DNA from: Bacteroidota bacterium
GTDB taxonomy: Bacteria; Bacteroidota; Rhodothermia; JANXDC01
Length of the DNA: 64,000 nucleotides
Assembly (NCBI GenBank): GCA_025059945.1
Contig: JANXDC010000015.1
Coordinates: 1-64,000 of the forward strand
Reading direction: 5' to 3'
This document shows positions 1-64,000 of the stretch, piece after piece. Each line of letters starts with the position of its first letter. Within the stretch, counting starts at the first letter, position 1. The position numbers and the translations under genes were made by a program. Under the pieces are notes generated by a model, which was not told the origin of the DNA, did not search any database, and was given only the letters and a program-made list of their open reading frames with translations.

Positions 1-111
1 GCAAAACAAGATACACCCCCGCCTGCTCTTGCGCTAGCCTTGGGCCGGCTAGCTGGCGTTTTCGAGCCGGGATTTCGGATTTTTGACCCCGCAGGCAAGG
101 AGGAAAACGCC

Positions 112-2232
112 ATGCGCAGGCTCTGGATCGCGCTCTTCTGGCTTCTGGAGGCCTTGACGCTGCATGCGCAACCGTTGGTGTATCCGCCTGCGCGGCGGGA
201 CGCCGTCGTGGACGTCTACCATGGCATGCAGGTGTCGGACCCGTATCGGTGGCTAGAGAACCCCGAAAGCCCCGAGACGCAGGCCTGGATCGAGGCCCAA
301 AACAGGCTGACTTTTTCCTGGCTGGCCCAGATTCCGGAGCGAGAGCGCATCCGCAAGCGGCTCCTAGCGCTCTGGAATTACCCGAAATACGGCCTACCCC
401 GACAATATGGAGGCCGATACTTTTACACCCTACAGGAAGGACTGCAAAACCAGCCCGTCTTGTATTGGCTTGGCAGCGCCCGGGATAGCGGCCGGGGACG
501 GGTCGCCTTGGACCCCAACGCGCTTTCGGCTGACGGCACGGTGGCGCTCACAAGCTGGGTTCCGAGTCCCGACGGCCGGCTGCTGGCCTACGGCACCAGC
601 ACCGGAGGCTCGGACTGGCAGGTCATCCGCGTGCGGGATCTAGAGCGCGATCAAGACCTGCCCGACGTCATCCGCTGGGTCAAGTTCAACGCGCCGGCCT
701 GGACGCCCGACGGAAGGGGCTTCTTTTACGCCCGCTACCCGGAGCCGACCGGAGCTGCCCTGCGCGAGCCGAATCGGCACATGAAGCTCTATTACCACCG
801 CCTGGGCACCCCCCAGGAGGCCGACCAGCTTATCTACGAGCGGCCCGATGACCCGGGACTCGGCTTCAGCTGCCGGCTTACGGAGGACGGTCGGTACGCG
901 ATCATCACGATCTGGAAGGGGACCGATCGACGCAACCGGATCGCCTACATTGACCTGCAAGACACCTCTTGGCGCGTCGTTCCCCTGCTAGACGCCGCAG
1001 ACGCTTCCTATGAGTTCGTCGGCAACACGGGAAGCGTGTTCTACTTCCTCACGGACCGGGACGCGCCCAAGGGGCGCCTGATCGCCGTGCACTTGGCCCG
1101 TCCCCAGCCGGAGCACTGGGAGACGATCATCCCCGAATCGGAGGCCGTGCTGCAGGATGCCGTGCTGCTCAACTACCACTTTGTGGTGCACGAGCTGGTG
1201 CACGTAAGCAGCCGGCTAGCCCTGTACAACATCGAGGGCCGGCGGGAGCGGGAAATCCCCCTTCCCACGCTGGGAAGCGTAACGGGGCTGAGCGCCCGCA
1301 TGGACGACACAGAGCTTTTCTTCGGCTTTACGAGCTTCCTGTATCCGACGACGATCTATCGGTTTGATTACACCACCAAGGGGCTAGAAGTCTTCCGCGC
1401 GCCCCGGCTGCCGATCGATCTGGGGGCCTACGAAACGCGCCAAGTTTTCTACCCAAGCAAAGATGGCACGCGCGTACCCATGTTTTTGGTGCACCGGCGA
1501 GATCTGAAGCGGGATGGCTCCAACCCCGTTTACCTGTACGGCTACGGAGGCTTCAACATCAGCCTTACGCCGAGCTTTTCGGTCGCGAACCTGATCTGGC
1601 TTGAGCTCGGAGGCGTATACGCCGTCCCCAACCTGCGCGGTGGAGGCGAGTACGGGGAGGCCTGGCACCGGGCCGGCATGCGGGAGCGCAAGCAAAACGT
1701 CTTCGACGACTTCATCGCGGCGGCAGAATACCTCATCCGGGAAGGGTACACGCAACCCAAGCGGATCGCCATCGCGGGGGCCTCCAACGGCGGGCTGCTG
1801 GTGGGGGCCGTTATGACGCAGCGGCCCGAGCTTTTCGGGGCCGCGCTGCCGGCCGTGGGCGTGCTGGACATGCTGCGCTATCACAAGTTCACCATCGGCT
1901 GGGCCTGGATTCCCGAATACGGCTCGGCCGACGATCCGGAGCAGTTCCGCTACCTGATCCGGTATTCGCCGTACCACAACGTGCGGCCGGGCACCTGCTA
2001 TCCCCCTACGCTCATCACCACAGCCGATCACGACGATCGGGTGGTGCCGGCGCATTCGTATAAATTCGCCGCCGCCCTGCAGGCGGCCCAGGCGTGCGAC
2101 AAGCCGATTTTGATCCGCGTTGAGACGCGCGCCGGACACGGGGCCGGCAAGCCCGCAAGCAAGCAGATCGAGGAGCTGGCCGATCGCTTCGCCTTCCTGG
2201 TGCGCGTTCTGGAGCTTAGATGGCCCTCATAG
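112..2232 (+). CDS. Prolyl oligopeptidase (peptidase family S9A), exported
   Basis: Serine peptidase that cleaves short peptides after proline. The 706-aa product matches the usual 700-710 aa length. An N-terminal signal-like segment (residues 1-18, MRRLWIALF...LHAQ) suggests export to the periplasm. A beta-propeller gating domain (about 70-430) precedes the alpha/beta-hydrolase domain, which carries the triad: nucleophile Ser558 in GASNGG, Asp in DHDDRV and His in RAGHGAGK. An in-frame start at position 40 exists, but the ATG at 112 is preferred because AAGGAGG (97-103) lies 8 nt upstream and this start begins exactly at the signal peptide. Its stop lies 59 bp before the chosen purL start. 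Confidence 0.93.
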
Positions 2233-2291
2233 CCGGCCCTCGAGGGCCGTATCTTGGCGCCGAAACCCAAGCCTACGCTTCCGCAGCCGAT

Positions 2292-4526
2292 ATGCCCCAG
2301 ACGCTTTCTCGCGAGCCCGAGGTGACGCGCGAGCTGGCGCGTGCCCACGGACTTACGGATGAAGAATACGACCGGATCCTGCAGATCTTGGGCCGACAGC
2401 CCACGTACACGGAGCTCGGCATGTACGCGGTCATGTGGAGCGAGCACTGCTCCTACAAGAACTCCATCGCCGTGCTCAAGACGCTGCCCCGCTCAGGAGG
2501 GCGGCTGCTTGTGGCGGCCGGAGAAGAAAACGCCGGGCTTGTGGACATCGGCGACGGGCTGGCCGTGGCCTTCAAAATCGAATCCCATAACCACCCCTCG
2601 GCCGTCGAACCCTATCAGGGGGCGGCCACGGGCGTGGGGGGGATCCACCGGGACGTCTTCGCCATGGGGGCCCGGCCCATTGCGGCGCTCGACTCCCTGC
2701 GCTTCGGATCCCTGGACAACGCCCGGGTGCGCTACCTCTTCGACGGCGTGGTGCGCGGGATCGCCGACTACGGAAACGCCTTCGGGGTACCGACCGTGGG
2801 CGGGGAGATCTACTTCGACCCCGCCTACGAGGGCAACCCGCTGGTGAACGTCATGAGCGTGGGTCTGGTGCGCGTAGGCCAGACGGCCCGAGCCGCGGCC
2901 CGCGGCCCGGGCAACCTAGTCATGATCGTGGGCTCCGCGACGGGACGCGACGGCATCCACGGGGCCACGTTCGCCTCCGAGGTCCTGCAAGAGGACTCCG
3001 AGGCCAAGCGCCCCAACGTGCAAGTGGGGGATCCGTTTACGGAAAAGCTGCTGCTTGAGGCCACTTTAGAAGCCCTGCGCACGGGCGCCGTTGTGGGCCT
3101 ACAGGACATGGGCGCAGCCGGGCTTACGTGCTCCAGTTGCGAAACGAGCGCGCGCGCCGGAACGGGGATGCGCCTGTATCTGGAACGCGTGCCCCTGCGC
3201 GAGCCGGACATGTCCGCCTACGAGATCCTGCTGTCGGAATCTCAGGAGCGCATGCTGCTGATCGTCCAACGGGGACGCGAAGAAGAGGTGCTGGAGGTCT
3301 TCCGCAAGTGGGACCTTCCGGCGGCCCTCATCGGAGAGGTCACAGACACGGGCCTTGTGGAGGTCTACCACCACGGGGAGCTCAAGGCCGCAGTGCCGGC
3401 CTCCTCGCTGGTCCTCGGCGGAGGCGCGCCGGTATACATCCGGCAGGCCCGCGAACCGGCCTATCTGGAACGAACGCGCGCCCTGCGGCTTGCGGACGTG
3501 CCCTTGCCGAAGAACCTTGAAGCGGTCTTTCTGCGGCTGCTCGATAGCCCGAACATCGCCTCTAAGCGCTGGGTCTACGAGCAGTACGACACCATGGTGC
3601 GCACGAACACCGTCGTGGGCCCTGGCCCCTCGGATGCGGCCGTGGTGCGCATCAAGGGCACCCGCAAGGCCTTGGCCCTGAAGGTCGACGGCAACGGGCG
3701 TTACGTGTACCTCAACCCCCGTCGGGGAGCGCAGATCGCCGTGGCCGAAGCCGCGCGCAACGTGGTCTGCTCCGGAGCCCGGGCTTTGGCCATCACGAAC
3801 TGCCTGAACTTCGGCGACCCCTACAATCCCGAGGTCTACTGGACCTTTCAGGAGGCCGTAGCCGGCATAGGCGAGGCCTGTCGGATCCTGGGGACCCCCG
3901 TTACGGGCGGCAACGTGAGTTTCTACAACGAAAGCCCCACGGGCGCCATCTACCCCACCCCGACCATCGGGATGGTGGGGCTCATTGAGCCTTTTCCGGA
4001 TCGGCTCATGACGGCCGGCTTCAAATCCGCAGGGGACCTGGTGTGGCTGCTCGGCCAAAACCGGGAGGACATAGGGGGTTCGGAGTACCTGGCCTGGATT
4101 CATGGGCGCGTGGCGGGCGATGCGCCCTACCTGGACTTGGACGAGGAAAAGCGGCTGCATGAGCTGCTGCTTGTCCTTATCGCCGCAGGGCAGATCCGCT
4201 CCGCCCACGACGTCTCCGATGGCGGGCTGGCCGTGGCGCTGGCCGAGTCCTGCTTGTTCGGAGGCTTGGGGGCCCGCATATGGGTGCGGGATCCCATCCG
4301 GCCTGATGCGCTGCTCTTCGGCGAATCCCAGTCGCGCGTAATCGTCAGCGCGCCCCCACAGACCAAGGCCGCCATCGAAGCCGAGGCCCGGCGCTTCGGT
4401 CTTGCCGCCTCCCTGCTGGGCCGCGTAGGCGGGGATCGGCTCCAGATCAACGACTGGATCGATCTGCCCCTAGAACAGATTCGAGAGGTCTACGAATCGG
4501 CCATTCCGCGCCGGATGGCTCAGTAG
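2292..4526 (+). CDS. purL: Phosphoribosylformylglycinamidine synthase subunit PurL
   Basis: ATP-dependent synthetase subunit for step 4 of purine biosynthesis, converting FGAR to FGAM with ammonia from PurQ. The 744-aa length matches the small (Bacillus-type) PurL of about 740 aa that works with separate PurS and PurQ; neither is in the window. [10 protein letters not shown] near residue 50, the KIESHNHPS metal/ATP motif and paired PurM-like domains are visible. The start is uncertain. ATG 2292 gives an N-terminus aligning with Bacillus PurL. ATG 2220, which overlaps the previous stop and has GGAG 5 nt upstream, would add 24 residues. The stop overlaps the convergent ptsI by 7 bp. Confidence 0.95.
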
Positions 4527-6292
4527 TCCTCGAACACGAAGGGATCCGGTTCGGGGCAGCTGGCCTCGCGCCAGGCGCGCAAGCGGGCCTCGATCTGGGC
4601 CGTGTGGGGCAGTTGCAGCAGCTCCGCCGCCAGCGATCGCGCTTCCTCGTAATCGATGGCCCGGATCGTGCGCTTGATTTCCGGCAGCATCACGGGATTG
4701 ACGCTGAGCTCATCTAACCCCAAGCCCACCAGCAGCACGGTGGCCAGCGGATTGGAGGCCATCTCCCCGCAGAGGGCCACAGGAACCCCCTTCTGATGGG
4801 CGCCGTCGATGATGTGCTTGAGCGTGCGCAACACAGCGGGGTGAAATTCCTGATACAGGTTGGCCACTAGATCGTTGCCTCGGTCGACGGCCAACAGGTA
4901 CTGGATCAGGTCGTTGGTGCCGATGGAGACGAAATTGACGCGTTCGGCGATCTGATCGATCAACACGGCCGCCGAGGGCACCTCGATCATCACGCCCACG
5001 GGCACGCGTTCGGCTATGGCATGACCCTCGGCCCGCAGCTCCGCAAGCGCGCGCTCGTAGTGTGCATAGAAGCGCTCAAGTTCCTCCAGACTCGCCACCA
5101 TCGGGATAAGCAACCGAACCGAACCGTGGGCGCTGCTGCGCAAGATGGCCCGCAGCTGAGGGCGCAGCAGCTCCTCGGGCCGATCCAACAAAATCCGCAC
5201 CCCGCGCCAGCCCAAGAAAGGGTTGGGCTCCCGGTATGTGCTCAGGAGCACCTTGTCGCCGCCTACGTCAAAGAGCCGCAGGGTGGCTACATGGGGCCGA
5301 ACGGCCTGCACGATCTCCCGGTAGTAGGCGTACTGCTCCTCTTCCGAGATGAACTTACCCCGGGCCAAGAACAGAGGCTCCGAACGATACAGGCCGATGC
5401 CGTCGGCGCCCTGCTCGGCGACGAAGGGCAGCTCTTCGCGGAACTCCAGATTGGCCCGGAGCCAGATGCGCCGTCCGCAGCGGGTCTGGGCCGGAAGCTG
5501 GGCGAGCTCCTCTCGTTGGGCTCGCAGGCGCTGCTCTATGAGGCGCTGGCGTCGCCGATACAGACGCAACGTGGGCTGGGTGGGGCGCAGGATCACCCGG
5601 CCCGTGTAGCCGTCTACGATCAGCAGATCTCCCGGAGAAGCCTGGTCGGTGATGCTGTGCAGCCCTAAGACGGCCGGCACACGCAGGCTGCGCGCGATGA
5701 TAACCGTATGCGAGGTAGGACCGCCGAAGTCCAACGCCACCCCTCGGATGTTGCGGCGACTGAAGAGCACCAGATCCGCCGGGGTCAGCTCATCGGCTAC
5801 GACGATGCTGGAATCCTCCACGTCCGAAAGCAGGCGCCCCTTCTGCAGGTTGCGCAACAAGCGCTCCTGCACGTCGCGCACGTCCGCGGCCCGCTCATCC
5901 CAATAAGGATCCTCAGGAGCCCGCATGCGCTCCAGGAAGGCCTCGAATTCCTCGTGCACGATGGCCTCGGCGTTAAGCCGCTCGGCTCGGATGCGCTGCT
6001 CGATGTGCTCGTAGACGTGCGCGTCGCGCAGCATAAGCAGCTGAGCTTCGAAGATGGCCGCCGCCTCCGGATCGACCTTTTGACGGGCGATGTCGATGAT
6101 CTTGCGCAGCTCCCGTTCGGAACGCTCCAGCGCCTCTCGGAACCGAGCGACCTCTGAGTCGAGCTCCTCAAGGGCTAGATGCCGATGCGGGATATGGGGG
6201 CGCGTGCGTTCGAACAAAAACGCCGGGCCGATGGCGATGCCGGGCGATCCGGGAATGCCCCGCAAGCGGACCTCCGGCTTCGTTCCCCCCAT
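4520..6292 (-). CDS. ptsI: PTS enzyme I (phosphoenolpyruvate-protein phosphotransferase)
   Basis: Cytosolic enzyme that autophosphorylates from PEP and passes the phosphate to HPr. The 590-aa product has the N-terminal HPr-binding and phospho-His domain, with His195 in GGPTSHT, followed by the PEP-binding TIM barrel with conserved ALCGEMAS. Start ATG 6292 follows GAGGAG by about 8 nt and lies 4 nt after the ptsH stop. An upstream in-frame start at 6358 would extend into ptsH and lacks family similarity. No EII permease is in the window, so the phosphorelay may be regulatory or serve distant EIIs (inference). Confidence 0.95.
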
Positions 6293-6296
6293 GCGG

Positions 6297-6563
6297 TTAC
6301 TCCTCTCCAAAGCCAGTAGCGAACAACTCCGCCAAAGCGCGCGCGGCCTCCTCCTCATCGGGCCCCTCTACGCGCAGGGTCAGGCGGCAGCCGGGCTCCG
6401 CGGCGAGGGTCATGACCCCGATAATGCTTTTGCCGTTTACGGCAAAGCCATCCTTGAGGATGGTGATGTGGGATCGAAACCTCGAGGCCGTCTTCACAAG
6501 CAAAGCCGCCGGACGCGTGTGCAGACCGGCCTTGTTTTTGATCTCCACCTCCAGGATTTTCAT
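6297..6563 (-). CDS. ptsH: HPr phosphocarrier protein
   Basis: Small PTS phosphocarrier of 88 aa, the usual family length. It has the phosphorylated His15 in AGLHTRPA and the Ser46 region GKSIIGVM that HPr kinase/phosphorylase targets in organisms that have that kinase. It is first in a ptsH-ptsI operon with a 4-nt gap to ptsI. The start is divergent from punA and only 24 bp away, so at least one of the two promoters must lie inside the neighbouring gene. Confidence 0.95.
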   Translation of the reverse strand: MKILEVEIKNKAGLHTRPAALLVKTASRFRSHITILKDGFAVNGKSIIGVMTLAAEPGCRLTLRVEGPDEEEAARALAELFATGFGEE

Positions 6564-6585
6564 GCTCTAACTGCGATCGTGGGCT

Positions 6586-6617
6586 ACATGATAGCATCCG
6601 CTCCCGAAGGGACGCAA
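6586..6617 (-). promoter_or_regulatory. Possible ptsH promoter inside the 5' end of punA
   Basis: On the minus strand TTG (6617-6615) is followed after 21 nt by TATCATGT (6593-6586). This is an imperfect fit to TTG-N20/21-TAnnTTTG, about 22 nt upstream of the ptsH ATG. It overlaps the first codons of punA. The -7 match is weak. Confidence 0.3.
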
Positions 6618-7457
6618 TCCGGAACCTTTGAGCACGCGCACCACTTGCGAGAACTGGCCCAACAGGCCGCGGCGCTGGTGCACGCTCGCGTTTCGCTGCG
6701 CCCCGATACGGCCCTTATACTGGGCTCCGGGCTGGGGGAGATCGCGGAGTCCGCGCAACCGATGGCGCGCATCGCCACGCGCGACCTTCCGGGCTATCCG
6801 GCCTCCACGGTAGAGGGCCATAGCGGATCCTTGATTTGGGCGTACTGGGGCGAAATCCCGGTGCTCTTCGTGCAGGGCCGGGTTCATTTTTACGAGGGCT
6901 ACTCGATCCAAAAAAGCGTCTACCCCGTTCACTTGTTGCACGCCCTGGGCGTTCGCAATCTTATCCTAACCAACGCCGCAGGGGGCCTTAACCCGCTCTT
7001 CCGGCCGGGGGATCTCATGCTCATCCGAGATCACATCGCCTTCGGGTTCACCAACCCCTTGCGAGGATTAAAGGGCGCAGAAGCCGGACTTTATGGGGCG
7101 CGTATCCCCTATGATCCGGACTGGAGCGAAGCGCTGCTGCGCGCAGCCCTTCTGGAGGGCATTCCCCTGCGGGAGGGTACGTACCTGTGGACGCGCGGGC
7201 CCTCTTACGAGACGCCTGCCGAAGTCCGCATGTTCCGTCGTTTTGGGGCCGACGCCGTGGGCATGTCCACGGTGCCCGAAGCGCTGCAGGCGCGCTTTTA
7301 TGGTATGCGCGTAGTGGGCCTATCGGCCATCACAAACCTGGCCGCGGGGCTCAGCGCCCGCCCCCTTGCACACGAAGAGGTCATGGCGCAAGGCCGGGCC
7401 GTGCGCGATACAGTGGCACGGCTATTGCTCCGGTTTTTGCAAGAGGTAGCTAGATAG
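6588..7457 (+). CDS. punA: Purine nucleoside phosphorylase (PNP/MTAP family)
   Basis: Phosphorolysis of purine nucleosides (inosine/guanosine type) to base and ribose-1-phosphate for purine salvage. The 289-aa protein contains the phosphate-binding GSGLGE, EGHSG, GRVHFYEGY, TNAAGG and GMSTVPE motifs, and the Asn of AITNLAAG that marks 6-oxopurine specificity. Start ATG 6588 is the most upstream reasonable one; GTG 6579 is also in frame. The N-terminus is about 20 residues longer than Bacillus PupG. It is divergent from ptsH and 11 bp upstream of the protease gene, so probably co-transcribed with it. Confidence 0.93.
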   Translation: MIASAPEGTQSGTFEHAHHLRELAQQAAALVHARVSLRPDTALILGSGLGEIAESAQPMARIATRDLPGYPASTVEGHSGSLIWAYWGEIPVLFVQGRVHFYEGYSIQKSVYPVHLLHALGVRNLILTNAAGGLNPLFRPGDLMLIRDHIAFGFTNPLRGLKGAEAGLYGARIPYDPDWSEALLRAALLEGIPLREGTYLWTRGPSYETPAEVRMFRRFGADAVGMSTVPEALQARFYGMRVVGLSAITNLAAGLSARPLAHEEVMAQGRAVRDTVARLLLRFLQEVAR

Positions 7458-7468
7458 CCGCTTGGATA

Positions 7469-9151
7469 ATGCGCGCGCTTCTTGCCGTTGGACTCCTCGC
7501 TCTACAGGCCACCTCGGCCGCAGCCACCGTGGTTTTAGTCGAGGTTTCGCCCACGATCGCGGGCCGCTGGCAGCCGATTACGATCGCCGTGGAGCTCCTG
7601 CTAGATCCTGCGCGGTCTCCGGCCTGGGCGCTGGAGCGCCTACGCGAAAGCCGCATCCGCGAGCAGCTTCAAGATCACGTGGAATGGCTGTCCGAACAGG
7701 TACCCACCCCAGAGCAGGCGCTCCTGCTGCCGCACGGCGTGCGGCGGCTTCGTGCGCTATACCGCGTGCGCACCGGAAAACCGGGGTGGCTTCGGCTGCC
7801 CCCCTTACGGCTGAGCCCCGCCTTGCAGGCCGAACCGATCGCCCTGCCGGCTGTGCTCGTCTATACATACCGGCCGGAGCTAGCCCAGTCCCTAAGCGCC
7901 ACGTTTGCACTTGTGGCGGAGCGTCGGACGGGCTTTCGCCCTCAGCTCAGGGTCCTGCAGTACGGCTCAGCTTTTCTGCTGCGACCCGATGTACTTGTTA
8001 CCAGTTTTCACGTCCTGGTGGGCGCCGAACAGGCGCGCGTGCGCCTGGATGAGACCAGGGAGCTCGTGCTGGATCGAGCTTGGTGGGCTGATCCGCAAAA
8101 CGACGTGGTGCTCCTATATGTGCCCCCGCAGCAATGGCACAGGCTGGGGCTGAATCCCCCGGTGCTCTCGGTCCGGCCCGCGCCTCCGGAGCCCGATATG
8201 CCCGTTTTCGCTTTGGGCTGGCCCGGCGGGGTCTTCACGACCACGACGGGGCTATGGGAGAGCGCGCTTCACATGCCTGGACGCGCCCCGCAGCATGTGA
8301 GCACAAACGCCGTCTTTCCGGGTTTAAGCGGAGGGGTGCTCGTGGACTCCCTTGGACGCGGGATCGGCATGATCATATCCGGTCAAGGGGACCGACGTGC
8401 GGCATCCCCACGATCGGGGCCACAGGCTAACGTGTGCGTGGCCGTCGACCTGCGGTGGATTGAGCAGGTCCTGGAGCGACTCAGCACACCTCCGCGGCCG
8501 CTGCGGACGCTTGTCGGAGAGCGCATTATACGCGAAAACCCATACGCGCTGGCCATGACCTTGGAGCGGTGGGCGGAGGCCTTCGCGCAGCTTGCGCCGC
8601 GCGAACAGGAAGCCCAAATGGCCCGCTTGGGCCGCCTACTGGCCCGAGACACCGCCGATGCCGGCCTGTGGTATCTGGTCGGATCGGCCCTGCTGCGGCT
8701 GGGGCGTCGCGCCGAAGCCGAGGCCGCCTTAAGGCGGGCGCTGCAGCTGTTTCCAGAGCATTTCGCGGCTCGCTACGGGCTGGCTGTCCTGTATCTGACG
8801 CAACGCCGGCCCCAGGAGGCCCGTATGCTGTGGCAGGAGCTACTGCGATATCGATCCCTAAGGACGCTCGCCGCATATGGGCTAGCGCGCAGCTACTTAG
8901 GGGAGGGCCGCTACGAAAGAGCGCTTCTGCTGCTGCAGGAGCTGGTGCGCGGCCAACCGGAGTTTGCCGCCGGGGTCTTTTGGTTGGCCTATTGCGAGCT
9001 TATGCAAGAGCGTCCGGATATGGCCCTCTTATGGGAGGCCTGGCTGGCGTACCTGGAGCCGCTCTGGGCGCGCCAGCTGGCTCTTATTCGCACCACACCC
9101 TTGTTGCACCCTATGCGTCCGCTGGAGCTGCCGCTTGTGGCCCTGTATTAG
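7469..9151 (+). CDS. Secreted trypsin-like serine protease with C-terminal TPR repeats
   Basis: A 560-aa exported protein. Residues 1-19 form a signal peptide (MRALLAVG...SAAA), followed by an unassigned beta-rich region (20-140). The trypsin-like fold (about 150-330) shows a credible triad: His181 in TSFHV, Asp212 in QNDVVL and Ser287 in PGLSGG. Residues 390-540 hold TPR-like helical repeats (AEAEAALRRALQLFPEHF and others). There is no PDZ domain, so it is not a standard DegP/HtrA. It follows punA by 11 bp and overlaps the convergent DUF2892 gene by 4 bp. The substrate is unknown. Confidence 0.78.
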   Translation: MRALLAVGLLALQATSAAATVVLVEVSPTIAGRWQPITIAVELLLDPARSPAWALERLRESRIREQLQDHVEWLSEQVPTPEQALLLPHGVRRLRALYRVRTGKPGWLRLPPLRLSPALQAEPIALPAVLVYTYRPELAQSLSATFALVAERRTGFRPQLRVLQYGSAFLLRPDVLVTSFHVLVGAEQARVRLDETRELVLDRAWWADPQNDVVLLYVPPQQWHRLGLNPPVLSVRPAPPEPDMPVFALGWPGGVFTTTTGLWESALHMPGRAPQHVSTNAVFPGLSGGVLVDSLGRGIGMIISGQGDRRAASPRSGPQANVCVAVDLRWIEQVLERLSTPPRPLRTLVGERIIRENPYALAMTLERWAEAFAQLAPREQEAQMARLGRLLARDTADAGLWYLVGSALLRLGRRAEAEAALRRALQLFPEHFAARYGLAVLYLTQRRPQEARMLWQELLRYRSLRTLAAYGLARSYLGEGRYERALLLLQELVRGQPEFAAGVFWLAYCELMQERPDMALLWEAWLAYLEPLWARQLALIRTTPLLHPMRPLELPLVALY

Positions 9152-9363
9152 GCTCTTTTCGGCTCGCAGGTAGATAGCCCCAAGAGCCTATACAGAGGAC
9201 AAAAGCGCAAAAACGCCGTGCCCAACAGCACGAGCCCCAGCCATCCCCAGGGGGTCTGAGGCCCCACGAAGACCAAGCTCACCAGCGCTAGACCCAAAAC
9301 CAGACGGATTATACGGTCCACTTTGCCTACATTGCAGCGCATAGATGGCGCTCCTCCTGCCAT
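9148..9363 (-). CDS. DUF2892-family small membrane protein
   Basis: A 71-aa protein with the family's NVGKVDRIIR N-terminal motif and two short hydrophobic segments (about 20-36 and 38-52), then a Cys-containing tail (FCPLYRLLG). Such domains also occur at the C-terminus of rhodanese YgaP; the function of stand-alone copies is unknown. Start 9363 has GAGGAGG 7 nt upstream. A second start at 9342 (MRCNVGK) also has AGGAGG upstream and looks more like other family members. It is the last gene after the YhaO/YhaN-like pair. Confidence 0.8.
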   Translation of the reverse strand: MAGGAPSMRCNVGKVDRIIRLVLGLALVSLVFVGPQTPWGWLGLVLLGTAFLRFCPLYRLLGLSTCEPKRA

Positions 9364-9405
9364 GGTTCCACCTCCTCATTAGATGCCAGCTGGGGGCCGC
9401 ACAGG

Positions 9406-11805
9406 TCATGGGCCTACGGAGCTAAAACGCTGCAACTGTTCGATCCGCAGCGGCTCCACCCCCAGATGAGAGGCGAAAAGCTCCCGCGTGGTGCGGTCCG
9501 TTGTAAAATACAGCAGCTGCCATCCCTCTTGAACCATACGACCAAGCCAGCGCACCGCGCGCTCCTTGCGGCCCTCGTCGTCGTAGGTGATAAAGGGGTC
9601 ATCTAGGATCAGAAAGGCGGGCTCTTGTTTGAGCAGCTGCCGCAGAAAGGCCACGCGCAGGGCGAAAAGCAGCTGCTTGCGGGCTCCGTCGGAAAGCTGG
9701 GCTTCGGGCACAGCCAGTCCGTCGGCGCGCAGGGCTACGAAGCGCTCTGCGTCCGGCTCGTAGCGCACGTCCACATATCGCTCGTTGAGGGCACAAAAGA
9801 TCCGCACGGCCGCATGCTCTCCACCGGCGCGCAGAAGCTGATCGATCAGGCCCCGCTGATCGCGCTCTAGGCCCTCCAGCACGCAAGCGGCCCAGGTGGC
9901 GGCCAGCCGAAGCTCTACTAGCTCCAAAAGCGCCTCTCGGTCCTCTTGCCAGCGGACGTATAGTTCGGCGGGGCTGCGCAGGCCTTTCTCGTAGAAGGGC
10001 AATTTAAGCTGCTCCAGCCGACGCTCGGCCTCCTGAAGCGCCGCCTCAAGCTCTTGCAGGCGCACCTCGGCCTCTTGAAGAGCCCTCTGCAGGCGGGCCT
10101 GAGCCGCCTCCAGTTCCGGGCCGGAAGGCAGCTCGTCGGCCTGTTGCGGTTCTGGGTGCTCTACGAGCCAGGATTCGGCCTTCTCTATCGGCGTCTGCGT
10201 GAGGGTCTGCCAGCTGCCCACGAGCTGCTGTAGGCGCCTTTCCAGGGATTGGCGCTCCCGCAGCTTCTCCTCCAGCGCCTGACGCTCCGCAACCCCCGTT
10301 CGCTCTCGCAGTCGCCCGAGCTCCGCCTCCACGGTCCGTCGCAGGGCGCGGACGCGCTCAACGGGGTCCTGTGTGGCCGGATCCCAGTCGGAAAGCCACG
10401 TGCGCAGGCTGCGTTCGAGCTCTCGCATCGCGGCCTGCTGTTGCTCCCGCTCCGCGCGCAGCTGGGCGCGCTCGGCCTCCAGATCAGCCCGCCGGGCCGC
10501 GAGGTCCTCGCGAAGCCGCGCCTGCACAACTTCCAGGGCCTTTGGCAGATCCTCAAGGGGGCTTTCGAAAGCGAACAGGCGTTCCAGTTCGGCCCTGTAA
10601 AGCCGGCGTTGCGCCTCAAGCTTACGCAGCTCCACTTCAAGGCGCACTCGGTAAAGGCCCGCCCCCAACCCGCAGAGCAAAAGCAGCAAGCCAGGCCAAG
10701 GCGTCCCAGATAGCGGCGGCGAAACCAGAAGCAGCACGCCCGCCAGGGCCGCAGCTGCCGCCACCGCAGCCAACCAGGCGGTGCGGGCTTGCCGCCGTTT
10801 TGCGGCCTCCCAGGCCCTTTGCCAGGGTCCGATCTCAGCCTGAAGGCGAATCAGGCTCTCCTGGCGACCGCGTTCCAGCTCCTCTATGCTGCGGGCGCGC
10901 GCCTCAAGCTCGGCCTCGCGGGCGCGCCACAGAGGCTCCTGGGCGGAAATGCGGATGCGCTGATCCCGGTAGCTTTCGGCCAGCTCCTCAAGCTTGCGCC
11001 ACGTCTCCCCCTGCGCCTCTAGCTGCGCCCAGCGGGCGGAGTCCTCAAAGCGATACCGGGCGAAGGCCTCCAGCTCCTGACAAAGCAGGCGATAGCTTCG
11101 GTACAGGGCCCACGCCTGCTGCGCGATCCGGCGCCGACGAAGCCCCTCCAGCTCCCGAAGACGCCCCAGCAGCTCCTCGCGCTCTTGGCGGAGCTGCCGT
11201 AGGCGATCGCGCAGCTGCTCCGCGGCGCGCTCAGCGGCCTCTAGTTCGGCGAGTTTTCCGATCAAACCTTCCCAGGTGCGCAGACGGGCCTCTAGCTCCT
11301 GAACCCGACTTCGGTACGGGGTCGCCCGCTGATCGCTCCACTCAAGCCCCGGGGTCAGGCCGGCGCGTTTGATCAGGCGGTCCCGCAGCTGGCCTATGCG
11401 CGCCATCGGACCCAGAGCGTGGCGCAACAGCTCCCGCATAAGCGGGGTGCGGTCCCGGTCCTCTCGGGTCAGCTCCAGCTGCCCGGAGCGCACCACAAAC
11501 AGACGGGCCAGCTGCGGCTGCGTCCAGCCCAGAAGGCGCAGCAAGTGCTCTCCGCGATCGGCTCGAAACCGATACCGCTTGCCGCGCACCTCTACCTCGG
11601 CCTCGGCCCGTATGTCGGCAAAACGCCCCGCGTCAGCTCCGAAAACCTGTTCCGGCCTAGGGAAAAGCGCCCACGTTATGGCCTCCACGAGCGCGGTTTT
11701 GCCCTCCTCGTTGCGGTCATAGATGAGGGCTACGGGACCGGGGCTCCAGGAGAGCCCCTGAAGCGGACCACAGGCCTCCACCCAGATGCGGCAAAGCCGG
11801 ATCAT
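9406..11805 (-). CDS. YhaN/SbcC-like SMC-type ATPase with a central transmembrane hairpin
   Basis: A 799-aa SMC/Rad50-like ATPase. The N-terminus has the P-loop DRNEEGKTA (about 30-38). Long coiled-coil arms flank two hydrophobic segments (about 345-385) that sit where a hinge or zinc hook would be. The C-terminus carries the signature LSDGARKQ and Walker B FLILDDPF. This arrangement is known for Bacillus YhaN, the partner of nuclease YhaO. It overlaps the upstream nuclease gene by ATGA, so the two are translationally coupled. The likely role is DNA end processing or repair near the membrane (inference from family). Confidence 0.85.
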   Translation of the reverse strand: MIRLCRIWVEACGPLQGLSWSPGPVALIYDRNEEGKTALVEAITWALFPRPEQVFGADAGRFADIRAEAEVEVRGKRYRFRADRGEHLLRLLGWTQPQLARLFVVRSGQLELTREDRDRTPLMRELLRHALGPMARIGQLRDRLIKRAGLTPGLEWSDQRATPYRSRVQELEARLRTWEGLIGKLAELEAAERAAEQLRDRLRQLRQEREELLGRLRELEGLRRRRIAQQAWALYRSYRLLCQELEAFARYRFEDSARWAQLEAQGETWRKLEELAESYRDQRIRISAQEPLWRAREAELEARARSIEELERGRQESLIRLQAEIGPWQRAWEAAKRRQARTAWLAAVAAAAALAGVLLLVSPPLSGTPWPGLLLLLCGLGAGLYRVRLEVELRKLEAQRRLYRAELERLFAFESPLEDLPKALEVVQARLREDLAARRADLEAERAQLRAEREQQQAAMRELERSLRTWLSDWDPATQDPVERVRALRRTVEAELGRLRERTGVAERQALEEKLRERQSLERRLQQLVGSWQTLTQTPIEKAESWLVEHPEPQQADELPSGPELEAAQARLQRALQEAEVRLQELEAALQEAERRLEQLKLPFYEKGLRSPAELYVRWQEDREALLELVELRLAATWAACVLEGLERDQRGLIDQLLRAGGEHAAVRIFCALNERYVDVRYEPDAERFVALRADGLAVPEAQLSDGARKQLLFALRVAFLRQLLKQEPAFLILDDPFITYDDEGRKERAVRWLGRMVQEGWQLLYFTTDRTTRELFASHLGVEPLRIEQLQRFSSVGP

Positions 11806-12914
11806 GAACCCTCAAGCAAGGCCCCCACGACGAGCTCCAGGGCGCGACGGCGCACTGCTTCGCGGGAAAGCTCCCGCGCCCATCGGGCCAACCCCTCTTC
11901 CAGGCGAACCACTGGATCCGGATCGGGCGGTTCGGCACCGAGGATCGACTCAAGCAAGGGCTTTAGGGGCTCCGGAATCTGCACGGGGGCGAATTCGATC
12001 GTTATCTCGGCCCAGCGGCCCCGATGGGCGCTTCTGAGCTCCTGCAGCCGAGAGCGAAAATCGCGCTCCAAACCGGAAAGGAAGCCCTCTACGCGGAGCC
12101 GCAGCCGAACCTGCTCTCCCCCTTGCCTCAGCAGCCGATCGAGCTTTTCGAGCGCCTCCGAATCGTTGCCGTAGACGTATTCCCGAAGGAACCGGATCTC
12201 CGGCACGCCTTCAAGCGCCCGCGCATACAGCCGCGCAGAGCCCGGACCCAGCTCCACCAGCGCGACGTATCGAGGGCCGAGCTCGGTCTCGTTTAGCGGC
12301 ACGGGCGTGCCGGGATAGGCCACGGTCGTGGTGCCCACTTGAGCGCTCAGGTGCTGATGCCAGTGCCCCAGGGCCAGATACGCGATGGGACGCCCCAAGA
12401 CGTCCTCGGCTAACAAGGGGCAATCGCGCCCCCAATCAAGGCCTTCGTGCTGCGCTAGCTCCCGGTTGCGCCATTGCGGGGCGCGATGGTAAAAACTCAC
12501 ATGCGCCACAAGCACCACGGTCTGCGCTCCGGCCCATCGCGCCTGCAGCCGATCCAACTCCCGCACGGCTCGTCGGCCGGAGCGAAACCAGAGCCCATCG
12601 AAGAGCACTCCGTTTTGTTCAACCGGCTCCGGCCCGAGTACGCGCACGTTTTGGCCAAAGTCCGCTCCTTCGCAGAAGGCCTCCTCATCATGATTGCCGG
12701 GGATCAGGAGCACGGGGCGCTCCAGGGCCTCAAACCAGCGCCGAAGCTCCGGGCGCAGCTCATAGGCCGCCCGGGGGTCGTCAAAAAGATCTCCGGCCAG
12801 GACCACGACCTCGGCTGGATCGCGCTCCAAAATCGCCTCTATGGCCTCGAGCACCCGAAAGCGCTCGGGCCGTTCGGGGTGCAGATGCCAGTCGGCCGAG
12901 TGCAGGATCCGCAT
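11802..12914 (-). CDS. SbcD/Mre11/YhaO-like DNA repair exonuclease (metallophosphoesterase)
   Basis: A 370-aa calcineurin-like phosphoesterase. The metal-ligand motifs occur in the right order: SADWHLH, GDLFDD, PGNHDE, VAHVSFYH and GHWHQH, typical of Mre11/SbcD nucleases. A C-terminal helical part of about 120 residues follows. The nearest start is ATG 12914; a GTG at 12923 is in frame. No clear Shine-Dalgarno is seen. It is coupled by ATGA to the ATPase, forming an SbcCD-like pair of the YhaON type, and is divergent from the DoxX gene. Confidence 0.88.
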   Translation of the reverse strand: MRILHSADWHLHPERPERFRVLEAIEAILERDPAEVVVLAGDLFDDPRAAYELRPELRRWFEALERPVLLIPGNHDEEAFCEGADFGQNVRVLGPEPVEQNGVLFDGLWFRSGRRAVRELDRLQARWAGAQTVVLVAHVSFYHRAPQWRNRELAQHEGLDWGRDCPLLAEDVLGRPIAYLALGHWHQHLSAQVGTTTVAYPGTPVPLNETELGPRYVALVELGPGSARLYARALEGVPEIRFLREYVYGNDSEALEKLDRLLRQGGEQVRLRLRVEGFLSGLERDFRSRLQELRSAHRGRWAEITIEFAPVQIPEPLKPLLESILGAEPPDPDPVVRLEEGLARWARELSREAVRRRALELVVGALLEGS

Positions 12915-12949
12915 GACGCGCACAAGTTAACCGGCCTATTTGGGGGTCG

Positions 12950-12964
12950 GCAACCGCAGGTTGC
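12950..12964. promoter_or_regulatory. Perfect dyad between divergent nuclease and DoxX genes
   Basis: GCAACC-gca-GGTTGC is a perfect 6-bp inverted repeat in the 117-bp divergent intergenic region. It is followed on the plus strand by TTTTCT. It could be an operator or a small terminator-like hairpin; the position between two starts favours an operator. Confidence 0.3.
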
Positions 12965-13031
12965 TTTTCTGCACCCGGCGTGTTATTTCGTCTGACGTTC
13001 GGTCCCTTCACAGCAAGAGGAGGTTACCGTC

Positions 13032-13436
13032 ATGACCCTCATGGAGCTTTTGTTCGTGCTCGGGCGAGTGCTGTTCGGGGGGTTTTTCGTGCTCAACGGA
13101 ATCAATCATTTTACGCGTCAGGCTACGCTCGTTGAATACGCGGCCTCGCGCGGGGTGCCTGCGGCCACGTTCGCCGTAAGCGCCACAGGCGGAATGATTT
13201 TGCTCGGTGGCTTTTCGGTGATGTTCGGCATCGTGCCTCAGTTTGGGCTGATTCTCATTATGATCTTCCTTGTGCCGGTTACCCTGAAGATGCACGCCTT
13301 TTGGCACATCGACGACCCCGGCCTGCGGCTGGTCGAACAGAGCAACTTCTACAAAAACCTGGCCCTATTGGGCGCGGCGCTCATGCTCATTACGCACAAC
13401 GATTGGGCCTTCAGCATAAACTTTCTGCGCTTTTAA
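13032..13436 (+). CDS. DoxX family membrane protein
   Basis: A 134-aa protein with four hydrophobic helices and the DoxX-type opening GRVLFGGFFVLNGINHF. Family members are inner-membrane proteins linked to quinone or thiosulfate chemistry and oxidative stress, but the exact function of this one cannot be told. The ATG at 13032 has a strong AGAGGAGG 8-14 nt upstream. It is monocistronic: divergent from the YhaO/YhaN-like operon, and its end faces the tRNA-Leu terminator. Confidence 0.85.
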   Translation: MTLMELLFVLGRVLFGGFFVLNGINHFTRQATLVEYAASRGVPAATFAVSATGGMILLGGFSVMFGIVPQFGLILIMIFLVPVTLKMHAFWHIDDPGLRLVEQSNFYKNLALLGAALMLITHNDWAFSINFLRF

Positions 13437-13465
13437 ATTTCGCGCAGCGTTGCCCCAACGCGGTG

Positions 13466-13504
13466 AAAAAAGAAAAAGGAGGGCGCTCGCGTGAGCGCCC
13501 TCCT
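13466..13504 (-). terminator. Intrinsic terminator of the tRNA-Lys/tRNA-Leu transcript
   Basis: Perfect 12-bp stem (arms 13493-13504 and 13477-13488, AGGAGGGCGCTC and its complement) with a 4-nt loop. Read on the minus strand it is followed by TTTTTCTTTTTT. It lies 5 nt past the tRNA-Leu 3' end. Confidence 0.9.
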
Positions 13505-13509
13505 CCTTG

Positions 13510-13593
13510 TGCCCAGGGCGAGACTCGAACTCGCACGGCCTTGCGGCCACCACCCCCTCAAGATGGCGTGTCTACCAATTCCACCACCTGGGC
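13510..13593 (-). tRNA. tRNA-Leu(GAG)
   Basis: 84-nt class II tRNA. The acceptor arm GCCCAGG pairs with CCTGGGC. The anticodon loop TTGAGGG gives anticodon GAG. It has a long variable arm and a GAGTTCGAGTCTC T-arm. CCA is not encoded. It lies 7 nt downstream of tRNA-Lys on the same strand. Confidence 0.95.
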
Positions 13594-13600
13594 GTTTTCG

Positions 13601-13673
13601 TGAACCCGGCAGGATTCGAACCTGCGACCCACGGCTTAAAAGGCCGTTGCTCTACCAGCTGAGCTACGGGTTC
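13601..13673 (-). tRNA. tRNA-Lys(TTT)
   Basis: 73-nt tRNA. The acceptor arm GAACCCG pairs with CGGGTTC. The anticodon loop CTTTTAA gives TTT. The T-arm is CAGGTTCGAATCCTG. CCA is not encoded. It is first in a two-tRNA unit ending at the 13466-13504 terminator. Confidence 0.96.
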
Positions 13674-13702
13674 TCAAATCAAGGCCCTTGAAGCCGGGAA
13701 CG

Positions 13703-13733
13703 TAAATATACGCCTTTGCCCGCTTGGGCACAA
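13703..13733 (-). promoter_or_regulatory. Bacteroidota-type promoter for the tRNA-Lys/tRNA-Leu unit
   Basis: On the minus strand TTG (13733-13731), a 20-nt spacer and TATATTTA (13710-13703) fit the TTG-N19/21-TAnnTTTG pattern. The tRNA-Lys 5' end is 30 nt downstream of the -7 element. The promoter sits between the aspS stop and the tRNA. Confidence 0.7.
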
Positions 13734-13736
13734 GCA

Positions 13737-15539
13737 CTAAGAGCCCACGGTTTGGGCCCTGGGGAGGGTAACGCGGATGTGTAGCTCCTCTAGCTGCTGG
13801 GGCTCTACGACGTCGGGCGAGCCGATCATGAGCTCCTGAGCCCGCTGGGTTTTGGGGAAGGCGATCACCTCGCGCAGGCTCTGGGCGCCTGTAAGCAGCA
13901 TCACAAGCCGATCGAAACCCAGCGCGATCCCCCCGTGCGGCGGGGCGCCGTAGCGAAAAGCCTGAAGCAGAAAGCCGAACTTCCTCTCCGCCTCCGCTTC
14001 GGGGATGCCCAAGAGCCGAAACATCCGACGCTGCAGCTCCGGATCATGGATCCGAATCGAGCCCCCTCCCAGCTCATAGCCGTTGACCACGATATCGTAA
14101 GCCTGAGCGCGCACGCGGGCCGGGTCGGTCTGCATGAGCGAGACGTCCTCTGGATGCGGGGCGGTGAAGGGATGGTGCACGGCCACCCATCGGCGCGCTT
14201 CGGCGTCCCATTCCACCAAAGGAAAGTCCAGCACCCACACGAAGGCGTACGGATCCGACTGCGGATACAGGTTGCGCGCCTCGGCTAGATGCAGGCGCAA
14301 GGCGCCCATTTGGGTGTAGACACTCGGTTTAGGGCCCGCCAACAGCAACCCCAGATCTCCTGGCCGCAACCCGAGAGCCTCGGAGAGGCGTTCCACAAAG
14401 ACCTCGGGCAGCACTTCGGACTTGACCGAGCACAGCCGCTCACCGCTGGACTGGTATTTGATGTAGAGCAGCCCGCTGGCCCCGAGCTGCTTGCGCGCGT
14501 ATTCGGTCAGCCGATCCAAGTACGCCCGCCCCAGCTCGGCCTGTCCCGGTGCGCATATGCCCACTACGGCGCCGCCAGCGTCCACCGCCTGACGAAACAC
14601 CCGAAATGGGGTTTCGGCGGCGATATCGGACAGCTCGCAGATCGGCATACCGGGCCGCAGATCGGGCCTGTCCGAGCCGTAACGCCGGATGGCCTCCTCG
14701 TAGCTCAGACGCGGAAACGGACGGAGTATCGAGCGGCCCTGGATGCGCTCCCAGACCTCAACCAACAGCCCTTCGATGAGCTCCAGGACGAGCTCCCGCG
14801 TGGCGAAGGCCATCTCCACGTCGATTTGCGTAAACTCCGGCTGCCGATCCGCCCGCAGATCCTCGTCCCGGAAACAGCGCACGATTTGAAAATACCGGTC
14901 CAGACCGGCGAGCATCAGGATCTGCTTGTAGAGCTGGGGCGACTGAGGAAGGGCGTAGAACTTGCCCGGATGTACCCGGCTGGGAACCAAATAGTCGCGC
15001 GCGCCCTCTGGGGTGCTTTTCGTGAGCATGGGGGTTTCGATTTCCCAGAACCCGTGACGGCTAAAGTAGGCGCGCACGATCTGGGCCGCCTCATGGCGCA
15101 CGCCCAGAATGCGCTGCATCCGCGGCCGACGCAGGTCCAAATACCGATAGCGCAAGCGCAGTTCTTCGGAAGTTTTGGTTTCGTCTTCGATCTCAAACGG
15201 CGGAGTATCGGCCCGGTTCAAGATCTCCAAATCCAGCACCCGAACCTCCACCTGGCCGGTGGGGAGTTTGGGATTAACCGTATCCGGAGATCGGGCCGCC
15301 ACTAAGCCGCGCACCGAAATCACGTATTCGACGCGCAGCCGTTCAGCCAGCGCATGCGCCTCGGGGCTGTCCTGAGGGGAGAAGACGACCTGCGTAATGC
15401 CATAGCGGTCGCGCAAATCCACGAAAATGACCCCGCCCAGGTCGCGGCGGGTCTGGACCCATCCCTGCAGCACTACGTGTTGCCCCACATGCTCCGGGCG
15501 CAGCTCTCCACAGGTGTGGGTGCGGTATCCGTGTCGCAT
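13737..15539 (-). CDS. aspS: Aspartyl-tRNA synthetase (bacterial type)
   Basis: Class II synthetase that charges tRNA-Asp. The 600-aa protein has an N-terminal OB fold (about 1-110, HVVLQGWVQTRRDLGG), class II motif 2 (FRDEDLRADRQPEFTQ), an inserted GAD domain (about 290-420) that marks the bacterial type, and motif 3 GIALGFDRL. An in-frame start at 15638 is possible, but ATG 15539 (MRHGYRTHTCGEL) matches the family N-terminus. There is no Shine-Dalgarno. It lies 68 bp downstream of the DnaJ-like gene on the same strand. Confidence 0.96.
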   Translation of the reverse strand: MRHGYRTHTCGELRPEHVGQHVVLQGWVQTRRDLGGVIFVDLRDRYGITQVVFSPQDSPEAHALAERLRVEYVISVRGLVAARSPDTVNPKLPTGQVEVRVLDLEILNRADTPPFEIEDETKTSEELRLRYRYLDLRRPRMQRILGVRHEAAQIVRAYFSRHGFWEIETPMLTKSTPEGARDYLVPSRVHPGKFYALPQSPQLYKQILMLAGLDRYFQIVRCFRDEDLRADRQPEFTQIDVEMAFATRELVLELIEGLLVEVWERIQGRSILRPFPRLSYEEAIRRYGSDRPDLRPGMPICELSDIAAETPFRVFRQAVDAGGAVVGICAPGQAELGRAYLDRLTEYARKQLGASGLLYIKYQSSGERLCSVKSEVLPEVFVERLSEALGLRPGDLGLLLAGPKPSVYTQMGALRLHLAEARNLYPQSDPYAFVWVLDFPLVEWDAEARRWVAVHHPFTAPHPEDVSLMQTDPARVRAQAYDIVVNGYELGGGSIRIHDPELQRRMFRLLGIPEAEAERKFGFLLQAFRYGAPPHGGIALGFDRLVMLLTGAQSLREVIAFPKTQRAQELMIGSPDVVEPQQLEELHIRVTLPRAQTVGS

Positions 15540-15607
15540 CACGATAGCGGGCGTGTTGGGGAAAGCGCCTGAATATACGGCAAGCCGGCGGGCCGAAAAA
15601 AGCACCG

Positions 15608-16537
15608 CTACAAGGGCAGGCCGGCTCTTTGGGCCCAACGGCGCAGCTCTTCGCGTTGGGCCTCGGAGAGCGCACGGGGCACCTCCACGCGAACCGTTAC
15701 GTACAGGTCGCCTTGAGCCCGATCGGTCTGGACCCCGTGGCCGCGCACGCGCAACAAGGTTCCCGGTTGCGTACCGGGGGCAAGCTTCAGGCGCACCGCG
15801 CGTCCATAGGGGTCTTCGACTGTCACCGTCGTTCCCAGCATGGCCTGCACGGCGTTGATGCGGACCTCCGTATACAGGTCATCCCCCTCGCGCCGGAACC
15901 GCGCCTCCGGTTCGATGCGAAACGTCACGTACAGATCCCCGGGCACCCCATCGGGGCCCACAAGGCCGCGGCCCCGGTAGCGGACCCGCATGCCGTCTCG
16001 AGCGCCCCTGGGGATCATGATGCGCACGGAATCCCCAGAGGGCAGGCGCACCACAGTTGGACCGCCCTCTAAGGCGGTGCGAAACGGGATGCTGACCTCC
16101 ACGTGCACATCCCGAGCCGCCCGGCCTCGCGGGCGTCGCCCAGCTCCCCCCAACACCTCTTCAAAACCGCCGAAGCCAGCCCCAAACAGGTCACGCAGTA
16201 GATCATCGAAGGAGATGTGCGGTCCGCCCTCAAAGCGGAAATGAAAGGTGCCCTGCGGATCCTGGTAAAACCACCGGGGCCCACCGGAGGCCCCAGCGGC
16301 GAAACCAAAGGGGTTTTTGCGCAAGGCGTCGTATTCGCGACGCTTTTCCGGATCAGACAGGACCGAGTAGGCCTCGGTGATCTTCTTGAAGCGCTCCTCG
16401 GCCTCCTTGTTGCCTGGATTGCGATCCGGATGGTAACGCAAAGCCAGCTTCCGGTAAGCGCGCTTGATGTCCTCTTCGGTGGCCGTCTCCGGCACACCCA
16501 GGATCGCGTAGTAGTCCTCTAGTACGTTCGCCGGCAT
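15608..16537 (-). CDS. DnaJ-like co-chaperone without zinc finger (CbpA type)
   Basis: A 309-aa Hsp40. The J domain (5-70) has HPD at 36-38 for DnaK stimulation. A Gly/Phe-rich linker (75-135) and two beta-sandwich substrate-binding domains (about 140-305) follow. The four CxxCxGxG zinc-binding repeats of DnaJ are absent, which places it with CbpA-type proteins. No DnaK or GrpE gene is nearby. Start ATG 16537 opens directly on the J domain. Confidence 0.92.
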
Positions 16538-16606
16538 ACGCTGTCAGTTTTGCAGTGTAGGCTCGATGCCCCGAATCCCCAGGGATGTGCGCACATACCG
16601 TGCCGT

Positions 16607-17647
16607 TTACGGCGGAGGAGGGGGGATGAGGTTGTGCAGATACTGCGCACCCCGCCCCCGGATATGCTCATCCCAGTACTGCATCCACCGCTGGCGCATG
16701 CGCCGAAGACGGCTCCAATCTACGGGCATCGGGCGCAGATCCGCGGGCACCCATCGCGGCAGCTCCTCCGGAGCGATATCCCGCCGCGTCGGAAGCCGGT
16801 AAAAGAGTCGACTCTGCTCCAAGAGGGCCTCCCGGGAGGTCACGAATTCATAAAAGCGCCGGGCCCACGACAAGTTGGGCCCGCCCCGCACCAGAGCGAT
16901 CCCATCTAGCAGCATAGGGGCACCGCTTTTGGGCACGACTACTGCAAAGGGGAACCCGTATCGTTCGGCCTGCAACACGGCGTCCGTGAGGTTCCACAGT
17001 GTAATGGGGGCCTCCCCGCGGGCCAGAAGCACGTACAGCTGCGTGGGATCTGCCGCGTAGGTGCGCGTCTGCTCATCTAAACGGGCTAGCCAACGGAAAC
17101 CCTCCTCTACGGTGGGCTGCCGCAAGATGAGCGCTCCGAATATGGCCTGCATCGTACCGGATACCGGCGGATATCGCAGCAGAATGCGATCCCGCCAACG
17201 CGGCTCCAGAAGCTCATCCCAGTCCTGGGGGGCCTCCTCGGAGGAGAGTCGTCGGTGGTTGTAGACGATCACCTCCGGAGTCCAATACAGGCCCACCCAG
17301 CGGAAATGCGTATCCCGGTGCGCCGGATCCAGCATGTCGGCCCACGTGGGCCGGTAGGGCTCAAGCAGGCCCTCCTCGGCTGCCTGCTCAAAAAGCCAGC
17401 TGGGCCCTCCCCACCATAGGCTGGCCTGGGGGTTGGCGCGCTCGGTGGCGATCCGGTCGTAGATCGCCTGCGAGCTCATGTCCAGCCACTGCACGTCGAC
17501 CTGCGGATAGAGGCGCTCAAAGGCCGCCTCGTAGTGGGCTAGTTGCTCCTTGCCGTGCGGGGAGTAGATGAGCAGCACGACGCGCTCCGGGCCGCGCTGA
17601 CAGGCGACTAAAAGCAGCAGCCCGAACATCCAGTTATATCGGCTCAC
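16607..17647 (-). CDS. ABC-type extracellular substrate-binding lipoprotein
   Basis: A 346-aa binding protein of the iron(III)/polyamine cluster by appearance (SLWWGGPSWLFEQAAEEGLL, VIVYNHRRL, LWNLTDAVLQAERYGF). A lipobox (LLLVAC, about residues 11-16) predicts a membrane-anchored lipoprotein. GTG 17647 is chosen as start because it overlaps the upstream stop as GTGA, has GGAGGA 6-7 nt upstream and begins at the signal peptide. No ABC permease or ATPase gene is in the window, so the ligand and the cognate transporter are unknown. Confidence 0.8.
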   Translation of the reverse strand: MSRYNWMFGLLLLVACQRGPERVVLLIYSPHGKEQLAHYEAAFERLYPQVDVQWLDMSSQAIYDRIATERANPQASLWWGGPSWLFEQAAEEGLLEPYRPTWADMLDPAHRDTHFRWVGLYWTPEVIVYNHRRLSSEEAPQDWDELLEPRWRDRILLRYPPVSGTMQAIFGALILRQPTVEEGFRWLARLDEQTRTYAADPTQLYVLLARGEAPITLWNLTDAVLQAERYGFPFAVVVPKSGAPMLLDGIALVRGGPNLSWARRFYEFVTSREALLEQSRLFYRLPTRRDIAPEELPRWVPADLRPMPVDWSRLRRMRQRWMQYWDEHIRGRGAQYLHNLIPPPPP

Positions 17648-18402
17648 GGTCGTTCCTCCGCCGGTAAGTCCTCGGCCCGAACCGGGGTGTAGTCCCGATA
17701 CGAGCTTGTGACGCGCACAAAGCGCCAAGCGCGCAGGGGAAGTTTGTAGCGGATGGCGGAGACCATCTTAGCCGGCACCCAGGCCTCTTCTCCAAGCCGG
17801 GTGAGCTCCGTGCGCAGCTCTACGTCCAGGTCTAACAGCAGAGAGCGCCGCTCTAGCTGCAGCTCCACAGCCACGACCCGACGCGTGTTCGGCTCCAAGT
17901 ACAAACGGGCCCGCTTGAGCTCATGCCGACTGGCGCGATGAGGTTTTACCGAGGCCTCGAGCACGTGTACCGGCACATCCCCGACGCTTCCTGAGCCGAT
18001 CAGACGAAACGCGTAATCGGGCTCATCGCGGGGTCGGATTAGCCCTCCTTCGGATGAGTCCGTCCAACCCAGGGAGAGGGGGCCCTGTCCGGGCTCACCG
18101 GAAGCCGAGGGGCGGGATCTAGCGGGGATTCCCCAATCGAAGGTGCCCTGACGGCGTTCGGCCAGCACCTCGCGTTGCGCCTGCCCGCGCACATAGAAGC
18201 GCCGCACCTGCCGTTCCTCCCAGGCGATCACGCGGCCTTGGGCGTCTAGCTGTTCGGTGCGGGTCTGCACAACATAGGCGTAGGGCAGGCGGCGTTCGCT
18301 CAGGCCTCGCCAGATGTCCCAGCGAGCGCTCCGGAACAGGGCCTGCGGGTCAAGGGAATCGGCCCCGACCCATACAAGGCACCCCATCCATAACCCCATC
18401 AT
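17644..18402 (-). CDS. Secreted protein of unknown function
   Basis: A 252-aa protein that I do not recognise. Residues 1-18 look like a signal peptide (MMGLWMGCLVWVGADS). The rest is beta-rich and charged, with a LolA/MucB-like feel (an ARLYLEPNTRRVVAVELQ stretch resembles the strand pairs of outer-membrane lipoprotein-sorting folds), but this is only a resemblance. ATG 18402 has AGGAGA about 9 nt upstream; longer in-frame starts lie inside pdxB and are rejected. It overlaps the next gene by GTGA, so it is translationally coupled to the binding lipoprotein, and lies 11 bp after pdxB. Confidence 0.6.
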   Translation of the reverse strand: MMGLWMGCLVWVGADSLDPQALFRSARWDIWRGLSERRLPYAYVVQTRTEQLDAQGRVIAWEERQVRRFYVRGQAQREVLAERRQGTFDWGIPARSRPSASGEPGQGPLSLGWTDSSEGGLIRPRDEPDYAFRLIGSGSVGDVPVHVLEASVKPHRASRHELKRARLYLEPNTRRVVAVELQLERRSLLLDLDVELRTELTRLGEEAWVPAKMVSAIRYKLPLRAWRFVRVTSSYRDYTPVRAEDLPAEERP

Positions 18403-18413
18403 GCTGGTCTCTC

Positions 18414-19538
18414 CTATGGCGGACGAAAACCCAGGAAGCTGAGCAGTTTTGTCAGGACCTCCGGGGCGCGCACCCGATAGGCGGAGAACTCCCGCCGAGG
18501 CTTGTAGGTGCGGCGCAGCCGATCGAAGTATGCGCATCGCTCCCCTGGGGGCAAGGCGAACACGGCCCGCAGGGCTTGATCGTCCGGCCCGGGATCGTAG
18601 ACGGCGTGCACCAGATCCGCTAGCGCCTCCCACAGGGGCCGCCCAGAGGACAGGCTGATCTGCCCGGCCTCCGGCAAATGGGCCTCGGGAGACCAGGTGG
18701 GCTCGTAGCCGAAATGCGCGCACGCGGCCCGATACAACGCCTCTACGGCCCGCAGGCGCGCCTCCAAGCTATGGCCCGCTATGTGAGGGGTACCCAGGCG
18801 CACGCGGCGCAACAGATCCGGATCCACACACGGCTCCCCCTCCCAAACGTCCAGCACCACGTGGGCCTCCGGATGGCCGCGCAACCATCTGCAGAGCGCG
18901 CGCCCATCGAAGACCGCGCCCCGGCTTGTGTTGAGCAGCCAAACGTCCGGCCGCAGCCAGCGGAGCCGGCGCTCGTTGAGCAGATGCCAGGTGGCGTGTC
19001 GCCGAGCCCGATACAGGGGAACGTGGAAAGTGACCAGCTGCGCCCCCAGGGCCTCCCGCAGGGGCACAAAACCCTGCTCTCCGGCCTCCTTGCGCGGAGG
19101 GTCGCAGCGCAGCACAGACAGGCCTAACTGCTCAAACCATCGCGCTACGCGCTCCCCAATGCGACCGCATCCTATGACCGCCGCCGTCCATCCTTGTGGC
19201 CATTGCCCAGAAAGCCGAGCCAGCTTAAGCACGGCCGCCAGCACGTACTCGGCCACAGCCTGGGTGCTGGAGCCCGGAGCGTGCGCAAACGCGATTCCGG
19301 CCCGACGCAGGTAGGCCAGGTCCACGTGATCGGTGCCCACGGTGGCGCTGCCCACAAAGCGCACCCGGCTTCCCTGTAGCAGCCGTCGGTCAACGCGCGT
19401 AATTGAGCGCACGAGCAGCACCTGCGCCTCTCGAACCTCATCGGGCCCTATGGCGCGTCCGGGATAGGTGCACACCTGGCCCAAGTGGGCGAAGGCCTCA
19501 AGCACCCCTGGCAGGTTTTCATCGGCTACGATGCGCAT
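18414..19538 (-). CDS. pdxB: 4-phosphoerythronate dehydrogenase
   Basis: NAD-dependent 2-hydroxyacid dehydrogenase for the second step of the DXP-dependent pyridoxal 5'-phosphate pathway. The 374-aa product opens with the PdxB hallmark MRIVADENLPG. It has the Rossmann GCGRIGERVA, LLNTSRGAVFDG (catalytic Arg), DVWEGEP (Glu) and TPHIAGHS (His) motifs, and a C-terminal PdxB dimerisation extension (about 285-374). It is first in a three-gene unit with the secreted unknown and the binding lipoprotein; no functional reason for that grouping is evident. Confidence 0.92.
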   Translation of the reverse strand: MRIVADENLPGVLEAFAHLGQVCTYPGRAIGPDEVREAQVLLVRSITRVDRRLLQGSRVRFVGSATVGTDHVDLAYLRRAGIAFAHAPGSSTQAVAEYVLAAVLKLARLSGQWPQGWTAAVIGCGRIGERVARWFEQLGLSVLRCDPPRKEAGEQGFVPLREALGAQLVTFHVPLYRARRHATWHLLNERRLRWLRPDVWLLNTSRGAVFDGRALCRWLRGHPEAHVVLDVWEGEPCVDPDLLRRVRLGTPHIAGHSLEARLRAVEALYRAACAHFGYEPTWSPEAHLPEAGQISLSSGRPLWEALADLVHAVYDPGPDDQALRAVFALPPGERCAYFDRLRRTYKPRREFSAYRVRAPEVLTKLLSFLGFRPP

Positions 19539-19957
19539 CCATCAAGCGCACCAAGACCATGCGATTCCGTACAAACCGTTTCATCAAAGTGCCCAGGGGC
19601 CTGCCCGCGCGGCTTTAAGCCCCTGTGGGGCCCGTTTGAGCGCGCATCCAGGCGCCGCAGCGTCCCGCTACGGCCCCGGCTTGCTGCGCATCTGGATTCG
19701 GCCCCATGGAACGCCCCCGCTCGGGACCGCCCCAACGGGCGCAAAGACAAAGGCGTGCGGGGCCCTTCTCATGCCAACCGATTGGGAAAAACTCAGCCTG
19801 CACCACCCAAAACAACGTTCGCTTGCCGGTTTTTTCAAGAAACGAGTGAGAACGGCTGCTTCTAGTGGCCATAACACGAAGGGTTGCCTTATGGAGGCGA
19901 ACCTTCCGATCGAGGATGGAAAAGACGCCCTACATATGTGAGATCGGCCCGTCGAGA
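19539..19957. other. 419-bp intergenic region without a convincing gene
   Basis: It lies between pdxB (starts at 19538, minus) and the antiporter stop (19958, minus). The open frames here have no domain and mostly start inside pdxB. Two foldable elements are visible: CAGGGGC/GCCCCTG (19594-19600 and 19619-19625), and a GGTT-GCCT/AGGC-AACC hairpin around 19883-19904. No T-rich tail follows either. The segment at about 19780-19870 is more A/T-rich than its surroundings. It could hold the pdxB leader, the antiporter 3' UTR or an unannotated RNA. Confidence 0.5.
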
Positions 19958-21202
19958 TCACCGAATCTCCGGCTGCGGTTCTAGGTGGCGGGCCCGAGCG
20001 GGGTAGAGCAACTGCAACAGCGGAGTGGCCATGAGCGTGGTCGCGATGGCCATGAGCGCCATCAAGGTGAAGAGCTCGCGCGAGATCACCCCCAAATCGA
20101 GCCCGATGTTGAGGATAACGAGCTCCATAAGCCCGCGCGTGTTCATGAGCGCGCCTATAGCCCAGGCCGCGCGCCCGTCTAGGCCCATTAAACGTGCGAT
20201 CCCGGCGCAGGCCCCGAACTTGCCCGCGATGGCCACGGCAAACACGAGCAGCCCATAGACCCAAACGGATCCATCAAGCAGCAGGGACAGGTCGGTCCGC
20301 AGGCCGGTGTAGGCAAAAAACAGCGGCAGCAGAAGTACAGTCACTAAGTCTTCTATCCGCTGGCCTATCTCCCGCACAAAGCTCGGATCCTTCGGCATGG
20401 CCAGACCCAGCAGGAAGGCCCCGAAAAGGGCATGCACCCCGATGCCCTCTGTGAGGATGCTTGAGAACAACACCAAGCCTAAGACCACAGCCAATATGTC
20501 CTGGCTCACCTGTCCCCGCAGGCGGTACCAGCAGATAAGACGCTCCAGAAGCCTGCGGCCCGGTCCGAGCAGCGCGACCGCGTAGGCGAGTACGCCCAAA
20601 AGAGCAAGCGCAGCCAGACCCCACTGCCCGGGACGCACCAAGGCCAACATGAGCGCCAGCATGAGCCAGCCGACTACGTCCTTGATGCCGGCCGCCACTA
20701 TGCTGATCACTCCTACGGGGCTGTGCAGCAGGTTGCGCTCACTTAGGATGCGGGCCAGCACAGGAAAAGCCGTGATGCTCATGGCCACGGCCATAAAGAG
20801 GGCGAAAACCCAACGCGGCACGCCTTCGGGGGCGAAAACCCCATGAAGCCCCCATCCCAGCAGCCCTCCCAGCGCGAACGGAACCACGATGCCTGCCTGG
20901 GCCACCCGGACCGCTGCGCGCTGCGTCTGCCGCAACAGCCGAGGATCCACCTCAAGCCCGATCAAGAACATAAACAACACAAGCCCCAGCTGGCTGGCCC
21001 CATGCAAAAGGCCCATATGGGAGGGCGGGAAGAGCCACCCCCAAAACCCCGGAGCCAGGTTGCCCAGCAAGGAGGGCCCTAAGAGCAACCCGGCCAGCAT
21101 CTCCCCTACGACTTGGGGCTGGTGCAGGCGCCGAAAGGCCCATCCGAGGAGCCGGGATACCGAAAGGATCACGCCGATCTGCACAAGAAAAAGCAACAGC
21201 AT
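19958..21202 (-). CDS. CPA2-family cation/proton antiporter
   Basis: A 414-aa integral membrane protein with about 12-13 helices. It has the Na_H_Exchanger fold (LGPSLLG, FMFLIGLEVD, AMSITAFPVLARIL) and resembles KefB/CHX-type antiporters, but lacks the C-terminal TrkA-N/USP domain. The ion-binding helix reads AAGIKDVVGW, with Lys174-Asp175 where antiporters usually have Asp-Asp or Asn-Asp. The expected substrates are Na+ or K+ against H+, unproven. It follows the 95-aa gene by 49 bp. Confidence 0.88.
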   Translation of the reverse strand: MLLLFLVQIGVILSVSRLLGWAFRRLHQPQVVGEMLAGLLLGPSLLGNLAPGFWGWLFPPSHMGLLHGASQLGLVLFMFLIGLEVDPRLLRQTQRAAVRVAQAGIVVPFALGGLLGWGLHGVFAPEGVPRWVFALFMAVAMSITAFPVLARILSERNLLHSPVGVISIVAAGIKDVVGWLMLALMLALVRPGQWGLAALALLGVLAYAVALLGPGRRLLERLICWYRLRGQVSQDILAVVLGLVLFSSILTEGIGVHALFGAFLLGLAMPKDPSFVREIGQRIEDLVTVLLLPLFFAYTGLRTDLSLLLDGSVWVYGLLVFAVAIAGKFGACAGIARLMGLDGRAAWAIGALMNTRGLMELVILNIGLDLGVISRELFTLMALMAIATTLMATPLLQLLYPARARHLEPQPEIR

Positions 21203-21251
21203 AAGGCCGGCGTCCAGGCGCTCGATGTCACGCTCCGACTAGGGCAACGCG

Positions 21252-21539
21252 CTACAGTTGCTTAAGCAAGTGGGGCGCGATCGGGATGAGGTATTGGGGC
21301 TCAAACGCCTCCTTGTGCACGCCCATGAGCCCAGTGCCCCGAAAGTCCACCACCACGTACGGCCCCAGAAAACTGATGACTTCGCCAATGCCATAATACT
21401 GGGGTGCCGGACCGTAGTAGACGAGCTGGCCTTTTTCGAGCCGGTTTCGGGCCCGCCAATGATAGGGCTTGACCACCGGCAGCAGATCCAGCCGGTACCG
21501 AGGAGGTGAGGGACGCGATATGCTCGAGCGAGCGGGCAC
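21252..21539 (-). CDS. Small DUF3553-like/beta-barrel protein (hypothetical)
   Basis: A 95-aa product. Residues 35-85 (LEKGQLVYYG...GEVISFLGPYVVVDFRGTG) form a run of beta strands resembling the small SH3/Tudor-like DUF3553 domain; residues 1-30 are Pro/Arg-rich and low in similarity. The start GTG 21539 is uncertain because no Shine-Dalgarno is seen. An overlapping 110-aa frame was rejected because it is Cys/Trp/Ser-rich without a domain pattern. It sits between DUF2461 and the antiporter on the same strand. Confidence 0.55.
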   Translation of the reverse strand: MPARSSISRPSPPRYRLDLLPVVKPYHWRARNRLEKGQLVYYGPAPQYYGIGEVISFLGPYVVVDFRGTGLMGVHKEAFEPQYLIPIAPHLLKQL

Positions 21540-21583
21540 AGCCGTAAGCTACGGGAAAGCGCGGACTTCACGCAACGACCCCT

Positions 21584-22297
21584 CTAGGGACGAGGGGCCA
21601 AGAGCTCCAGTAAGGGCCAAAGCGTCTGGCTACGGGCCAACGTCCAGTCCATTACCTCCGGTCGGGTGGCGGTAGACTCCTCCAGCGCCGTCCAGGCGTA
21701 CAATTGCTTGTGCAACAACCATTCCCGCGCGGGATGATCGCTCGGATATCCTGTGGGGAGCCTACTTATGCGCTCACCCCGGATCTGAAACCAGGCCCGA
21801 AACTCCGGACTCCGTACGATGCCTTCTAGCTCTCGGTAGCGCTCCGCTACGATACGGCGCAACCGGCGCACATAGAAGGCGTCCGTGTTCCAGCTTCCGC
21901 CGGCCAGGAAGCAATTTCCAGGCTCCAAGTGCAAGTAGACCCCGATTTCCTCGTCCCAGCGAACCGGAAAGTACAGCCCCAGGTGGGTCTTGTAGGGGTC
22001 CTTGTTGGCGGAAAATCGAACATCCCGGTAAATCCGAAACGGAGACCGCTTAGGATCGGCCACAAGCGCAAGCCCCGCCTGCTCAAACCGCGCGGCCAGC
22101 AGCTGACAGAAGCGCACGGCTGGCTCCCGGTAGCAATGCTCGTAATCGGCGCGGTGGGCGGCAAACCAAGCCCGATCGTTATGGATTTTGAGCTCGCGCA
22201 AAAAAGCGAACAAACCCGCAGGGAACCCCTTGAAATCGTCCTCGGGGATAGAGGGACGAGCATCGAGAAACGGGTTAAACTGCATAGGGAGCTGCAC
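21584..22297 (-). CDS. DUF2461 family protein (TIGR02453)
   Basis: A 237-aa cytosolic protein. FLRELKIHNDRAWFAAHRADYE and the later FRIYRDVRFSANKDPYKTHLG segment are diagnostic for DUF2461, whose biochemical function is not established. Start ATG 22297; ATG 22285 is an alternative. It is divergent from the SRAP gene with 75 bp between the starts. Confidence 0.88.
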   Translation of the reverse strand: MQLPMQFNPFLDARPSIPEDDFKGFPAGLFAFLRELKIHNDRAWFAAHRADYEHCYREPAVRFCQLLAARFEQAGLALVADPKRSPFRIYRDVRFSANKDPYKTHLGLYFPVRWDEEIGVYLHLEPGNCFLAGGSWNTDAFYVRRLRRIVAERYRELEGIVRSPEFRAWFQIRGERISRLPTGYPSDHPAREWLLHKQLYAWTALEESTATRPEVMDWTLARSQTLWPLLELLAPRP

Positions 22298-22334
22298 CCA
22301 GTTCGCAATGCTTTTAGTAGGCCCCTTTGTTGGC

Positions 22335-22342
22335 TATCTTTT
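22335..22342 (+). promoter_or_regulatory. Probable -7 element upstream of the SRAP gene
   Basis: TATCTTTT fits TAnnTTTG at seven of eight positions. It would place the transcript start near 22349, just downstream of the in-frame ATG at 22343, supporting translation from 22373. No -33 TTG at the right distance is seen. Confidence 0.4.
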
Positions 22343-22372
22343 ATGCGGCATGGACACCGAAACCGAAGCCGT

Positions 22373-23035
22373 ATGTGCGGCCGCTTTAGCTTGACGCGCA
22401 ACCCCCTAGAGGCGGTTTCCCTGCTAAGGGGTCTGGAGCCCCCGGAGCCTTTTCGGCCCCGCTACAATATCGCCCCTGCTCAGCTCGTTTGGGCCCTCAT
22501 TGCCCCTCAGGGCCGGCTGGAGCTTGCGCTTCTGCACTGGGGGTTCAAGCTCAAAGAGGGCGGCCGGCTCATCAATGCGCGCGCAGAAACGGTCCCAGAA
22601 AAACCCATGTTCCGGCGCGCTTTCCGATGGCGACGCTGTATCGTGTGGGCCGACGGCTTTTATGAATGGCGCCGTGTGCAGCCCCGATGGCGAACCCCGT
22701 ATTACGTTCGCTTCCGCGACCATCACGTATTCGGCATGGCCGGTCTCTGGGAGGAGGTCCCAGATCCGCGGGGAGGGCGGCTGCGGGCGGCCGTCGTACT
22801 GACCACAGAGTCCAACGCGCTTCTGCGGCCCATCCATGAGCGCATGCCTCTTATTCTACCCCCAGAGGCCTATGAGGCCTGGTTGCGCGCGCCCGCTGCG
22901 GAGCTTAAGCGACTCTGGCATCGGCTGCGACCGCATCCGGACGATACGCTGGAGGCCTATCCGGTCTCCAGGCGCGTAAACGACCCCCGCGTAGACGAAC
23001 CTGCGCTGATCTGGCCCGCCCTTAGTCGCGCGTAA
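22373..23035 (+). CDS. SRAP family (YedK/HMCES) abasic-site DNA-protein crosslinking protein
   Basis: A 220-aa protein that shields abasic sites in single-stranded DNA by a thiazolidine crosslink through Cys2. The catalytic set is present: Cys2 in MCGRFS, Asn in RYNIAPAQ, Glu in DGFYEWRR and His in IHERMPLIL. The requirement for Cys directly after Met fixes the start at ATG 22373, although longer in-frame starts exist upstream. The last 14 bp overlap the convergent membrane-protein gene. Confidence 0.93.
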   Translation: MCGRFSLTRNPLEAVSLLRGLEPPEPFRPRYNIAPAQLVWALIAPQGRLELALLHWGFKLKEGGRLINARAETVPEKPMFRRAFRWRRCIVWADGFYEWRRVQPRWRTPYYVRFRDHHVFGMAGLWEEVPDPRGGRLRAAVVLTTESNALLRPIHERMPLILPPEAYEAWLRAPAAELKRLWHRLRPHPDDTLEAYPVSRRVNDPRVDEPALIWPALSRA

Positions 23036-23870
23036 GGCGTATATACGCCATGGGCTGGCGATTCCAGAGACCTGCGATCGCACAGTATGCGGCGAACAGC
23101 TCCCAGGCAAACGGAGGATATCCCAGGTAGCCCAGCAGGGGCATCTCAAACAGCTTAGGCCTGTCGACCCAAGGTACTGCATAGACCCATTTGGGGTAGG
23201 AACCGTAATTCCAGAGCTCCCAGCATAGCCCACACAGCAGGGCCCCAAGTCCGAGGGCGACCACCGGACGCCAATCTCCCTGCGCCGTGTGGGCTAGGAG
23301 ACTGGGCCGACCCGTAAGCACGTTGAGGGGTTCCACCAGCAGATATACAACCCCCCAGACGAAGGGAAACGCATACTGAGGCCAGAGCCCGATGGCGAGG
23401 AGCATCAGCAGGCCGCAGGCGAACATGCCGGCAAGCAACGCGCGGCTTGGCCGCAGCCGGGGTCCGGAGCGAAAACGCCGCATCCAGGACCATGTGGCCA
23501 TCCATTCGGCAGCACCGAAGACGGCGGGCAGGACGGTGGAAAAACTCAAGCTAGCCCAAAAGGCGTATTCTAGATCGCTGAACAACTCGCGCCCCGCATA
23601 AGACCAATTGCGCGTGTGGAGGTTGAAGGCTTCAAACAGCCACCAGAGCGGAACCGAGACTACGAACAACTCAAGGTAACGCCGCGGGTTGCGCTTAAGC
23701 AGCGAATCCCCCGAACGGGCATACGTCCAAGCGTCAAGGGTTAGGGCAAAGCCCAGCCAGAGCGGAAAGAACCCCCAATGCGTGCGCGGCCCCTCTAAGC
23801 CCCAGTTTAGAGCCCAAAAGAGAGCCACTAAAACCAGTCCCCACCGACCATGTGCCGGAAAAGCCCGCAT
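23022..23870 (-). CDS. Polytopic membrane protein of unknown function
   Basis: A 282-aa protein with about seven hydrophobic segments and unusually high Trp and Tyr content. No known domain is recognised. Two segments look alike: WWLFEAFNLHTRNWSY (about residue 76) and CWELWNYGSYPKWVY (about 220). Each is followed by a short charged loop and another helix, which suggests an internal duplication. Start ATG 23870; the 123-bp region to the divergent lipoprotein gene would hold both promoters. Confidence 0.7.
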   Translation of the reverse strand: MRAFPAHGRWGLVLVALFWALNWGLEGPRTHWGFFPLWLGFALTLDAWTYARSGDSLLKRNPRRYLELFVVSVPLWWLFEAFNLHTRNWSYAGRELFSDLEYAFWASLSFSTVLPAVFGAAEWMATWSWMRRFRSGPRLRPSRALLAGMFACGLLMLLAIGLWPQYAFPFVWGVVYLLVEPLNVLTGRPSLLAHTAQGDWRPVVALGLGALLCGLCWELWNYGSYPKWVYAVPWVDRPKLFEMPLLGYLGYPPFAWELFAAYCAIAGLWNRQPMAYIRLTRD

Positions 23871-23993
23871 AGATCCGGTTGCTTGTGGCGCTTATCGGGT
23901 CCCCCATCAGACTCCGCGCAACGGGAGACCCTCTTTTGCCCTTTTGAGAGGGCCGGTCGCATTTTATACGTCCCAACCGGGCATGCGTTCTCC

Positions 23994-25049
23994 ATGCGAT
24001 CAACGTGGTGGGCCCTACTAGGGGCAGGTGCTGCGCTCAGCTGGTTTGGATGCGGCTCAGCGGAGCTCCGGTATCGGGAGCGATGGATCACGGATGACTA
24101 CCGCCTGGTGGAGCGCATCTACTGGGCTGAACTTGAGCCAGGCCGCTACCGAATTGTGCGCCGGCAGCTTGTGCGCAATAACGAACAAGGTGATCCCATC
24201 GAGGAGGTAGACCTGGGCTACGCACAACCCCTAGGGGCGGGGTACGACCTAAAGTGGACGCGATACCGATACGAGTACGGCCCCGAGGGCCGTCCCATCC
24301 GACGTCGATCCGAGACCTGGTACCGAGCCCTGCCCCCGCAAGTGCACGATAGCCTGCGCGCGCGGCTTCCGGATAGCGCCCTTACGGCGCTTTTCGAAGA
24401 CGTGTTGGCCAGTTTGCGCCGGGGCCCGCAAGATCCTCCTCAGGTGCGCTATAGCGCTTTTGCTTACGATCGATTCGGCAACCTTGTGCAGCGGCGCGAC
24501 GGCCCCTCGGACTCCCTCGGCCCCGTTCCCGTGGAGCTAGATAGCCTAGGCCGTTGGGTCCGCACCTGGACCGTGGAGGAAGGCATCGGACGCGTCGTGC
24601 GGGAGCGCCTTTACGAGGCCAAGGGGGGCTATTTGGAGCGCATCCGCTTGGAAGGGGAAGCTGAGCCCTTCTTCGAGGCCGCTTACGACAACCGTGGCCT
24701 GCGGCTCTGGGAGCGACAGTATAGTCGTCCCTCCCGCACAGGTGTGGGCTTTGTGCAGGTCTATCGGCCCGCGGAGGCGGCTGTGGAAGTACGCATCCAG
24801 GCCGTCTACGATCGACACGGCAACCTGATTCGGCAGCGCCAACAGTCCCGCATTCTACGCCCTCAGCTTGTGCCCGTCGGGGAGCTGCCCTTGATGGAAG
24901 AGCGCCACGCATACGCGCGCGAAGACTCCTTTCGCGTACGCCATTACATCTATTTTTTCGACAACCAGGCTATGCTGAGCAATCCGGGCCGACGCGAGCT
25001 TGTGCGTCGTCCCTTCTACATAGAGGAGGTCTACCAGCGCTACCGATGA
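23994..25049 (+). CDS. Putative lipoprotein of unknown function
   Basis: A 351-aa exported protein. Residues 1-20 are a signal peptide ending in LSWFGC, a loose lipobox with Cys20 as candidate anchor. The mature part is beta-rich with scattered YD-like motifs (YDRFGNLV, YDRHGNLI, YDNRGLRL) spaced irregularly, reminiscent of but weaker than RHS/YD repeats. ATG 23994 is chosen as the codon opening the signal peptide. It overlaps the TPR gene by ATGA, starting a three-gene envelope operon. Confidence 0.65.
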   Translation: MRSTWWALLGAGAALSWFGCGSAELRYRERWITDDYRLVERIYWAELEPGRYRIVRRQLVRNNEQGDPIEEVDLGYAQPLGAGYDLKWTRYRYEYGPEGRPIRRRSETWYRALPPQVHDSLRARLPDSALTALFEDVLASLRRGPQDPPQVRYSAFAYDRFGNLVQRRDGPSDSLGPVPVELDSLGRWVRTWTVEEGIGRVVRERLYEAKGGYLERIRLEGEAEPFFEAAYDNRGLRLWERQYSRPSRTGVGFVQVYRPAEAAVEVRIQAVYDRHGNLIRQRQQSRILRPQLVPVGELPLMEERHAYAREDSFRVRHYIYFFDNQAMLSNPGRRELVRRPFYIEEVYQRYR

Positions 25050-25375
25050 GCACGGATCGCATCGCACAGCTTAAGGCCTTCCTAGAGCAAGATCCTGAGG
25101 ACGCTTTCACCCATTACGCCCTAGCGCTAGAACTCTGGAAGGCGGGCCGTAGGGACGAAGCTCGCAAGACCTTTGAAGCGCTTCTGGCGCGCAACCCCGA
25201 CTATGTGGGGGCCTATTACCATTTGGCCCGCTTGTATCAGGAGCTGGGGCTTCCGGAAGAGGCGGCCAGAACGTATCAACGGGGCATCACGACGGCCCGC
25301 GCCCAAGGGGCCGAACACGCCCTGCGGGAGCTCATGGAGGCCTGGGAACGGTTTCAGGAGGAACAAAGCCCATGA
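25046..25375 (+). CDS. Small TPR-repeat protein
   Basis: A 109-aa soluble protein with about two and a half tetratricopeptide repeats (DAFTHYALALELWKAGRRDEA, YVGAYYHLARLYQELGLPEEA, and a partial third). It has no signal peptide, so it probably mediates protein contacts in the cytosol. It overlaps the genes on both sides by 4 bp (ATGA), which implies coupled translation with the lipoprotein and the LysM/RlpA gene. Confidence 0.85.
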   Translation: MSTDRIAQLKAFLEQDPEDAFTHYALALELWKAGRRDEARKTFEALLARNPDYVGAYYHLARLYQELGLPEEAARTYQRGITTARAQGAEHALRELMEAWERFQEEQSP

Positions 25376-26556
25376 AGGTGGCTCAAGCACTGCTAGCGCT
25401 GGCCATATTGGCGGCGGGAACCGAGGGATCGGTCCGCCTGTGGGCTCAGGCCCGGACGGAGGACCCCTATCACGTTGTGCAGCCCGGAGAGACGTTGTAT
25501 CGGATTTCGCAGCGCTACGGGGTTTCGGTCCAGGATCTGCGGCGCTGGAACAACCTCCCTTCCAATCGGATCCGGGTCGGACAACGGCTGCGCGTGCGGG
25601 CCCCGGAGGCCATATCCGCCGGGGTCACGGAAACGCCCCTTGAGGATCGGGATTTCGTCGTGCACGTGGTGCAACGAGGCGAGACGCTTTACCGCATCGC
25701 GCAGCGCTACGGGGTCAGCGTAGCCGAGCTACGCCGCTGGAACGGGTTAGGCGACAACTCCATACGGGCCGGGCAGCGGCTGCGCGTGCGGCTTGCGCAG
25801 CATGCGTCGACCGGTATAGCCTCCGAAGCGGAGGGGCGTTTTCACGTCGTACAACGCGGCGAGACGCTCTTCGAGATCGCCCGGCGTTATGGGCTAGCAC
25901 CCCAGCGGCTCCAGGAGGCCAATAGCCTTGCGAGCCCCACCGTATACCCCGGGCAGCGACTGCGCATTCCCCCCTCCCTGGATGCGCCTTCAGCTCCTGT
26001 CCGGTCATGGCAAACTTACGTCGTCCAGCCCGGCGACAAGGCCGCTGAAATCGCCCAACGGTTCGGGATGAGCCTGGAGGCTCTGCGCGAGGCCAACGGG
26101 CTGCGCTCGGATTCGCTGCGAGCCGGAGACATCCTGGTCGTGTATCGCCCAGAGGCTACCCAGATGACCGAGACGCGCCCTGTTTCGCCCTCCCTGCGCG
26201 CTTCTGCTGAGACGCTTGCCGTGCAGCCCACAACCCCACTCCCGAACGCCGATTGGGGGCACGTCTACCAAAGCGGAACGGCCACCGTGTATGGAGTGGA
26301 GATAAGCGGGCCCACGGCGAGCGGCGAGCTGTATGATCCGCTCAAGTTCACCTGCGCGCACCCGAGCCTGCCCTTCGGCACCGTAATCATGGTGACCAAC
26401 CGCTGGAACCAGCGCTCCGTTTTCGTAAAAGTCAACGACCGTCCCCCTAAGGGCACCCCGCCGGATGTGCTTCTGGTGTTGTCGCCCGCCGCTGCTCGGG
26501 AGATCCAGCTAGCCGAGGGCCAGCGGGCCGCGGTGGAGATCCGGATTGTACGCTGA
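25372..26556 (+). CDS. LysM-repeat protein with C-terminal RlpA-like double-psi beta-barrel
   Basis: A 394-aa exported peptidoglycan-binding protein. A signal-like segment (1-25) is followed by four LysM repeats (about 33-76, 97-140, 157-200 and 215-258) and an RlpA domain (about 300-394). The first two LysM copies are nearly identical (GETLYRI-QRYGVSV). Residues required in lytic transglycosylase RlpA are present: Glu in ASGELYD, His in CAHPSLPFG and Asp in VNDRPP. A septal or wall-remodelling glycan cleavage role is likely. There is no SPOR domain; LysM repeats replace it. Confidence 0.88.
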
Positions 26557-26617
26557 AACCTGCACGCGTGCAGAGCGTTTAGTGACTGCGAGAACAGAGA
26601 GAGGGGATAACCGGATT

Positions 26618-27469
26618 ATGGGCAACGTGTTGCGCACCACTTTCCTCATGGCCTTGCTAATCGTGTTGTTTGTGCTCGTCGGCCAGGCCGTGGGCGGGCA
26701 GACGGGCATGACGATTGCCTTTCTTATGGCCCTGGGGCTGAACTTCTTCGGCTACTGGTTTTCCGATAAGATCATCCTGTATACGTACGGCGCCCAACCC
26801 ATTCGACGCGAGGACGCTCCGGAGCTCTGGGACATGGTCGAGCGTCTGGCCCGCCGGGCCGGCCTGCCCATGCCGAAGCTCTACGTGATTCCCTCTGAGC
26901 AGCCCAATGCCTTTGCCACGGGGCGCAATCCGAAACATGCGGCCGTGGCCGTCACCAACGGGATCGTGCGCCTGCTCAACCGACGCGAACTGGAGGGAGT
27001 GATCGCACACGAACTGGCCCACATCCGGCATTACGACATCTTAACGGGCACGATCGCGGCCACGATCGCCGGCGCCATCACCTACCTAGCCCAAATGGCC
27101 TACTGGCTGCCGCTGGGGCGCAGCGAGGAGCGGGAAGGCGCAAACCCGCTGGCGGGCCTGCTCATGCTGATCTTGGCGCCCCTTGCTGCAATGCTGATCC
27201 AGATGGCCATCTCGCGCGCCCGGGAGTTCGCGGCCGACGCCGGCGGGGCCGAGATCTGCGGCGATCCCTTGGCGTTGGCTAGCGCTCTGCGCAAACTCGA
27301 AGCCGGCGCCCAGGCCATCCCCATGGAGGCCAGCCCCGCCACGGCGCACCTGTTTCAGGTGAGCCCCTTTGGCGGCATGGCCCGGGGCATCCTGAGCTTG
27401 TTCTCCACGCATCCCCCCACGGAGGAGCGCATCCGCCGCCTGGAGGCGATGGCCCTTCGCAGAGGCTAG
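26618..27469 (+). CDS. htpX: HtpX membrane zinc metalloprotease
   Basis: An integral-membrane M48 protease that degrades misfolded membrane proteins. The 283-aa product has four hydrophobic segments, the zinc site H131-E-x-x-H135 in [11 protein letters not shown], and the third ligand Glu in [12 protein letters not shown] 26618 starts right before the first membrane helix, with GAGGGG about 10 nt upstream; an in-frame start at 26546 lies inside the LysM gene. tRNA-Met follows at 48 bp. Confidence 0.93.
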
Positions 27470-27476
27470 GGCCCGA

Positions 27477-27507
27477 TTGCCCAGGCTTAGACGGTTTTCT
27501 ATATTTG
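27477..27507 (+). promoter_or_regulatory. Bacteroidota-type promoter for tRNA-Met
   Basis: TTG (27477-27479), a 20-nt spacer and TATATTTG (27500-27507) match TTG-N20-TAnnTTTG perfectly. The tRNA begins 10 nt after the -7 element. Confidence 0.8.
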
Positions 27508-27516
27508 CCCTCGGTT

Positions 27517-27590
27517 GGCGGGGTAGCTCAGTCGGTCAGAGCGTCGGATTCATAACCCGAAGGTCGAGGGTTCGATTCCCTCCCCCGCTA
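27517..27590 (+). tRNA. tRNA-Met(CAT)
   Basis: 74-nt tRNA. The acceptor GGCGGGG pairs with CCCCGCT (G-U first pair). The anticodon loop TTCATAA gives CAT. The T-arm is GAGGGTTCGATTCCCTC. The body resembles elongator tRNA-Met of Bacteroidota; tRNA-Ile with modified CAT cannot be excluded by eye. CCA is not encoded. Confidence 0.93.
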
Positions 27591-27595
27591 CCCAA

Positions 27596-27635
27596 ACGCC
27601 CTTTTCGGGAAAAGCCCGAAAAGGGCGTCTTTTTT
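27596..27635 (+). terminator. Strong intrinsic terminator after tRNA-Met
   Basis: Perfect 14-bp stem (27596-27609 with 27615-27628, ACGCCCTTTTCGGG and its complement) with a 5-nt loop, followed by CTTTTTT. It starts 6 nt after the tRNA. Confidence 0.95.
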
Positions 27636-27716
27636 GCCTCCCCCATGACGGAACCTGTCTTGCCAAGCCGGCGTATCGGCAACGGGCCATACTGCGGACC
27701 CCCTTCAAGGCAGACC

Positions 27717-29018
27717 ATGCTGGAGCAGAAGCGCCTCATTCGACCCTACTGGGTGAGCGCATCCGCGCAGCTATACCAGCAGATCGTGCACTCTAAGTAC
27801 CCGGCCGACCGGGAGATGGAGGCCTTCTTTAAGGCCCATCCGGAGTTCGGCAAACGGGACCGCAAGTTCATCGCCGAGACCGTATACGGCATGCTGCGCA
27901 ACCGCAGATGGCTGGAGTTTGCGGTCTCGCGCTGGTGGCGGGAACCCGAGCCCCGAGAGTGGGTGCTGTTGTATTTGGCCGCCTTCGAGGATGCGGAGCG
28001 CCTGGAGTTGCCCTGGACCCCTGATGAGGCCCAGCGCATCCAGTCCGCCCTGTCCTGGGCCCGACAGGTCGCACCCCCTGCGGATCCGGCTCAAGCCTTG
28101 GGGCTTCGGTACTCCTTTCCCGACTGGATGCTGCGGATCTGGATCGACCGCTACGGCCTTGAAGAGGCCGAGGCCTTATGTCAAGGCCTAAACCGGGCTG
28201 CTCCGCTATGCGTACGGGTCAACACCCTCAAGGCCACACGCGAAGCGGTGCAAGAGCGCATTCGGCAGGAGGGCTGGACCACGCGCCCAACCCCGTATAG
28301 CCCTGTGGGGCTCATCTTCGAGAAGCGCATCAGCGTCTTCCAGACGGCCTCCTTCCGGGAGGGGCTCTATGAGGTGCAGGACGAAGGCAGCCAGCTTATC
28401 TCCTACCTCACGGAGGCCCGTCCGGGTATGCGGGTCGTAGATGGCTGCGCTGGAGGGGGCGGCAAAACGCTGCATCTGGCCTGCCTGATGGAAAACAAGG
28501 GCATGCTGTACGCTTTCGATATCTACACGATCCGACTGGAACAACTCCGACCCCGAGCCCGACGCGCAGGAGCGCACAACATCCGCGCCCAACGCATCCC
28601 CCACAACCGGGCCAAAGTGGTCCGGCGCCTGTACGGCAAGATCGACGTCGTTCTGGTCGACGCCCCCTGCTCCGGAACCGGCGTGATGCGCCGCAACCCG
28701 GACACGGCCTGGAAAGTGACGCCCGAAAAAGTCGAGACCCTAGTCGAGCAGCAACGAGCCATCCTGCACGCCTACGCTCCGCTGCTCAAACCCGGAGGGC
28801 GCATGGTCTACGCTACTTGCTCGCTGCTACCTCAGGAGAACGAGGAGGTGGTGGGGGCCTTTCTGGAAGAGCATCCGGATTTCCACCTGGAACCTGTCGG
28901 TCCGATTCTGGAGCGGCAGCGTATCTTTGTGCCGTTGGAGGATGCGTTTCTGCGCCTCTACCCGCACCGTCACGGCACCGACGGTTTTTTTGGCGCCGTG
29001 CTTCGCTACGAACCGTAA
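27717..29018 (+). CDS. rsmB: 16S rRNA m5C methyltransferase, RsmB-like (RsmB/NOP family)
   Basis: SAM-dependent RNA cytosine-C5 methyltransferase. The 433-aa length is close to RsmB (429 aa). There is an N-terminal helical NusB-like part (about 1-140), then the catalytic Rossmann domain with VVDGCAGGGGKT (SAM), DAPCSGTGVMRRNPD (motif IV, Cys) and YATCSLLPQENEE (motif VI, catalytic Cys). The start is uncertain: ATG 27717 fits the family, and ATG 27645 is in frame. Longer frames read through tRNA-Met and its terminator and are excluded. Confidence 0.88.
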   Translation: MLEQKRLIRPYWVSASAQLYQQIVHSKYPADREMEAFFKAHPEFGKRDRKFIAETVYGMLRNRRWLEFAVSRWWREPEPREWVLLYLAAFEDAERLELPWTPDEAQRIQSALSWARQVAPPADPAQALGLRYSFPDWMLRIWIDRYGLEEAEALCQGLNRAAPLCVRVNTLKATREAVQERIRQEGWTTRPTPYSPVGLIFEKRISVFQTASFREGLYEVQDEGSQLISYLTEARPGMRVVDGCAGGGGKTLHLACLMENKGMLYAFDIYTIRLEQLRPRARRAGAHNIRAQRIPHNRAKVVRRLYGKIDVVLVDAPCSGTGVMRRNPDTAWKVTPEKVETLVEQQRAILHAYAPLLKPGGRMVYATCSLLPQENEEVVGAFLEEHPDFHLEPVGPILERQRIFVPLEDAFLRLYPHRHGTDGFFGAVLRYEP

Positions 29019-29031
29019 ACGAGGGCAGACG

Positions 29032-30438
29032 ATGCGCAGCGTTCCGATCCGCTTTGGCACCGACGGCTGGCGCGCCGTGATCGCCGCCGATTTCACCTTC
29101 GATAACGTGGGTCGCCTCGCCTGGGGAACGGCCCGCTGGTTGGAGTCGCAAGGCCTGGCCTCTCGGGGGGTGGTGATCGGCTACGACACCCGGTTTCTGA
29201 GCGAGCGCTTCGCCCAGCATGTGGCCGCCGTGCTGGCCACCCGGGGCATCCCCGTGATCCTATCCGATGGGTTTCTGCCCACCCCCGCTCTTTCCTGGGC
29301 CACGCACCACTACGAGGCCGGGTTGGGCGTTATGATCACCGCCAGCCATAACCCCCCTGAATACAACGGCTACAAGCTTAAGGCCTCCTTTGGGGGGCCG
29401 GCTCTTCCGGAGACCGTGGCCGCCGTAGAGGCGTGCATTCCGGATGAGCCGCCGGATTGGCCCGAAAACCCTCCCCAAGATCGCATCCGCGTCGAACCCC
29501 TGCGCGCGCGCTTTCTGGAACTGCTGCGGGAGCGCGTGGACCTAGAGGCCATCCGGAGCAGCGGTCTGCGCGTGGTGCACGACGCCATGTACGGCGCAGG
29601 CCAGGGCGCCCTGCGAGCTCTTCTGGGACCCATGGTCCAGGAGCTGCGGGCCGCCTACAACCCCGGCTTCGATCGCGAAGCCCCGGAGCCGATCGAACCC
29701 CATCTGGGCCCGCTCCTCAAGCTGATGCGCGAGGAGGGCTACGACGTGGGCCTGGCCACCGACGGAGACGCCGACCGGATAGCCCTTGTGGACGAACGGG
29801 GGCACCTGGTGGATTCCCACAAGATCTTGGCGCTGCTGGTGCGCTACCTATACGAACATCGGGGGCTGCGGGGCGACATCGTCAAGACCTTCTCCACCAC
29901 GCACATGCTCGAGCGCATGGGCGCGCACTACGGCCTTCGGGTGCACACCACGCCGATCGGCTTCAAATACGTGGTGCGCCACTTTCTTGAGGGCGACGTG
30001 CTCGTGGGCGGAGAAGAATCCGGAGGCCTGGCGATCAAGGGCCATATTCCGGAGCGGGACGGCATTTTCATCGGACTGATCGTGCTGGAGATGTTGGCCA
30101 AGCTTCGGCTGCGGCTGAGCGCCCTCGTAGAGGCCCTGCAGCGCGATTTCGGCCCCCTTTACAACCGCCGCCTAGATGTGCACACCACGGAAGCCCAGAA
30201 ACGCGCCCTGCTGGAGCGCATCCGCACCGAGGGCCTACCCGCAATCGCGGGGGTCCGGGTGCGGGAGGTTCAGGACCTAGATGGCTACAAACACCTATTA
30301 GAAGACGGCGGTTGGCTGCTCATTCGACCCTCTGGGACGGAGCCCGTGCTGCGCTTCTATAGCGAGGCCTCCTCACCCGAACGAGCGCAGGAGCTTGTGC
30401 AAGCCGGCGCGCAGCTGCTGGAGCGCGCACCTTGCTAA
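29032..30438 (+). CDS. Phosphoglucomutase/phosphomannomutase family protein
   Basis: Phosphohexomutase interconverting hexose 1- and 6-phosphates for sugar nucleotide synthesis. The 468-aa protein has all four signature loops: the phosphoserine site TASHNPPEYNG, metal loop ATDGDADR, sugar loop GEESGG and phosphate site RPSGTEPVLR. Substrate preference (Glc or Man) is not evident. It lies 13 bp after the rsmB-like gene and 15 bp before the next, in one run of four genes. Confidence 0.92.
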   Translation: MRSVPIRFGTDGWRAVIAADFTFDNVGRLAWGTARWLESQGLASRGVVIGYDTRFLSERFAQHVAAVLATRGIPVILSDGFLPTPALSWATHHYEAGLGVMITASHNPPEYNGYKLKASFGGPALPETVAAVEACIPDEPPDWPENPPQDRIRVEPLRARFLELLRERVDLEAIRSSGLRVVHDAMYGAGQGALRALLGPMVQELRAAYNPGFDREAPEPIEPHLGPLLKLMREEGYDVGLATDGDADRIALVDERGHLVDSHKILALLVRYLYEHRGLRGDIVKTFSTTHMLERMGAHYGLRVHTTPIGFKYVVRHFLEGDVLVGGEESGGLAIKGHIPERDGIFIGLIVLEMLAKLRLRLSALVEALQRDFGPLYNRRLDVHTTEAQKRALLERIRTEGLPAIAGVRVREVQDLDGYKHLLEDGGWLLIRPSGTEPVLRFYSEASSPERAQELVQAGAQLLERAPC

Positions 30439-30453
30439 AGGAGAGCACACCCG

Positions 30454-31854
30454 ATGTGGTACCGCTCCATTCTGGAGGCCATCGGCCGCACCCCGATGGT
30501 GGAACTGCGCCGCATCACGGCCGGGCTTAAGCCCACGATCTTGGCCAAAGTGGAGTACCTCAACCCCGGGGGAAGCATTAAGGACCGTATCGCGCTGCGC
30601 ATGATCGAGGAGGCGGAGCGTCGGGGTCTGCTTCGGCCTGGCGGTACGATCGTCGAGGGCACCTCGGGCAACACGGGCATGGGGCTGGCCTTGGTGGCCG
30701 CCGTCAAAGGATATCGATGCGTGTTCACGATCACAGACAAACAGAGCCAGGAGAAAATCGACTCCCTGCGGGCCTTAGGGGCCGAGGTGGTCATCTGCCC
30801 CACGAACGTGCCGCCCGAAGACCCCCGCTCTTACTACTCTGTGGCCCTTCGGTTGAGCCGCGAGATCCCCAACGCGTACTATCCGAACCAATACGACAAT
30901 CCGGCCAACGCGCAAGCGCACTACGAGACCACGGGGCCGGAGATTTGGGAGCAGACCGAGGGCCGCATTACGCACTTCGTGGCCGGCATGGGCACGGGGG
31001 GCACCATCAGCGGCGTGGCGCGCTTCTTAAAAGAACGCAACCCGAAGATCCGCATCATCGGCGTCGACCCCGTAGGGTCGCTTTACTACCACTATTTCCG
31101 AACCGGTCAACTAGATCCCTCCCAGGTGCGGCCGTATCTGACGGAGGGGATCGGGGAGGACATCCTGCCGGCCAACATGGACTTTTCTTTGGTGGACGAG
31201 GTGGTGCAGGTCGACGACCGAGAGGCGTTTCTTATGGCGCGCCGGCTAGCCCGGCAAGAGGGGCTCTTCGTCGGGGGTTCCAGCGGTTCGGCCATGGCCG
31301 GCGCGCTCCGGGTGGCCCGTCAGCTGGATGAGCGGGCGCTTCTGGTCGTGCTGCTGCCCGACGGCGGAAACCGTTATCTGAGCAAGCTCTACAACGACGC
31401 CTGGATGCGCAGCCATGGGTTTTTGGAGCCCGCCGTGCGGCTTACGGCGGCCGACCTCTTGCGCGAACGCCCTCCTCAACAGCTCCGTTTCGTTCGGCCC
31501 GGCCAAACGGTGGCCGAGGCCGTACGGGAAATGAGCGCGCACGGGATCTCCCAGCTTCCGGTCCTGGAGGAGACAGGTGAGCCGTTGGGCAGCGTTACGG
31601 AAATCGGGCTTCTGAATGTGCTCTTGGAACGCCCCGAGGCCCGAACGCAGCCCGTGCTAGAGTACATGGATCCGCCCTTTCCGGTGCTCTCTCCCGAGGC
31701 GCCCTTAACGGAGCTAGCCGCGCTCCTCAACCAGGGGACGGCCGCCGTGCTTATCGCCCTGCAAGGGGGCGCATACGCGATCCTGACCAAGACGGATCTG
31801 CTCGAAGCGATCACGCGCCTGCATGATCGCGAGCTCGCCATACCCGACCCATAA
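30454..31854 (+). CDS. Cystathionine beta-synthase-like PLP enzyme with two CBS domains
   Basis: Fold-type II PLP enzyme for reverse transsulfuration or cysteine synthesis. The 466-aa protein has catalytic Lys43 in NPGGSIKDR, the SGNTG phosphate loop, and the GMGTGGTISG glycine-rich PLP loop. A C-terminal pair of CBS domains (about 340-460) resembles those that regulate eukaryotic CBS through SAM or adenosine ligands. No heme-binding N-terminus is present. AAGGAGAG precedes the ATG by about 12 nt. Cysteine-synthase activity is an alternative. Confidence 0.88.
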   Translation: MWYRSILEAIGRTPMVELRRITAGLKPTILAKVEYLNPGGSIKDRIALRMIEEAERRGLLRPGGTIVEGTSGNTGMGLALVAAVKGYRCVFTITDKQSQEKIDSLRALGAEVVICPTNVPPEDPRSYYSVALRLSREIPNAYYPNQYDNPANAQAHYETTGPEIWEQTEGRITHFVAGMGTGGTISGVARFLKERNPKIRIIGVDPVGSLYYHYFRTGQLDPSQVRPYLTEGIGEDILPANMDFSLVDEVVQVDDREAFLMARRLARQEGLFVGGSSGSAMAGALRVARQLDERALLVVLLPDGGNRYLSKLYNDAWMRSHGFLEPAVRLTAADLLRERPPQQLRFVRPGQTVAEAVREMSAHGISQLPVLEETGEPLGSVTEIGLLNVLLERPEARTQPVLEYMDPPFPVLSPEAPLTELAALLNQGTAAVLIALQGGAYAILTKTDLLEAITRLHDRELAIPDP

Positions 31855-31865
31855 AGGACCCCCTC

Positions 31866-32180
31866 ATGGCCGAGACACCGCCGCCACAAGAGCTCAGCTT
31901 GGAGATCAGCCCCGAAGTAGCCGAGGGCACCTATGCGAACTTGGCTATGATCGCGCACTCACCCTCGGAGTTCATCCTGGACTTCATCCGGCTCATGCCC
32001 GGCATGCCCCAGGGGCGCGTTAAGGCGCGGATCATCCTAACGCCGGATCACGCCAAACGGCTGCTGGCCGCGCTACGGGAGAACATCGAGCTTTACGAGC
32101 GCCAATACGGGCCGATCCGAGATCCGGGGGCTGGGCCGGAATGGCCGACTGTCCTACGGGGCCCCCTGCCCGAGGCCTAG
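31866..32180 (+). CDS. DUF3467 protein
   Basis: A 104-aa soluble protein. [21 protein letters not shown] and [20 protein letters not shown] are the two conserved blocks of DUF3467, a small family of unknown role common in Bacteroidota and Deltaproteobacteria. It lies 11 bp after the CBS-like gene, so probably co-transcribed. Its stop shares CTAG with the convergent hslU. Confidence 0.88.
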
Positions 32181-33556
32181 AGGATATAGCGGCTCAGATC
32201 CCGATTCTCCAAGACGCGCCCCACGGTGCGCTGCACATGCGCTACGTCGATGCGCACGCGCGCATCTCGGATGCGGTCCGGCACGTCAAAAAGCACCTCC
32301 TCCAGGACCGTAGTCAGGATCGTGTGCAGCCGCCGAGCGCCGATGTTTTCGACCTGCTCGTTGACGCACGCGGCGATGCGGGCGATCTCCCGCAGAGCCT
32401 CATCGGTGAACTCGAGCTCCACACCCTCGGCCGCCAGCAGGGCCGCGTACTGCTTGGTGAGCGCGTTTTGGGGCAAGGTGAGAATCTGGTAGAAGTCCTC
32501 CTCGCCGAGGGGCTTAAGCTCCACCCGAATCGGGAAGCGCCCCTGAAGCTCCGGAATCAGGTCGCTGGGCCTGACCGCATGAAAGGCGCCCGAGGCGATA
32601 AACAAGATGTGATCCGTCTTAACCATGCCGTATTTGGTCATCACGTTCGAGCCCTCGACGATCGGGAGCAGATCGCGCTGCACGCCCTCCCGGCTCACGT
32701 CTGGGCCCGCCCCGCGGGGTGCGCCGGCCGGAGAGGCGATCTTGTCGATCTCGTCGATGAAGATGATCCCCGCGTTTTGAACCCGCTCCAGGGCTTCCTG
32801 GATGACGGCATCCATGTCGATGAGCTTTTGCGCCTCCTCTTGGGCCAATAGCTGCCGGGCCTCGGAGACGGGCAGCCGGCGCTTTTTGCGGCGCCTACCC
32901 AGGTTGCCCAAGATCTCCTGCAGGTTAAGACCCATCTCCTCAAGGCCCATGGGACCGAAAATCTGCATGACGGGGCCGTGTTCGCTTGTGACCTCGATCT
33001 CCACCAGACGATCCTCTAGCTCCCCGGCCTTAAGGCGCTCCCGAAAGCGGACCCGGGCGTGATCCTCCAGCTCCCCCCAGCCGGAGGCCGGTAGGCCCTC
33101 GGGGGACGGACCGGAAAAGGCGAACCCAGTGCCCGGCCGGGGCACGAGCACATCCAGCAGCCGCTCGTCGGCCAGCTCCAAGGCCTGCGCCTGAACCTCG
33201 CGCTGACGCTCGGCTTTGACCATGTTTACGGCCACCTCCACCAGGTCGCGTACCATGCTTTCGACGTCTCGACCCACATAGCCCACCTCGGTGAACTTGG
33301 TGGCCTCCACCTTCACAAACGGAGCCCCGGCCAGTTTGGCCAACCGACGCGCGATTTCGGTCTTGCCCACCCCCGTCGGGCCGATCATGATGATGTTGTT
33401 GGGCACGATCTCCTCCCGCAACTCCGGGGGAGCGTTCAAACGGCGCCACCGGTTGCGCAGGGCTATGGCTACGGCGCGCTTGGCTTCCTGCTGGCCCACG
33501 ATGTATTTGTCCAGCTCGGCTACGATTTGGCTCGGCGTGAGCGCCTGTAGATCCAT
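32177..33556 (-). CDS. hslU: ATP-dependent protease ATPase subunit HslU
   Basis: AAA+ unfoldase of the HslUV proteasome-like protease. The 459-aa protein has Walker A GPTGVGKT (about 59-66), the substrate-gripping pore loop GYVGRD, an I domain (about 110-230), Walker [10 protein letters not shown] and sensor [18 protein letters not shown]. The C-terminal LSRYIL tail is the type that docks into HslV. It lies 57 bp downstream of hslV. The longer gap suggests coupling within one transcript but not translational overlap. Confidence 0.97.
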
Positions 33557-33613
33557 ATGTCTTTTACGCTTTGATGCTTTGCTCGTTGGGGAAAAACCCT
33601 CTGCGGATACGGC

Positions 33614-34168
33614 CTACGAAGAGGCAAGTTCCAAGACGCGTATCTCGTGGTTGGTGTAAATGCAGATGTCCGCTGCGATGTGCAAGGCGCGCTCCACGAT
33701 GAGGCGCGCCGGCAAATGCGAGGCCTCCTGTTTTAACGCCCGGGCGGCGGCCAAGGCATAGCCGGCTCCGCTGCCGATGGCCAGGATCCCATCGTCGGGC
33801 TCAACCAGGTCCCCTGCACCCGAAAGCAGCAACATTTGCTCCGCGGTGGCTACGATCAACATAGCCTCCAGACGCCGCAGGGCCCGGTCCAGACGCCAAT
33901 CTCGGGCCAATTCCACGGCCGCCCGCGGCAGGTTGCCTCCATACATCTGGAGCTTGTCCTCGAGCCGATCCAGAAGCGTGAGCGCGTCGGCCGTTGAGCC
34001 GGCAAAGCCAGCCAAAATTTTGCCGCTGTATAATGGCCGCACCTTCTGCGCGGTGTGCTTGAGCACGGTCTGTCCTAAGGTGGCCTGCCCATCGCCCCCC
34101 ATGGCCACTCTGCCTCCATGCCGTACGGCCAGCACGGTGGTGGCGTGCAGTATGTTGCTTTGCCTCAT
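33614..34168 (-). CDS. hslV: ATP-dependent protease peptidase subunit HslV
   Basis: Threonine peptidase of the HslUV complex. The 184-aa precursor has an 8-9 residue propeptide (MRQSNILHA). Autocleavage would expose the catalytic Thr of [28 protein letters not shown] and [14 protein letters not shown] are conserved. It sits 17 bp after the hybrid kinase gene and upstream of hslU, so a kinase-hslV-hslU transcript is likely. Confidence 0.96.
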
Positions 34169-34185
34169 GCGGTCCCCAACCCCCT

Positions 34186-37100
34186 CTAGCTAGCTTCTTC
34201 AAGCCAGCTCAGGACCTGGCGGGGCTGAAAGGGCTTAACCAACAACCCGTCGAAGCCGGCCGCGCGTAAGCGGTCTTCCAGTCCGGACTCCGCGTAAGCC
34301 GCTAGCGCCAGCATACGCCCCCGAAACCTTAGCTGACGCACCTGCTTTCCCAGGGTGATCCCGACCTCGAACGCCTCGGGCGTTAACTCCACGAACACGG
34401 CATCGTACTGCCCGCTCGTAAGCGCCTCCAGAAGATCAGCCGGCTTATCGCACACCTGCACGGAAAAGCCCGCCCGCCTAAGCAACACCTCTAGATAACG
34501 CCGGCCCTCCGGATCGGATTCCATAAGCAGCGCCCGACGCGCCTTGGGCTGCCAGAAAACAGGGGGGACGGGTTCGGAGGCGACGGGCAGGTGCACGGAA
34601 AAGGTCGCGCCCCGGCCAGGCTGACTTTGACAGCGCAGCTCGCCGCCCATGCTGCGCACCAGGCGATAGCTGATGGCCAATCCCAGCCCGGCTCCCTCAA
34701 AGGGCCGATTCAAACCCTCGTGAGCCTGCTCGAAGGGCCTAAACAGACGCTCCAGATGCTCCGGCTCTATGCCCACCCCGGTATCCGAAACCGCGATCAC
34801 CAGCCTGTCGCCTTCGCGTCGGGTGGAAACCTGAACAGAGCCCGAGGAGGTAAACTTGATCGCGTTCTCTATCAGATTGAGCAACACTTGGATGAGGCGG
34901 CCGCCGTCTACATACACAAGCGTGCGCTCGGTGTGCAGCCTCAGTTCATAGAGGAGTCCTTTTTCGCGCGCCCTGGAAGCCAAGGTGGCAAAGGCCTCTT
35001 GCACAAGGGGTTCTGCGGGTTGCACTTCGCAGACAAGCTCCAGATCGCCGGCCTCGATTCGGGCCATATCCAGCAGCTCATGGACCAGATGCACCAGGCG
35101 CTGGGCGCTTCGGTGCACGACGGCGAAAAACTCCTCCACCTCCGGCTTGCCTTCGGAGGCCAGCTCCTCGCGGATCAGATCCAAATAGCCCAAGATCGTA
35201 TGTAGCGGGGTGCGGAGCTCATGTGAGATCATGGCCAGAAAGTTTGACTTGATGCGGTTGGCCATCTCCGCCCGTTCCTTGGCCTCACGCAGGGCCGCTT
35301 CGGCTCGCTTGCGCTCCGTCACATCGCGCACGAGGGCCATAACGCGCCCGTCGTCAAGCATGACGGCCGTGACTTCGTAGTCGAAGAGCGTTCCGTCTTT
35401 GCGGCGCATTCGCCGATCGGCGCCCCGGAAGATGCGGACCTGACGCAAAAACGGATAGAAGTGCTCTCGATAACCCCGGTTCAACGCCTCGCGATCCCCC
35501 ACAACGAGATCCCCAACGGTCATCGCGAGCAGTTCCTGGCGGCTGTAGCCCGTAAGCAACTCGGCCTGGCGATTGACCTCCACGTAACGCCCTCCTGCAT
35601 CGGAGATCAAGATGGCATCTCCGGCGGATTCAAAGAGCATCCTGTAACGCCGCTCGCTGGCTTCTAGGGCCGCCTCCATGTGCTTGCGGTCCGTGATGTC
35701 CCGGCTGATCACGTCGAAGCCCACAAGCTGCCCGCCTTCGGTACGCAACGTAGCGTTTTGGCCCACCCATCGCACCTGACCCGTGCGATCTCGCACCGGA
35801 TATTCGCTGTACCAGTGGGGCGTGCGGGCCCGGACGTGCCGAATCGCCTCGGCGCGGGCGCGCCAGTAGTGGCTGGGCTCGATGAAGTCGAAGATTCGGC
35901 GGCCTATGGCCTCTTCGCGGGTGTAGCCGAAAAGCCGCAGCGCCGCCTCGTTGGCGTACAAGAGGCGGCCCTCTAGATCGACCTGATAGATGAGATCGGA
36001 GGCGTTTTCCACAAACCGCGTAAGCCGCCCTTCAAGGGTTCGGCGCTCATGCTCCTCAAGCAGGCGCACTAGGCGTTCGGCCGAGGCGACGGCGAACCGA
36101 ACCTCATCGGCGTGCCACGTGCGGGGTGAGGCGGCGCGCAGCTCCGAGCACAGGACCCCCATGAGACGGCCCTCCCGCCATACCGGGGCATCCAGCATGG
36201 CCCGGATGCCGAGGGGCTTTAGGTAGCCTTCCAGGAAAGCCCGCGTGCGGGGGTCGGTCCATGCATCGGCCGCATCCACGGCCAGACCGGTTTGCAAAGC
36301 CCAGAAGTACTCCGGATAGGCGGAAGCGGAAAGCACCTGCTCACAGGCTACGCGTCCGCCCTGGGCTTGATCGAAGAGGGCCATGCAACGCAGGGCATCC
36401 TGCTGAGGATCCCAAAGCCAAAACCCGCATCGGTCTACCGTCAAGGCCTGCGCGGTACGCTCCAAAAGCGCATACAGGCTCTCGGGCCAATCCTGAGCCG
36501 AAAGCCGGGTCATCGCGAGCAGGGCCTGACGCTGACGCTCCAGGCGTTCCGATCGCAGCCGTTCCTCGGTGACATCCCGCTGTATACCCAGATGGCCCAG
36601 ATAACGGCCCCCTTCATCGTATAGGGGAATGTACTCCCCCTCAATCCAGATCGGTCTTCCGTCAAGCCGGCGCTCGTAGCTTAGGCCGCGCAGGTAGCCC
36701 GCGTCCAGCATTCGGCGCGTATAGTCCCGGATAAAACCCGGATCATGGGCGTAAAAATCCGCCGATGTGCGACCAATCAGGGCCTCTTCTGTGGTGCCGT
36801 ATTGTTCAGCGAAATTGCGATTGACGCGCACAACGCGCTGCCGATACAGGGCGCGTTCGAGCTGCTCTTCGGATCCGTCCCAGATGAACTCCCAGCCCGG
36901 ATCCATGCGCATCAGGTACAGGCCTGCGATGCTTTGCCGGAAGAGAAACTCCAGGACGCGCTCCTGCAGGCGGCCTGTCCAGTCCTGATCTTCCTTGCGC
37001 TCGCGCAGCTGTAGTAGCAGCGCGGCCCTTCGGCCCAGGCGAACCCGGCTGGGATACATCCAAACCGCCCATGTGGACCCATCTCGGCGTTGCAGCTGAC

Positions 37101-37338
37101 GGGCAAGCCGTTCGATGGGGAAGCGCGCTAAAGCCCGGTAGGCCAGCCGCAAATCCTCCGGCCGAACTAACGGGTCGAGCTCCTGTATGGGAAGACCGAT
37201 CAATTCCTCCGGCGCACATCCCAGGGCCTGACAAAGAGAGCGGTTTGCCCAGAGGATGCGGCCCTCAAGCGAACAAAGCAGCGCGGGTTCTGCTATCGAG
37301 GAAAATGGCACCTGAGAAGAGTCTGCACAGCTAGCCAT
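34186..37338 (-). CDS. Hybrid sensor histidine kinase (PAS-PAS-GAF-PAS-PAS-HisKA-HATPase-receiver)
   Basis: A 1050-aa soluble kinase with no membrane segment. Domains in order: PAS (about 10-115), PAS (125-265), GAF (285-430), PAS (440-560), PAS (570-690), HisKA with His706 in ISHELRTP, an ATP domain (about 810-930; N-box [25 protein letters not shown]) and a receiver-like tail (about 940-1050). In the receiver the phospho-acceptor position is Glu984 (AVFVEL) and one acidic-pocket Asp is Ser (MESDP), while the Lys (LLVKPF) remains. ATG 37338 is preferred over GTG 37374. The signal is unknown. Confidence 0.9.
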
Positions 37339-37410
37339 TGATGAGGAACACCCCGGCCGTGTTTGTCCCAACACCCAGAAGCTTGCTCAAGGCAAAGAGG
37401 ATGCGTAAAC

Positions 37411-37427
37411 TTTCGGTGGCGCCGAAA
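37411..37427. promoter_or_regulatory. Inverted repeat in the kinase/dipeptidase divergent region
   Basis: TTTCGG-tggcg-CCGAAA is a perfect 6-bp dyad with a 5-nt spacer, centred about 80 bp from the kinase start and 95 bp from the dipeptidase start in a 174-bp divergent gap. It could be an operator; no regulator gene is adjacent. Confidence 0.35.
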
Positions 37428-37512
37428 CTATCAAAAGCCGTTCCTTTGAAATGTGCTGCAGTGCGGCGACAACTCAAAACGGTTCAACCCCACGAGGCGG
37501 AAGAGGTTTCCC

Positions 37513-38868
37513 ATGATGCGCTGGTTAGGACTTGCCGGTCTAAGCCTGGCCTGCGGAGGCGATCCCCATCCGGCTTCTTCCGTTAAGGCCGACACGGGTA
37601 TTGTGCTGGCGATTCCGGCTCCGATCCGACACCCTAAAGCCGATAGCCTCATAGCGGCCGATCCGTTGTGGCGGCGGGCGCTTGAGATCCACTACCGGGC
37701 CATCGTCTTCGACGGGCATCACGACAGCCCCACGCTCATGGTCGACGGCGGCCAGGATCTCGTAGGGGCCTTCGGGGGGTACTTTCAAGGGCGCACCGAC
37801 TTGCCCCCGACGCGGCGCGGCTATGACTGGGGCTATCGCTACGCTCCGCCGCGGGTGCATACCGATCTGCCGCGCATGATCGAGGGCGGCCAGGATGCGC
37901 CGTTTCTGTCCATCTGGGTCGCCGCGGATTACGCCCGAACCCCGGGCGCCTCGGCCCGAAGGGCGCATCGGCTCATCGACACCGTTCTGGCCCAAATTCG
38001 GCGCCATCCGGACCGGGTCGAGCTGGCTACCTCCTATGAGGACGTGATCCGGATTGTGCGCTCCGGCAAAATCGCCGCCCTCATGGGGCTTGAGGGGGGG
38101 CATGCGCTGGAGAACAGCCTGGATACCCTGCGCTCTTTTTATCGCCGGGGGGTACGCTACGTCACGCTCACGCACACGAACACCAACGGCTGGTGCGATT
38201 CCTCCCAGGACACGGCCCGCTGGGGAGGGCTTAACGAACTGGGCCGGCAAATGGTGCGCGAGATGAACCGGCTTGGCATGCTCATCGACATCTCCCACAT
38301 CTCGGATGCCGCCTTGGAAGACGTGCTCGAGGTCACGGAAGCGCCCGTGATCGCTTCGCACTCCTCCTGTCGCGCGCTTACGCACATCCCGCGCAATCTC
38401 TCCGACGATCAGCTTCGGGCCATCGCGCGCAACGGGGGGGTGGTGATGATCAACATCGGCTCCGACTTCGTCAACCCCGCCTACACGGAGGCCTTCTGGC
38501 GGGCTGTAGCAGAGCGGGTCCGCACCCGGTATCGCGGGGACTTCCGCACCCGCATGTGGGTGGCGCTGCGGGAGGTTAAACAAGAGCAGGGCATAGGGGA
38601 ACCGACCTTGGAGGATGTGCTCGACCACATCGAACACGTCCGCCGCGTGGCCGGAGTCGACCACGTAGGCTGGGGCACGGACTTCGACGGCGTGCCCAGC
38701 CTGCCCAAGGGGCTTGAAGACGTGACCAAACTGCCTTGGATCACCTATGGCCTGCTGAAGCGGGGTTGGAGCGAGGAGGAGATTTACAAGTTCTGGGGAG
38801 CAAACGTGCTGCGGGTCATGCGCCAGGCGGAAGCCGTGGCCCGACGGCTGCAGGCGGAGGGACGGTAA
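37513..38868 (+). CDS. Membrane dipeptidase lipoprotein (peptidase family M19)
   Basis: Zinc-dependent renal-dipeptidase-like enzyme that hydrolyses dipeptides. The 451-aa precursor has a short signal with lipobox LSLAC (Cys14), so it is probably anchored in the outer or inner membrane. Metal-ligand motifs DGHHDSP, LMGLEGGHAL, IDISHISD and IASHSSCRAL are in place. ATG 37513 has GAAGAGG about 7 nt upstream. The next gene starts directly after its stop. Confidence 0.92.
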   Translation: MMRWLGLAGLSLACGGDPHPASSVKADTGIVLAIPAPIRHPKADSLIAADPLWRRALEIHYRAIVFDGHHDSPTLMVDGGQDLVGAFGGYFQGRTDLPPTRRGYDWGYRYAPPRVHTDLPRMIEGGQDAPFLSIWVAADYARTPGASARRAHRLIDTVLAQIRRHPDRVELATSYEDVIRIVRSGKIAALMGLEGGHALENSLDTLRSFYRRGVRYVTLTHTNTNGWCDSSQDTARWGGLNELGRQMVREMNRLGMLIDISHISDAALEDVLEVTEAPVIASHSSCRALTHIPRNLSDDQLRAIARNGGVVMINIGSDFVNPAYTEAFWRAVAERVRTRYRGDFRTRMWVALREVKQEQGIGEPTLEDVLDHIEHVRRVAGVDHVGWGTDFDGVPSLPKGLEDVTKLPWITYGLLKRGWSEEEIYKFWGANVLRVMRQAEAVARRLQAEGR

Positions 38869-39855
38869 ATGGAGCTGCCGACCTTAGCGGACGTGCAGGC
38901 GGCGCGCGCGCGGATCGCCCCCTTTGTGCACCGTACGCCCCTCATACGAAGCCAGAGCCTTTCGGATCGATTTGGCGCGAACGTATACTTGAAGCTGGAG
39001 TTGTTTCAGAAAACCGGCGCCTTTAAGGTGCGCGGGGCTTTCAACCGCATGCTGCTGCTTTCGGAGGCCGAACGCGCCCGGGGCGTGGTGGCCACAAGCG
39101 GGGGCAACCACGCGCAGGCCGTGGCCTATGCGGCGCGCGTGCTCGGCATCCGGGCTCGGATCTTGATGCCGGAAAACACCCCCCATAATTACGTCGAGGC
39201 CACGCGTGCTTACGGCGCCGAAGTAGAGCTGACGAACACGATCGCGGAGGCCTTTGCGCGCGCCCAAGCCTATCAGGAGGCCGGATGGACGTACGTGCAT
39301 CCCTTTGACGACCCTTGGGTTATAGCCGGACAAGGCACGCTGGGGCTGGAGCTGTGGGAGGATCTGCCCCAGCTCACCGACGTCGTGCTCAGCATAGGCG
39401 GCGGAGGGCTTATGGCCGGCGTGGGCGCGGCCTTAAAGGCCCTGCGCCCCGATGTGCGCCTCTGGGGCGTGGAGACCGAGGGGGCCGACAGCATGGCCCA
39501 GGCCCTGCGCGCGGGGCGGGTGGTAGAGCTGCCGGCCATCACGTCCATCGCCAAAACGCTAGGCGCCCCCTCGGTGAGCGAACGGACCCTGAAGGCCGCG
39601 CGCCGGTATCTGGAGTCCGTTACAGTCGTATCCGACGCCGAGGCCGTCGAAGCGATGCGCTGGCTTCTGGAGCGCGCCAAAGTGCTGACCGAACCGGCCG
39701 CCTCCTGCACCCTGGCGGCGCTGGAAAGACTAGCCGATCGCTTCGGGCCGGATCGGCACGTGGTGCTCGTGCTCTGCGGGGGCAACGTGGCCCTAGATGA
39801 CCTGTGCCGCTACGCGCAGCGCTTTCTGATCGCCTCTGCGCGCGCCCTAGCCTGA
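38869..39855 (+). CDS. Threonine ammonia-lyase/serine racemase-like PLP enzyme
   Basis: Fold-type II PLP enzyme of 328 aa, with Lys53 in GAFKVRGA, the ATSGGNHAQ loop and GGGGLMAG for the PLP phosphate. It lacks the C-terminal ACT regulatory domain of biosynthetic IlvA, so it is the short catabolic TdcB/serine-racemase type. Threonine to 2-oxobutanoate or serine to pyruvate are the likely reactions. The start codon follows the dipeptidase stop with no gap. Confidence 0.9.
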   Translation: MELPTLADVQAARARIAPFVHRTPLIRSQSLSDRFGANVYLKLELFQKTGAFKVRGAFNRMLLLSEAERARGVVATSGGNHAQAVAYAARVLGIRARILMPENTPHNYVEATRAYGAEVELTNTIAEAFARAQAYQEAGWTYVHPFDDPWVIAGQGTLGLELWEDLPQLTDVVLSIGGGGLMAGVGAALKALRPDVRLWGVETEGADSMAQALRAGRVVELPAITSIAKTLGAPSVSERTLKAARRYLESVTVVSDAEAVEAMRWLLERAKVLTEPAASCTLAALERLADRFGPDRHVVLVLCGGNVALDDLCRYAQRFLIASARALA

Positions 39856-39859
39856 GGCC

Positions 39860-40945
39860 GTGTCTGGAACGCCCCGGTTGTTGTTCGTGTCTTTGGCGCG
39901 CACGGCCTTCGTGCAAGACGATGAGGACCTGCTGCGGTCGGCTTATGCGGTGCGGCCCTTCGTGTTCGGAACGGCCCGAAGGCCGGATCGGCTTCTGTGG
40001 AGTTGGACCCGGCAACTTGCGTGGCTTTTGCGGGAGCTCCCTCGAGCGGAACTCCTACTGGGCTGGTTTGCGGATTATCATCTGGTCCTTCCTGTGGCCC
40101 TGGCCCGACGGTTTGGCGTGCCCACCGCGGTCGTGTTGGGCGGCTTCGATGCGCATACGCTGCCCACGTTGCGCTATGGCGTCTACGCGAGCCCGTGGCG
40201 GGCCCCCATGGCGCGCTTCGTGCTTCGGAACGCGTCCCTGCTTCTGCCCGTAAGCGGGGCCCTGATAGAGGGCGAAAACCCCTTTGCCCTCTGGCCCCAA
40301 AGGCTGCGCACGGGGGTGCGCGCGCACGTGCCCGGTCTTCGCACCCCGTTTCGCGTGATCCCGACCGGTTACGATCCGGTGCGGTGGCCCCTCGGCCCCC
40401 TTGAGCGCGCCGCTTCGCTGCTCACGGTGGCCTACATCGGCCGGGAACGCTCCGTGCTGGTCAAGGGGGTGGACCTGTTCCTGGAGGCCGCGCGCCGCCT
40501 GCCTCGTGTGCCGTTTTACCTTGTAGGGCTAGAACCCCGGTACCGGGACGCGTTCGTGTCCCGCTGGCGCCCCCCGGAGAACGTCCTCTTAGAGCCGCCC
40601 AGACCCCGTTCGGAGCTAGGCCTCCGATATCGACAATGCGCCGTCTACGCGCAACTTTCCCGCACCGAGGGCCTACCCAACGTGCTGTGCGAGGCCATGC
40701 TCTCCGGATGCGTCCCCGTGGGCAGCCCCGTGGGGGGGATTCCGGAGCTGCTGGAGGGGGTGGGATGGCTCGTATCGCGCCCCGATCCCCAGGAAATCGC
40801 CGAGGCGCTCAGCCAGGCCCTCCGCGCCGATCCCGAAAACCGGCTGCAGGCGCGCGCGCGCATTCTGGAGCGATATGGACTTGAAAACCGCCGCAAAGCC
40901 CTTCTAGAGGCGCTGGAGGCCCTCCGTGCGGGATCTGATGCGTAA
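39860..40945 (+). CDS. Glycosyltransferase family 4-like (GT-B fold)
   Basis: A 361-aa sugar transferase. The C-terminal half has the group 1 hallmarks: VAYIGR, KGVDLFLEAARRLP and EGLPNVLCEAMLSGCVPVGS, with the two glutamates of the EX7E motif. Start GTG 39860 has GAGG just upstream and follows the lyase stop by 4 bp. It overlaps the flippase gene by 20 bp. Acceptor and sugar are unknown; the flippase suggests surface glycan or lipid-linked oligosaccharide assembly. Confidence 0.86.
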   Translation: MSGTPRLLFVSLARTAFVQDDEDLLRSAYAVRPFVFGTARRPDRLLWSWTRQLAWLLRELPRAELLLGWFADYHLVLPVALARRFGVPTAVVLGGFDAHTLPTLRYGVYASPWRAPMARFVLRNASLLLPVSGALIEGENPFALWPQRLRTGVRAHVPGLRTPFRVIPTGYDPVRWPLGPLERAASLLTVAYIGRERSVLVKGVDLFLEAARRLPRVPFYLVGLEPRYRDAFVSRWRPPENVLLEPPRPRSELGLRYRQCAVYAQLSRTEGLPNVLCEAMLSGCVPVGSPVGGIPELLEGVGWLVSRPDPQEIAEALSQALRADPENRLQARARILERYGLENRRKALLEALEALRAGSDA

Positions 40946-42341
40946 CCTGGCCGGACAGAGCCTTTGGTATGCCGGGGCCAACTCGTTGGCCAAGGCCGCG
41001 GGGCTGCTGCTTCTGCCCCTGTACACGAACACGCGCTACCTGGACGTGTCCGACTACGGCCGCTGGGGCGTGCTGGAGGTGACGGTCCAAATCGGGATCA
41101 TCGTGCTCAGCCTGCAACTCCCGATGGGCCTTGTGCGATTCGGGGCCCAACCGGAGACCCGCCTGGCCGCGGCTCGCTCGGTTTGGGGGCTTACGATCGG
41201 AATCGCGGGGGCGCTTGTGGCGATCGGCTTTCTGGTGCTGCGCGCGCCCGGCGGGGCGATCTGGGGGCTCATGAGCCTGTATGTGGCCTTTGAGCTGCCG
41301 CTCGGGGTGGCCCTGGCCGCGCTGCGCGCAGAGGGCAGGGCGAAATGGTATGCGGGGATTCTGCTTTTTAAGCTCTTTGGGCTGATTGCGCTCAGCTACG
41401 TCGCCCTGGCCCTTTGGCGGATGGGGCTTATGGGGGTGCTTGCGGCCTATGCGGCCTCAAGCGCGGGAGCTTGCCTTGCCGCTTTGGCCGCAACCTGGGG
41501 GCGCTGGCCGTGGGGATGGCCTCGGCCTGATCCGGGCTGGACGGGCGTTCTTGTGCGGGTCTGCGCGCCTCTCATCGGAGGCGCGCTGGGCAGCTTGGCC
41601 CTGAACGCGGCCGATCGATACGTGCTAGCCGCCTGGCGTACCGAGTTCGAAGTGGGCCTGTACGTGCTGGCGGCCAAATTCGGGGGTGTGGTAAACATGC
41701 TCGGCGCGCAGCCGATTCAGCTGGCCTGGCTGCCCTTTGTGTTGCGGCTTCGGCCGGAGGAGCGGCCCGCCGTCGTGGCCCTGGCGCATCGAGGGGCGGC
41801 GGTGGGGCTGGGGGCGCTCGCCCTGTGCACATCCCTGTTCGCGCCCTGGGTGCTCGTCCTGATGGACGCAGATCCCGCCTACCGCGCCGCCCTGCCGCTG
41901 GTTCCCTGGATCAGCCTGGGCTTTGCCGCCTTCGGGCTTAGCCTCATCTGGTCGGCCTTGCTTTTAGAGGCGCTGCGTTCCGGCTCCTTCTCCCTCATCG
42001 TGGCCGGAACAGCCGCGCTCAACTTGGCGCTCAACGCGCTCCTAGTACCCACATGGGGCGCCCTCGGAGCTGCCGTAGCGACCCTGCTGGCCTACACGGG
42101 CCTGCTCCTTTGGACCCACCGAGCGGTGCGAAACTCGATCGGACTTCCCTTGAGCGGAATGCGCCTGCTGGGACTGGGGCTTTGGACTGGTCTACTGGCC
42201 GCGCTGGGAACGATGCGTGCGCCCGAGGGGATCGGGGACCTCGCGCTTCGGTTCGGACTGCTGGGGGTCTGGCTTTTGGGCGCCTGGCTGCTCGGCTGGG
42301 TGCGCATAGGCGACGCGCGCGCCCTAATTCGGGGTCTTTAG
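40926..42341 (+). CDS. Polysaccharide flippase-like membrane protein (MATE/Wzx superfamily)
   Basis: A 471-aa protein with about 12-14 membrane helices and the Wzx-like opening NLAGQSLWYAGANSLAKAAG followed by YTNTRYLDVSDYG. The likely role is translocating lipid-linked glycan across the inner membrane with the adjacent glycosyltransferase. GTG 40926 has GGAGG about 8 nt upstream; ATG 40938 is an alternative. Its stop shares TTAG with the convergent methyltransferase. Confidence 0.85.
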   Translation: MRDLMRNLAGQSLWYAGANSLAKAAGLLLLPLYTNTRYLDVSDYGRWGVLEVTVQIGIIVLSLQLPMGLVRFGAQPETRLAAARSVWGLTIGIAGALVAIGFLVLRAPGGAIWGLMSLYVAFELPLGVALAALRAEGRAKWYAGILLFKLFGLIALSYVALALWRMGLMGVLAAYAASSAGACLAALAATWGRWPWGWPRPDPGWTGVLVRVCAPLIGGALGSLALNAADRYVLAAWRTEFEVGLYVLAAKFGGVVNMLGAQPIQLAWLPFVLRLRPEERPAVVALAHRGAAVGLGALALCTSLFAPWVLVLMDADPAYRAALPLVPWISLGFAAFGLSLIWSALLLEALRSGSFSLIVAGTAALNLALNALLVPTWGALGAAVATLLAYTGLLLWTHRAVRNSIGLPLSGMRLLGLGLWTGLLAALGTMRAPEGIGDLALRFGLLGVWLLGAWLLGWVRIGDARALIRGL

Positions 42342-43339
42342 CGGCGCCCCTTTTGCCTTCCCAGGGGGGCGCGCTTGCGCAAAAGGGCCAGAAAAAACCC
42401 CTCCATCTCGGCTGTGGGCAACACGCGCACCGCCAGCCCTACGGCCTCCGGAAAGCGGCGGCCGTTCCAGCTGCGCAGCCCAGGTCTATGGTTTGCAAAG
42501 GGACACGCAATCGGCTCAAGCTCCAGCGCCGAACCCCAACGCTCCAGGACGGCCGCAAGCACGCCTTCGTTTTCCTCGGGCGCGAACGTACAAGTGGCAA
42601 AGAGCAGCCGGCCTCCTGCTCGAAGGGCATGCAAAGCAGACTCCAGCAGCTGTTGGCTTCTATAAGCTAGCTCGTGCACCTTGCGGAGGCTCCAGTAGCG
42701 ATACGTCTCGGGCTGTCCGATGCGAAAACGGGCCTCAGCCGAACAGGGTGCATCCAGGAGCACGCAATCGAAGGCCTCCGGCCAGCGGCTTCCCGCGAGG
42801 CGACCATCGGCCAGGACCGCGCGCACCCGGCCGGCCCCGTAATGGGTCAGAAGGGCCCGAAGCTTGTAGTAGCGCCCCCGAGCTTTCTCCACGGCTACAA
42901 TCTGCGCTGGATCCCGCAGGCCCGCGGCCAACTGGAGGGTTTTGCCCCCGGGCGCCGCGCACAAGTCCAGCACCCTGTCCTCGGGATCAGGACCTAGAAT
43001 CCAGACGGGCAGCATGCTGGAGAGGTTCTGCACGTAAAGCCAGGCCCGCCGGCAGGGCTCCGAAGCCAGCAGCGCGGCCCGGTGGGAGGCGCCCACCACA
43101 TACGCTCCAGGCATCCATTCTACAGGTCGGGCCGGCACCTGGGCCTTCTGAAGCGCCTCCAGGGCCGCTTCCTCTGAGGGAGCCCGAAGGGGGTTTACGC
43201 GAAACGCGGCCCAGCGCTCCTCCCAAAAAGTGCGCGCCCAGCAGGCGACCTCCTCTTCGGTCCCAATCCGAAGAAGCCGCTCCACAAAGGCCCGGGGAAG
43301 CGGGGCTAGCGCCTGAGTCCAAAACTGCGCCTTGCTCAC
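42338..43339 (-). CDS. RsmB/NOP-family RNA m5C methyltransferase (second copy)
   Basis: A 333-aa SAM-dependent methyltransferase with SAM loop DLCAAPGGKT, motif IV DAPCSAEARFR (Cys) and motif VI FATCTFAPEENEG (catalytic Cys). It is shorter than RsmB and lacks a NusB-like N-terminus. The first 70 residues and the YRYWSLRKVHELAYRSQ stretch recall the NSUN/YebU-type and tRNA enzymes, so the target (rRNA or tRNA) is open. GTG 43339 is chosen because it overlaps the upstream stop as GTGA; a longer frame to 43594 runs into the next gene. Confidence 0.85.
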   Translation of the reverse strand: MSKAQFWTQALAPLPRAFVERLLRIGTEEEVACWARTFWEERWAAFRVNPLRAPSEEAALEALQKAQVPARPVEWMPGAYVVGASHRAALLASEPCRRAWLYVQNLSSMLPVWILGPDPEDRVLDLCAAPGGKTLQLAAGLRDPAQIVAVEKARGRYYKLRALLTHYGAGRVRAVLADGRLAGSRWPEAFDCVLLDAPCSAEARFRIGQPETYRYWSLRKVHELAYRSQQLLESALHALRAGGRLLFATCTFAPEENEGVLAAVLERWGSALELEPIACPFANHRPGLRSWNGRRFPEAVGLAVRVLPTAEMEGFFLALLRKRAPLGRQKGRR

Positions 43340-44358
43340 GGCACGAGCACGATTTTGCCCGCGTTTTGCCGCTCCTCCAGGCGCTTGTGGGCCAAAGCGA
43401 CCTCCTCGAGCCGGTAAATGCGATCGATTACGGGTCGAATACGACCCTGAGCGTACCACGTAAGCAGGGTCTGCATCGCGTTGCGCAGCCTGGCCGCCTC
43501 CGCCCACAGGCGCCCCAGATGCAGCCCGATTACGGCTCGATTCTCCCACATAAGCCGAAGGGGATGAAAGCAGGGGGCTTGCAGATGCTCCCAAAGCGCC
43601 CGCAAGGGCCGCCTTCTGGGCCCCCCGAAGGGGCGCATAAGGCCATACAGCACAAGCCGGCCTGTGGGCCGCAAAAGTCGGTAGTTTTTCCGCGTATCGC
43701 GCCCTCCCAAGGGGTCGAGCACCACGTGCACGCCGGCTCCGCCGGTCAGACGCCGCACCTCAGGCTCGTAATCCCGCCTGCGGTAGTCGATGGGGTGATC
43801 GCAGCCCTGCGCGCGCAAAAGCGCGTGCTTGCCTGCAGAGGCCGTCCCCAAGATCCGCACATCCGGCACGGTGCGCGCTATCTGCAGAGCGGCCAGCCCC
43901 ACGCCCCCGGCGGCCGCGTGCACGAGCACCCACTCTCCGGGCTTGAGCGCGGCCATCTCGATCAGGGCCATGTAGGCCGTAAGATAAGCCACGGGCAGAG
44001 CGGCGGCCTCTTCGAACGGCATCGCCTCCGGGATGGGAAACACCTGCGCAGCGGGCACCACCACCTGTTCGGCCTGTCCTCCAGAGGGCATGAGCGCCAG
44101 CACTCGCTGGCCCACCGCGAAGGGCGCCTCTGGTCCAACCGTCTCGATCTCACCTGCCACCTCAAAGCCGGGCACAAAAGGCGGCCTCGGAGCCCCGGGA
44201 TATAGCCCCCTACGCATGAGCGCGTCGGCGAAGTTGAGCCCAGCGGCCCGCACCCGAATCCGCACCTCCCCGGAGCTCACCTGCCGGGGCTCAGGCCATG
44301 GCTCTACGGCGATTCGCCGCCTTCCGAAGGGGCCTTGGCGTATGAGGACGGCGCGCAT
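43336..44358 (-). CDS. Zinc-independent quinone oxidoreductase-like MDR protein
   Basis: Medium-chain dehydrogenase/reductase of 340 aa. The N-terminal GroES-like domain (AAGLNFADALMRRGLYPG) lacks zinc-ligand cysteines. The NADPH-binding domain has AAAGGVGLAALQIA and VLDPLGG. The C-terminal part resembles VAT-1/synaptic-vesicle-type quinone reductases. Reaction: NADPH-dependent reduction of quinones or enones (family inference). It is translationally coupled to the downstream methyltransferase by GTGA. Confidence 0.88.
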   Translation of the reverse strand: MRAVLIRQGPFGRRRIAVEPWPEPRQVSSGEVRIRVRAAGLNFADALMRRGLYPGAPRPPFVPGFEVAGEIETVGPEAPFAVGQRVLALMPSGGQAEQVVVPAAQVFPIPEAMPFEEAAALPVAYLTAYMALIEMAALKPGEWVLVHAAAGGVGLAALQIARTVPDVRILGTASAGKHALLRAQGCDHPIDYRRRDYEPEVRRLTGGAGVHVVLDPLGGRDTRKNYRLLRPTGRLVLYGLMRPFGGPRRRPLRALWEHLQAPCFHPLRLMWENRAVIGLHLGRLWAEAARLRNAMQTLLTWYAQGRIRPVIDRIYRLEEVALAHKRLEERQNAGKIVLVP

Positions 44359-44372
44359 CGCGATCGCTTCGG

Positions 44373-44404
44373 TTGACAGCGGAGCCGAAAGGCTCCTATT
44401 TTTG
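44373..44404 (+). promoter_or_regulatory. Bacteroidota-type promoter for tRNA-Pro
   Basis: TTG (44373-44375), a 21-nt spacer and TATTTTTG (44397-44404) match TTG-N21-TAnnTTTG. The tRNA starts 11 nt downstream. Confidence 0.78.
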
Positions 44405-44414
44405 CCCTCCGCAG

Positions 44415-44490
<76 letters not shown>

Positions 44491-44495
44491 GGATC

Positions 44496-44527
44496 AGGCC
44501 CTGACGCCATCTCAGGGCCTTTCTTTT
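44496..44527 (+). terminator. tRNA-Pro terminator overlapping the mutS 3' end
   Basis: AGGCCCTGA (44496-44504) pairs with TCAGGGCCT (44512-44520), a perfect 9-bp stem with a 7-nt loop, followed by TTCTTTT. The descending arm includes the complement of the mutS stop codon (44512-44514). Confidence 0.85.
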
Positions 44528-47199
44528 CCCAGCAGGCGTTCCTTCCAGGCGGCTATGCGCAAAAGGGCCTCTATCGGCGTAAGCCGCACCGGATCGAGCG
44601 CCTCCAGCTCCTGGCGTATGGTATCCCAGACCGGATCCAACTCGAGCAAGGAAAGCTGCACGGCCGCGGGGGGCGGCCCCAAGGCACGCAGCCGCCGACG
44701 CGTCTGGGCTCGGCTCTGCGGCAGGCTGGGTGCGGCATTCGGGGAGCTTTCGGTCCTGAGCAGGCCCTCTAGCTCAAGTTCTTTGCTTTCCAGATAGCGC
44801 AGGATCTCCCGAGCCCGCGCCACGACCGGGGCCGGCACGCCGGCCATCTCCGCCACGTGGATCCCGTAGCTGTGGTCCGTGCTGCCCGGAACGAGTCGGC
44901 GCAGGAACACCACTCGGCCGTCCTGTTCCCGCACCAGCAGGTGATAGTTGCGGATCCGGGGGTAGAACGCGGCCAGCTCGGCTAGCTCATGATAATGCGT
45001 GGCGAACAGGGTCCGGGCCGCCACCTCGGGGTTTTCGTGCAGGTACTCGGCAATGGCCCAGGCGATCGATAGCCCATCGAAGGTGCTTGTGCCGCGGCCG
45101 ATCTCATCTAGCAGCACAAGGGAGTGCTGGGTGGCGGCATGCAAAATATGGGCGGCCTCCTGCATCTCGACCAGAAACGTGCTTTCGCCTGCGGCCAAAT
45201 TGTCCGAGGCCCCCACGCGGGTAAAAATCTTGTCCACTACCCCGATCCGAGCCGACTCGGCCGGAACAAAAGAGCCGATCTGAGCCAGGAGCACGATCAG
45301 GCCGGTCTGCCGAAGCAGGGCGGATTTGCCGGCCATGTTCGGCCCGGTGATGATCAGAATCTGCTGCTCCTCGGGGCACAGGTACACGTCATTGGGCACA
45401 TAGGCTTCCCCCGGCGGAAGCAGGCGCTCCAAAACGGGATGGCGGCCCTGACGGATGTCCAGCACCCTCGATTCGTCCACCACCGGCCGCACATAGCCGT
45501 AGCGCTCGGCCACCTCCGCCAGGTTGGCCAGAACGTCCAGCAAGGCCAGCAGCCGGGCGTTTTGCTGCAACGCCTCGGCGCGTTCGACCACGGAGGCTCG
45601 GAGCTCCTGAAAGAGCTCCTCTTCCAGGGTCAGGATCCGCTCTTGGGCCGACAGAATGCGCTCCTCTTGTTCCTTAAGGGCCGCCGTGATGTAGCGCTCC
45701 GCGTTCGCCAGCGTCTGCTTGCGGATGTAATCCGACGGCACCCGGTTTCGATGCGTATGGGTGATCTCGATGTAGTAGCCGAAGACCCGATTGTAGCCCA
45801 CCTTAAGCGACGGAATCCCGGTCCGGGCCGCCTCCTCGGCCCGAAAGCGCTCCATCCAGGCCGTGACGTCGCGCACAAGAGCGCGCAACGCGTCCAGCTC
45901 GGCATGGTAGCCGTCCCGGATCACCCCGCCGTCGGCGAGCGCGGCCGGCGGACTGGGCGCAAGCGCGCGCTCAAGGCGCTCTAAGAGCTCCGAACACGGG
46001 TCGAGTTCCTCGCGCACGGTGCTGAGCAAGCTGCTTGTGCAGCCCTCAAGCAACTCTCGTATCCGAGGCAGCTGCCTTAAAGAGAGCCGGATCTGCGCCA
46101 GGTCCCGAGGCCCGGCGCGCCCCGTGCAGATGCGCCCCACCAGACGCTCGATGTCCGCCACCTCACGCAAGGCGGCCCGAATGGCCTCGCGCCGGCGGCG
46201 CTGCTCGAAGAGCTCTTCAACGGCCTCCAGGCGGCGCTCGATTCGGTCCGGTCGCCTCAAGGGGCGCAGCAGCCATTGCCTTAGCAAGCGTGCGCCCATA
46301 GCCGTTTGGGTTTGATCTAAGATGCCAATCAGCGTGCCGTCTTGAGTGCCCTCTTGCAGGGGGCGCGTAAGCTCGAGGTTGCGCTGGGTGGCCGGATCGA
46401 GCACCATGTGCTCGTCGCTCTGATAAAGCGCGAGCTTGCGCACATGCTCCAGACGCCCCCGCTGGGTTTCTTGGGCGTAGTGCAGCGCGGCACCCGCGGC
46501 GATAACACCCGCCCGATACGCCTCCACCCCAAAGCCCTTAAGAGAGTGGGTGCGAAAGTGGCGAACGAGCACTGCATAGGCGTACTCAAAGGCCCAGACC
46601 CAGTCGTCGAGCCATGTTACGGGGGCGGCTACGCCCAGAACCTGCACGCGCTCTCGGTGCCGCCGATCCGCCAGCAGTTCAGCCGGGGCCAGGGTCTGCA
46701 GCTGCTCGATAAGCTCCCAGTCCGAGGCGCATTCCGCGAGTGCGAACTCACCTGTGCTCACATCCAAAAAGGCCAGCCCGATCCGGTCGGCCCCGAAGTG
46801 CACGGCAACAAGGTAATGGCTACGCCGATGATCCAGGATGCGCTCGCTAAACACGACACCCGGGGTGACGACCTCCACTACGTCGCGTTTGACGACTTTT
46901 TTAGCCAACTTGGGGTCTTCGAGCTGTTCGCAGATCGCCACCCGGTAGCCGGCCCGCACAAGCTTCGGCAAATAGGTCTCGAGAGCATGATACGGAAAGC
47001 CCGCCAAGGGCACATCAGCCGCCGCGCCGTTGGAGCGCTTCGTGAGGGTGATCCCCAGCACGCGGGAGGTGATCTCGGCGTCCTCCCCGAAGGTTTCGTA
47101 GAAATCCCCGATCCGGAAAAGCAGAATCGCCCCCGGATAGCGCTGCTTGATGCCCCAGTACTGGCGCATGAGGGGCGTATCGACCTGGGACGGCTCCAT
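44512..47199 (-). CDS. mutS: DNA mismatch repair protein MutS
   Basis: Mismatch-recognition ATPase of 895 aa. The N-terminal mismatch-binding loop has Phe33 and Glu35 in IGDFYETF, which wedge into mispairs. Connector, lever and clamp regions follow. The C-terminal ATPase has Walker A GPNMAGKS, Walker B LVLLDEIGRGTS and ATHYHEL. The C-terminal segment (about 800-895) carries the usual tetramerisation region. MutL is not in the window. It is divergent from msrC with 67 bp between starts. Confidence 0.97.
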   Translation of the reverse strand: MEPSQVDTPLMRQYWGIKQRYPGAILLFRIGDFYETFGEDAEITSRVLGITLTKRSNGAAADVPLAGFPYHALETYLPKLVRAGYRVAICEQLEDPKLAKKVVKRDVVEVVTPGVVFSERILDHRRSHYLVAVHFGADRIGLAFLDVSTGEFALAECASDWELIEQLQTLAPAELLADRRHRERVQVLGVAAPVTWLDDWVWAFEYAYAVLVRHFRTHSLKGFGVEAYRAGVIAAGAALHYAQETQRGRLEHVRKLALYQSDEHMVLDPATQRNLELTRPLQEGTQDGTLIGILDQTQTAMGARLLRQWLLRPLRRPDRIERRLEAVEELFEQRRRREAIRAALREVADIERLVGRICTGRAGPRDLAQIRLSLRQLPRIRELLEGCTSSLLSTVREELDPCSELLERLERALAPSPPAALADGGVIRDGYHAELDALRALVRDVTAWMERFRAEEAARTGIPSLKVGYNRVFGYYIEITHTHRNRVPSDYIRKQTLANAERYITAALKEQEERILSAQERILTLEEELFQELRASVVERAEALQQNARLLALLDVLANLAEVAERYGYVRPVVDESRVLDIRQGRHPVLERLLPPGEAYVPNDVYLCPEEQQILIITGPNMAGKSALLRQTGLIVLLAQIGSFVPAESARIGVVDKIFTRVGASDNLAAGESTFLVEMQEAAHILHAATQHSLVLLDEIGRGTSTFDGLSIAWAIAEYLHENPEVAARTLFATHYHELAELAAFYPRIRNYHLLVREQDGRVVFLRRLVPGSTDHSYGIHVAEMAGVPAPVVARAREILRYLESKELELEGLLRTESSPNAAPSLPQSRAQTRRRLRALGPPPAAVQLSLLELDPVWDTIRQELEALDPVRLTPIEALLRIAAWKERLLGKERP

Positions 47200-47229
47200 G
47201 GCTCGTACCGGTTTTGGGTAAAGTTAGCC

Positions 47230-47237
47230 TATCTTTG
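47230..47237 (+). promoter_or_regulatory. Probable -7 element for msrC-lipA
   Basis: TATCTTTG is a perfect TAnnTTTG match. The predicted transcript start near 47244 leaves a leader of about 23 nt carrying AGGAG before the msrC ATG. No TTG is found 19-21 nt upstream. Confidence 0.5.
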
Positions 47238-47266
47238 GGGGCGCTTGCTAGCCAGGAGCCCGAATC

Positions 47267-47764
47267 ATGTACGCGTTTTCGATCTCAGCCCCGGACAAGG
47301 CCTCTCGCTATGTGGAGCTTTACGAGGCCCTAGAGGCCCTGCTAAAGGAGGAACGGGATTGGCTGGCGAACCTGGCCAACACGGCGGCCCTGCTGTGGAT
47401 GGCGCTACCGCAGATCAACTGGGTGGGCTTTTACCTGTATCGGGGCGGTGCGCTCGTACTGGGCCCGTTTCAGGGCAAGCCGGCCTGCGTGCGCATCCCG
47501 ATCGGCCGCGGCGTCTGCGGGACAGCCGCTGCGAAAGGCCATACGATCCGGGTGCCCGACGTAGACGCCTTCCCCGGCCACATCGCCTGCGATAGCGCCT
47601 CGCGCTCCGAAATCGTCGTGCCCATGCGCCTGGGGTCGCGGCTGCTGGGCGTTCTGGACGTCGACGCCCCCGTGTTGGCCCGCTTCGACGAAACGGACGA
47701 GGAGGGACTAGAGCGCGTGGTCTCGATGCTGGTGCGCGCCACGGACTGGCCCGATTCCTGGTGA
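47267..47764 (+). CDS. msrC: Free methionine-(R)-sulfoxide reductase (GAF domain)
   Basis: Cytosolic enzyme reducing free Met-R-sulfoxide with thioredoxin. The 165-aa GAF protein has Cys74, Cys84 and Cys108, spaced exactly as Cys84/Cys94/Cys118 of the E. coli enzyme, within KPACVRIPIGRGVCGTAA and FPGHIACDSASRSEIVVP. AGGAG precedes the ATG by about 10 nt. It is probably co-transcribed with lipA, 51 bp downstream; both handle sulfur or oxidation-sensitive chemistry. Confidence 0.93.
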   Translation: MYAFSISAPDKASRYVELYEALEALLKEERDWLANLANTAALLWMALPQINWVGFYLYRGGALVLGPFQGKPACVRIPIGRGVCGTAAAKGHTIRVPDVDAFPGHIACDSASRSEIVVPMRLGSRLLGVLDVDAPVLARFDETDEEGLERVVSMLVRATDWPDSW

Positions 47765-47815
47765 GGAACGACCGCGGAGGTGCGCCGTTAAGACGCTCTA
47801 GAGAGGACGGGCGGT

Positions 47816-48703
47816 ATGGATCTGACGCTTCCTGTATTGAATCCCTCTGAGCCCCCCCGGACGCGGAGGCCGGATTGGCTACGCGTAAAGCTGCCCTACG
47901 GGGGTGCATACGCGCGCGTGCGCGAGATCATCGATCAACATCGGTTGCACACGGTCTGCGAATCGGCCCGCTGCCCGAACATCGGGGAATGCTGGGGGGC
48001 CGGCACGGCTACGTTCATGATCTTGGGCAACATCTGCACGCGCTCCTGCGGCTTTTGTGCCGTGATCACGGGCCGGCCCACGGAGCTGGACCTGGAAGAG
48101 CCCTACCGCGTGGCCGAGGCCGTGCGGCTCATGGGGCTTCGTCATGCCGTGGTGACGAGCGTCAACCGAGACGAGCTGCGCGACGGCGGCGCGGCCGTCT
48201 TCGCCATGACGATTCGCGAAATCCGCCGCCTGAACCCGAATACGACCGTCGAAGTGCTCATCCCGGACTTCAAAGGCAATTGGGAGGCGCTGCAGCTTGT
48301 GCTCGATGAGCGGCCGGACGTGCTCAACCACAACATGGAGACCATCCGACGCCTGTATCCCCAGGTGCGCCCTCAGGCCCGATACGAGCGTAGCCTTGAG
48401 CTGTTGCGTCGCGCAAAAGAGGCGGATCTGGTGACGAAAAGCGGCATCATGGTGGGACTAGGGGAGAGCTTCGAAGAGGTGCTGGCGCTCATGGACGATC
48501 TTCGGGCCGTGGGCTGCGACGTGCTCACGATCGGCCAATACTTGCAACCCACGAAGCTGCACCTGCCCGTGGTCGAGTACGTCCATCCAGAGGTTTTCGC
48601 GCGCTACCGGGAGGAGGGGCTTAAGCGCGGCTTTCGCCACGTAGAGTCCGGCCCCCTGGTGCGCTCCAGTTATCACGCGGAACGGCACGTGCCGCCCCGC
48701 TAG
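47816..48703 (+). CDS. lipA: Lipoyl synthase
   Basis: Radical SAM enzyme inserting two sulfurs into octanoyl groups on lipoyl domains. The 295-aa protein has the auxiliary-cluster motif [12 protein letters not shown] and the radical SAM motif CTRSCGFC, with the C-terminal RSSYHAE that holds the serine ligand of the auxiliary cluster. LipB is not in the window. Its stop shares CTAG with the convergent TPM-domain gene. Confidence 0.97.
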
Positions 48704-49350
48704 TCGGGCCGCAGGCGCAGTTCATCTGAGAGCGAATCCTGAGCCGGAGGAAGCCCCGAGGCGTGCTCCAGCACGATTCGGCGGCATTCCTCAAGAGCCC
48801 GCATAAGCCCGTCAACCGGCCGACCCTGACGGATCCCCTCTACTACGTCCAAGACAACCGGCTTCCAGACCTCTGTCGGGAGCTGCTCCGCTAAGGTTTT
48901 ATCGGGCAGCACCTCCAGCCGACGCTCAAAGAGCGAGATAAAGATCAGCACCCCAGTGCGGTTTGGGGTGGCGAAGACCTCCTCCTCCAAAAAGGCCTGT
49001 AGGGCCCGCTGATGCACGCGGCGGTCCAGGAGCGCGCGCCCCACAAGCCACCGGCGTACCGGGGCCACATAGCGCCCCATGGCCGCCCCCAGAAGACCGG
49101 ACAGCAGCGTGACCGCGATCACCTCGGTGACAGTCGGCCCCACGGCCCAGGACTGGCCCAGGCTCAGCAGGGAGGCAACGAAGAGCCCGAGCGCGGCAAA
49201 CAGAGCAAAGCCCCGCCAGGGGGCCTCTGGGTAGGGATCGCTTATGCCCACCACGTAGGGCACGATTTCGCTGCCCGTTTCGCGTTCGATTTGCGCGACG
49301 CGCTCCCGGATGCGACGTTCCTCCTCGGAGCTGAATATCTTGCGCGGCAT
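48700..49350 (-). CDS. TPM-domain membrane protein
   Basis: A 216-aa protein. The N-terminal third ([29 protein letters not shown]) and the C-terminal [20 protein letters not shown] are the two parts of a TPM (Psb32/YgcG-type) domain, here interrupted by two membrane helices (about 47-90). Other TPM proteins have weak phosphatase activity or act in complex assembly; the role here is unknown. It lies 15 bp after ychF on the same strand. Confidence 0.8.
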
Positions 49351-49365
49351 TTTTTAAGAGAGCCC

Positions 49366-50457
49366 TTAGCTGAAGCGGATGTGCAAGATGTCCCCGTCTT
49401 GCACCTCGTAATGCCGTCCCTCGATGCGCACCAAGCCGGCCTCGCGAAGGGCCTGTTCGGAGCCCAGGCGCTCCCAGTCCGCAAAGCGCGTCACTTCAGC
49501 CCGGATAAAGCCCTGCTCCATGTCGGAATGAATCTTTCCCGCCGCCTGGGCGGCCCGGGTGCCCTTTCGGATGGTCCAGGCCCGGACCTCTTTGGGACCG
49601 ACGGTGAAAAACGTGATCAATCCTAAAAGCGCGTAAGCGGCGCACACCAATCGGTCCAGGCCCGACTGAGGTAGCCCCATGGCCTGCAGAAAAGCGGCTC
49701 GCTCCGAGGCGGGCAGCCGGGCGATCTGCGCCTCCAGTTCCGCGCACAGCACGAGGACCTCGGCGCCTTCGTCGCGCGCCATGCGGCGCACGGGCTCCAC
49801 CAGAGGGCCCCCGTCGGGCAGGTCGGCTTCGGCCACGTTGGCCACGTACAGCACGGGCTTCGCCGTAAGCAGGCAAAGCGGCCTCAGCAGGGCCTGCTCT
49901 TCTTCGGTGGCGCCGAACGTGCGCGCCGGACGGGCCGCGTCGAGGTGTTCCCGCAGCCGTTCCAGGAGCGCGGCCTCAAGGCGAGCTTTTTTGTCGCCCA
50001 TTCGGGCCGCTTTGCCTGCGCGCTCCAGCCGACGCAGAACGGTTTCCAGATCTTTGAGCACAAGCTCCATCTGTACGACCTGGATATCCCGCTCGGGATC
50101 AACCTCCCCCTCTACGTGGATGACGTTGGGATCCTGAAAACAACGTACGACGTGCAGAATGGCATCCACCTCCCGAATGTGGGCTAGAAACTGATTGCCA
50201 AGGCCCTCCCCCCGGGAGGCGCCGCGAACGAGCCCGGCGATGTCGACGATCTCCACGGTGGCTGGGGTGACCTTGCCGGGTCCCACCCACTGGGCTAGGC
50301 GCATCAGGCGCTCATCCGGCACGGGCACGACGCCTACGTTGGGCTCGATCGTGCAAAAAGGGTAGTTGGCCACCTCGGCCCCGGCTGCGGTCAGCGCGTT
50401 GAAAAGGGTGGATTTGCCCACGTTGGGCAGCCCCACGATGCCGCAACGTAACCCCAT
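49366..50457 (-). CDS. ychF: Redox-regulated ATPase YchF (Obg-like)
   Basis: TRAFAC-class ribosome-associated ATPase of 363 aa. G1 is GLPNVGKST, followed by DIAGLVRGASRGEGLGNQFL. The NVAEAD motif replaces NKxD, which explains ATP preference. A coiled-coil insert and a C-terminal TGS domain (FFTVGPKEVRAWTI) complete the family layout. ATG 50457 opens on the G domain; an in-frame start at 50703 lies in the upstream gene's 3' region. Confidence 0.96.
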   Translation of the reverse strand: MGLRCGIVGLPNVGKSTLFNALTAAGAEVANYPFCTIEPNVGVVPVPDERLMRLAQWVGPGKVTPATVEIVDIAGLVRGASRGEGLGNQFLAHIREVDAILHVVRCFQDPNVIHVEGEVDPERDIQVVQMELVLKDLETVLRRLERAGKAARMGDKKARLEAALLERLREHLDAARPARTFGATEEEQALLRPLCLLTAKPVLYVANVAEADLPDGGPLVEPVRRMARDEGAEVLVLCAELEAQIARLPASERAAFLQAMGLPQSGLDRLVCAAYALLGLITFFTVGPKEVRAWTIRKGTRAAQAAGKIHSDMEQGFIRAEVTRFADWERLGSEQALREAGLVRIEGRHYEVQDGDILHIRFS

Positions 50458-50485
50458 GGACGCTCTGCTTGCGAAAAAGATCCCG

Positions 50486-50493
50486 CAAAGATA
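50486..50493 (-). promoter_or_regulatory. Probable -7 element for ychF
   Basis: On the minus strand TATCTTTG, a perfect TAnnTTTG match, lies 28 nt upstream of the ychF ATG. No TTG is seen at 19-21 nt. Confidence 0.5.
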
Positions 50494-50543
50494 CGCATGA
50501 TTCCACCGCGCGCAGAAAACAGGACCGGCGTGCTCGATAAATG

Positions 50544-50575
50544 CAAGAAAGGGCCCGACCGAGTGGCCAGGCCCT
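50544..50575 (-). terminator. Terminator of the TonB receptor/T9SS cargo unit
   Basis: On the minus strand AGGGCC (50575-50570) pairs with GGCCCT (50555-50550) around a partly paired 14-nt loop, followed by TTCTTGC. It lies 29 nt past the cargo gene stop and ahead of the ychF promoter. Confidence 0.6.
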
Positions 50576-50603
50576 CTCTGCGCCTGGGGGGAGTGTGGGG
50601 AAA

Positions 50604-52244
50604 CTAGCGTCCGCGCACTACGGGCCTGTGTAGCACTTGATCCCCTACGCGAAGCTGCACGTAGTAAAGGCCGGCCGGGATCTTGCCGGCACGCCAAGTC
50701 CACTCCCGATACCCAGCCGGATGCGGACCTTCAGCAAAGCGCGCTATCTCGCGGCCCAGCAAATCGTATACGGCTAGGCGCACCGAGGCCGCCTCGGGCA
50801 AGCGCAGCCGAATGCGCACGTCCTCGACAAACGGGTTCGGGTAGACGTCTAGCTCCAGGCTTGGCGCCTCGGCGGTCGCCTCTACGGACGTGCCCACGCG
50901 GCTGTAATCCGTGTTTTGCGGATCATAGTTGGCCCAAGGCAGATCCCAGCGCGTGTTGGGATCGAAAGCCCCCACGTAGGCCACCTGCTGGAAGAAAGGG
51001 TCCTGCAGCCTGGACCAGGCGAAGCTAGCGCCTGCTACGGCGGGGCTCGTAAAGCGGGGCCTGGGGTCGAAGTCGGCCGGACGGGCCGGGTAGGGATTGA
51101 CCAGCCCCACGTCGGCCGTTGTGCTCAGCAGGCGGTTGTTCCAGGCTGGCGTTTGAAACCATGCCATCTGATCGAAACCAGAGGGAGCTCCGGAGACCCG
51201 CACCGGGGGCGAGGTGCGAATGCCAGCCACGATGAAGTTGCGCATCTCCAGCTCCCCGTCGCGAGCGGCCGTGGTGGTGACGGAGCCATCCAGCAGAAGC
51301 CCTTCGGGCCAGCCCATGACGATCGAGTTGTAAGCTGAAAGCAGCGAGGAGCGCCGAATATGCATGCCACGCCGGAAGTTCGGGCTGATGCTTGTCTGCG
51401 CCGTGGCCGCCGGTCCGATTAGGGTGACGTTGGAGAATACGGGGGACGTGCGCGGCGCGTTCGTGGTCCCCGTGCCGTCGTTATCGGACTCAAAGCCGTT
51501 GGAGCCGCCGATGTCGGCGATGTTGGGATCGCGAACGGCCAAGGCAAACTGCACGCGGCCCTGATAGCCGAAATCCGTATCAAAGTCGTCGTCTACGTTA
51601 GCGTAGCTGATCAGATAGCGCGCGTTGACCGTGCCGCCGAACCACTCGAAGGCGTCGTCGCCGCAGTAGCTTACCTGGACGTACTCGATGATCGTACCGC
51701 GGCCCACGCCGCCCAGGGTCAGGCCGTTGATCTCGTTGTCGGGCAAAAAGGCGATCCCCGGAAATTCGATGCGCACATAACGGAGCACGCCCGAGTTATC
51801 GTTGGGATCGGGATTGGCGCCTCCCCCGTAAACGGTACCCGTGCCGCCCTCGATCTCGGCCGTGCCGCCCGGCACATTGATGGGAGCGCGGCCGGCGATG
51901 ATGATCCCCCCCCAATCTCCTGGAGCGCGCTGGCCCCGAGGCTGTTGGCTGGTGAACACGATGGGGCGCGTAGGCGTGCCCTCGGCGATAATTCGGGCCC
52001 CTCGGTTGATGATGAGCGTCCCCTTAGTGGCCTTTTCTCCGAAGATGATCGTGCCGGGCTCAATGCGCAGCGTAGCCGGGGGATCGACGTTAACGAAGCC
52101 CCGCAACAGATACCGCTTCGAAGCTCGCAGCGTGATGCTGCGCGTAATACGCCCCTCTAAGACGCTATCTACGGGCGCCAGCTGTGCCCAGGCCTCCGAC
52201 AGAAAGAAGCCGATCAGGAAGCCCAGCAGTAGAAGACGTCGCAT
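50604..52244 (-). CDS. Secreted beta-helix-like protein with T9SS type A sorting domain
   Basis: A 546-aa exported protein. Signal peptide 1-21 (ends SEAWAQ). A long Gly/Asp-rich repetitive beta region (about 30-390) suggests a right-handed beta-helix, with a potentially Ca-binding acidic stretch NVDDDFDTDFG. The C-terminal 80 residues (YPNPF..., AVYDLLGREI, IPAGLYYVQL) are a type-A T9SS signal for export across the outer membrane and surface attachment. It lies 80 bp after the TonB receptor gene; such pairs are common in Bacteroidota and suggest a joint ligand. Substrate unknown. Confidence 0.85.
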   Translation of the reverse strand: MRRLLLLGFLIGFFLSEAWAQLAPVDSVLEGRITRSITLRASKRYLLRGFVNVDPPATLRIEPGTIIFGEKATKGTLIINRGARIIAEGTPTRPIVFTSQQPRGQRAPGDWGGIIIAGRAPINVPGGTAEIEGGTGTVYGGGANPDPNDNSGVLRYVRIEFPGIAFLPDNEINGLTLGGVGRGTIIEYVQVSYCGDDAFEWFGGTVNARYLISYANVDDDFDTDFGYQGRVQFALAVRDPNIADIGGSNGFESDNDGTGTTNAPRTSPVFSNVTLIGPAATAQTSISPNFRRGMHIRRSSLLSAYNSIVMGWPEGLLLDGSVTTTAARDGELEMRNFIVAGIRTSPPVRVSGAPSGFDQMAWFQTPAWNNRLLSTTADVGLVNPYPARPADFDPRPRFTSPAVAGASFAWSRLQDPFFQQVAYVGAFDPNTRWDLPWANYDPQNTDYSRVGTSVEATAEAPSLELDVYPNPFVEDVRIRLRLPEAASVRLAVYDLLGREIARFAEGPHPAGYREWTWRAGKIPAGLYYVQLRVGDQVLHRPVVRGR

Positions 52245-52324
52245 AACGGCCCTCCATTATTGGGTTGTCAAGCTAAGTTCATCACCCCACATAAAGCCGG
52301 CGTGAAGCAAGCGTTCGCATTCCA

Positions 52325-55072
52325 TTACGGGTTCCAGCTAAGCCCTAAGGACCAGGTGGGGGCGCGGCTGTTTTCCCGGACCAGCTTTCCGCCCTGCATG
52401 AAACGCTGGGGTGGGGCCAGCAGGTCGCGCGCGCTAAGCCGCAGCGTCCAAGCGCGATGCAGCCGATACGAAAGGACGAAATCGAGCACGTCTCGAGGCT
52501 CCTCCACGATATCTTCCTCGTAGGCCGTGGCCACCTCGACAATACGGCTTCCGATGCGGTTGTATAGCAGGCTCAGGCTGGTCCGTTCGGTCTCGTAAAA
52601 CAGGGCGGCGTTCAGTACGTAGGGCGACTGCCCCTGTAGAGGACGGCCTTCGCGCGCGATGGTGGTCTCGGTGCCCGGCACGAAAACGCGGGATCGGATC
52701 CAGGCGTAGTTAAACTGCGCCCGCCACGGGCGAGCCCATTCCCCCAGAAAGCGGCTTAAGGCCAAGCGCAAATCCAGCTCGAAACCGCCGTTTTCCGCTC
52801 GATCGGCGTTGGCGAAGGTGCGTTCCGAGCCCAAAGCGCTGCCCGAGACGATGACCTGCTCTATGGGATGGCGGAAGCGTTTGTAGAAGACGCCGAAGGC
52901 CAGGATCTCCCCGATGCCGGGATAGAGCTCCCATCGCAGATCCCAGTTATGCACCGAGGCCCGGTGCAGGCTCGTATCCCCCCGAATTGAGGTCTGCGTC
53001 TGAAAGTCGAAGTACGTAAAGGGGGCCAGCTCCCGAAGCTCCGGTCGGTTGACCGTTCGGCTCCAGGCCAGGCGCAGGTTCATGCGTTCTATAGGGTTGT
53101 AGGTCAGATTAAGGCCCGGCAAGAGGTCGATTTTGCGTCGCTCGACGACCAGGTCCCGCTGGTCCGAGAAATCGCGCGTGCGCAGCCAGACCCGGGCCAG
53201 CTCGCCGCGCACCCCGCCCACCAGGCGCAGCGTCTGTCCGGGTCCTATCCGGAGGGGCCAGTCCAGCATCAGGTAGCCGTTCCCCAGTTCCAGTCCGGCC
53301 CGGTACCGATTGGTGCCGTTGCGGTACTCATCCAGAGCCAGCCCATTGCGCCGGAAGTGTTCGGGCCGAAACAGGGAATCCGGCGGCAAATAGAGAAGCC
53401 GAAAGTCCGTAAATCCGTTGCCGGGCGCGTTGATTACAACGCCGATCAGGCGGGCCCAGAAGCGCCGGCTTCGATCCTCCCAGCCACCGCCCAGGCTTAT
53501 GCGGGCCTCCCCAACGGGCTTGCGCAGATCCCACTCCAGCCCATAGGTGCGCTCGGACATGTCGGAGTAGAAGCGCCCGCCGTTTTTGAGGTTGGCCTGA
53601 AAGCCCAGCACGGCCGCAAAGGGGCCCTGAGAGTCCGCCGGGCGCGCATACAAGTACCGACGATAGTCCGGCTCCTCGCGCCTAGATTGGCTGTAGCGGA
53701 GGCTCCAGCGGAGCTCCGCGTTGCCCAGGAGGGAAAACGCGTGAAGCCCTTCGAGCTGGCCCGCATAGAGGCCGCGGCTGGTGAAGCGGAGCGCTGTCTG
53801 ACGCTGCTCGGCTCCGGCGTCGGTGTACTGAATCCCCTCAAGCCGGATCACTTCGTCTTCGGCCGCGCGCGTGTAGAGGTTGCGCCAGCTTAGACGGTGC
53901 GCCCCTCCCAGACGGAGGTTCAAGTTGAGCAGTCCCCCCCAGAGCACCGAAAAGGCATGCCGCTGGCCCGTGTAGGCGAAGCGCGCATCGCCGGAGGCCT
54001 CGTATTCACGGCGCACCAAAGATTCGATCACGTAACCGTTTCGATAGGAGGCCGAAGCCACAAACCCAAAGGAGCGCCCGAGCAGGCGGGATCCATCGCC
54101 TATGGAGAGCCCCCAGCTCATGTTGGCCGGACTGCGGCTGACGCTGGGAGCCCAGACGGCCGAAAGCTGACGGGCGGCCTGGTGCCGCTCGGCCACGGGC
54201 AAGGCCGAGATGTCTTGCGGAAAGCCCGAGGGCAGGCGACGGCGCCCATCTTCCAAGCCCCAGAAGCGGCTTCCGGGGTACGTCCAGAAGGCCCGCCCGG
54301 TTGCGGCCGCGTTCCAGGCTCCGGATCCGCTCAGACGCACAATGAGTTGAGCGGGGAAATCGACCGTCTGCAGCCGCACCACGCCACCGGAGAAGTCCCC
54401 CGGCTGATCCGGAGTAAAGGATTTCAGAATTTGGGCGTGATCCAATAGCTCCGCGGGCACAAGATCGAAGGCGAAGCTGCGGCGATCCGGTTCTGTTCCG
54501 GCTAGCGGGGCGCCGTTGAGCAGGGCCACGGAGTAGCGCTCCGGGATCCCGCGCACATACAGATACCGGCCGCCGAGCACGGAAACGCCCGTAACACGCC
54601 GGAGCGCGTCGGCCGAGGTGGGGTCTGGCGCCCTACGGATCTGCTCGGAGGCCAGCCCGTCGCTGACCATGGGCGCGCGACGCTGCAAAGCCAGCAGGGC
54701 CGCCTCCGTATTGCGCAGCGCCTGCGCCTCTACAACCACCTCCCCAACCTCAAACGCCTCCGGTTGCAGGGCCACGGCGAGCTCCAGTACCCCGCCAGGG
54801 CGCACCTCGGCGTTTTCAGCCCGGAAGGGCCGGTAGCCGATGTAGCGGAAGAGGAGCGTGTGCCGCCCGGGAGGAAGAGAAAGGTGAAAGCGCCCTTCTA
54901 CGTCCGTTGTCGTGCCCTGCGTGGTGCCCACCACCACCACGTTGACCCCGATAAGCGCTTCTCCGGTTTGCGCGTCCACCACGCGTCCTGTGACGAGCCC
55001 TCGCGACTGGGCCAGAAGGCCGCTAGCCGTGGCCACGAGCAAGACGGCCGCAAGCCACAGAGTCCCCTTCAT
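52325..55072 (-). CDS. TonB-dependent outer membrane receptor
   Basis: A 915-aa porin-type receptor. Signal peptide 1-21; carboxypeptidase-regulatory-like beta-sandwich (about 25-110, GLVTGRVVDAQTGEALIGVNV) typical of Bacteroidota; plug domain (about 125-230, VSVLGGRYLYVRGIPERYS); then a 22-strand-type barrel to the C-terminus (SLGLSWNP). No SusD partner follows, so it is not a classic SusCD pair. ATG 55072 follows GGGGGAG. The 107-bp upstream region is AT-rich and may hold a promoter separate from the porZ-like operon. Ligand unknown. Confidence 0.92.
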   Translation of the reverse strand: MKGTLWLAAVLLVATASGLLAQSRGLVTGRVVDAQTGEALIGVNVVVVGTTQGTTTDVEGRFHLSLPPGRHTLLFRYIGYRPFRAENAEVRPGGVLELAVALQPEAFEVGEVVVEAQALRNTEAALLALQRRAPMVSDGLASEQIRRAPDPTSADALRRVTGVSVLGGRYLYVRGIPERYSVALLNGAPLAGTEPDRRSFAFDLVPAELLDHAQILKSFTPDQPGDFSGGVVRLQTVDFPAQLIVRLSGSGAWNAAATGRAFWTYPGSRFWGLEDGRRRLPSGFPQDISALPVAERHQAARQLSAVWAPSVSRSPANMSWGLSIGDGSRLLGRSFGFVASASYRNGYVIESLVRREYEASGDARFAYTGQRHAFSVLWGGLLNLNLRLGGAHRLSWRNLYTRAAEDEVIRLEGIQYTDAGAEQRQTALRFTSRGLYAGQLEGLHAFSLLGNAELRWSLRYSQSRREEPDYRRYLYARPADSQGPFAAVLGFQANLKNGGRFYSDMSERTYGLEWDLRKPVGEARISLGGGWEDRSRRFWARLIGVVINAPGNGFTDFRLLYLPPDSLFRPEHFRRNGLALDEYRNGTNRYRAGLELGNGYLMLDWPLRIGPGQTLRLVGGVRGELARVWLRTRDFSDQRDLVVERRKIDLLPGLNLTYNPIERMNLRLAWSRTVNRPELRELAPFTYFDFQTQTSIRGDTSLHRASVHNWDLRWELYPGIGEILAFGVFYKRFRHPIEQVIVSGSALGSERTFANADRAENGGFELDLRLALSRFLGEWARPWRAQFNYAWIRSRVFVPGTETTIAREGRPLQGQSPYVLNAALFYETERTSLSLLYNRIGSRIVEVATAYEEDIVEEPRDVLDFVLSYRLHRAWTLRLSARDLLAPPQRFMQGGKLVRENSRAPTWSLGLSWNP

Positions 55073-55179
55073 GATCCTCGAACTCCCCCTTTTATTCAGG
55101 CGCCGACAAGCTCGCTCGGCGATGTTAGGGGAGTATGACGGGCGCGTTAAGGAATCGTAAGAGAAGGGTTAACATAAAG

Positions 55180-57465
55180 TTATCGGATCACGACCACCTT
55201 GCCCACGGCGGAACGGCGCGTGGCCAGGTCGACGGCCGTCACCACATACAGGCCAGAGGGCACAAGCCGGCCTTCGGCATCGCAGCCGTCCCAGATCGCC
55301 TGCCCGCCGCGGGCGCGCAGCTCCCGCACCAAGCCACCGTCTACAGAGAGGATTTTCAGCAGGGTTTCCTCCGCAAGCCCTCGGATGTAGATAGGCCGGG
55401 GAGCCTCCAGGCGAACGGGATTCGGAAAGATGCGCAGCTCCCGCAACTCCGGCTCCGGGCCCAAGACATCCGTCATGAGGCTCACTAGACCAGCGGAAGT
55501 AGCCACAAACAACTCGCCAGTATCGGCTCGATAGGCGAGTCCGAGCACGTTGTTCGAGAGCAGGGGGCTGTTTTCCGTGGTGTAATGCGCCAGCACCCGG
55601 GAGACGGACTCATCCGTCACCCAAAGCCCATCTGGAGAACCGATCCACTTTCGGTTGGCCCCGTCTACGAGCAGGGCGTTTACGGTGAGCTCGCGCAGCA
55701 GGTAACTTCGGCGCCCGCCGGTTGTGTCGGCGGATATGGGCCACTGGGCCTCCCGCTCGGCCGTTCCGCCCCGCATGAGCAAACCCGGAAAGGGCCAATA
55801 GGCCAGCCCCCGCTGGGTGCCCACCCAGACGACGCCCCGACGATCCTGCACGACCGCGTTCACCTTGCGATCGGGCAGGTTGCCCAGGCCGCGCTCGGCC
55901 CGCAGGTAAACGGCCTGGTCGTCGCCCGGAAGACGCGGACTACCCCGCGGATCTAACACCAGCAGGCCCATGCCAACGTTTTTGTCATCGGAGGCGCGAA
56001 GGCCTATCCAAAGCAGCCCGGAGGAGTCGGCGTATACGAGAAAGTACGTGGCGTTGCTCGGAATCGCCGGATGCGGAGGCAGGCCGGTCCAGGAGCCGTT
56101 TTCGTAAACAAAAAGCGGCGTGCTGGCCAGGAAACTCGTCGCCCAGATCCGTCCGTTGGGGTCGCGCGTCAGGGCCGGGACGACGACGTAATCCTCCGCT
56201 CCGGGGATGCCGAGCAATCCGGATCGGCGGTCGAAACGGCGTATTGCGCCATCAGATTCTACGCGCACCACCCCGCGCCCCCAGGTGCCCGCCCAGACCC
56301 CGCCGTCGGGGTCGGCCAAAATGGCCGGCACATCGAAGACGCCCTCCAGCTCAGGCAGGACGTCGGGATGAAAACTGCGCCATCGAACCCCATCGAATCG
56401 ATAGAAGCCGCTTCCCGGGCGGTCCAGCTGGCTGGAGGCGGCCCACAGAAGGCCGCGGGGGCCCATGGAGAGCTGGCTGACCAGGTTGCTATACGGGCCC
56501 TCGGGCACGAGGATCAGGCCAAGGCGTCCGTTTTCGTAACGGCAAAGACCGCGTCGGAAGTCCCCCACCCACCAGCTCGTGGCGGACTGCGCCCAGAGCG
56601 CGCGCGGATCGCCGGCCTCCACGGGAAAGCGCACAACCGCGCCCGCGGGGTCAAGCCGCACCACGGCCGAGGGAGTGAGCGCAAAAAGATACTCCCCCCA
56701 AGCGGAGAGCGCGCGCACGGGCTCACGAACCGCTTCAAGGGCGCGCCAGCAGGAGGGGCCCTCGTATCGGGCTAGCCCCCCAGAGGTGGCCGCGTACACG
56801 GCACCTCGGTGGGCGATCAGGGCCCATGTGCGCCCATCGGGCAGGCCGCAGCGCGCATCATGCAGCTCCCATAGTTCGGGAACCTTGAGGTTGGGGGCGG
56901 AAAGCGGAGCGGAGACGACCCCGAAGTCCGTAGCGGCCCACAGACGGCCAGCCCCCAGGGCCACGGATCGCACCGGGGTGGCCGCGGGCAGAGGGCCCAG
57001 GCGGGTGTAGGAGTCCCGCACCTGCCGCCGAATCGGATCCAGGAGTACGATCCCGAAATCCGTGGCCACGTACACCGTATCCCCCCCTAGGGTGAAAGCG
57101 CGCACCCCGCGTTGCGTAAACTGCGCGCTGCGTGCGATATCGAAAACCGCCCGCCAGCGCCCTTGGGCCTCGCTCCAAAAGTCGATTATCCCGTTGTCGT
57201 AGCCCACCCATAGCCCGCCGCGGCGTCCGTCCCAGGCGACCGCCGAGACGTCTATCCCGCTCATGCCCTCGACGCTCGTCCAACGGCGTAGCTGTCCGGT
57301 TGCGGGCGCATAGGCGAAAAGCCCCCCCGTGGTGCCGGCCCAGACGACCTCATCCGAGCCGGCCAGGGCGCGCACCTGTCGCATGGCCGTGTAGGCCTGC
57401 CATCGGCCCACTTGGGCCCACAGAGGAGAGCAGCAAAGCAGAACAAGCAGGCAAGGGGCGCGCAT
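55180..57465 (-). CDS. PorZ-like beta-propeller protein with T9SS C-terminal domain
   Basis: A 761-aa exported protein. Signal peptide 1-17. Many two-component-regulator-propeller blades (VWAGTTGGLFAY, LWVGYDNGII, VWVGTQRGLAYW, KWIGSPDGLWV) form probably two seven-blade propellers. The C-terminus (about 675-761; RIFPNPVRL, GLYVVTAVDL) is T9SS-type. This order, opening with a GRWQAYTAMRQV-like strand, matches PorZ, a surface component of the T9SS attachment complex in Porphyromonas; a simple secreted propeller is the alternative. It starts 2 bp after ribH. Confidence 0.75.
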   Translation of the reverse strand: MRAPCLLVLLCCSPLWAQVGRWQAYTAMRQVRALAGSDEVVWAGTTGGLFAYAPATGQLRRWTSVEGMSGIDVSAVAWDGRRGGLWVGYDNGIIDFWSEAQGRWRAVFDIARSAQFTQRGVRAFTLGGDTVYVATDFGIVLLDPIRRQVRDSYTRLGPLPAATPVRSVALGAGRLWAATDFGVVSAPLSAPNLKVPELWELHDARCGLPDGRTWALIAHRGAVYAATSGGLARYEGPSCWRALEAVREPVRALSAWGEYLFALTPSAVVRLDPAGAVVRFPVEAGDPRALWAQSATSWWVGDFRRGLCRYENGRLGLILVPEGPYSNLVSQLSMGPRGLLWAASSQLDRPGSGFYRFDGVRWRSFHPDVLPELEGVFDVPAILADPDGGVWAGTWGRGVVRVESDGAIRRFDRRSGLLGIPGAEDYVVVPALTRDPNGRIWATSFLASTPLFVYENGSWTGLPPHPAIPSNATYFLVYADSSGLLWIGLRASDDKNVGMGLLVLDPRGSPRLPGDDQAVYLRAERGLGNLPDRKVNAVVQDRRGVVWVGTQRGLAYWPFPGLLMRGGTAEREAQWPISADTTGGRRSYLLRELTVNALLVDGANRKWIGSPDGLWVTDESVSRVLAHYTTENSPLLSNNVLGLAYRADTGELFVATSAGLVSLMTDVLGPEPELRELRIFPNPVRLEAPRPIYIRGLAEETLLKILSVDGGLVRELRARGGQAIWDGCDAEGRLVPSGLYVVTAVDLATRRSAVGKVVVIR

Positions 57466-57467
57466 GC

Positions 57468-57932
57468 TTAGAGCCGACGCAATAGGTGCGCCATCTCCAC
57501 GGCGGCCAGGGCGGCTTCGGCGCCTTTGTTGCCGGCCTTGCCCCCGGCGCGCTCGAGGGCTTGCTCCAGGGTATCGGTCGTGAGCACGCCAAAGGCCACG
57601 GGAATGTTCGTCTCTAGCATGACGCGGCTTAGCCCCTGGGCGGCAGCCGAGGCGACGTACTCAAAATGCGGGGTCTCGCCCCGGATCACGGCCCCCAGGG
57701 CGATGATGGCCTCAAAACGCCCTGTATCCGCCATGCGGCGCGCAAGCAAGGGCAGCTCGAAGGCCCCTGGACACCAGGCCACTTCCACCTGCGCCGGATC
57801 CGCCCCGTGCTGGCGCAAGGCCTCCAGGGCGCCCTCCAGCAGCCGATGCGTGATGAGCGCATTCCAACGGCTGACCGCGATACCCAGCCGCAGACCCTGG
57901 GCAGATAGCGTTCCCTCATGAACAACGGACAT
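57468..57932 (-). CDS. ribH: 6,7-dimethyl-8-ribityllumazine synthase
   Basis: Riboflavin pathway enzyme condensing ArP with dihydroxybutanone phosphate. The 154-aa protein has the substrate-binding WCPGAFELP and VIRGETPHFEYV with catalytic His89, and the C-terminal GGKAGNKGAEAA. ATG 57932 has a strong AAAGGAGGTG 7-8 nt upstream and overlaps the PHP gene by 17 bp; a longer frame to 58133 is rejected. Other rib genes are not in the window. Confidence 0.96.
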   Translation of the reverse strand: MSVVHEGTLSAQGLRLGIAVSRWNALITHRLLEGALEALRQHGADPAQVEVAWCPGAFELPLLARRMADTGRFEAIIALGAVIRGETPHFEYVASAAAQGLSRVMLETNIPVAFGVLTTDTLEQALERAGGKAGNKGAEAALAAVEMAHLLRRL

Positions 57933-58773
57933 ACGTTGCACCTCCTTTGTAGGCGGCTCGATGGCGCAGCTGCTCTGCGATCGCACACGAAACCACCACG
58001 GAACCGAAGTACGCCTCTTCTTCCGGTCCTCCGTGGTAATCCGAGCCTCCGGTCGCGATAAGCCCGGCCTCGCGGGCCAGTTCCCCGTAGTAACGGGCCC
58101 ACCGCCAGGAATGGCGAGGGTGCACGACTTCAATCCCGTCTAAGCCCGCGCGAATGAGCGCAGCAAGGGGCGCTCCGGCTAGCCTCGGGCCGGGATGCGC
58201 GATGACGGCCACCCCGCCGGCCCGATGGATAAGGCGCAAGGCTTCCTCTAGCGGCACGCCCACCCGAGGCGCGGCAACAGGTCCCTCGGAGCCCAGATAA
58301 CGGGCGAAGGCCTCAGCCGGGGTGCGGGCCCAGCCGGCCTCCACGAGCACCTGGGCCAGGTGCGGACGCCCCACGACGCCGGATCCGGCCACCTCCAGCA
58401 CCCGATCCAGCGAAATCCGGATGCCGATCTCCCCTAAGTTGCGCACCATCTGCCGAAGGCGCTCCAGACGCGCCTCCCGCAAGGCCTCTAGGGCTTTCCT
58501 CAGATCCCCGTGATCGGGATCGATCCCGTAGGCGAGCAGGTGCAAGTCCCGATCGACCCAGCGCACGCTGAGCTCTAGGCCCGGGATCAGCTCAAGCCCC
58601 CGGCTGCGAGATTCCGCATAGGCCTCCTCTAATCCCGCCACGGTGTCATGGTCCGTTATGGCGACAGCTCCAAGCCCCACCTGAGCAGCCCGCCGCACGA
58701 GCTCCCGGGGGGTGAGCCTGCCGTCGGAGCACGTGGTGTGCGTATGCAGATCGGCGCGTTCCCGACTACGCAC
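57916..58773 (-). CDS. PHP-domain metal-dependent phosphoesterase (YciV/RNase AM-like)
   Basis: A 285-aa enzyme. Metal motifs in order: DLHTHTTCSDG, ITDHDT, IPGLELS, HP and GSDYHG. The closest characterised relatives remove 5' nucleotides from RNA or hydrolyse 3',5'-nucleotide bisphosphates. The chosen start is GTG 58773, just before the first motif and overlapping the SDR stop by 8 bp; the longer ATG frame from 58881 adds a low-complexity Ser/Pro stretch without similarity. Confidence 0.87.
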   Translation of the reverse strand: MRSRERADLHTHTTCSDGRLTPRELVRRAAQVGLGAVAITDHDTVAGLEEAYAESRSRGLELIPGLELSVRWVDRDLHLLAYGIDPDHGDLRKALEALREARLERLRQMVRNLGEIGIRISLDRVLEVAGSGVVGRPHLAQVLVEAGWARTPAEAFARYLGSEGPVAAPRVGVPLEEALRLIHRAGGVAVIAHPGPRLAGAPLAALIRAGLDGIEVVHPRHSWRWARYYGELAREAGLIATGGSDYHGGPEEEAYFGSVVVSCAIAEQLRHRAAYKGGATYVRCS

Positions 58774-59536
58774 GACGGTGGACCTTGAACATGGAGGCCT
58801 GGTCACGGGGTTTGAGGATGATGGTATCGATGTTGACGTGTTCGGGCTGCTCGACGGCCCATAGGATGCAGCGGGCCACATCTTCTCCGGTTAGGGGGGT
58901 GAGCCCCTCGTAGACCTTTCGGGCCCTCTCCCGATCGCCGCGAAAGCGCACCAGGCTGAACTCGGTCTCCACCATGCCGGGGTCGATGCTGGTAAGCCGA
59001 ATCGGCGTGCCCAGCAGCTCCTGGCGCAAACTCTGCGTAAGGGCCCGCAGGGCGAACTTGGTGGCGCAGTAGATGCTCCCCCCTTCGTAGGCCTCCCATC
59101 CCGCAATAGAGCCGAGCATGACGATGTGGCCGCGGCCTTGGCGCAGCATGTGCGGCAGCACGGCCTGGGTGAGCCGGATCACGCCGGCCACGTTCGTCTG
59201 CCACATGGTCTCGTAGTCTTCTTCGGGGGTCTCCCACAGCGGTCGCAACCCCAGAGCCAAGCCGGCGTTGTTGACCAACACCGTAGGGACGCCTTGAGCG
59301 GCAATGGCCCCCTCCAGGAAGGCCTGCACGGAATCGGTTCGCCGCACATCCAGGGGAGCGACGTATACGGAGGCCCCGTGTGCGCGCTGCAGCTTCTCGG
59401 CTAGCGCCTGCAGCCGCTCCAGACGACGAGCCCCCAGGGAAAGCCGCCATCCCCGCCCGGCGGCTAGGCGCGCTGTGGCCTCTCCAATCCCGGAAGAGGC
59501 GCCGCTGATCAGCATGTGCGGCTCGGGCGTGTTCAT
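58766..59536 (-). CDS. Short-chain dehydrogenase/reductase (YdfG-like)
   Basis: Classical NADP-dependent SDR of 256 aa with GASSGIG (12-18), NNAG, catalytic Ser143, Tyr156 and Lys160. The C-terminal pattern (DPGMVETEFSLVRFRGD) matches YdfG/3-hydroxy acid dehydrogenases, which oxidise serine or 3-hydroxypropionate. Its start overlaps the HAD stop as ATGA, so translation is coupled. Confidence 0.9.
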   Translation of the reverse strand: MNTPEPHMLISGASSGIGEATARLAAGRGWRLSLGARRLERLQALAEKLQRAHGASVYVAPLDVRRTDSVQAFLEGAIAAQGVPTVLVNNAGLALGLRPLWETPEEDYETMWQTNVAGVIRLTQAVLPHMLRQGRGHIVMLGSIAGWEAYEGGSIYCATKFALRALTQSLRQELLGTPIRLTSIDPGMVETEFSLVRFRGDRERARKVYEGLTPLTGEDVARCILWAVEQPEHVNIDTIILKPRDQASMFKVHRRA

Positions 59537-60273
59537 GAGTCGACCTGCTCCAGTTGTGCGACCAAACGAGGTACTTCGCGCCAGTCCTCGGCTACGGCGT
59601 CGGCGGTGTGGCCCTCCTGATCGCGGCGGTTAAGGCCCACGTACAGGATGGCGCGCATCCCCACGGCCTGCGCCCCTGCGACGTCTGTGCGCTGCAGATC
59701 GCCTATGTGCACCGCCTCAGAAGGCTCAACACCAAAGGCCGATAAGGCGTGCAGGAAGGCTCGGGGGTCGGGTTTGGCGTAGCCGGTTTCGTCGGAAAAC
59801 ACGAAATGGCGGAAAAACCGATGCAAGTCGGCCTCCTCCAAAAGCCGCCGTATCACGCGGCCAGGCGAAAACATGGTGTCCGAGACGATGCAGAGCCCGT
59901 AGCATTCCGCCAGAGCCTGCAGCCCCTCCCGAAGCCCGGGAGCAAAAGCCGGGGGCGCCTGCAGCAGCCCCTCTTCAAAAACGCGCACCGTCTCCTGATG
60001 CGCCGCCTCTGGAACCGTGAGGCCCAGTTCCTGCCAAATCCGGCGCACGAGCAGCTCCACCGGAGGGGTGTAGCGGGCCTCTTGCCAGGCTCCCTCGAAC
60101 CAACGACGGGCCTGCTGGTAGACGGCCTCCAGCGCCTCGGGATCAGACTCCCGTCCCAGGTTTTGCAAGACCTGTTGCAGCTGCTCTATACGCTGTTGCT
60201 TGCGGGCGAGTCCCCCCACGTGGGGGTCGACCATCGTGTTCCAAAAATCGATCGTCACCAACCGGATCGCCAT
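59533..60273 (-). CDS. HAD-superfamily hydrolase with DxWxT nucleophile loop
   Basis: A 246-aa Rossmannoid hydrolase with a C1-type helical cap (about 20-95). Motif I is TIDFWNTM with nucleophile Asp9; the second Asp (acid/base) is replaced by Trp11. Motif II Ser is in IVSDTMF, Lys in YAKPDPRAF, and acidic motif IV is HIGDLQRTD. Loss of the second Asp is seen in dehalogenase-type HADs and many DFWNT proteins, so phosphatase activity is not certain. ATG 60273 overlaps the CoA-binding gene by 19 bp. Confidence 0.87.
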   Translation of the reverse strand: MAIRLVTIDFWNTMVDPHVGGLARKQQRIEQLQQVLQNLGRESDPEALEAVYQQARRWFEGAWQEARYTPPVELLVRRIWQELGLTVPEAAHQETVRVFEEGLLQAPPAFAPGLREGLQALAECYGLCIVSDTMFSPGRVIRRLLEEADLHRFFRHFVFSDETGYAKPDPRAFLHALSAFGVEPSEAVHIGDLQRTDVAGAQAVGMRAILYVGLNRRDQEGHTADAVAEDWREVPRLVAQLEQVDS

Positions 60274-60668
60274 TGCCGCCACTGTCGATGTACGACCATG
60301 ATGCAAACCTCGGGAATGTAACGGAGGCGGGCCCGCTCGGCTTTGCGTTGGGCCGCCTCCGAATGCGCCCCCAGCTGAGTCCAAATCACCGGACGTTGTC
60401 CGGAGGCCAGCACGTCATCGACGACCGCCTCCACGTACGGCGCCCGCCGAAATACGTTCACGATGTCGACCGATTGGGGAAGACTCTGCACAGAGGGGTA
60501 ACAAGGTTGGCCGAGCACCTCCGCATAGTGGGGGTTAACCGGGATCACCTCGTAGCCCTGGCTCATGAGGTAGTGCATGATCTGATGGCTGGGCCGGTGC
60601 GGGTGCGCGGAAGCGCCCACAACGGCGATACGTCGGGCTTGGCTGAGAATTTTAAACAAATCCATCAT
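60255..60668 (-). CDS. CoA-binding domain protein (YccU-like)
   Basis: A 137-aa stand-alone Rossmann-type CoA-binding domain. RRIAVVGASAHPHRPSH, VIPVNPHYAEVLGQPCYPSV and VWTQLGA-type strands match YccU. The role in CoA-related metabolism is undefined. It is the first gene of a six-gene minus-strand run ending in the PorZ-like gene, with overlaps or gaps of 2 bp throughout. Confidence 0.9.
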   Translation of the reverse strand: MMDLFKILSQARRIAVVGASAHPHRPSHQIMHYLMSQGYEVIPVNPHYAEVLGQPCYPSVQSLPQSVDIVNVFRRAPYVEAVVDDVLASGQRPVIWTQLGAHSEAAQRKAERARLRYIPEVCIMVVHRQWRQWRSGW

Positions 60669-60734
60669 ACCAAAGGCGCCCCCGCAAACCGGGCTTGAAA
60701 ATAGAGGAGAACGCGACCATTTGCCAACCCGATG

Positions 60735-60742
60735 TATCTTTG
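60735..60742 (+). promoter_or_regulatory. -7 element immediately upstream of the epimerase gene
   Basis: TATCTTTG is a perfect TAnnTTTG match whose end lies only 9 nt before the ATG at 60752. The predicted transcript would have a leader of only a few nucleotides. No correctly spaced TTG is visible. Confidence 0.5.
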
Positions 60743-60751
60743 CCTGGGCGT

Positions 60752-61723
60752 ATGCGGGCTTTCGTAACCGGAGGCACGGGTTTTATCGGCAGCCACCTCG
60801 TTGAGTACCTGCTTGAGCAGGGCTATGAGGTGCGCGCCTTGGTGCGACGGCAGGCCCGATGGCTAGAGGGGCTTCCCGTTACGCTGGTTCGCGCAACCGA
60901 CATGGAGGATCCGGCCCTGGAGAAGACCCTGGCCGACGTCGAGTACGTCTTCCATGTGGCCGGGCTTGTGCGCGCGCCCACCTGGGAGCCCCTGTACCGA
61001 GCCAACGTGGAGGCTACGGAACGGTTGCTTGCGCTCGTGTGGCGCGTCAACCCTTCGATTCGGCGCGTGCTGGTTGTGAGCAGCCAAGCCGCCGTTGGGC
61101 CCAGCCTGAACGGCCCCGTAACGGAAGAAAGCCCCCTGCGCCCCATAAGCGCCTACGGACGCAGCAAAGCGCTCATGGAGGCGCGCATTCGGGAGCGTTT
61201 TGCGGAGCTGCCTTATACGATCGTGCGTCCTCCGGCCGTGTACGGGCCGCGGGAGCGGGACATCTACACGTTCTTTCGCCTGGTGGCCACTGGGGTGGCA
61301 CCCATCATAGGGACCGGAGAGGAGCCTGAGTTGAGTCTGGTGCACGTTCAAGATCTGGTGCGCGGGCTGTATTTGGCCGCCACAAGACCTGAGGGACTGC
61401 GACAGGTGTTCTTCATCTCCAGCGAGCGCTTTTACAGCTGGCAAGAGCTGCGCGACGTTACGCTGCGGGCTCTGGGCCGGCGTGCGCTGACCCTGCGCGT
61501 GCCGCGCGCCCTGGTGGTGCCCGCAGGGGCGTTGATAGAGGGGATCAGCCGACTCCTCGGCTTCTATCCCCCATTTAATCGGGAAAAAGCGCGCGAACTG
61601 GTAGCCCGCTGGACCTGCTCTACGGAGAAAGCCGTCCGCCTGCTGGGCTACCGGCAACAGGTGGACATCGAGGAGGGCATACCCCAGACCATCGCCTGGT
61701 ACCGGACCCAAGGATGGCTTTAG
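60752..61723 (+). CDS. NAD-dependent epimerase/dehydratase family protein (extended SDR)
   Basis: A 323-aa nucleotide-sugar epimerase/reductase-like protein. It has the NAD loop FVTGGTGFIGSHL (residues 4-16), catalytic Tyr and Lys in SAYGRSKALME, and RPPAVYGPRERD. It resembles dihydroflavonol-reductase-like extended SDRs; the substrate is unknown. ATG 60752 opens on the Rossmann fold; it has no Shine-Dalgarno and lies 9 nt after a -7 element. Its stop shares TTAG with speE. Confidence 0.88.
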   Translation: MRAFVTGGTGFIGSHLVEYLLEQGYEVRALVRRQARWLEGLPVTLVRATDMEDPALEKTLADVEYVFHVAGLVRAPTWEPLYRANVEATERLLALVWRVNPSIRRVLVVSSQAAVGPSLNGPVTEESPLRPISAYGRSKALMEARIRERFAELPYTIVRPPAVYGPRERDIYTFFRLVATGVAPIIGTGEEPELSLVHVQDLVRGLYLAATRPEGLRQVFFISSERFYSWQELRDVTLRALGRRALTLRVPRALVVPAGALIEGISRLLGFYPPFNREKARELVARWTCSTEKAVRLLGYRQQVDIEEGIPQTIAWYRTQGWL

Positions 61724-62598
61724 GCCTCAAGCTGCTGGCGCACAAAGTTCGGCAAAGCAAAAGCGGCGATGTGCACGTCGGGATTGTAGTATCGCAGCGC
61801 TGCCTCAAAAGAGGCGATGCGCGCCCGGACGCGCTCGGAGTCGAAATCGCGAACCGGATGCAAGCTTTTGCTGGCTAAGGTAAACGACCACATGCCGGTC
61901 GGATAAGAGGGGATGAAGGCCAAATACATGCTCACGATCGGAAAAAGCCCACGCAAAAACCCATGCGCGGCTCGAATCGTATGTTGGAACAAACGATCGA
62001 ACGGGGATTCCGTCTGGGCCACCAAAATCCCGTCCGCGCCCAAAATCCGCGCCACATCCCGATAAAAGGCCTCCCCGAATAGGCCTTCGGCGATGCCAAT
62101 GGGATCTGTCGAATCCACGATGACGACGTCGTAAAAACTCGAGGGAGCCTGGCGCGCGAAGGCCACCCCGTCGGCCAGATGCAGACGCAATCGGGGATCA
62201 TCGAAAGCGCAGGCGAGGTTGGGGAAAAAAGCGCGCGCTGCCTCTACGACTGCGGCATCTATCTCGACCAGATCCACTTGCTCCACCTCGGGATGCCGCA
62301 GCACCTCCCGCACCGTTCCTCCATCCCCACCTCCTACGACGAGCACCCGACGAGGAGCCTCTAGCAAGCAGAGCGCGGGGTGACTGATCATCTCATGGTA
62401 GATGAACTCATCGCGTTCCGTAAGCATCACAAGCCCATCTAGGGTGAGGATCCGCCCAAAGGCGTCGGTCTGCCAGACCTGCACCTGTTGATACGGGCTG
62501 CGCCGGCTGTAAAGCAGCTCTTCGACTCCGAAGGTCTGCCCCGTACGACCTTCCCAGTACTCGGTGTACTGGATTTGATGAAACTTCGCCGTGCTCAT
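61720..62598 (-). CDS. speE: Spermidine synthase
   Basis: Aminopropyltransferase moving the propyl-amine group from decarboxylated SAM to putrescine. The 292-aa product has the family's N-terminal sheet (MLTERDEFIYHEMISHPAL), the dcSAM loop VVGGGDGGTVREVL, and VDSTDPIG with the catalytic Asp. ATG 62598 is preferred over 62628 for its fit to the family. It lies 79 bp downstream of speD, separated by a terminator-like hairpin. Confidence 0.94.
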   Translation of the reverse strand: MSTAKFHQIQYTEYWEGRTGQTFGVEELLYSRRSPYQQVQVWQTDAFGRILTLDGLVMLTERDEFIYHEMISHPALCLLEAPRRVLVVGGGDGGTVREVLRHPEVEQVDLVEIDAAVVEAARAFFPNLACAFDDPRLRLHLADGVAFARQAPSSFYDVVIVDSTDPIGIAEGLFGEAFYRDVARILGADGILVAQTESPFDRLFQHTIRAAHGFLRGLFPIVSMYLAFIPSYPTGMWSFTLASKSLHPVRDFDSERVRARIASFEAALRYYNPDVHIAAFALPNFVRQQLEA

Positions 62599-62619
62599 GG
62601 TTTTTCCCCGGCATAAGGG

Positions 62620-62655
62620 AAAAAACACCAGGGGGGCGGAAAGAAGCCGCCCCCC
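62620..62655 (-). terminator. Terminator-like hairpin between speD and speE
   Basis: On the minus strand GGGGGGCGG (62655-62647) pairs with CCGCCCCCC (62639-62631), a perfect 9-bp GC stem with a 7-nt loop. It is followed by TGGTG and then TTTTTT. The 5-nt gap before the U-run weakens it. It would lower speE relative to speD or act as an attenuator. Confidence 0.6.
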
Positions 62656-62677
62656 AAACGAACGGCGCGCGTTTCCT

Positions 62678-63070
62678 TCAAGCCATTTGCGCCGCTTCTA
62701 CGGGCTTATGGCGCACGGGCTCTGGGAAAAGCCCCCGCTTGAGCTCCATGCTGGATACGCTGCGCGATTGAAACTGCTGTTGCAGATGACGCTGGATCAC
62801 CCAGGGATCGATCGTCTCCCCGCAGGTGAAGATGTCCACCGCCGCGTACCCGTATTCGGGCCACGTATGTATGGCGACGTGCGACTCTGCGATCACGACA
62901 ACGCCGCTGACGCCGTGAGGGCTGAAGGCATGAAAAGAATCCGCGACAATGGTGGCCTTCGACTGGCGCACGGCTTCGAGTAAAATGGCGCGAATTCGGC
63001 GCTCGTCGTTCAACACCTCCGGGTCGCACTGATAGAACTCGACCAGGATTTGTCTTCCGAGAGCTTGCAT
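62678..63070 (-). CDS. speD: S-adenosylmethionine decarboxylase, prokaryotic class 1B
   Basis: Pyruvoyl enzyme making decarboxylated SAM for spermidine synthesis. The 130-aa proenzyme self-cleaves before Ser63 in AESHVAIHTWPE; Ser63, His68 and Cys83 fall at exactly the positions known from Thermotoga maritima. ATG 63070 has a strong AAGGAGGG 5 nt upstream; an in-frame start at 63091 is rejected. It is preceded by a long structured leader and followed by speE. Confidence 0.96.
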   Translation of the reverse strand: MQALGRQILVEFYQCDPEVLNDERRIRAILLEAVRQSKATIVADSFHAFSPHGVSGVVVIAESHVAIHTWPEYGYAAVDIFTCGETIDPWVIQRHLQQQFQSRSVSSMELKRGLFPEPVRHKPVEAAQMA

Positions 63071-63340
63071 CGCTACCCTCCTTGCTCGCACCCCCCGCCT
63101 CTAGGCGGGGTCTAAGATTGCATGTTTTGACGGCTTCTTGAGCCGCCACCCATACAACCGCGGTCCTGGTAGACGAAGGGTAGGGGGGATGCCGGAAGAC
63201 GTTCAGAAGTGAAACGCTTGGCTCACATCCCCTAGGGTCGATCCACCAGCCGCTAGCGCTGCACCGCCTCCCAAGAGGCCGGCGCTGCCAGACACGAACG
63301 GATGCGCTCCTAGGCAGGCAGCCGACCTCCGTTCGGCAGG
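63071..63340 (-). promoter_or_regulatory. Long structured 5' leader of speD, candidate cis-regulatory RNA
   Basis: About 270 nt lie between the predicted transcript start (near 63340) and the speD ATG. Visible hairpins on the minus strand: GCCGA/TCGGC (63337-63321); GCGCC-g-GCCTC/GAGGCGGTGC (63285-63261) with a TTGG loop; GGGGATG/CATCCCC (63232-63185) enclosing AAGCGTT/AACGtCTT; GGCGGCT/AGCCGTC (63147-63129); and CCCCGCC-TAGA-GGCGGGG (63110-63093). CTACCCT (63183-63177) is complementary to AGGGTAG over the ribosome-binding site (63079-63073). GCAGCGC occurs three times. I recognise no known riboswitch class. Confidence 0.5.
63112..63153 (-). CDS. Possible 13-aa leader peptide upstream of speD
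   Basis: ATG 63153 to TAG 63112 would encode MGGGSRSRQNMQS. It spans the GGCGGCT/AGCCGTC hairpin and stops 1 nt before the CCCCGCC/GGCGGGG hairpin, a layout like translation-controlled leaders. The upstream AGGA is about 12 nt away, so initiation would be weak. A chance short frame is quite possible. Confidence 0.2.
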   Translation of the reverse strand: MGGGSRSRQNMQS

Positions 63341-63345
63341 CGCTG

Positions 63346-63376
63346 CAAGTATACAAAAACTTCACATCAAGGGCAA
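63346..63376 (-). promoter_or_regulatory. Bacteroidota-type promoter for speD
   Basis: On the minus strand ATTG (63377-63374), a 20-nt spacer and TATACTTG (63353-63346) differ from TTG-N20-TAnnTTTG at one position only. The geometry is the same as the tRNA-Met promoter. It lies about 276 nt upstream of the speD ATG. Confidence 0.65.
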
Positions 63377-63460
63377 TCTAGGGCGTGCTTGCCCGCTAGA
63401 ATGGAGGGGTTGGATATTGCACGTAATCCGTGTAACCCCGGTGAGCATAGGAGTTTGGCC

Positions 63461-64000
63461 GTGGTGATCTGGGTTTTCCTAGCTTGGCTGATAGGAGGGT
63501 CTTCGGATCCACTACGCGCGCTTCTAGATTCCGTTTGGGCCTTTCGGTTACGAGAGGATCCGCTTCTGGCCACTTATCAGGGTTTTGAGCTGGGAGCCGA
63601 TCGGCTGCCCAGCCGGCGGCCGGAGGACTTGGCGCGCTATGCGCGTGCCCTGGATCGCTTCTGGGCGCAGCTTTCCCTGATCGATCGAGCCCAACTAGCG
63701 GCCGAGGAGCGCCTTGCTTACGACGTGCTGCGGCATTGGCTGGAAAACGAGCGGGCCGAACACCGATTCGGCGCCTATCGGATTCCCATCACCTCCGATG
63801 ATGGCTTTCACATCGCCTTTACGCGGCTTCCCCAATGGACGCCGTTTCGTCGCGAACAGGATTACATCTGGTATCTAGCCCGTCTGCGGGCCTTCCCGGA
63901 TTGGGTCCGCCAGCACATCGCCCTTATGCGCGAAGGCATCGCCCGCGGTCAAACGCTTCCGGCCGCTATCCTGGAGGGCTATGAGGTCACCATCGAAGGG
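63461..64000 (+). CDS. DUF885 family protein, N-terminal part (runs off the window)
   Basis: Open frame of 180 codons with no stop before the right edge. Start GTG 63461 has AGGAG 7 nt upstream; GTG 63464 directly follows. An N-terminal hydrophobic signal-like segment (VVIWVFLAWLIGG) precedes helical sequence with the DUF885 patterns (DPLLATYQGFELG..., RLAYDVLRHWLE, PITSDDGFHIAF). DUF885 proteins are large, often exported, peptidase-like alpha-helical proteins of uncertain activity. It is divergent from speD. Confidence 0.78.
   Translation, partial: MVIWVFLAWLIGGSSDPLRALLDSVWAFRLREDPLLATYQGFELGADRLPSRRPEDLARYARALDRFWAQLSLIDRAQLAAEERLAYDVLRHWLENERAEHRFGAYRIPITSDDGFHIAFTRLPQWTPFRREQDYIWYLARLRAFPDWVRQHIALMREGIARGQTLPAAILEGYEVTIEG

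Follow-up and report, generated by a model that had tools for sequence, protein, structure and literature searches.

A hybrid histidine kinase with glutamate at the phospho-acceptor position of its C-terminal pseudo-receiver in a Bacteroidota bacterium

CikA of Synechococcus elongatus is built in the order GAF domain, kinase and C-terminal pseudo-receiver. A pseudo-receiver is also found in the hybrid kinase ShkA of Caulobacter crescentus, whose two receivers are joined by a linker with a DDR motif (PMC7010744); in both CikA and ShkA, the pseudo-receiver inhibits autophosphorylation (PMC12632262). The C-terminal receiver of VirA, from Agrobacterium tumefaciens, is thought to act outside a phosphorelay; it binds the DNA-binding domain of VirG, a result consistent with the recruitment of VirG (PMC4705274). 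According to PMC4395418, up to 4% of receivers have no acceptor Asp, and PMC12632262 names Glu at the Asp position, Ala at the Thr position and Arg at the Lys position as common pseudo-receiver replacements; the mechanisms by which these bacterial domains are switched on or off “remain a mystery” in the words of the latter source.

We compared with these systems a gene found in a window of 64,000 nucleotides (the whole stretch of DNA that was analysed) from a Bacteroidota bacterium. The gene covers positions 34186-37374 of the minus strand and codes for 1062 aa from a GTG start; the in-frame Met13, at 37338, is an alternative start, and as an earlier, sequence-only reading of the region (34186-37338) began at this Met, its Glu984 and His706 are Glu996 and His718 here. 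Pfam gives the domain order PAS-PAS-GAF-PAS-PAS-HisKA-HATPase-receiver (Table 1), and the presence in one chain of HisKA with its His, of the ATPase domain and of a receiver makes the protein a hybrid histidine kinase. By this layout it resembles CikA, from which it differs by its four PAS domains. The phospho-acceptor His718 (CAT) lies in the motif SHELRTP, and the catalytic ATPase region contains a 15-residue motif as well as GAGLGL. As for a family name, only a generic PAS model scored above its cut-off among the best 25 of 96 NCBIfam families. The receiver, the sole match to this domain within the window, scores 34.3 bits with PF00072 (Pfam curated cut-off 30.2) and is the weakest of the 30 Pfam receiver matches of its genome.

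Table 1. Features of the hybrid kinase gene, in window coordinates.
Feature	Position	Strand	Basis or remark
N-terminal part, two PAS domains, aa 1-286	36517..37374	-	no counterpart in congener orthologue
GAF domain region, about aa 287-440	36055..36516	-	Pfam match 298-435
Third and fourth PAS domains, about aa 445-692	35299..36042	-	Pfam and orthologue alignment
HisKA/DHp region, aa 701-776	35047..35274	-	Pfam match 709-776
Catalytic ATPase region, aa 777-935	34570..35046	-	Pfam match 824-932
C-terminal pseudo-receiver, aa 949-1058	34201..34530	-	Pfam PF00072, predicted fold, fold searches
Pocket acid pair, here Glu952 (GAA)-Ser953 (TCC)	34516..34521	-	receiver alignment and codons
Glu996 (GAG), phospho-acceptor Asp position	34387..34389	-	receiver alignment, model, codons
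Ala1025 (GCG), conserved Thr/Ser position	34300..34302	-	receiver alignment and codons
Lys1047 (AAG), conserved Lys kept; Arg in orthologue	34234..34236	-	receiver alignment and codons

A functional phospho-receiver has an acceptor Asp, two pocket acids, a Thr/Ser and a Lys, and three of these positions are occupied here by Glu996, Ser953 and Ala1025. Glu at the acceptor position, Ser for one pocket Asp and a conserved Lys had already been noticed in the sequence-only reading, and the alignment, the structure model and the codons bear it out for Glu996 as the alignment does for Ser953 and Lys1047; it had overlooked Ala1025 in place of the switch Thr/Ser and Leu1044 at the K-3 position, where an aromatic residue is usual. 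The column of Glu996 holds Asp in the 28 other receivers that the alignment takes from the two genomes compared. A misalignment concealing another acceptor, which that reading had named as the finding that would speak against it, is ruled out by the receiver alignment and the model, as no other Asp fits: Asp991 is found at the start of strand 3, and Asp954 occupies the third place in the pocket loop. A sequencing error is ruled out as well, since the orthologue described below carries the same Glu. The domain, a receiver by profile with its acceptor Asp replaced by Glu in both species, is an aspartate-less receiver, i.e., a new example of a described and fairly common class. It shares with this class the Asp-to-Glu replacement and the loss of the second pocket Asp, and Thr-to-Ala and Lys-to-Arg changes are also common there (PMC4395418, PMC12632262); we noted no class-defining difference, the domain being C-terminal in a hybrid kinase.

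The sole orthologue found belongs to another species of the genus (G001, the only other genome compared of the same family and order, the order comprising two genomes). It has the same gene order, flanked by an M19 dipeptidase gene and hslV-hslU as in the window, and is 62% identical to the window kinase over residues 275-1059 (65% in the GAF region), without the first two PAS domains; the gap upstream of it (L130 7122-7602), of about 480 nt, is too short for two PAS domains. Behind the two orthologues, the highest-ranking match in 145 genomes of the class (E up to 1e-60) covered residues 449-1059 at 37% identity, and shorter matches reached 50% identity; a scan of genome contigs gave 41 loci that were 22-37% identical. 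The receiver of the orthologue has a Glu-Pro pocket pair, a Glu acceptor position, the switch Thr, Arg for Lys and Leu at K-3, and is thus devoid of the acceptor Asp, the second pocket Asp and the Lys. The comparison with orthologous kinases that had been proposed as a check returns the same Glu, and the acceptor Glu is conserved between the two species while other catalytic residues differ.

This pattern bears on the idea that Glu996 mimics phospho-Asp, locks the domain in its active form and permanently engages a partner. The idea gains from the frequency of Glu, which replaces Asp more often than any other residue in aspartate-less receivers (26%, PMC4395418), from the partial activation of many true regulators by Glu at the acceptor position (PMC12632262), and from the presence of Glu in both species together with Lys1047 in the window protein. 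Such mimicry, however, perhaps works through binding of the conserved Thr and Lys (PMC12632262), and this switch is broken differently in each species: Thr is Ala in the window protein, Lys is Arg in the orthologue, and K-3 is Leu in both. Moreover, ChxR still bound DNA in vitro after its Glu had been exchanged for Asp or Ala, as stated in PMC4395418. We, thus, regard a constitutively “on” receiver as rather unlikely; the phospho-mimicry suggested by the sequence-only reading is possible, but less supported than had been supposed. The other part of that suggestion, a scaffolding module rather than a phosphorelay step, is supported as far as a sequence can support it, three catalytic residues being gone in each species.

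To see how rare this configuration is, one has to keep in mind that our receiver census was based on a profile built from 22 mostly canonical receivers and is, therefore, no fair sample of degenerate ones. It holds 131 receiver rows, retained from 230 domain hits after removal of exact duplicates and of rows with more than 25 gaps in 110 columns: 31 from the genome itself, 33 from the congener, 31 from the same class and 36 from remote relatives. A few truncated duplicates are included; the first two counts exceed the Pfam matches (30 and 32) because overlapping loci left truncated copies. Glu occupies the acceptor position in two rows only, those of the window kinase and its orthologue; Asp occupies it in 128, and Ala in one remote row (L097). 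As up to 4% of receivers times the 26% quoted above amounts to about one receiver per hundred, one such domain among the 30 or so of a genome is unsurprising. The census also contains a second partly degenerate receiver of G001 (L159, locus match 1501-1845) with Val for the conserved Lys and the acceptor Asp kept, and the first receiver of a two-receiver hybrid kinase with Hpt (L025, G000:C2:13604-13948) with Arg for Lys, a change that is not listed for its G001 counterpart.

The five-fold beta-alpha fold of receivers is found in the AlphaFold2 model of the domain (mean pLDDT 94.1, pTM 0.87), which was built from an alignment in which 28 of the 30 receivers have Asp, a mostly canonical input that favours that fold. 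In the modelled segment, which starts at residue 936, strands run over positions 12-16, 36-39, 57-62, 85-90 and 108-111, and Glu996 (61), Ala1025 (90) and Lys1047 (112) lie where strands 3, 4 and 5 end or just past that point. Against solved receivers, the best Foldseek E was 1.1e-07 and the best VIA-align Z 18.4 (117 residues, 1.9 A). Structures of CikA and ShkA are absent from the 50 rows listed of each fold search, an absence that means little. By sequence, the best of the 60 listed of 86 PDB matches was 6qrj, a “Hybrid kinase” that we take to be ShkA, the match being to its last receiver; no chain labelled CikA was among these 60.

A receiver that has lost catalytic residues could simply be decaying, the kinase signalling without it. 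Of the 30 receiver pairs that are reciprocal best matches between the two genomes (at least one pair being a truncated repeat), it is indeed the most diverged, at 43.8% identity, compared with 71% for HisKA and 67% for HATPase of the same two proteins, and the orthologue receiver falls below the Pfam cut-off in the protein scan (29.3 bits against 30.2; 33.8 bits in the genome search). Yet neither species has a stop or a frameshift in the gene, the fold is predicted with confidence, helix 1 and the few columns of helix 5 are conserved, and pN (0.38) is about half of pS (0.70), with synonymous sites near saturation, which we read as signs of purifying selection on the receiver. Decay without any current role seems unlikely to us.

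Receivers dock on the DHp of the kinase with a face to which helix 1 contributes. Mutants whose PDB titles describe them as rewiring the RR468-HK853 interface are changed at RR468 residues 13-21, which are residues of helix 1. In the kinase receiver, helix 1 is identical between the two species at 11 of 14 positions, against 35 of 91 elsewhere (Fisher P 0.0055, uncorrected and for a helix chosen post hoc; P 0.12 for the best 14-column segment of the receiver in a shuffle test). This excess is the largest among the 30 reciprocal-best pairs, in an exploratory comparison where highly conserved pairs leave small room for any excess.

We favour, with moderate confidence, an active kinase whose C-terminal pseudo-receiver is a phosphorylation-independent regulatory domain docking on the DHp or on a partner. 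The multi-PAS/GAF sensor kinase would autophosphorylate on His718, from which the phosphate would go to a separate, putative response regulator; the pseudo-receiver, probably unable to accept phosphate, would use mainly helix 1 to dock on the DHp of the same protein or on a partner, and may thereby restrain or steer autophosphorylation and phosphotransfer. This proposal is based on the kinase motifs, on the loss in both species of receiver catalytic residues that are not all the same, on the fold (pLDDT and Z above) and constraint (pN below pS), on the conservation of helix 1 alongside the RR468-HK853 mutants, and on the precedents of CikA, ShkA and VirA. Against it, we count that there are two orthologues only, that the lowest pair identity also fits decay, that the helix-1 signal is exploratory, that the input to the structure model was mostly canonical, and that a second receiver domain is absent from the window.

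ShkA suggests a variant in which the pseudo-receiver senses a small molecule that relieves inhibition, since that hybrid kinase shows a pseudo-receiver to be capable of acting as an input domain (PMC7010744). The sensing domain of ShkA, however, lies between the kinase and a second, working receiver, whereas that of the window comes last, and c-di-GMP control as in ShkA is unlikely because GGDEF proteins were matched in neither of the two genomes, by a search that was positive in 8 of 14 control genomes. Ligand sensing, thus, appears very unlikely here.

The stop codon of the kinase gene is separated by 17 nt from the start of hslV, and hslV and hslU (32177-34168) follow on the same strand, so that co-transcription of kinase and hslV is plausible; a scan of 33500-37600 gave no promoter-like and one terminator-like site, both below the shuffled means (1.2 and 4.0), a result that is uninformative. 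Although hslV was present in all 60 genomes searched, with at least 30 loci, a kinase relative beside it (tblastn E up to 1e-5 within 1.5 kb) was seen only in the loci of the two congeners among the 30 examined; the 28 other loci of the class had none, and a class-wide link was rejected. A combined proposal, in which the pseudo-receiver is a cis regulator keeping chiefly its DHp-docking helix and the gene cluster ties the kinase to the control of the HslVU protease, is in our opinion highly improbable. Pfam named seven of the eight neighbouring genes scanned (proteasome-type hslV, hslU AAA, M19 dipeptidase, two PLP enzymes, a glycosyltransferase and MutS), none of which suggests a signalling partner, and the window has no second receiver domain, so that no partner is at hand; Hpt domains gave two matches in each of the two genomes. 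The partner response regulator is putative here; VirA differs in having a known partner, VirG, and in having kept its acceptor Asp (D766).

By analogy with CikA, ShkA and VirA, the most likely role of the pseudo-receiver is docking or gating. Alone, it alters no existing picture and is ordinary in kind; the two orthologues, in which Glu is kept while other catalytic residues differ, offer a modest natural test of Glu as a phospho-mimic.

Follow-up and report, generated by a model that had tools for sequence, protein, structure and literature searches.

What is the long, foldable leader that precedes the S-adenosylmethionine decarboxylase gene (speD) in the 64,000-nt stretch of Rhodothermia DNA analysed here (the window), and does it belong to a known class of regulatory RNA? 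Whether RNA can sense polyamines directly was contested up to the validation, in 2023, of one class derived from SAM-I (PMC10853860), and an independent speD leader outside SAM-I would suggest that RNA control of polyamines arose more than once.

A promoter and a structured leader upstream of speD-speE

The features of the locus are collected in Table 1. An earlier note, made from the bases of the window, had claimed a near-consensus promoter and a long leader for speD; TTGCCC-17-TATACT was found, from which a transcript start near 63341 and a leader of ~270 nt are predicted. In the 1-kb region around this promoter 0.4 sigma-70-like sites of such quality are expected, and a similar element (TTGCNN-N17/18-TAnANT) recurs at the corresponding position in G001, the sister genome, and in the cyanobacterial copies described below (L051, G594 and G604). 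If this reading of the leader is true, the transcript start in Rhodothermus marinus would be expected 50-100 nt before GCGCUAGCGG. The neighbour across the promoter is a divergent DUF885-family gene (window 63389-64000, (+)), and this neighbour is not the same in relatives outside the genus.

The hairpins read in the leader by the same note also proved to be real. The sense strand folds better than its dinucleotide shuffles (z = -3.1, with 1 of 200 shuffles equally good), and no such advantage is seen for the antisense strand (z = -0.7). The nested hairpin that it had singled out was recovered as GGGGATGT/GCATCCCC (P2) enclosing AAGCGTT/AACGtCTT (P2b), with compensatory changes in P2. Conservation beyond the genus is limited to the 3' ~190 nt of the leader (63259-63071), the first ~80 nt being variable. 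No terminator-like site was detected from the leader start to the speD ATG, P4 being followed by GGUGC, a linker and the Shine-Dalgarno sequence (SD). The gap between speD and speE holds a hairpin resembling a terminator, GGGGGGCGG...CCGCCCCCC with TGGTGTTTTTT after it (window 62655-62631, (-)), so that some transcripts may stop after speD.

Table 1. Features of the speD-speE operon and its leader in window coordinates.
Feature	Position	Strand	Remarks
speE, polyamine aminopropyltransferase	61720..62598	(-)	NF002010 1e-106, TIGR00417 3e-90
speD, S-adenosylmethionine decarboxylase	62678..63070	(-)	ATG 63070-63068; TIGR03330 1e-44, PF02675 2e-42, far above cut-off
Shine-Dalgarno GGAGGGUAG	63073..63081	(-)	identical in 12/12 sequences
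P0 3' strand GGUGC	63088..63092	(-)	descriptor fit and pair count
P4 hairpin CCCCGCC-UAGA-GGCGGGG	63093..63110	(-)	all paired; one pair with two-sided change, three wobble
P3 UUGUAUG 63157-63151 / CAUGCAA 63124-63118, capped by P3b	63118..63157	(-)	varies by wobble
P3b UGGCGGC 63148-63142 / GCCGUCA 63134-63128		(-)	five pairs with two-sided changes
P1a 3' strand CCGC and conserved GG (in CYGCGGUUGURUGGG)	63158..63163	(-)	sequence conservation
P1 3' strand UCUACCAG	63166..63173	(-)	pairing counted in 12 sequences
Putative anti-SD CUACCCUUC in J2/1 (joining strand between P2 and P1)	63175..63183	(-)	9-bp complement of SD 63081-63073
P2b inner hairpin AAGCGUU...AACGuCUU, conserved CGUCUUCCG	63196..63219	(-)	absent in G019
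P2 5' strand GGGGAUGU	63225..63232	(-)	pairs with GCAUCCCC 63192-63185; 6/8 pairs with two-sided changes; one unpaired cell
P1 5' strand CUGGUGGA	63242..63249	(-)	pairs with UCUACCAG 63173-63166; 4/8 pairs with two-sided changes; 12/12 paired
P1a 5' strand GCGG	63250..63253	(-)	pairs with CYGC 63163-63160; G-C / G-U change at one pair
P0 5' strand GCGCU	63255..63259	(-)	pairs with 63092-63088; closes junction; invariant
Variable 5' leader part, hairpins CGAACGGA/TCCGTTCG and GGTCGGC/GCCGGCC	63260..63341	(-)	conserved within genus only
speD leader promoter TTGCCC-N17-TATACT	63348..63376	(-)	sigma-70-like; predicted start site ~63341

A conserved, covarying core

The homologous leaders share one architecture, in which a closing helix P0 encloses an arm formed by P1a, P1 and P2, a second arm formed by P3 and P3b, and the hairpin P4, followed by the SD and the ATG. 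A single structural descriptor accommodates all 12 distinct sequences, and in their hand-fitted alignment about 15 pairs across P1, P2, P3b and P4 are altered on both sides, with one non-canonical cell. Because that alignment had been fitted by hand, the pairs were recounted on a MAFFT alignment built without the structure. Canonical pairing held in 91.5% of 655 cells, compared to 41-56% in slid controls. Two-sided changes affected 14 pairs and 41 cells, compared to 7.9 and 14.5 in shuffles, none of 500 of which reached the observed values; the aligned sequences come from only about four lineages. The thermodynamic ensemble agrees for P3, P3b and P4 with few exceptions among the sequences, and for P1 and P2 in the majority of them. 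Therefore, the core of the speD leader has a conserved structure with covariation.

P0 and P1a, being invariant or nearly so, give no covariation signal and are assigned from invariance and energy alone. For the inner hairpin P2b the sequence is conserved but no informative compensation is seen, and its absence from G019 shows it to be dispensable. Three stretches, GCGCUAGCGGCUG, GCGGUUGURUGGG and GGGGGGUGC, vary little or not at all between two phyla.

Distribution of the leader RNA

The conserved core was found in 13 genomes, belonging to three families of Rhodothermia, Rhodothermus included, and to three Gloeomargarita-type cyanobacteria. Each genome has one copy, the source genome of the window among them, always directly upstream of speD, with speE downstream wherever checked and different genes upstream. 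BLAST against 60 relatives gave a match to the leader in the sister genome (82%) and, over a ~55-nt core, in five members of a single family; each match lies directly before speD. A covariance model (R1) then detected single copies in 10 of 245 genomes of the class, in three families, and an improved model (R2) recovered the same ten. Among 394 genomes of the phylum nothing further rose above noise, the large genome searches being run with stricter filters. A genome-wide pattern scan matched KatS3mg041, two Rhodothermus MAGs, Rhodothermales BA12 and, unexpectedly, Gloeomargarita sp. SKYG116. The leader RNA is missing before speD in families f2, f4 and f13. In the RNA-less speD genes of f2 and f4, which are other Rhodothermia families (L016-L034), no strong SD was seen by eye.

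Several weaker candidates were discarded. Two phylum-level matches (L046 and L047, E 0.06-0.08) do not adjoin speD, and L047 lies inside an esterase-like ORF. A match in the phylum of Anaerolineae (L074, E 0.008) has no speD nearby and is, by reading the bases, antisense to a protein-coding frame; no credible match was obtained in 350 genomes of that phylum. The pattern matches in Rhodococcus, Pseudomonas, Enterobacter, Microvirga, Anaerolineae and Patescibacteria, and two from a viral pattern scan, fail the model. The linkage of the leader RNA to speD was thus exclusive.

At the gathering threshold of Rfam 15 only tRNAs were detected in the whole window, and at E<=10 the window and three diverged relatives (G594, G019 and a Rhodothermus-family homologue) yielded nothing above noise, cold-seep-1 and miRNA models being examples. 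The earlier note had proposed a candidate new regulatory RNA that it could not match to SAM-I, SAM-II, SAH or other classes, and had named conservation and covariation upstream of speD and the lack of a match to a known RNA as tests. That proposal is largely supported: the RNA is conserved, covarying and speD-linked in relatives, cyanobacteria included, it has no Rfam family, and no SAM-class model matched at E<=10. The four-helix junction and the SD/anti-SD pairing described below are additions to it. No speD leader in Rhodothermus or Bacteroidota was found in the open-access literature searched, and the main text of two recent motif surveys makes no mention of one.

Cyanobacterial copies and apparent transfer with speDE

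A search around the SKYG116 genome revealed two more cyanobacterial carriers, G594, on a 430-kb contig, and G604. Exactly three of the eight genomes of the Gloeomargarita-type order have speD, and the same three carry the RNA; among 386 genomes drawn from the cyanobacterial phylum G594 alone matched. In SKYG116 (L051) and G594 the surroundings are cyanobacterial, with sirohydrochlorin chelatase-like and plastocyanin-like genes (from their translations) upstream and adjoining RNA-speD-speE. The same gene order on the 430-kb contig of G594 rules out mis-binning of L051. On the SKYG116 contig a short stretch of N stands within speD (about 270-300), and the contig ends in speE; in the two other cyanobacterial copies the speD and speE frames are open.

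In the SpeD tree all RNA-bearing SpeDs form one clade (100/99), in which the cyanobacterial ones lie near the window genus, implying that the leader RNA moved with speDE between phyla. The RNA was thus probably gained once and then carried along with speDE, in either direction of transfer. The similar promoter element was apparently transferred as well, together with speD-speE and the leader, between a Rhodothermia-like lineage and Gloeomargarita-type cyanobacteria (L066, L067, L068 and L051). Having moved in this way, the RNA probably functions without other host-specific proteins, which leaves a self-contained sensor or autogenous binding by SpeD or SpeE. A leader RNA and operon inherited jointly across a phylum boundary make a clean case in which a regulatory RNA travels together with the gene that it precedes.

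Putative pairing between an anti-SD strand and the speD Shine-Dalgarno sequence

The 9-bp complementarity between the J2/1 strand and the SD is retained in all 12 sequences, the G019 variant CUGCCCUCC being able to pair too. A 9-bp complement to the SD arises in 4-11% of shuffled leaders, so that the persuasive point is the constancy of its place and not any one sequence. As the pairing varies through G-U/G-C changes only, conservation of the anti-SD could partly reflect that of the SD itself.

The predicted energy of the anti-SD:SD pairing is -13.0 kcal/mol at 37 C, compared to -11.7 for the SD with the 16S tail, assumed to be E. coli-like, and both remain similar to each other at 55-70 C. 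Energies so alike, as a switch needs, mean that the anti-SD and the 16S tail can compete for the SD. In the predicted folds of G184 and G019 the SD is paired with the anti-SD and P1 is absent, as an alternative to P1. The conserved complementarity would thus constitute a recognisable expression platform, and points to SD-based translational control of speD.

Discussion

As is general for riboswitches, a metabolic gene, here speD, has a 5' leader with a structured domain that is conserved. In the mechanism that we propose, the speD-speE transcript would carry a cis-acting structured leader whose core is the junction of P0, P1a/P1/P2, P3/P3b and P4. The strand CUACCCUUC, exposed between P2 and P1, may keep ribosomes off by pairing with the SD GGAGGGUAG; this could happen with the core still folded, in a pseudoknot, or at the expense of P1, which the pairing would then displace. 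The SD-buried form, and with it repression of speD translation, would be favoured by a metabolite of the pathway, the most likely candidates being spermidine or the longer polyamine made by the operon. We regard it as an even call that the leader is an OFF riboswitch that acts on translation and belongs to a class outside Rfam, probably serving polyamine feedback. A fuller proposal is put forward tentatively: a new riboswitch class with no kinship to SAM-I would sense spermidine, or a longer polyamine of thermophiles, would repress speD translation by burying the SD in a pseudoknot, and would have moved as a unit with speDE between Rhodothermia and Gloeomargarita-type cyanobacteria. The ligand and the sign of regulation are guesses: the gene context is compatible with spermidine, SAM, dcSAM, MTA or autogenous SpeD/SpeE binding alike, and since speD commits SAM to polyamines, the simplest logic is for spermidine or a longer polyamine to repress it as the end product. 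In any case the leader offers a compact, testable system.

A riboswitch for SAM, dcSAM or MTA instead of a polyamine is unlikely, though to be taken seriously. SAM riboswitch classes involving the SD exist, and speD is a SAM-consuming branch point, but the leader has no similarity to any SAM-class model, and the RNA was found before speD alone, never before metK or met genes. As SpeD consumes SAM, this ligand would have to turn speD on, whereas an SD-burying design fits end-product repression more naturally. It is rather unlikely that the RNA binds no metabolite and that SpeD, SpeE or a ribosomal protein represses translation from it. An autogenous protein would travel with an RNA that always adjoins speD-speE and was apparently transferred with it, but neither SpeD nor SpeE is known to bind RNA, and a large conserved junction with invariant stretches seems more typical of metabolite aptamers.

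Several of the hosts are probably thermophiles, and on warming from 37 to 70 C the predicted anti-SD:SD pairing weakens from -13.0 to -5.4 kcal/mol, as would suit an RNA thermometer or a simple structural throttle whose SD pairing melts with temperature and needs no ligand. This explanation is improbable, since RNA thermometers are described as having little sequence conservation (PMC11182007), unlike the three near-invariant stretches of the core. Least probable is a stand-alone RNA, 6S-like or an sRNA, lying upstream of speD by chance, an alternative that the earlier note had entertained; its own promoter and compact fold would suit such an RNA, but the core runs into the SD and ATG, always adjoins speD and conserves the complement of the SD, no Rfam 6S model matched, and no terminator-like site lies between P4 and the ATG.

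Comparison with known systems

For the OFF riboswitch favoured here, the nearest functional precedent is the validated spermidine riboswitch, a SAM-I variant from Gram-positive bacteria that acts through a terminator (Salvail et al. 2023; PMC10853860). Both are leaders of polyamine genes including speD and speE, both have a four-helix junction and end-product repression is proposed for both (PMC10853860); the association with polyamine biosynthesis genes holds for speD-speE in every case examined. In contrast, that riboswitch, which comes from Gram-positive genera, matches the SAM-I consensus and acts by terminating transcription, whereas the speD leader RNA has no SAM-clan match at E<=10, lacks a terminator before the ATG and is found in Rhodothermia and cyanobacteria. 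It differs in both sequence and expression platform and is therefore not placed with the spermidine riboswitch.

In SAM-I and SAM-IV RNAs a closing helix leads into a multi-helix junction, in which a joining strand of 5-7 nt precedes the last hairpin. The speD leader resembles this clan (RF00162, RF00634) in junction topology, which we take only as a lead, and in the regulation of SAM-related genes, but four homologues gave no match at E<=10 and the invariant bases differ. The speF RNA of Rfam is a conserved leader of a polyamine gene. The odc1 and potE motifs are likewise conserved leaders of polyamine genes (PMC8632094). All three precede other genes, and no Rfam model matched the speD leader RNA. 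In the preQ1-II and preQ1-III riboswitches the SD is buried by pairing with an anti-SD of the folded RNA (review PMC11625349). Translational control by an anti-SD strand, within a pseudoknot there and by complementarity here, would be common to both (PMC11625349), but sequence, size, junction and genes are different, so that the likeness is one of shared logic and not of kinship.
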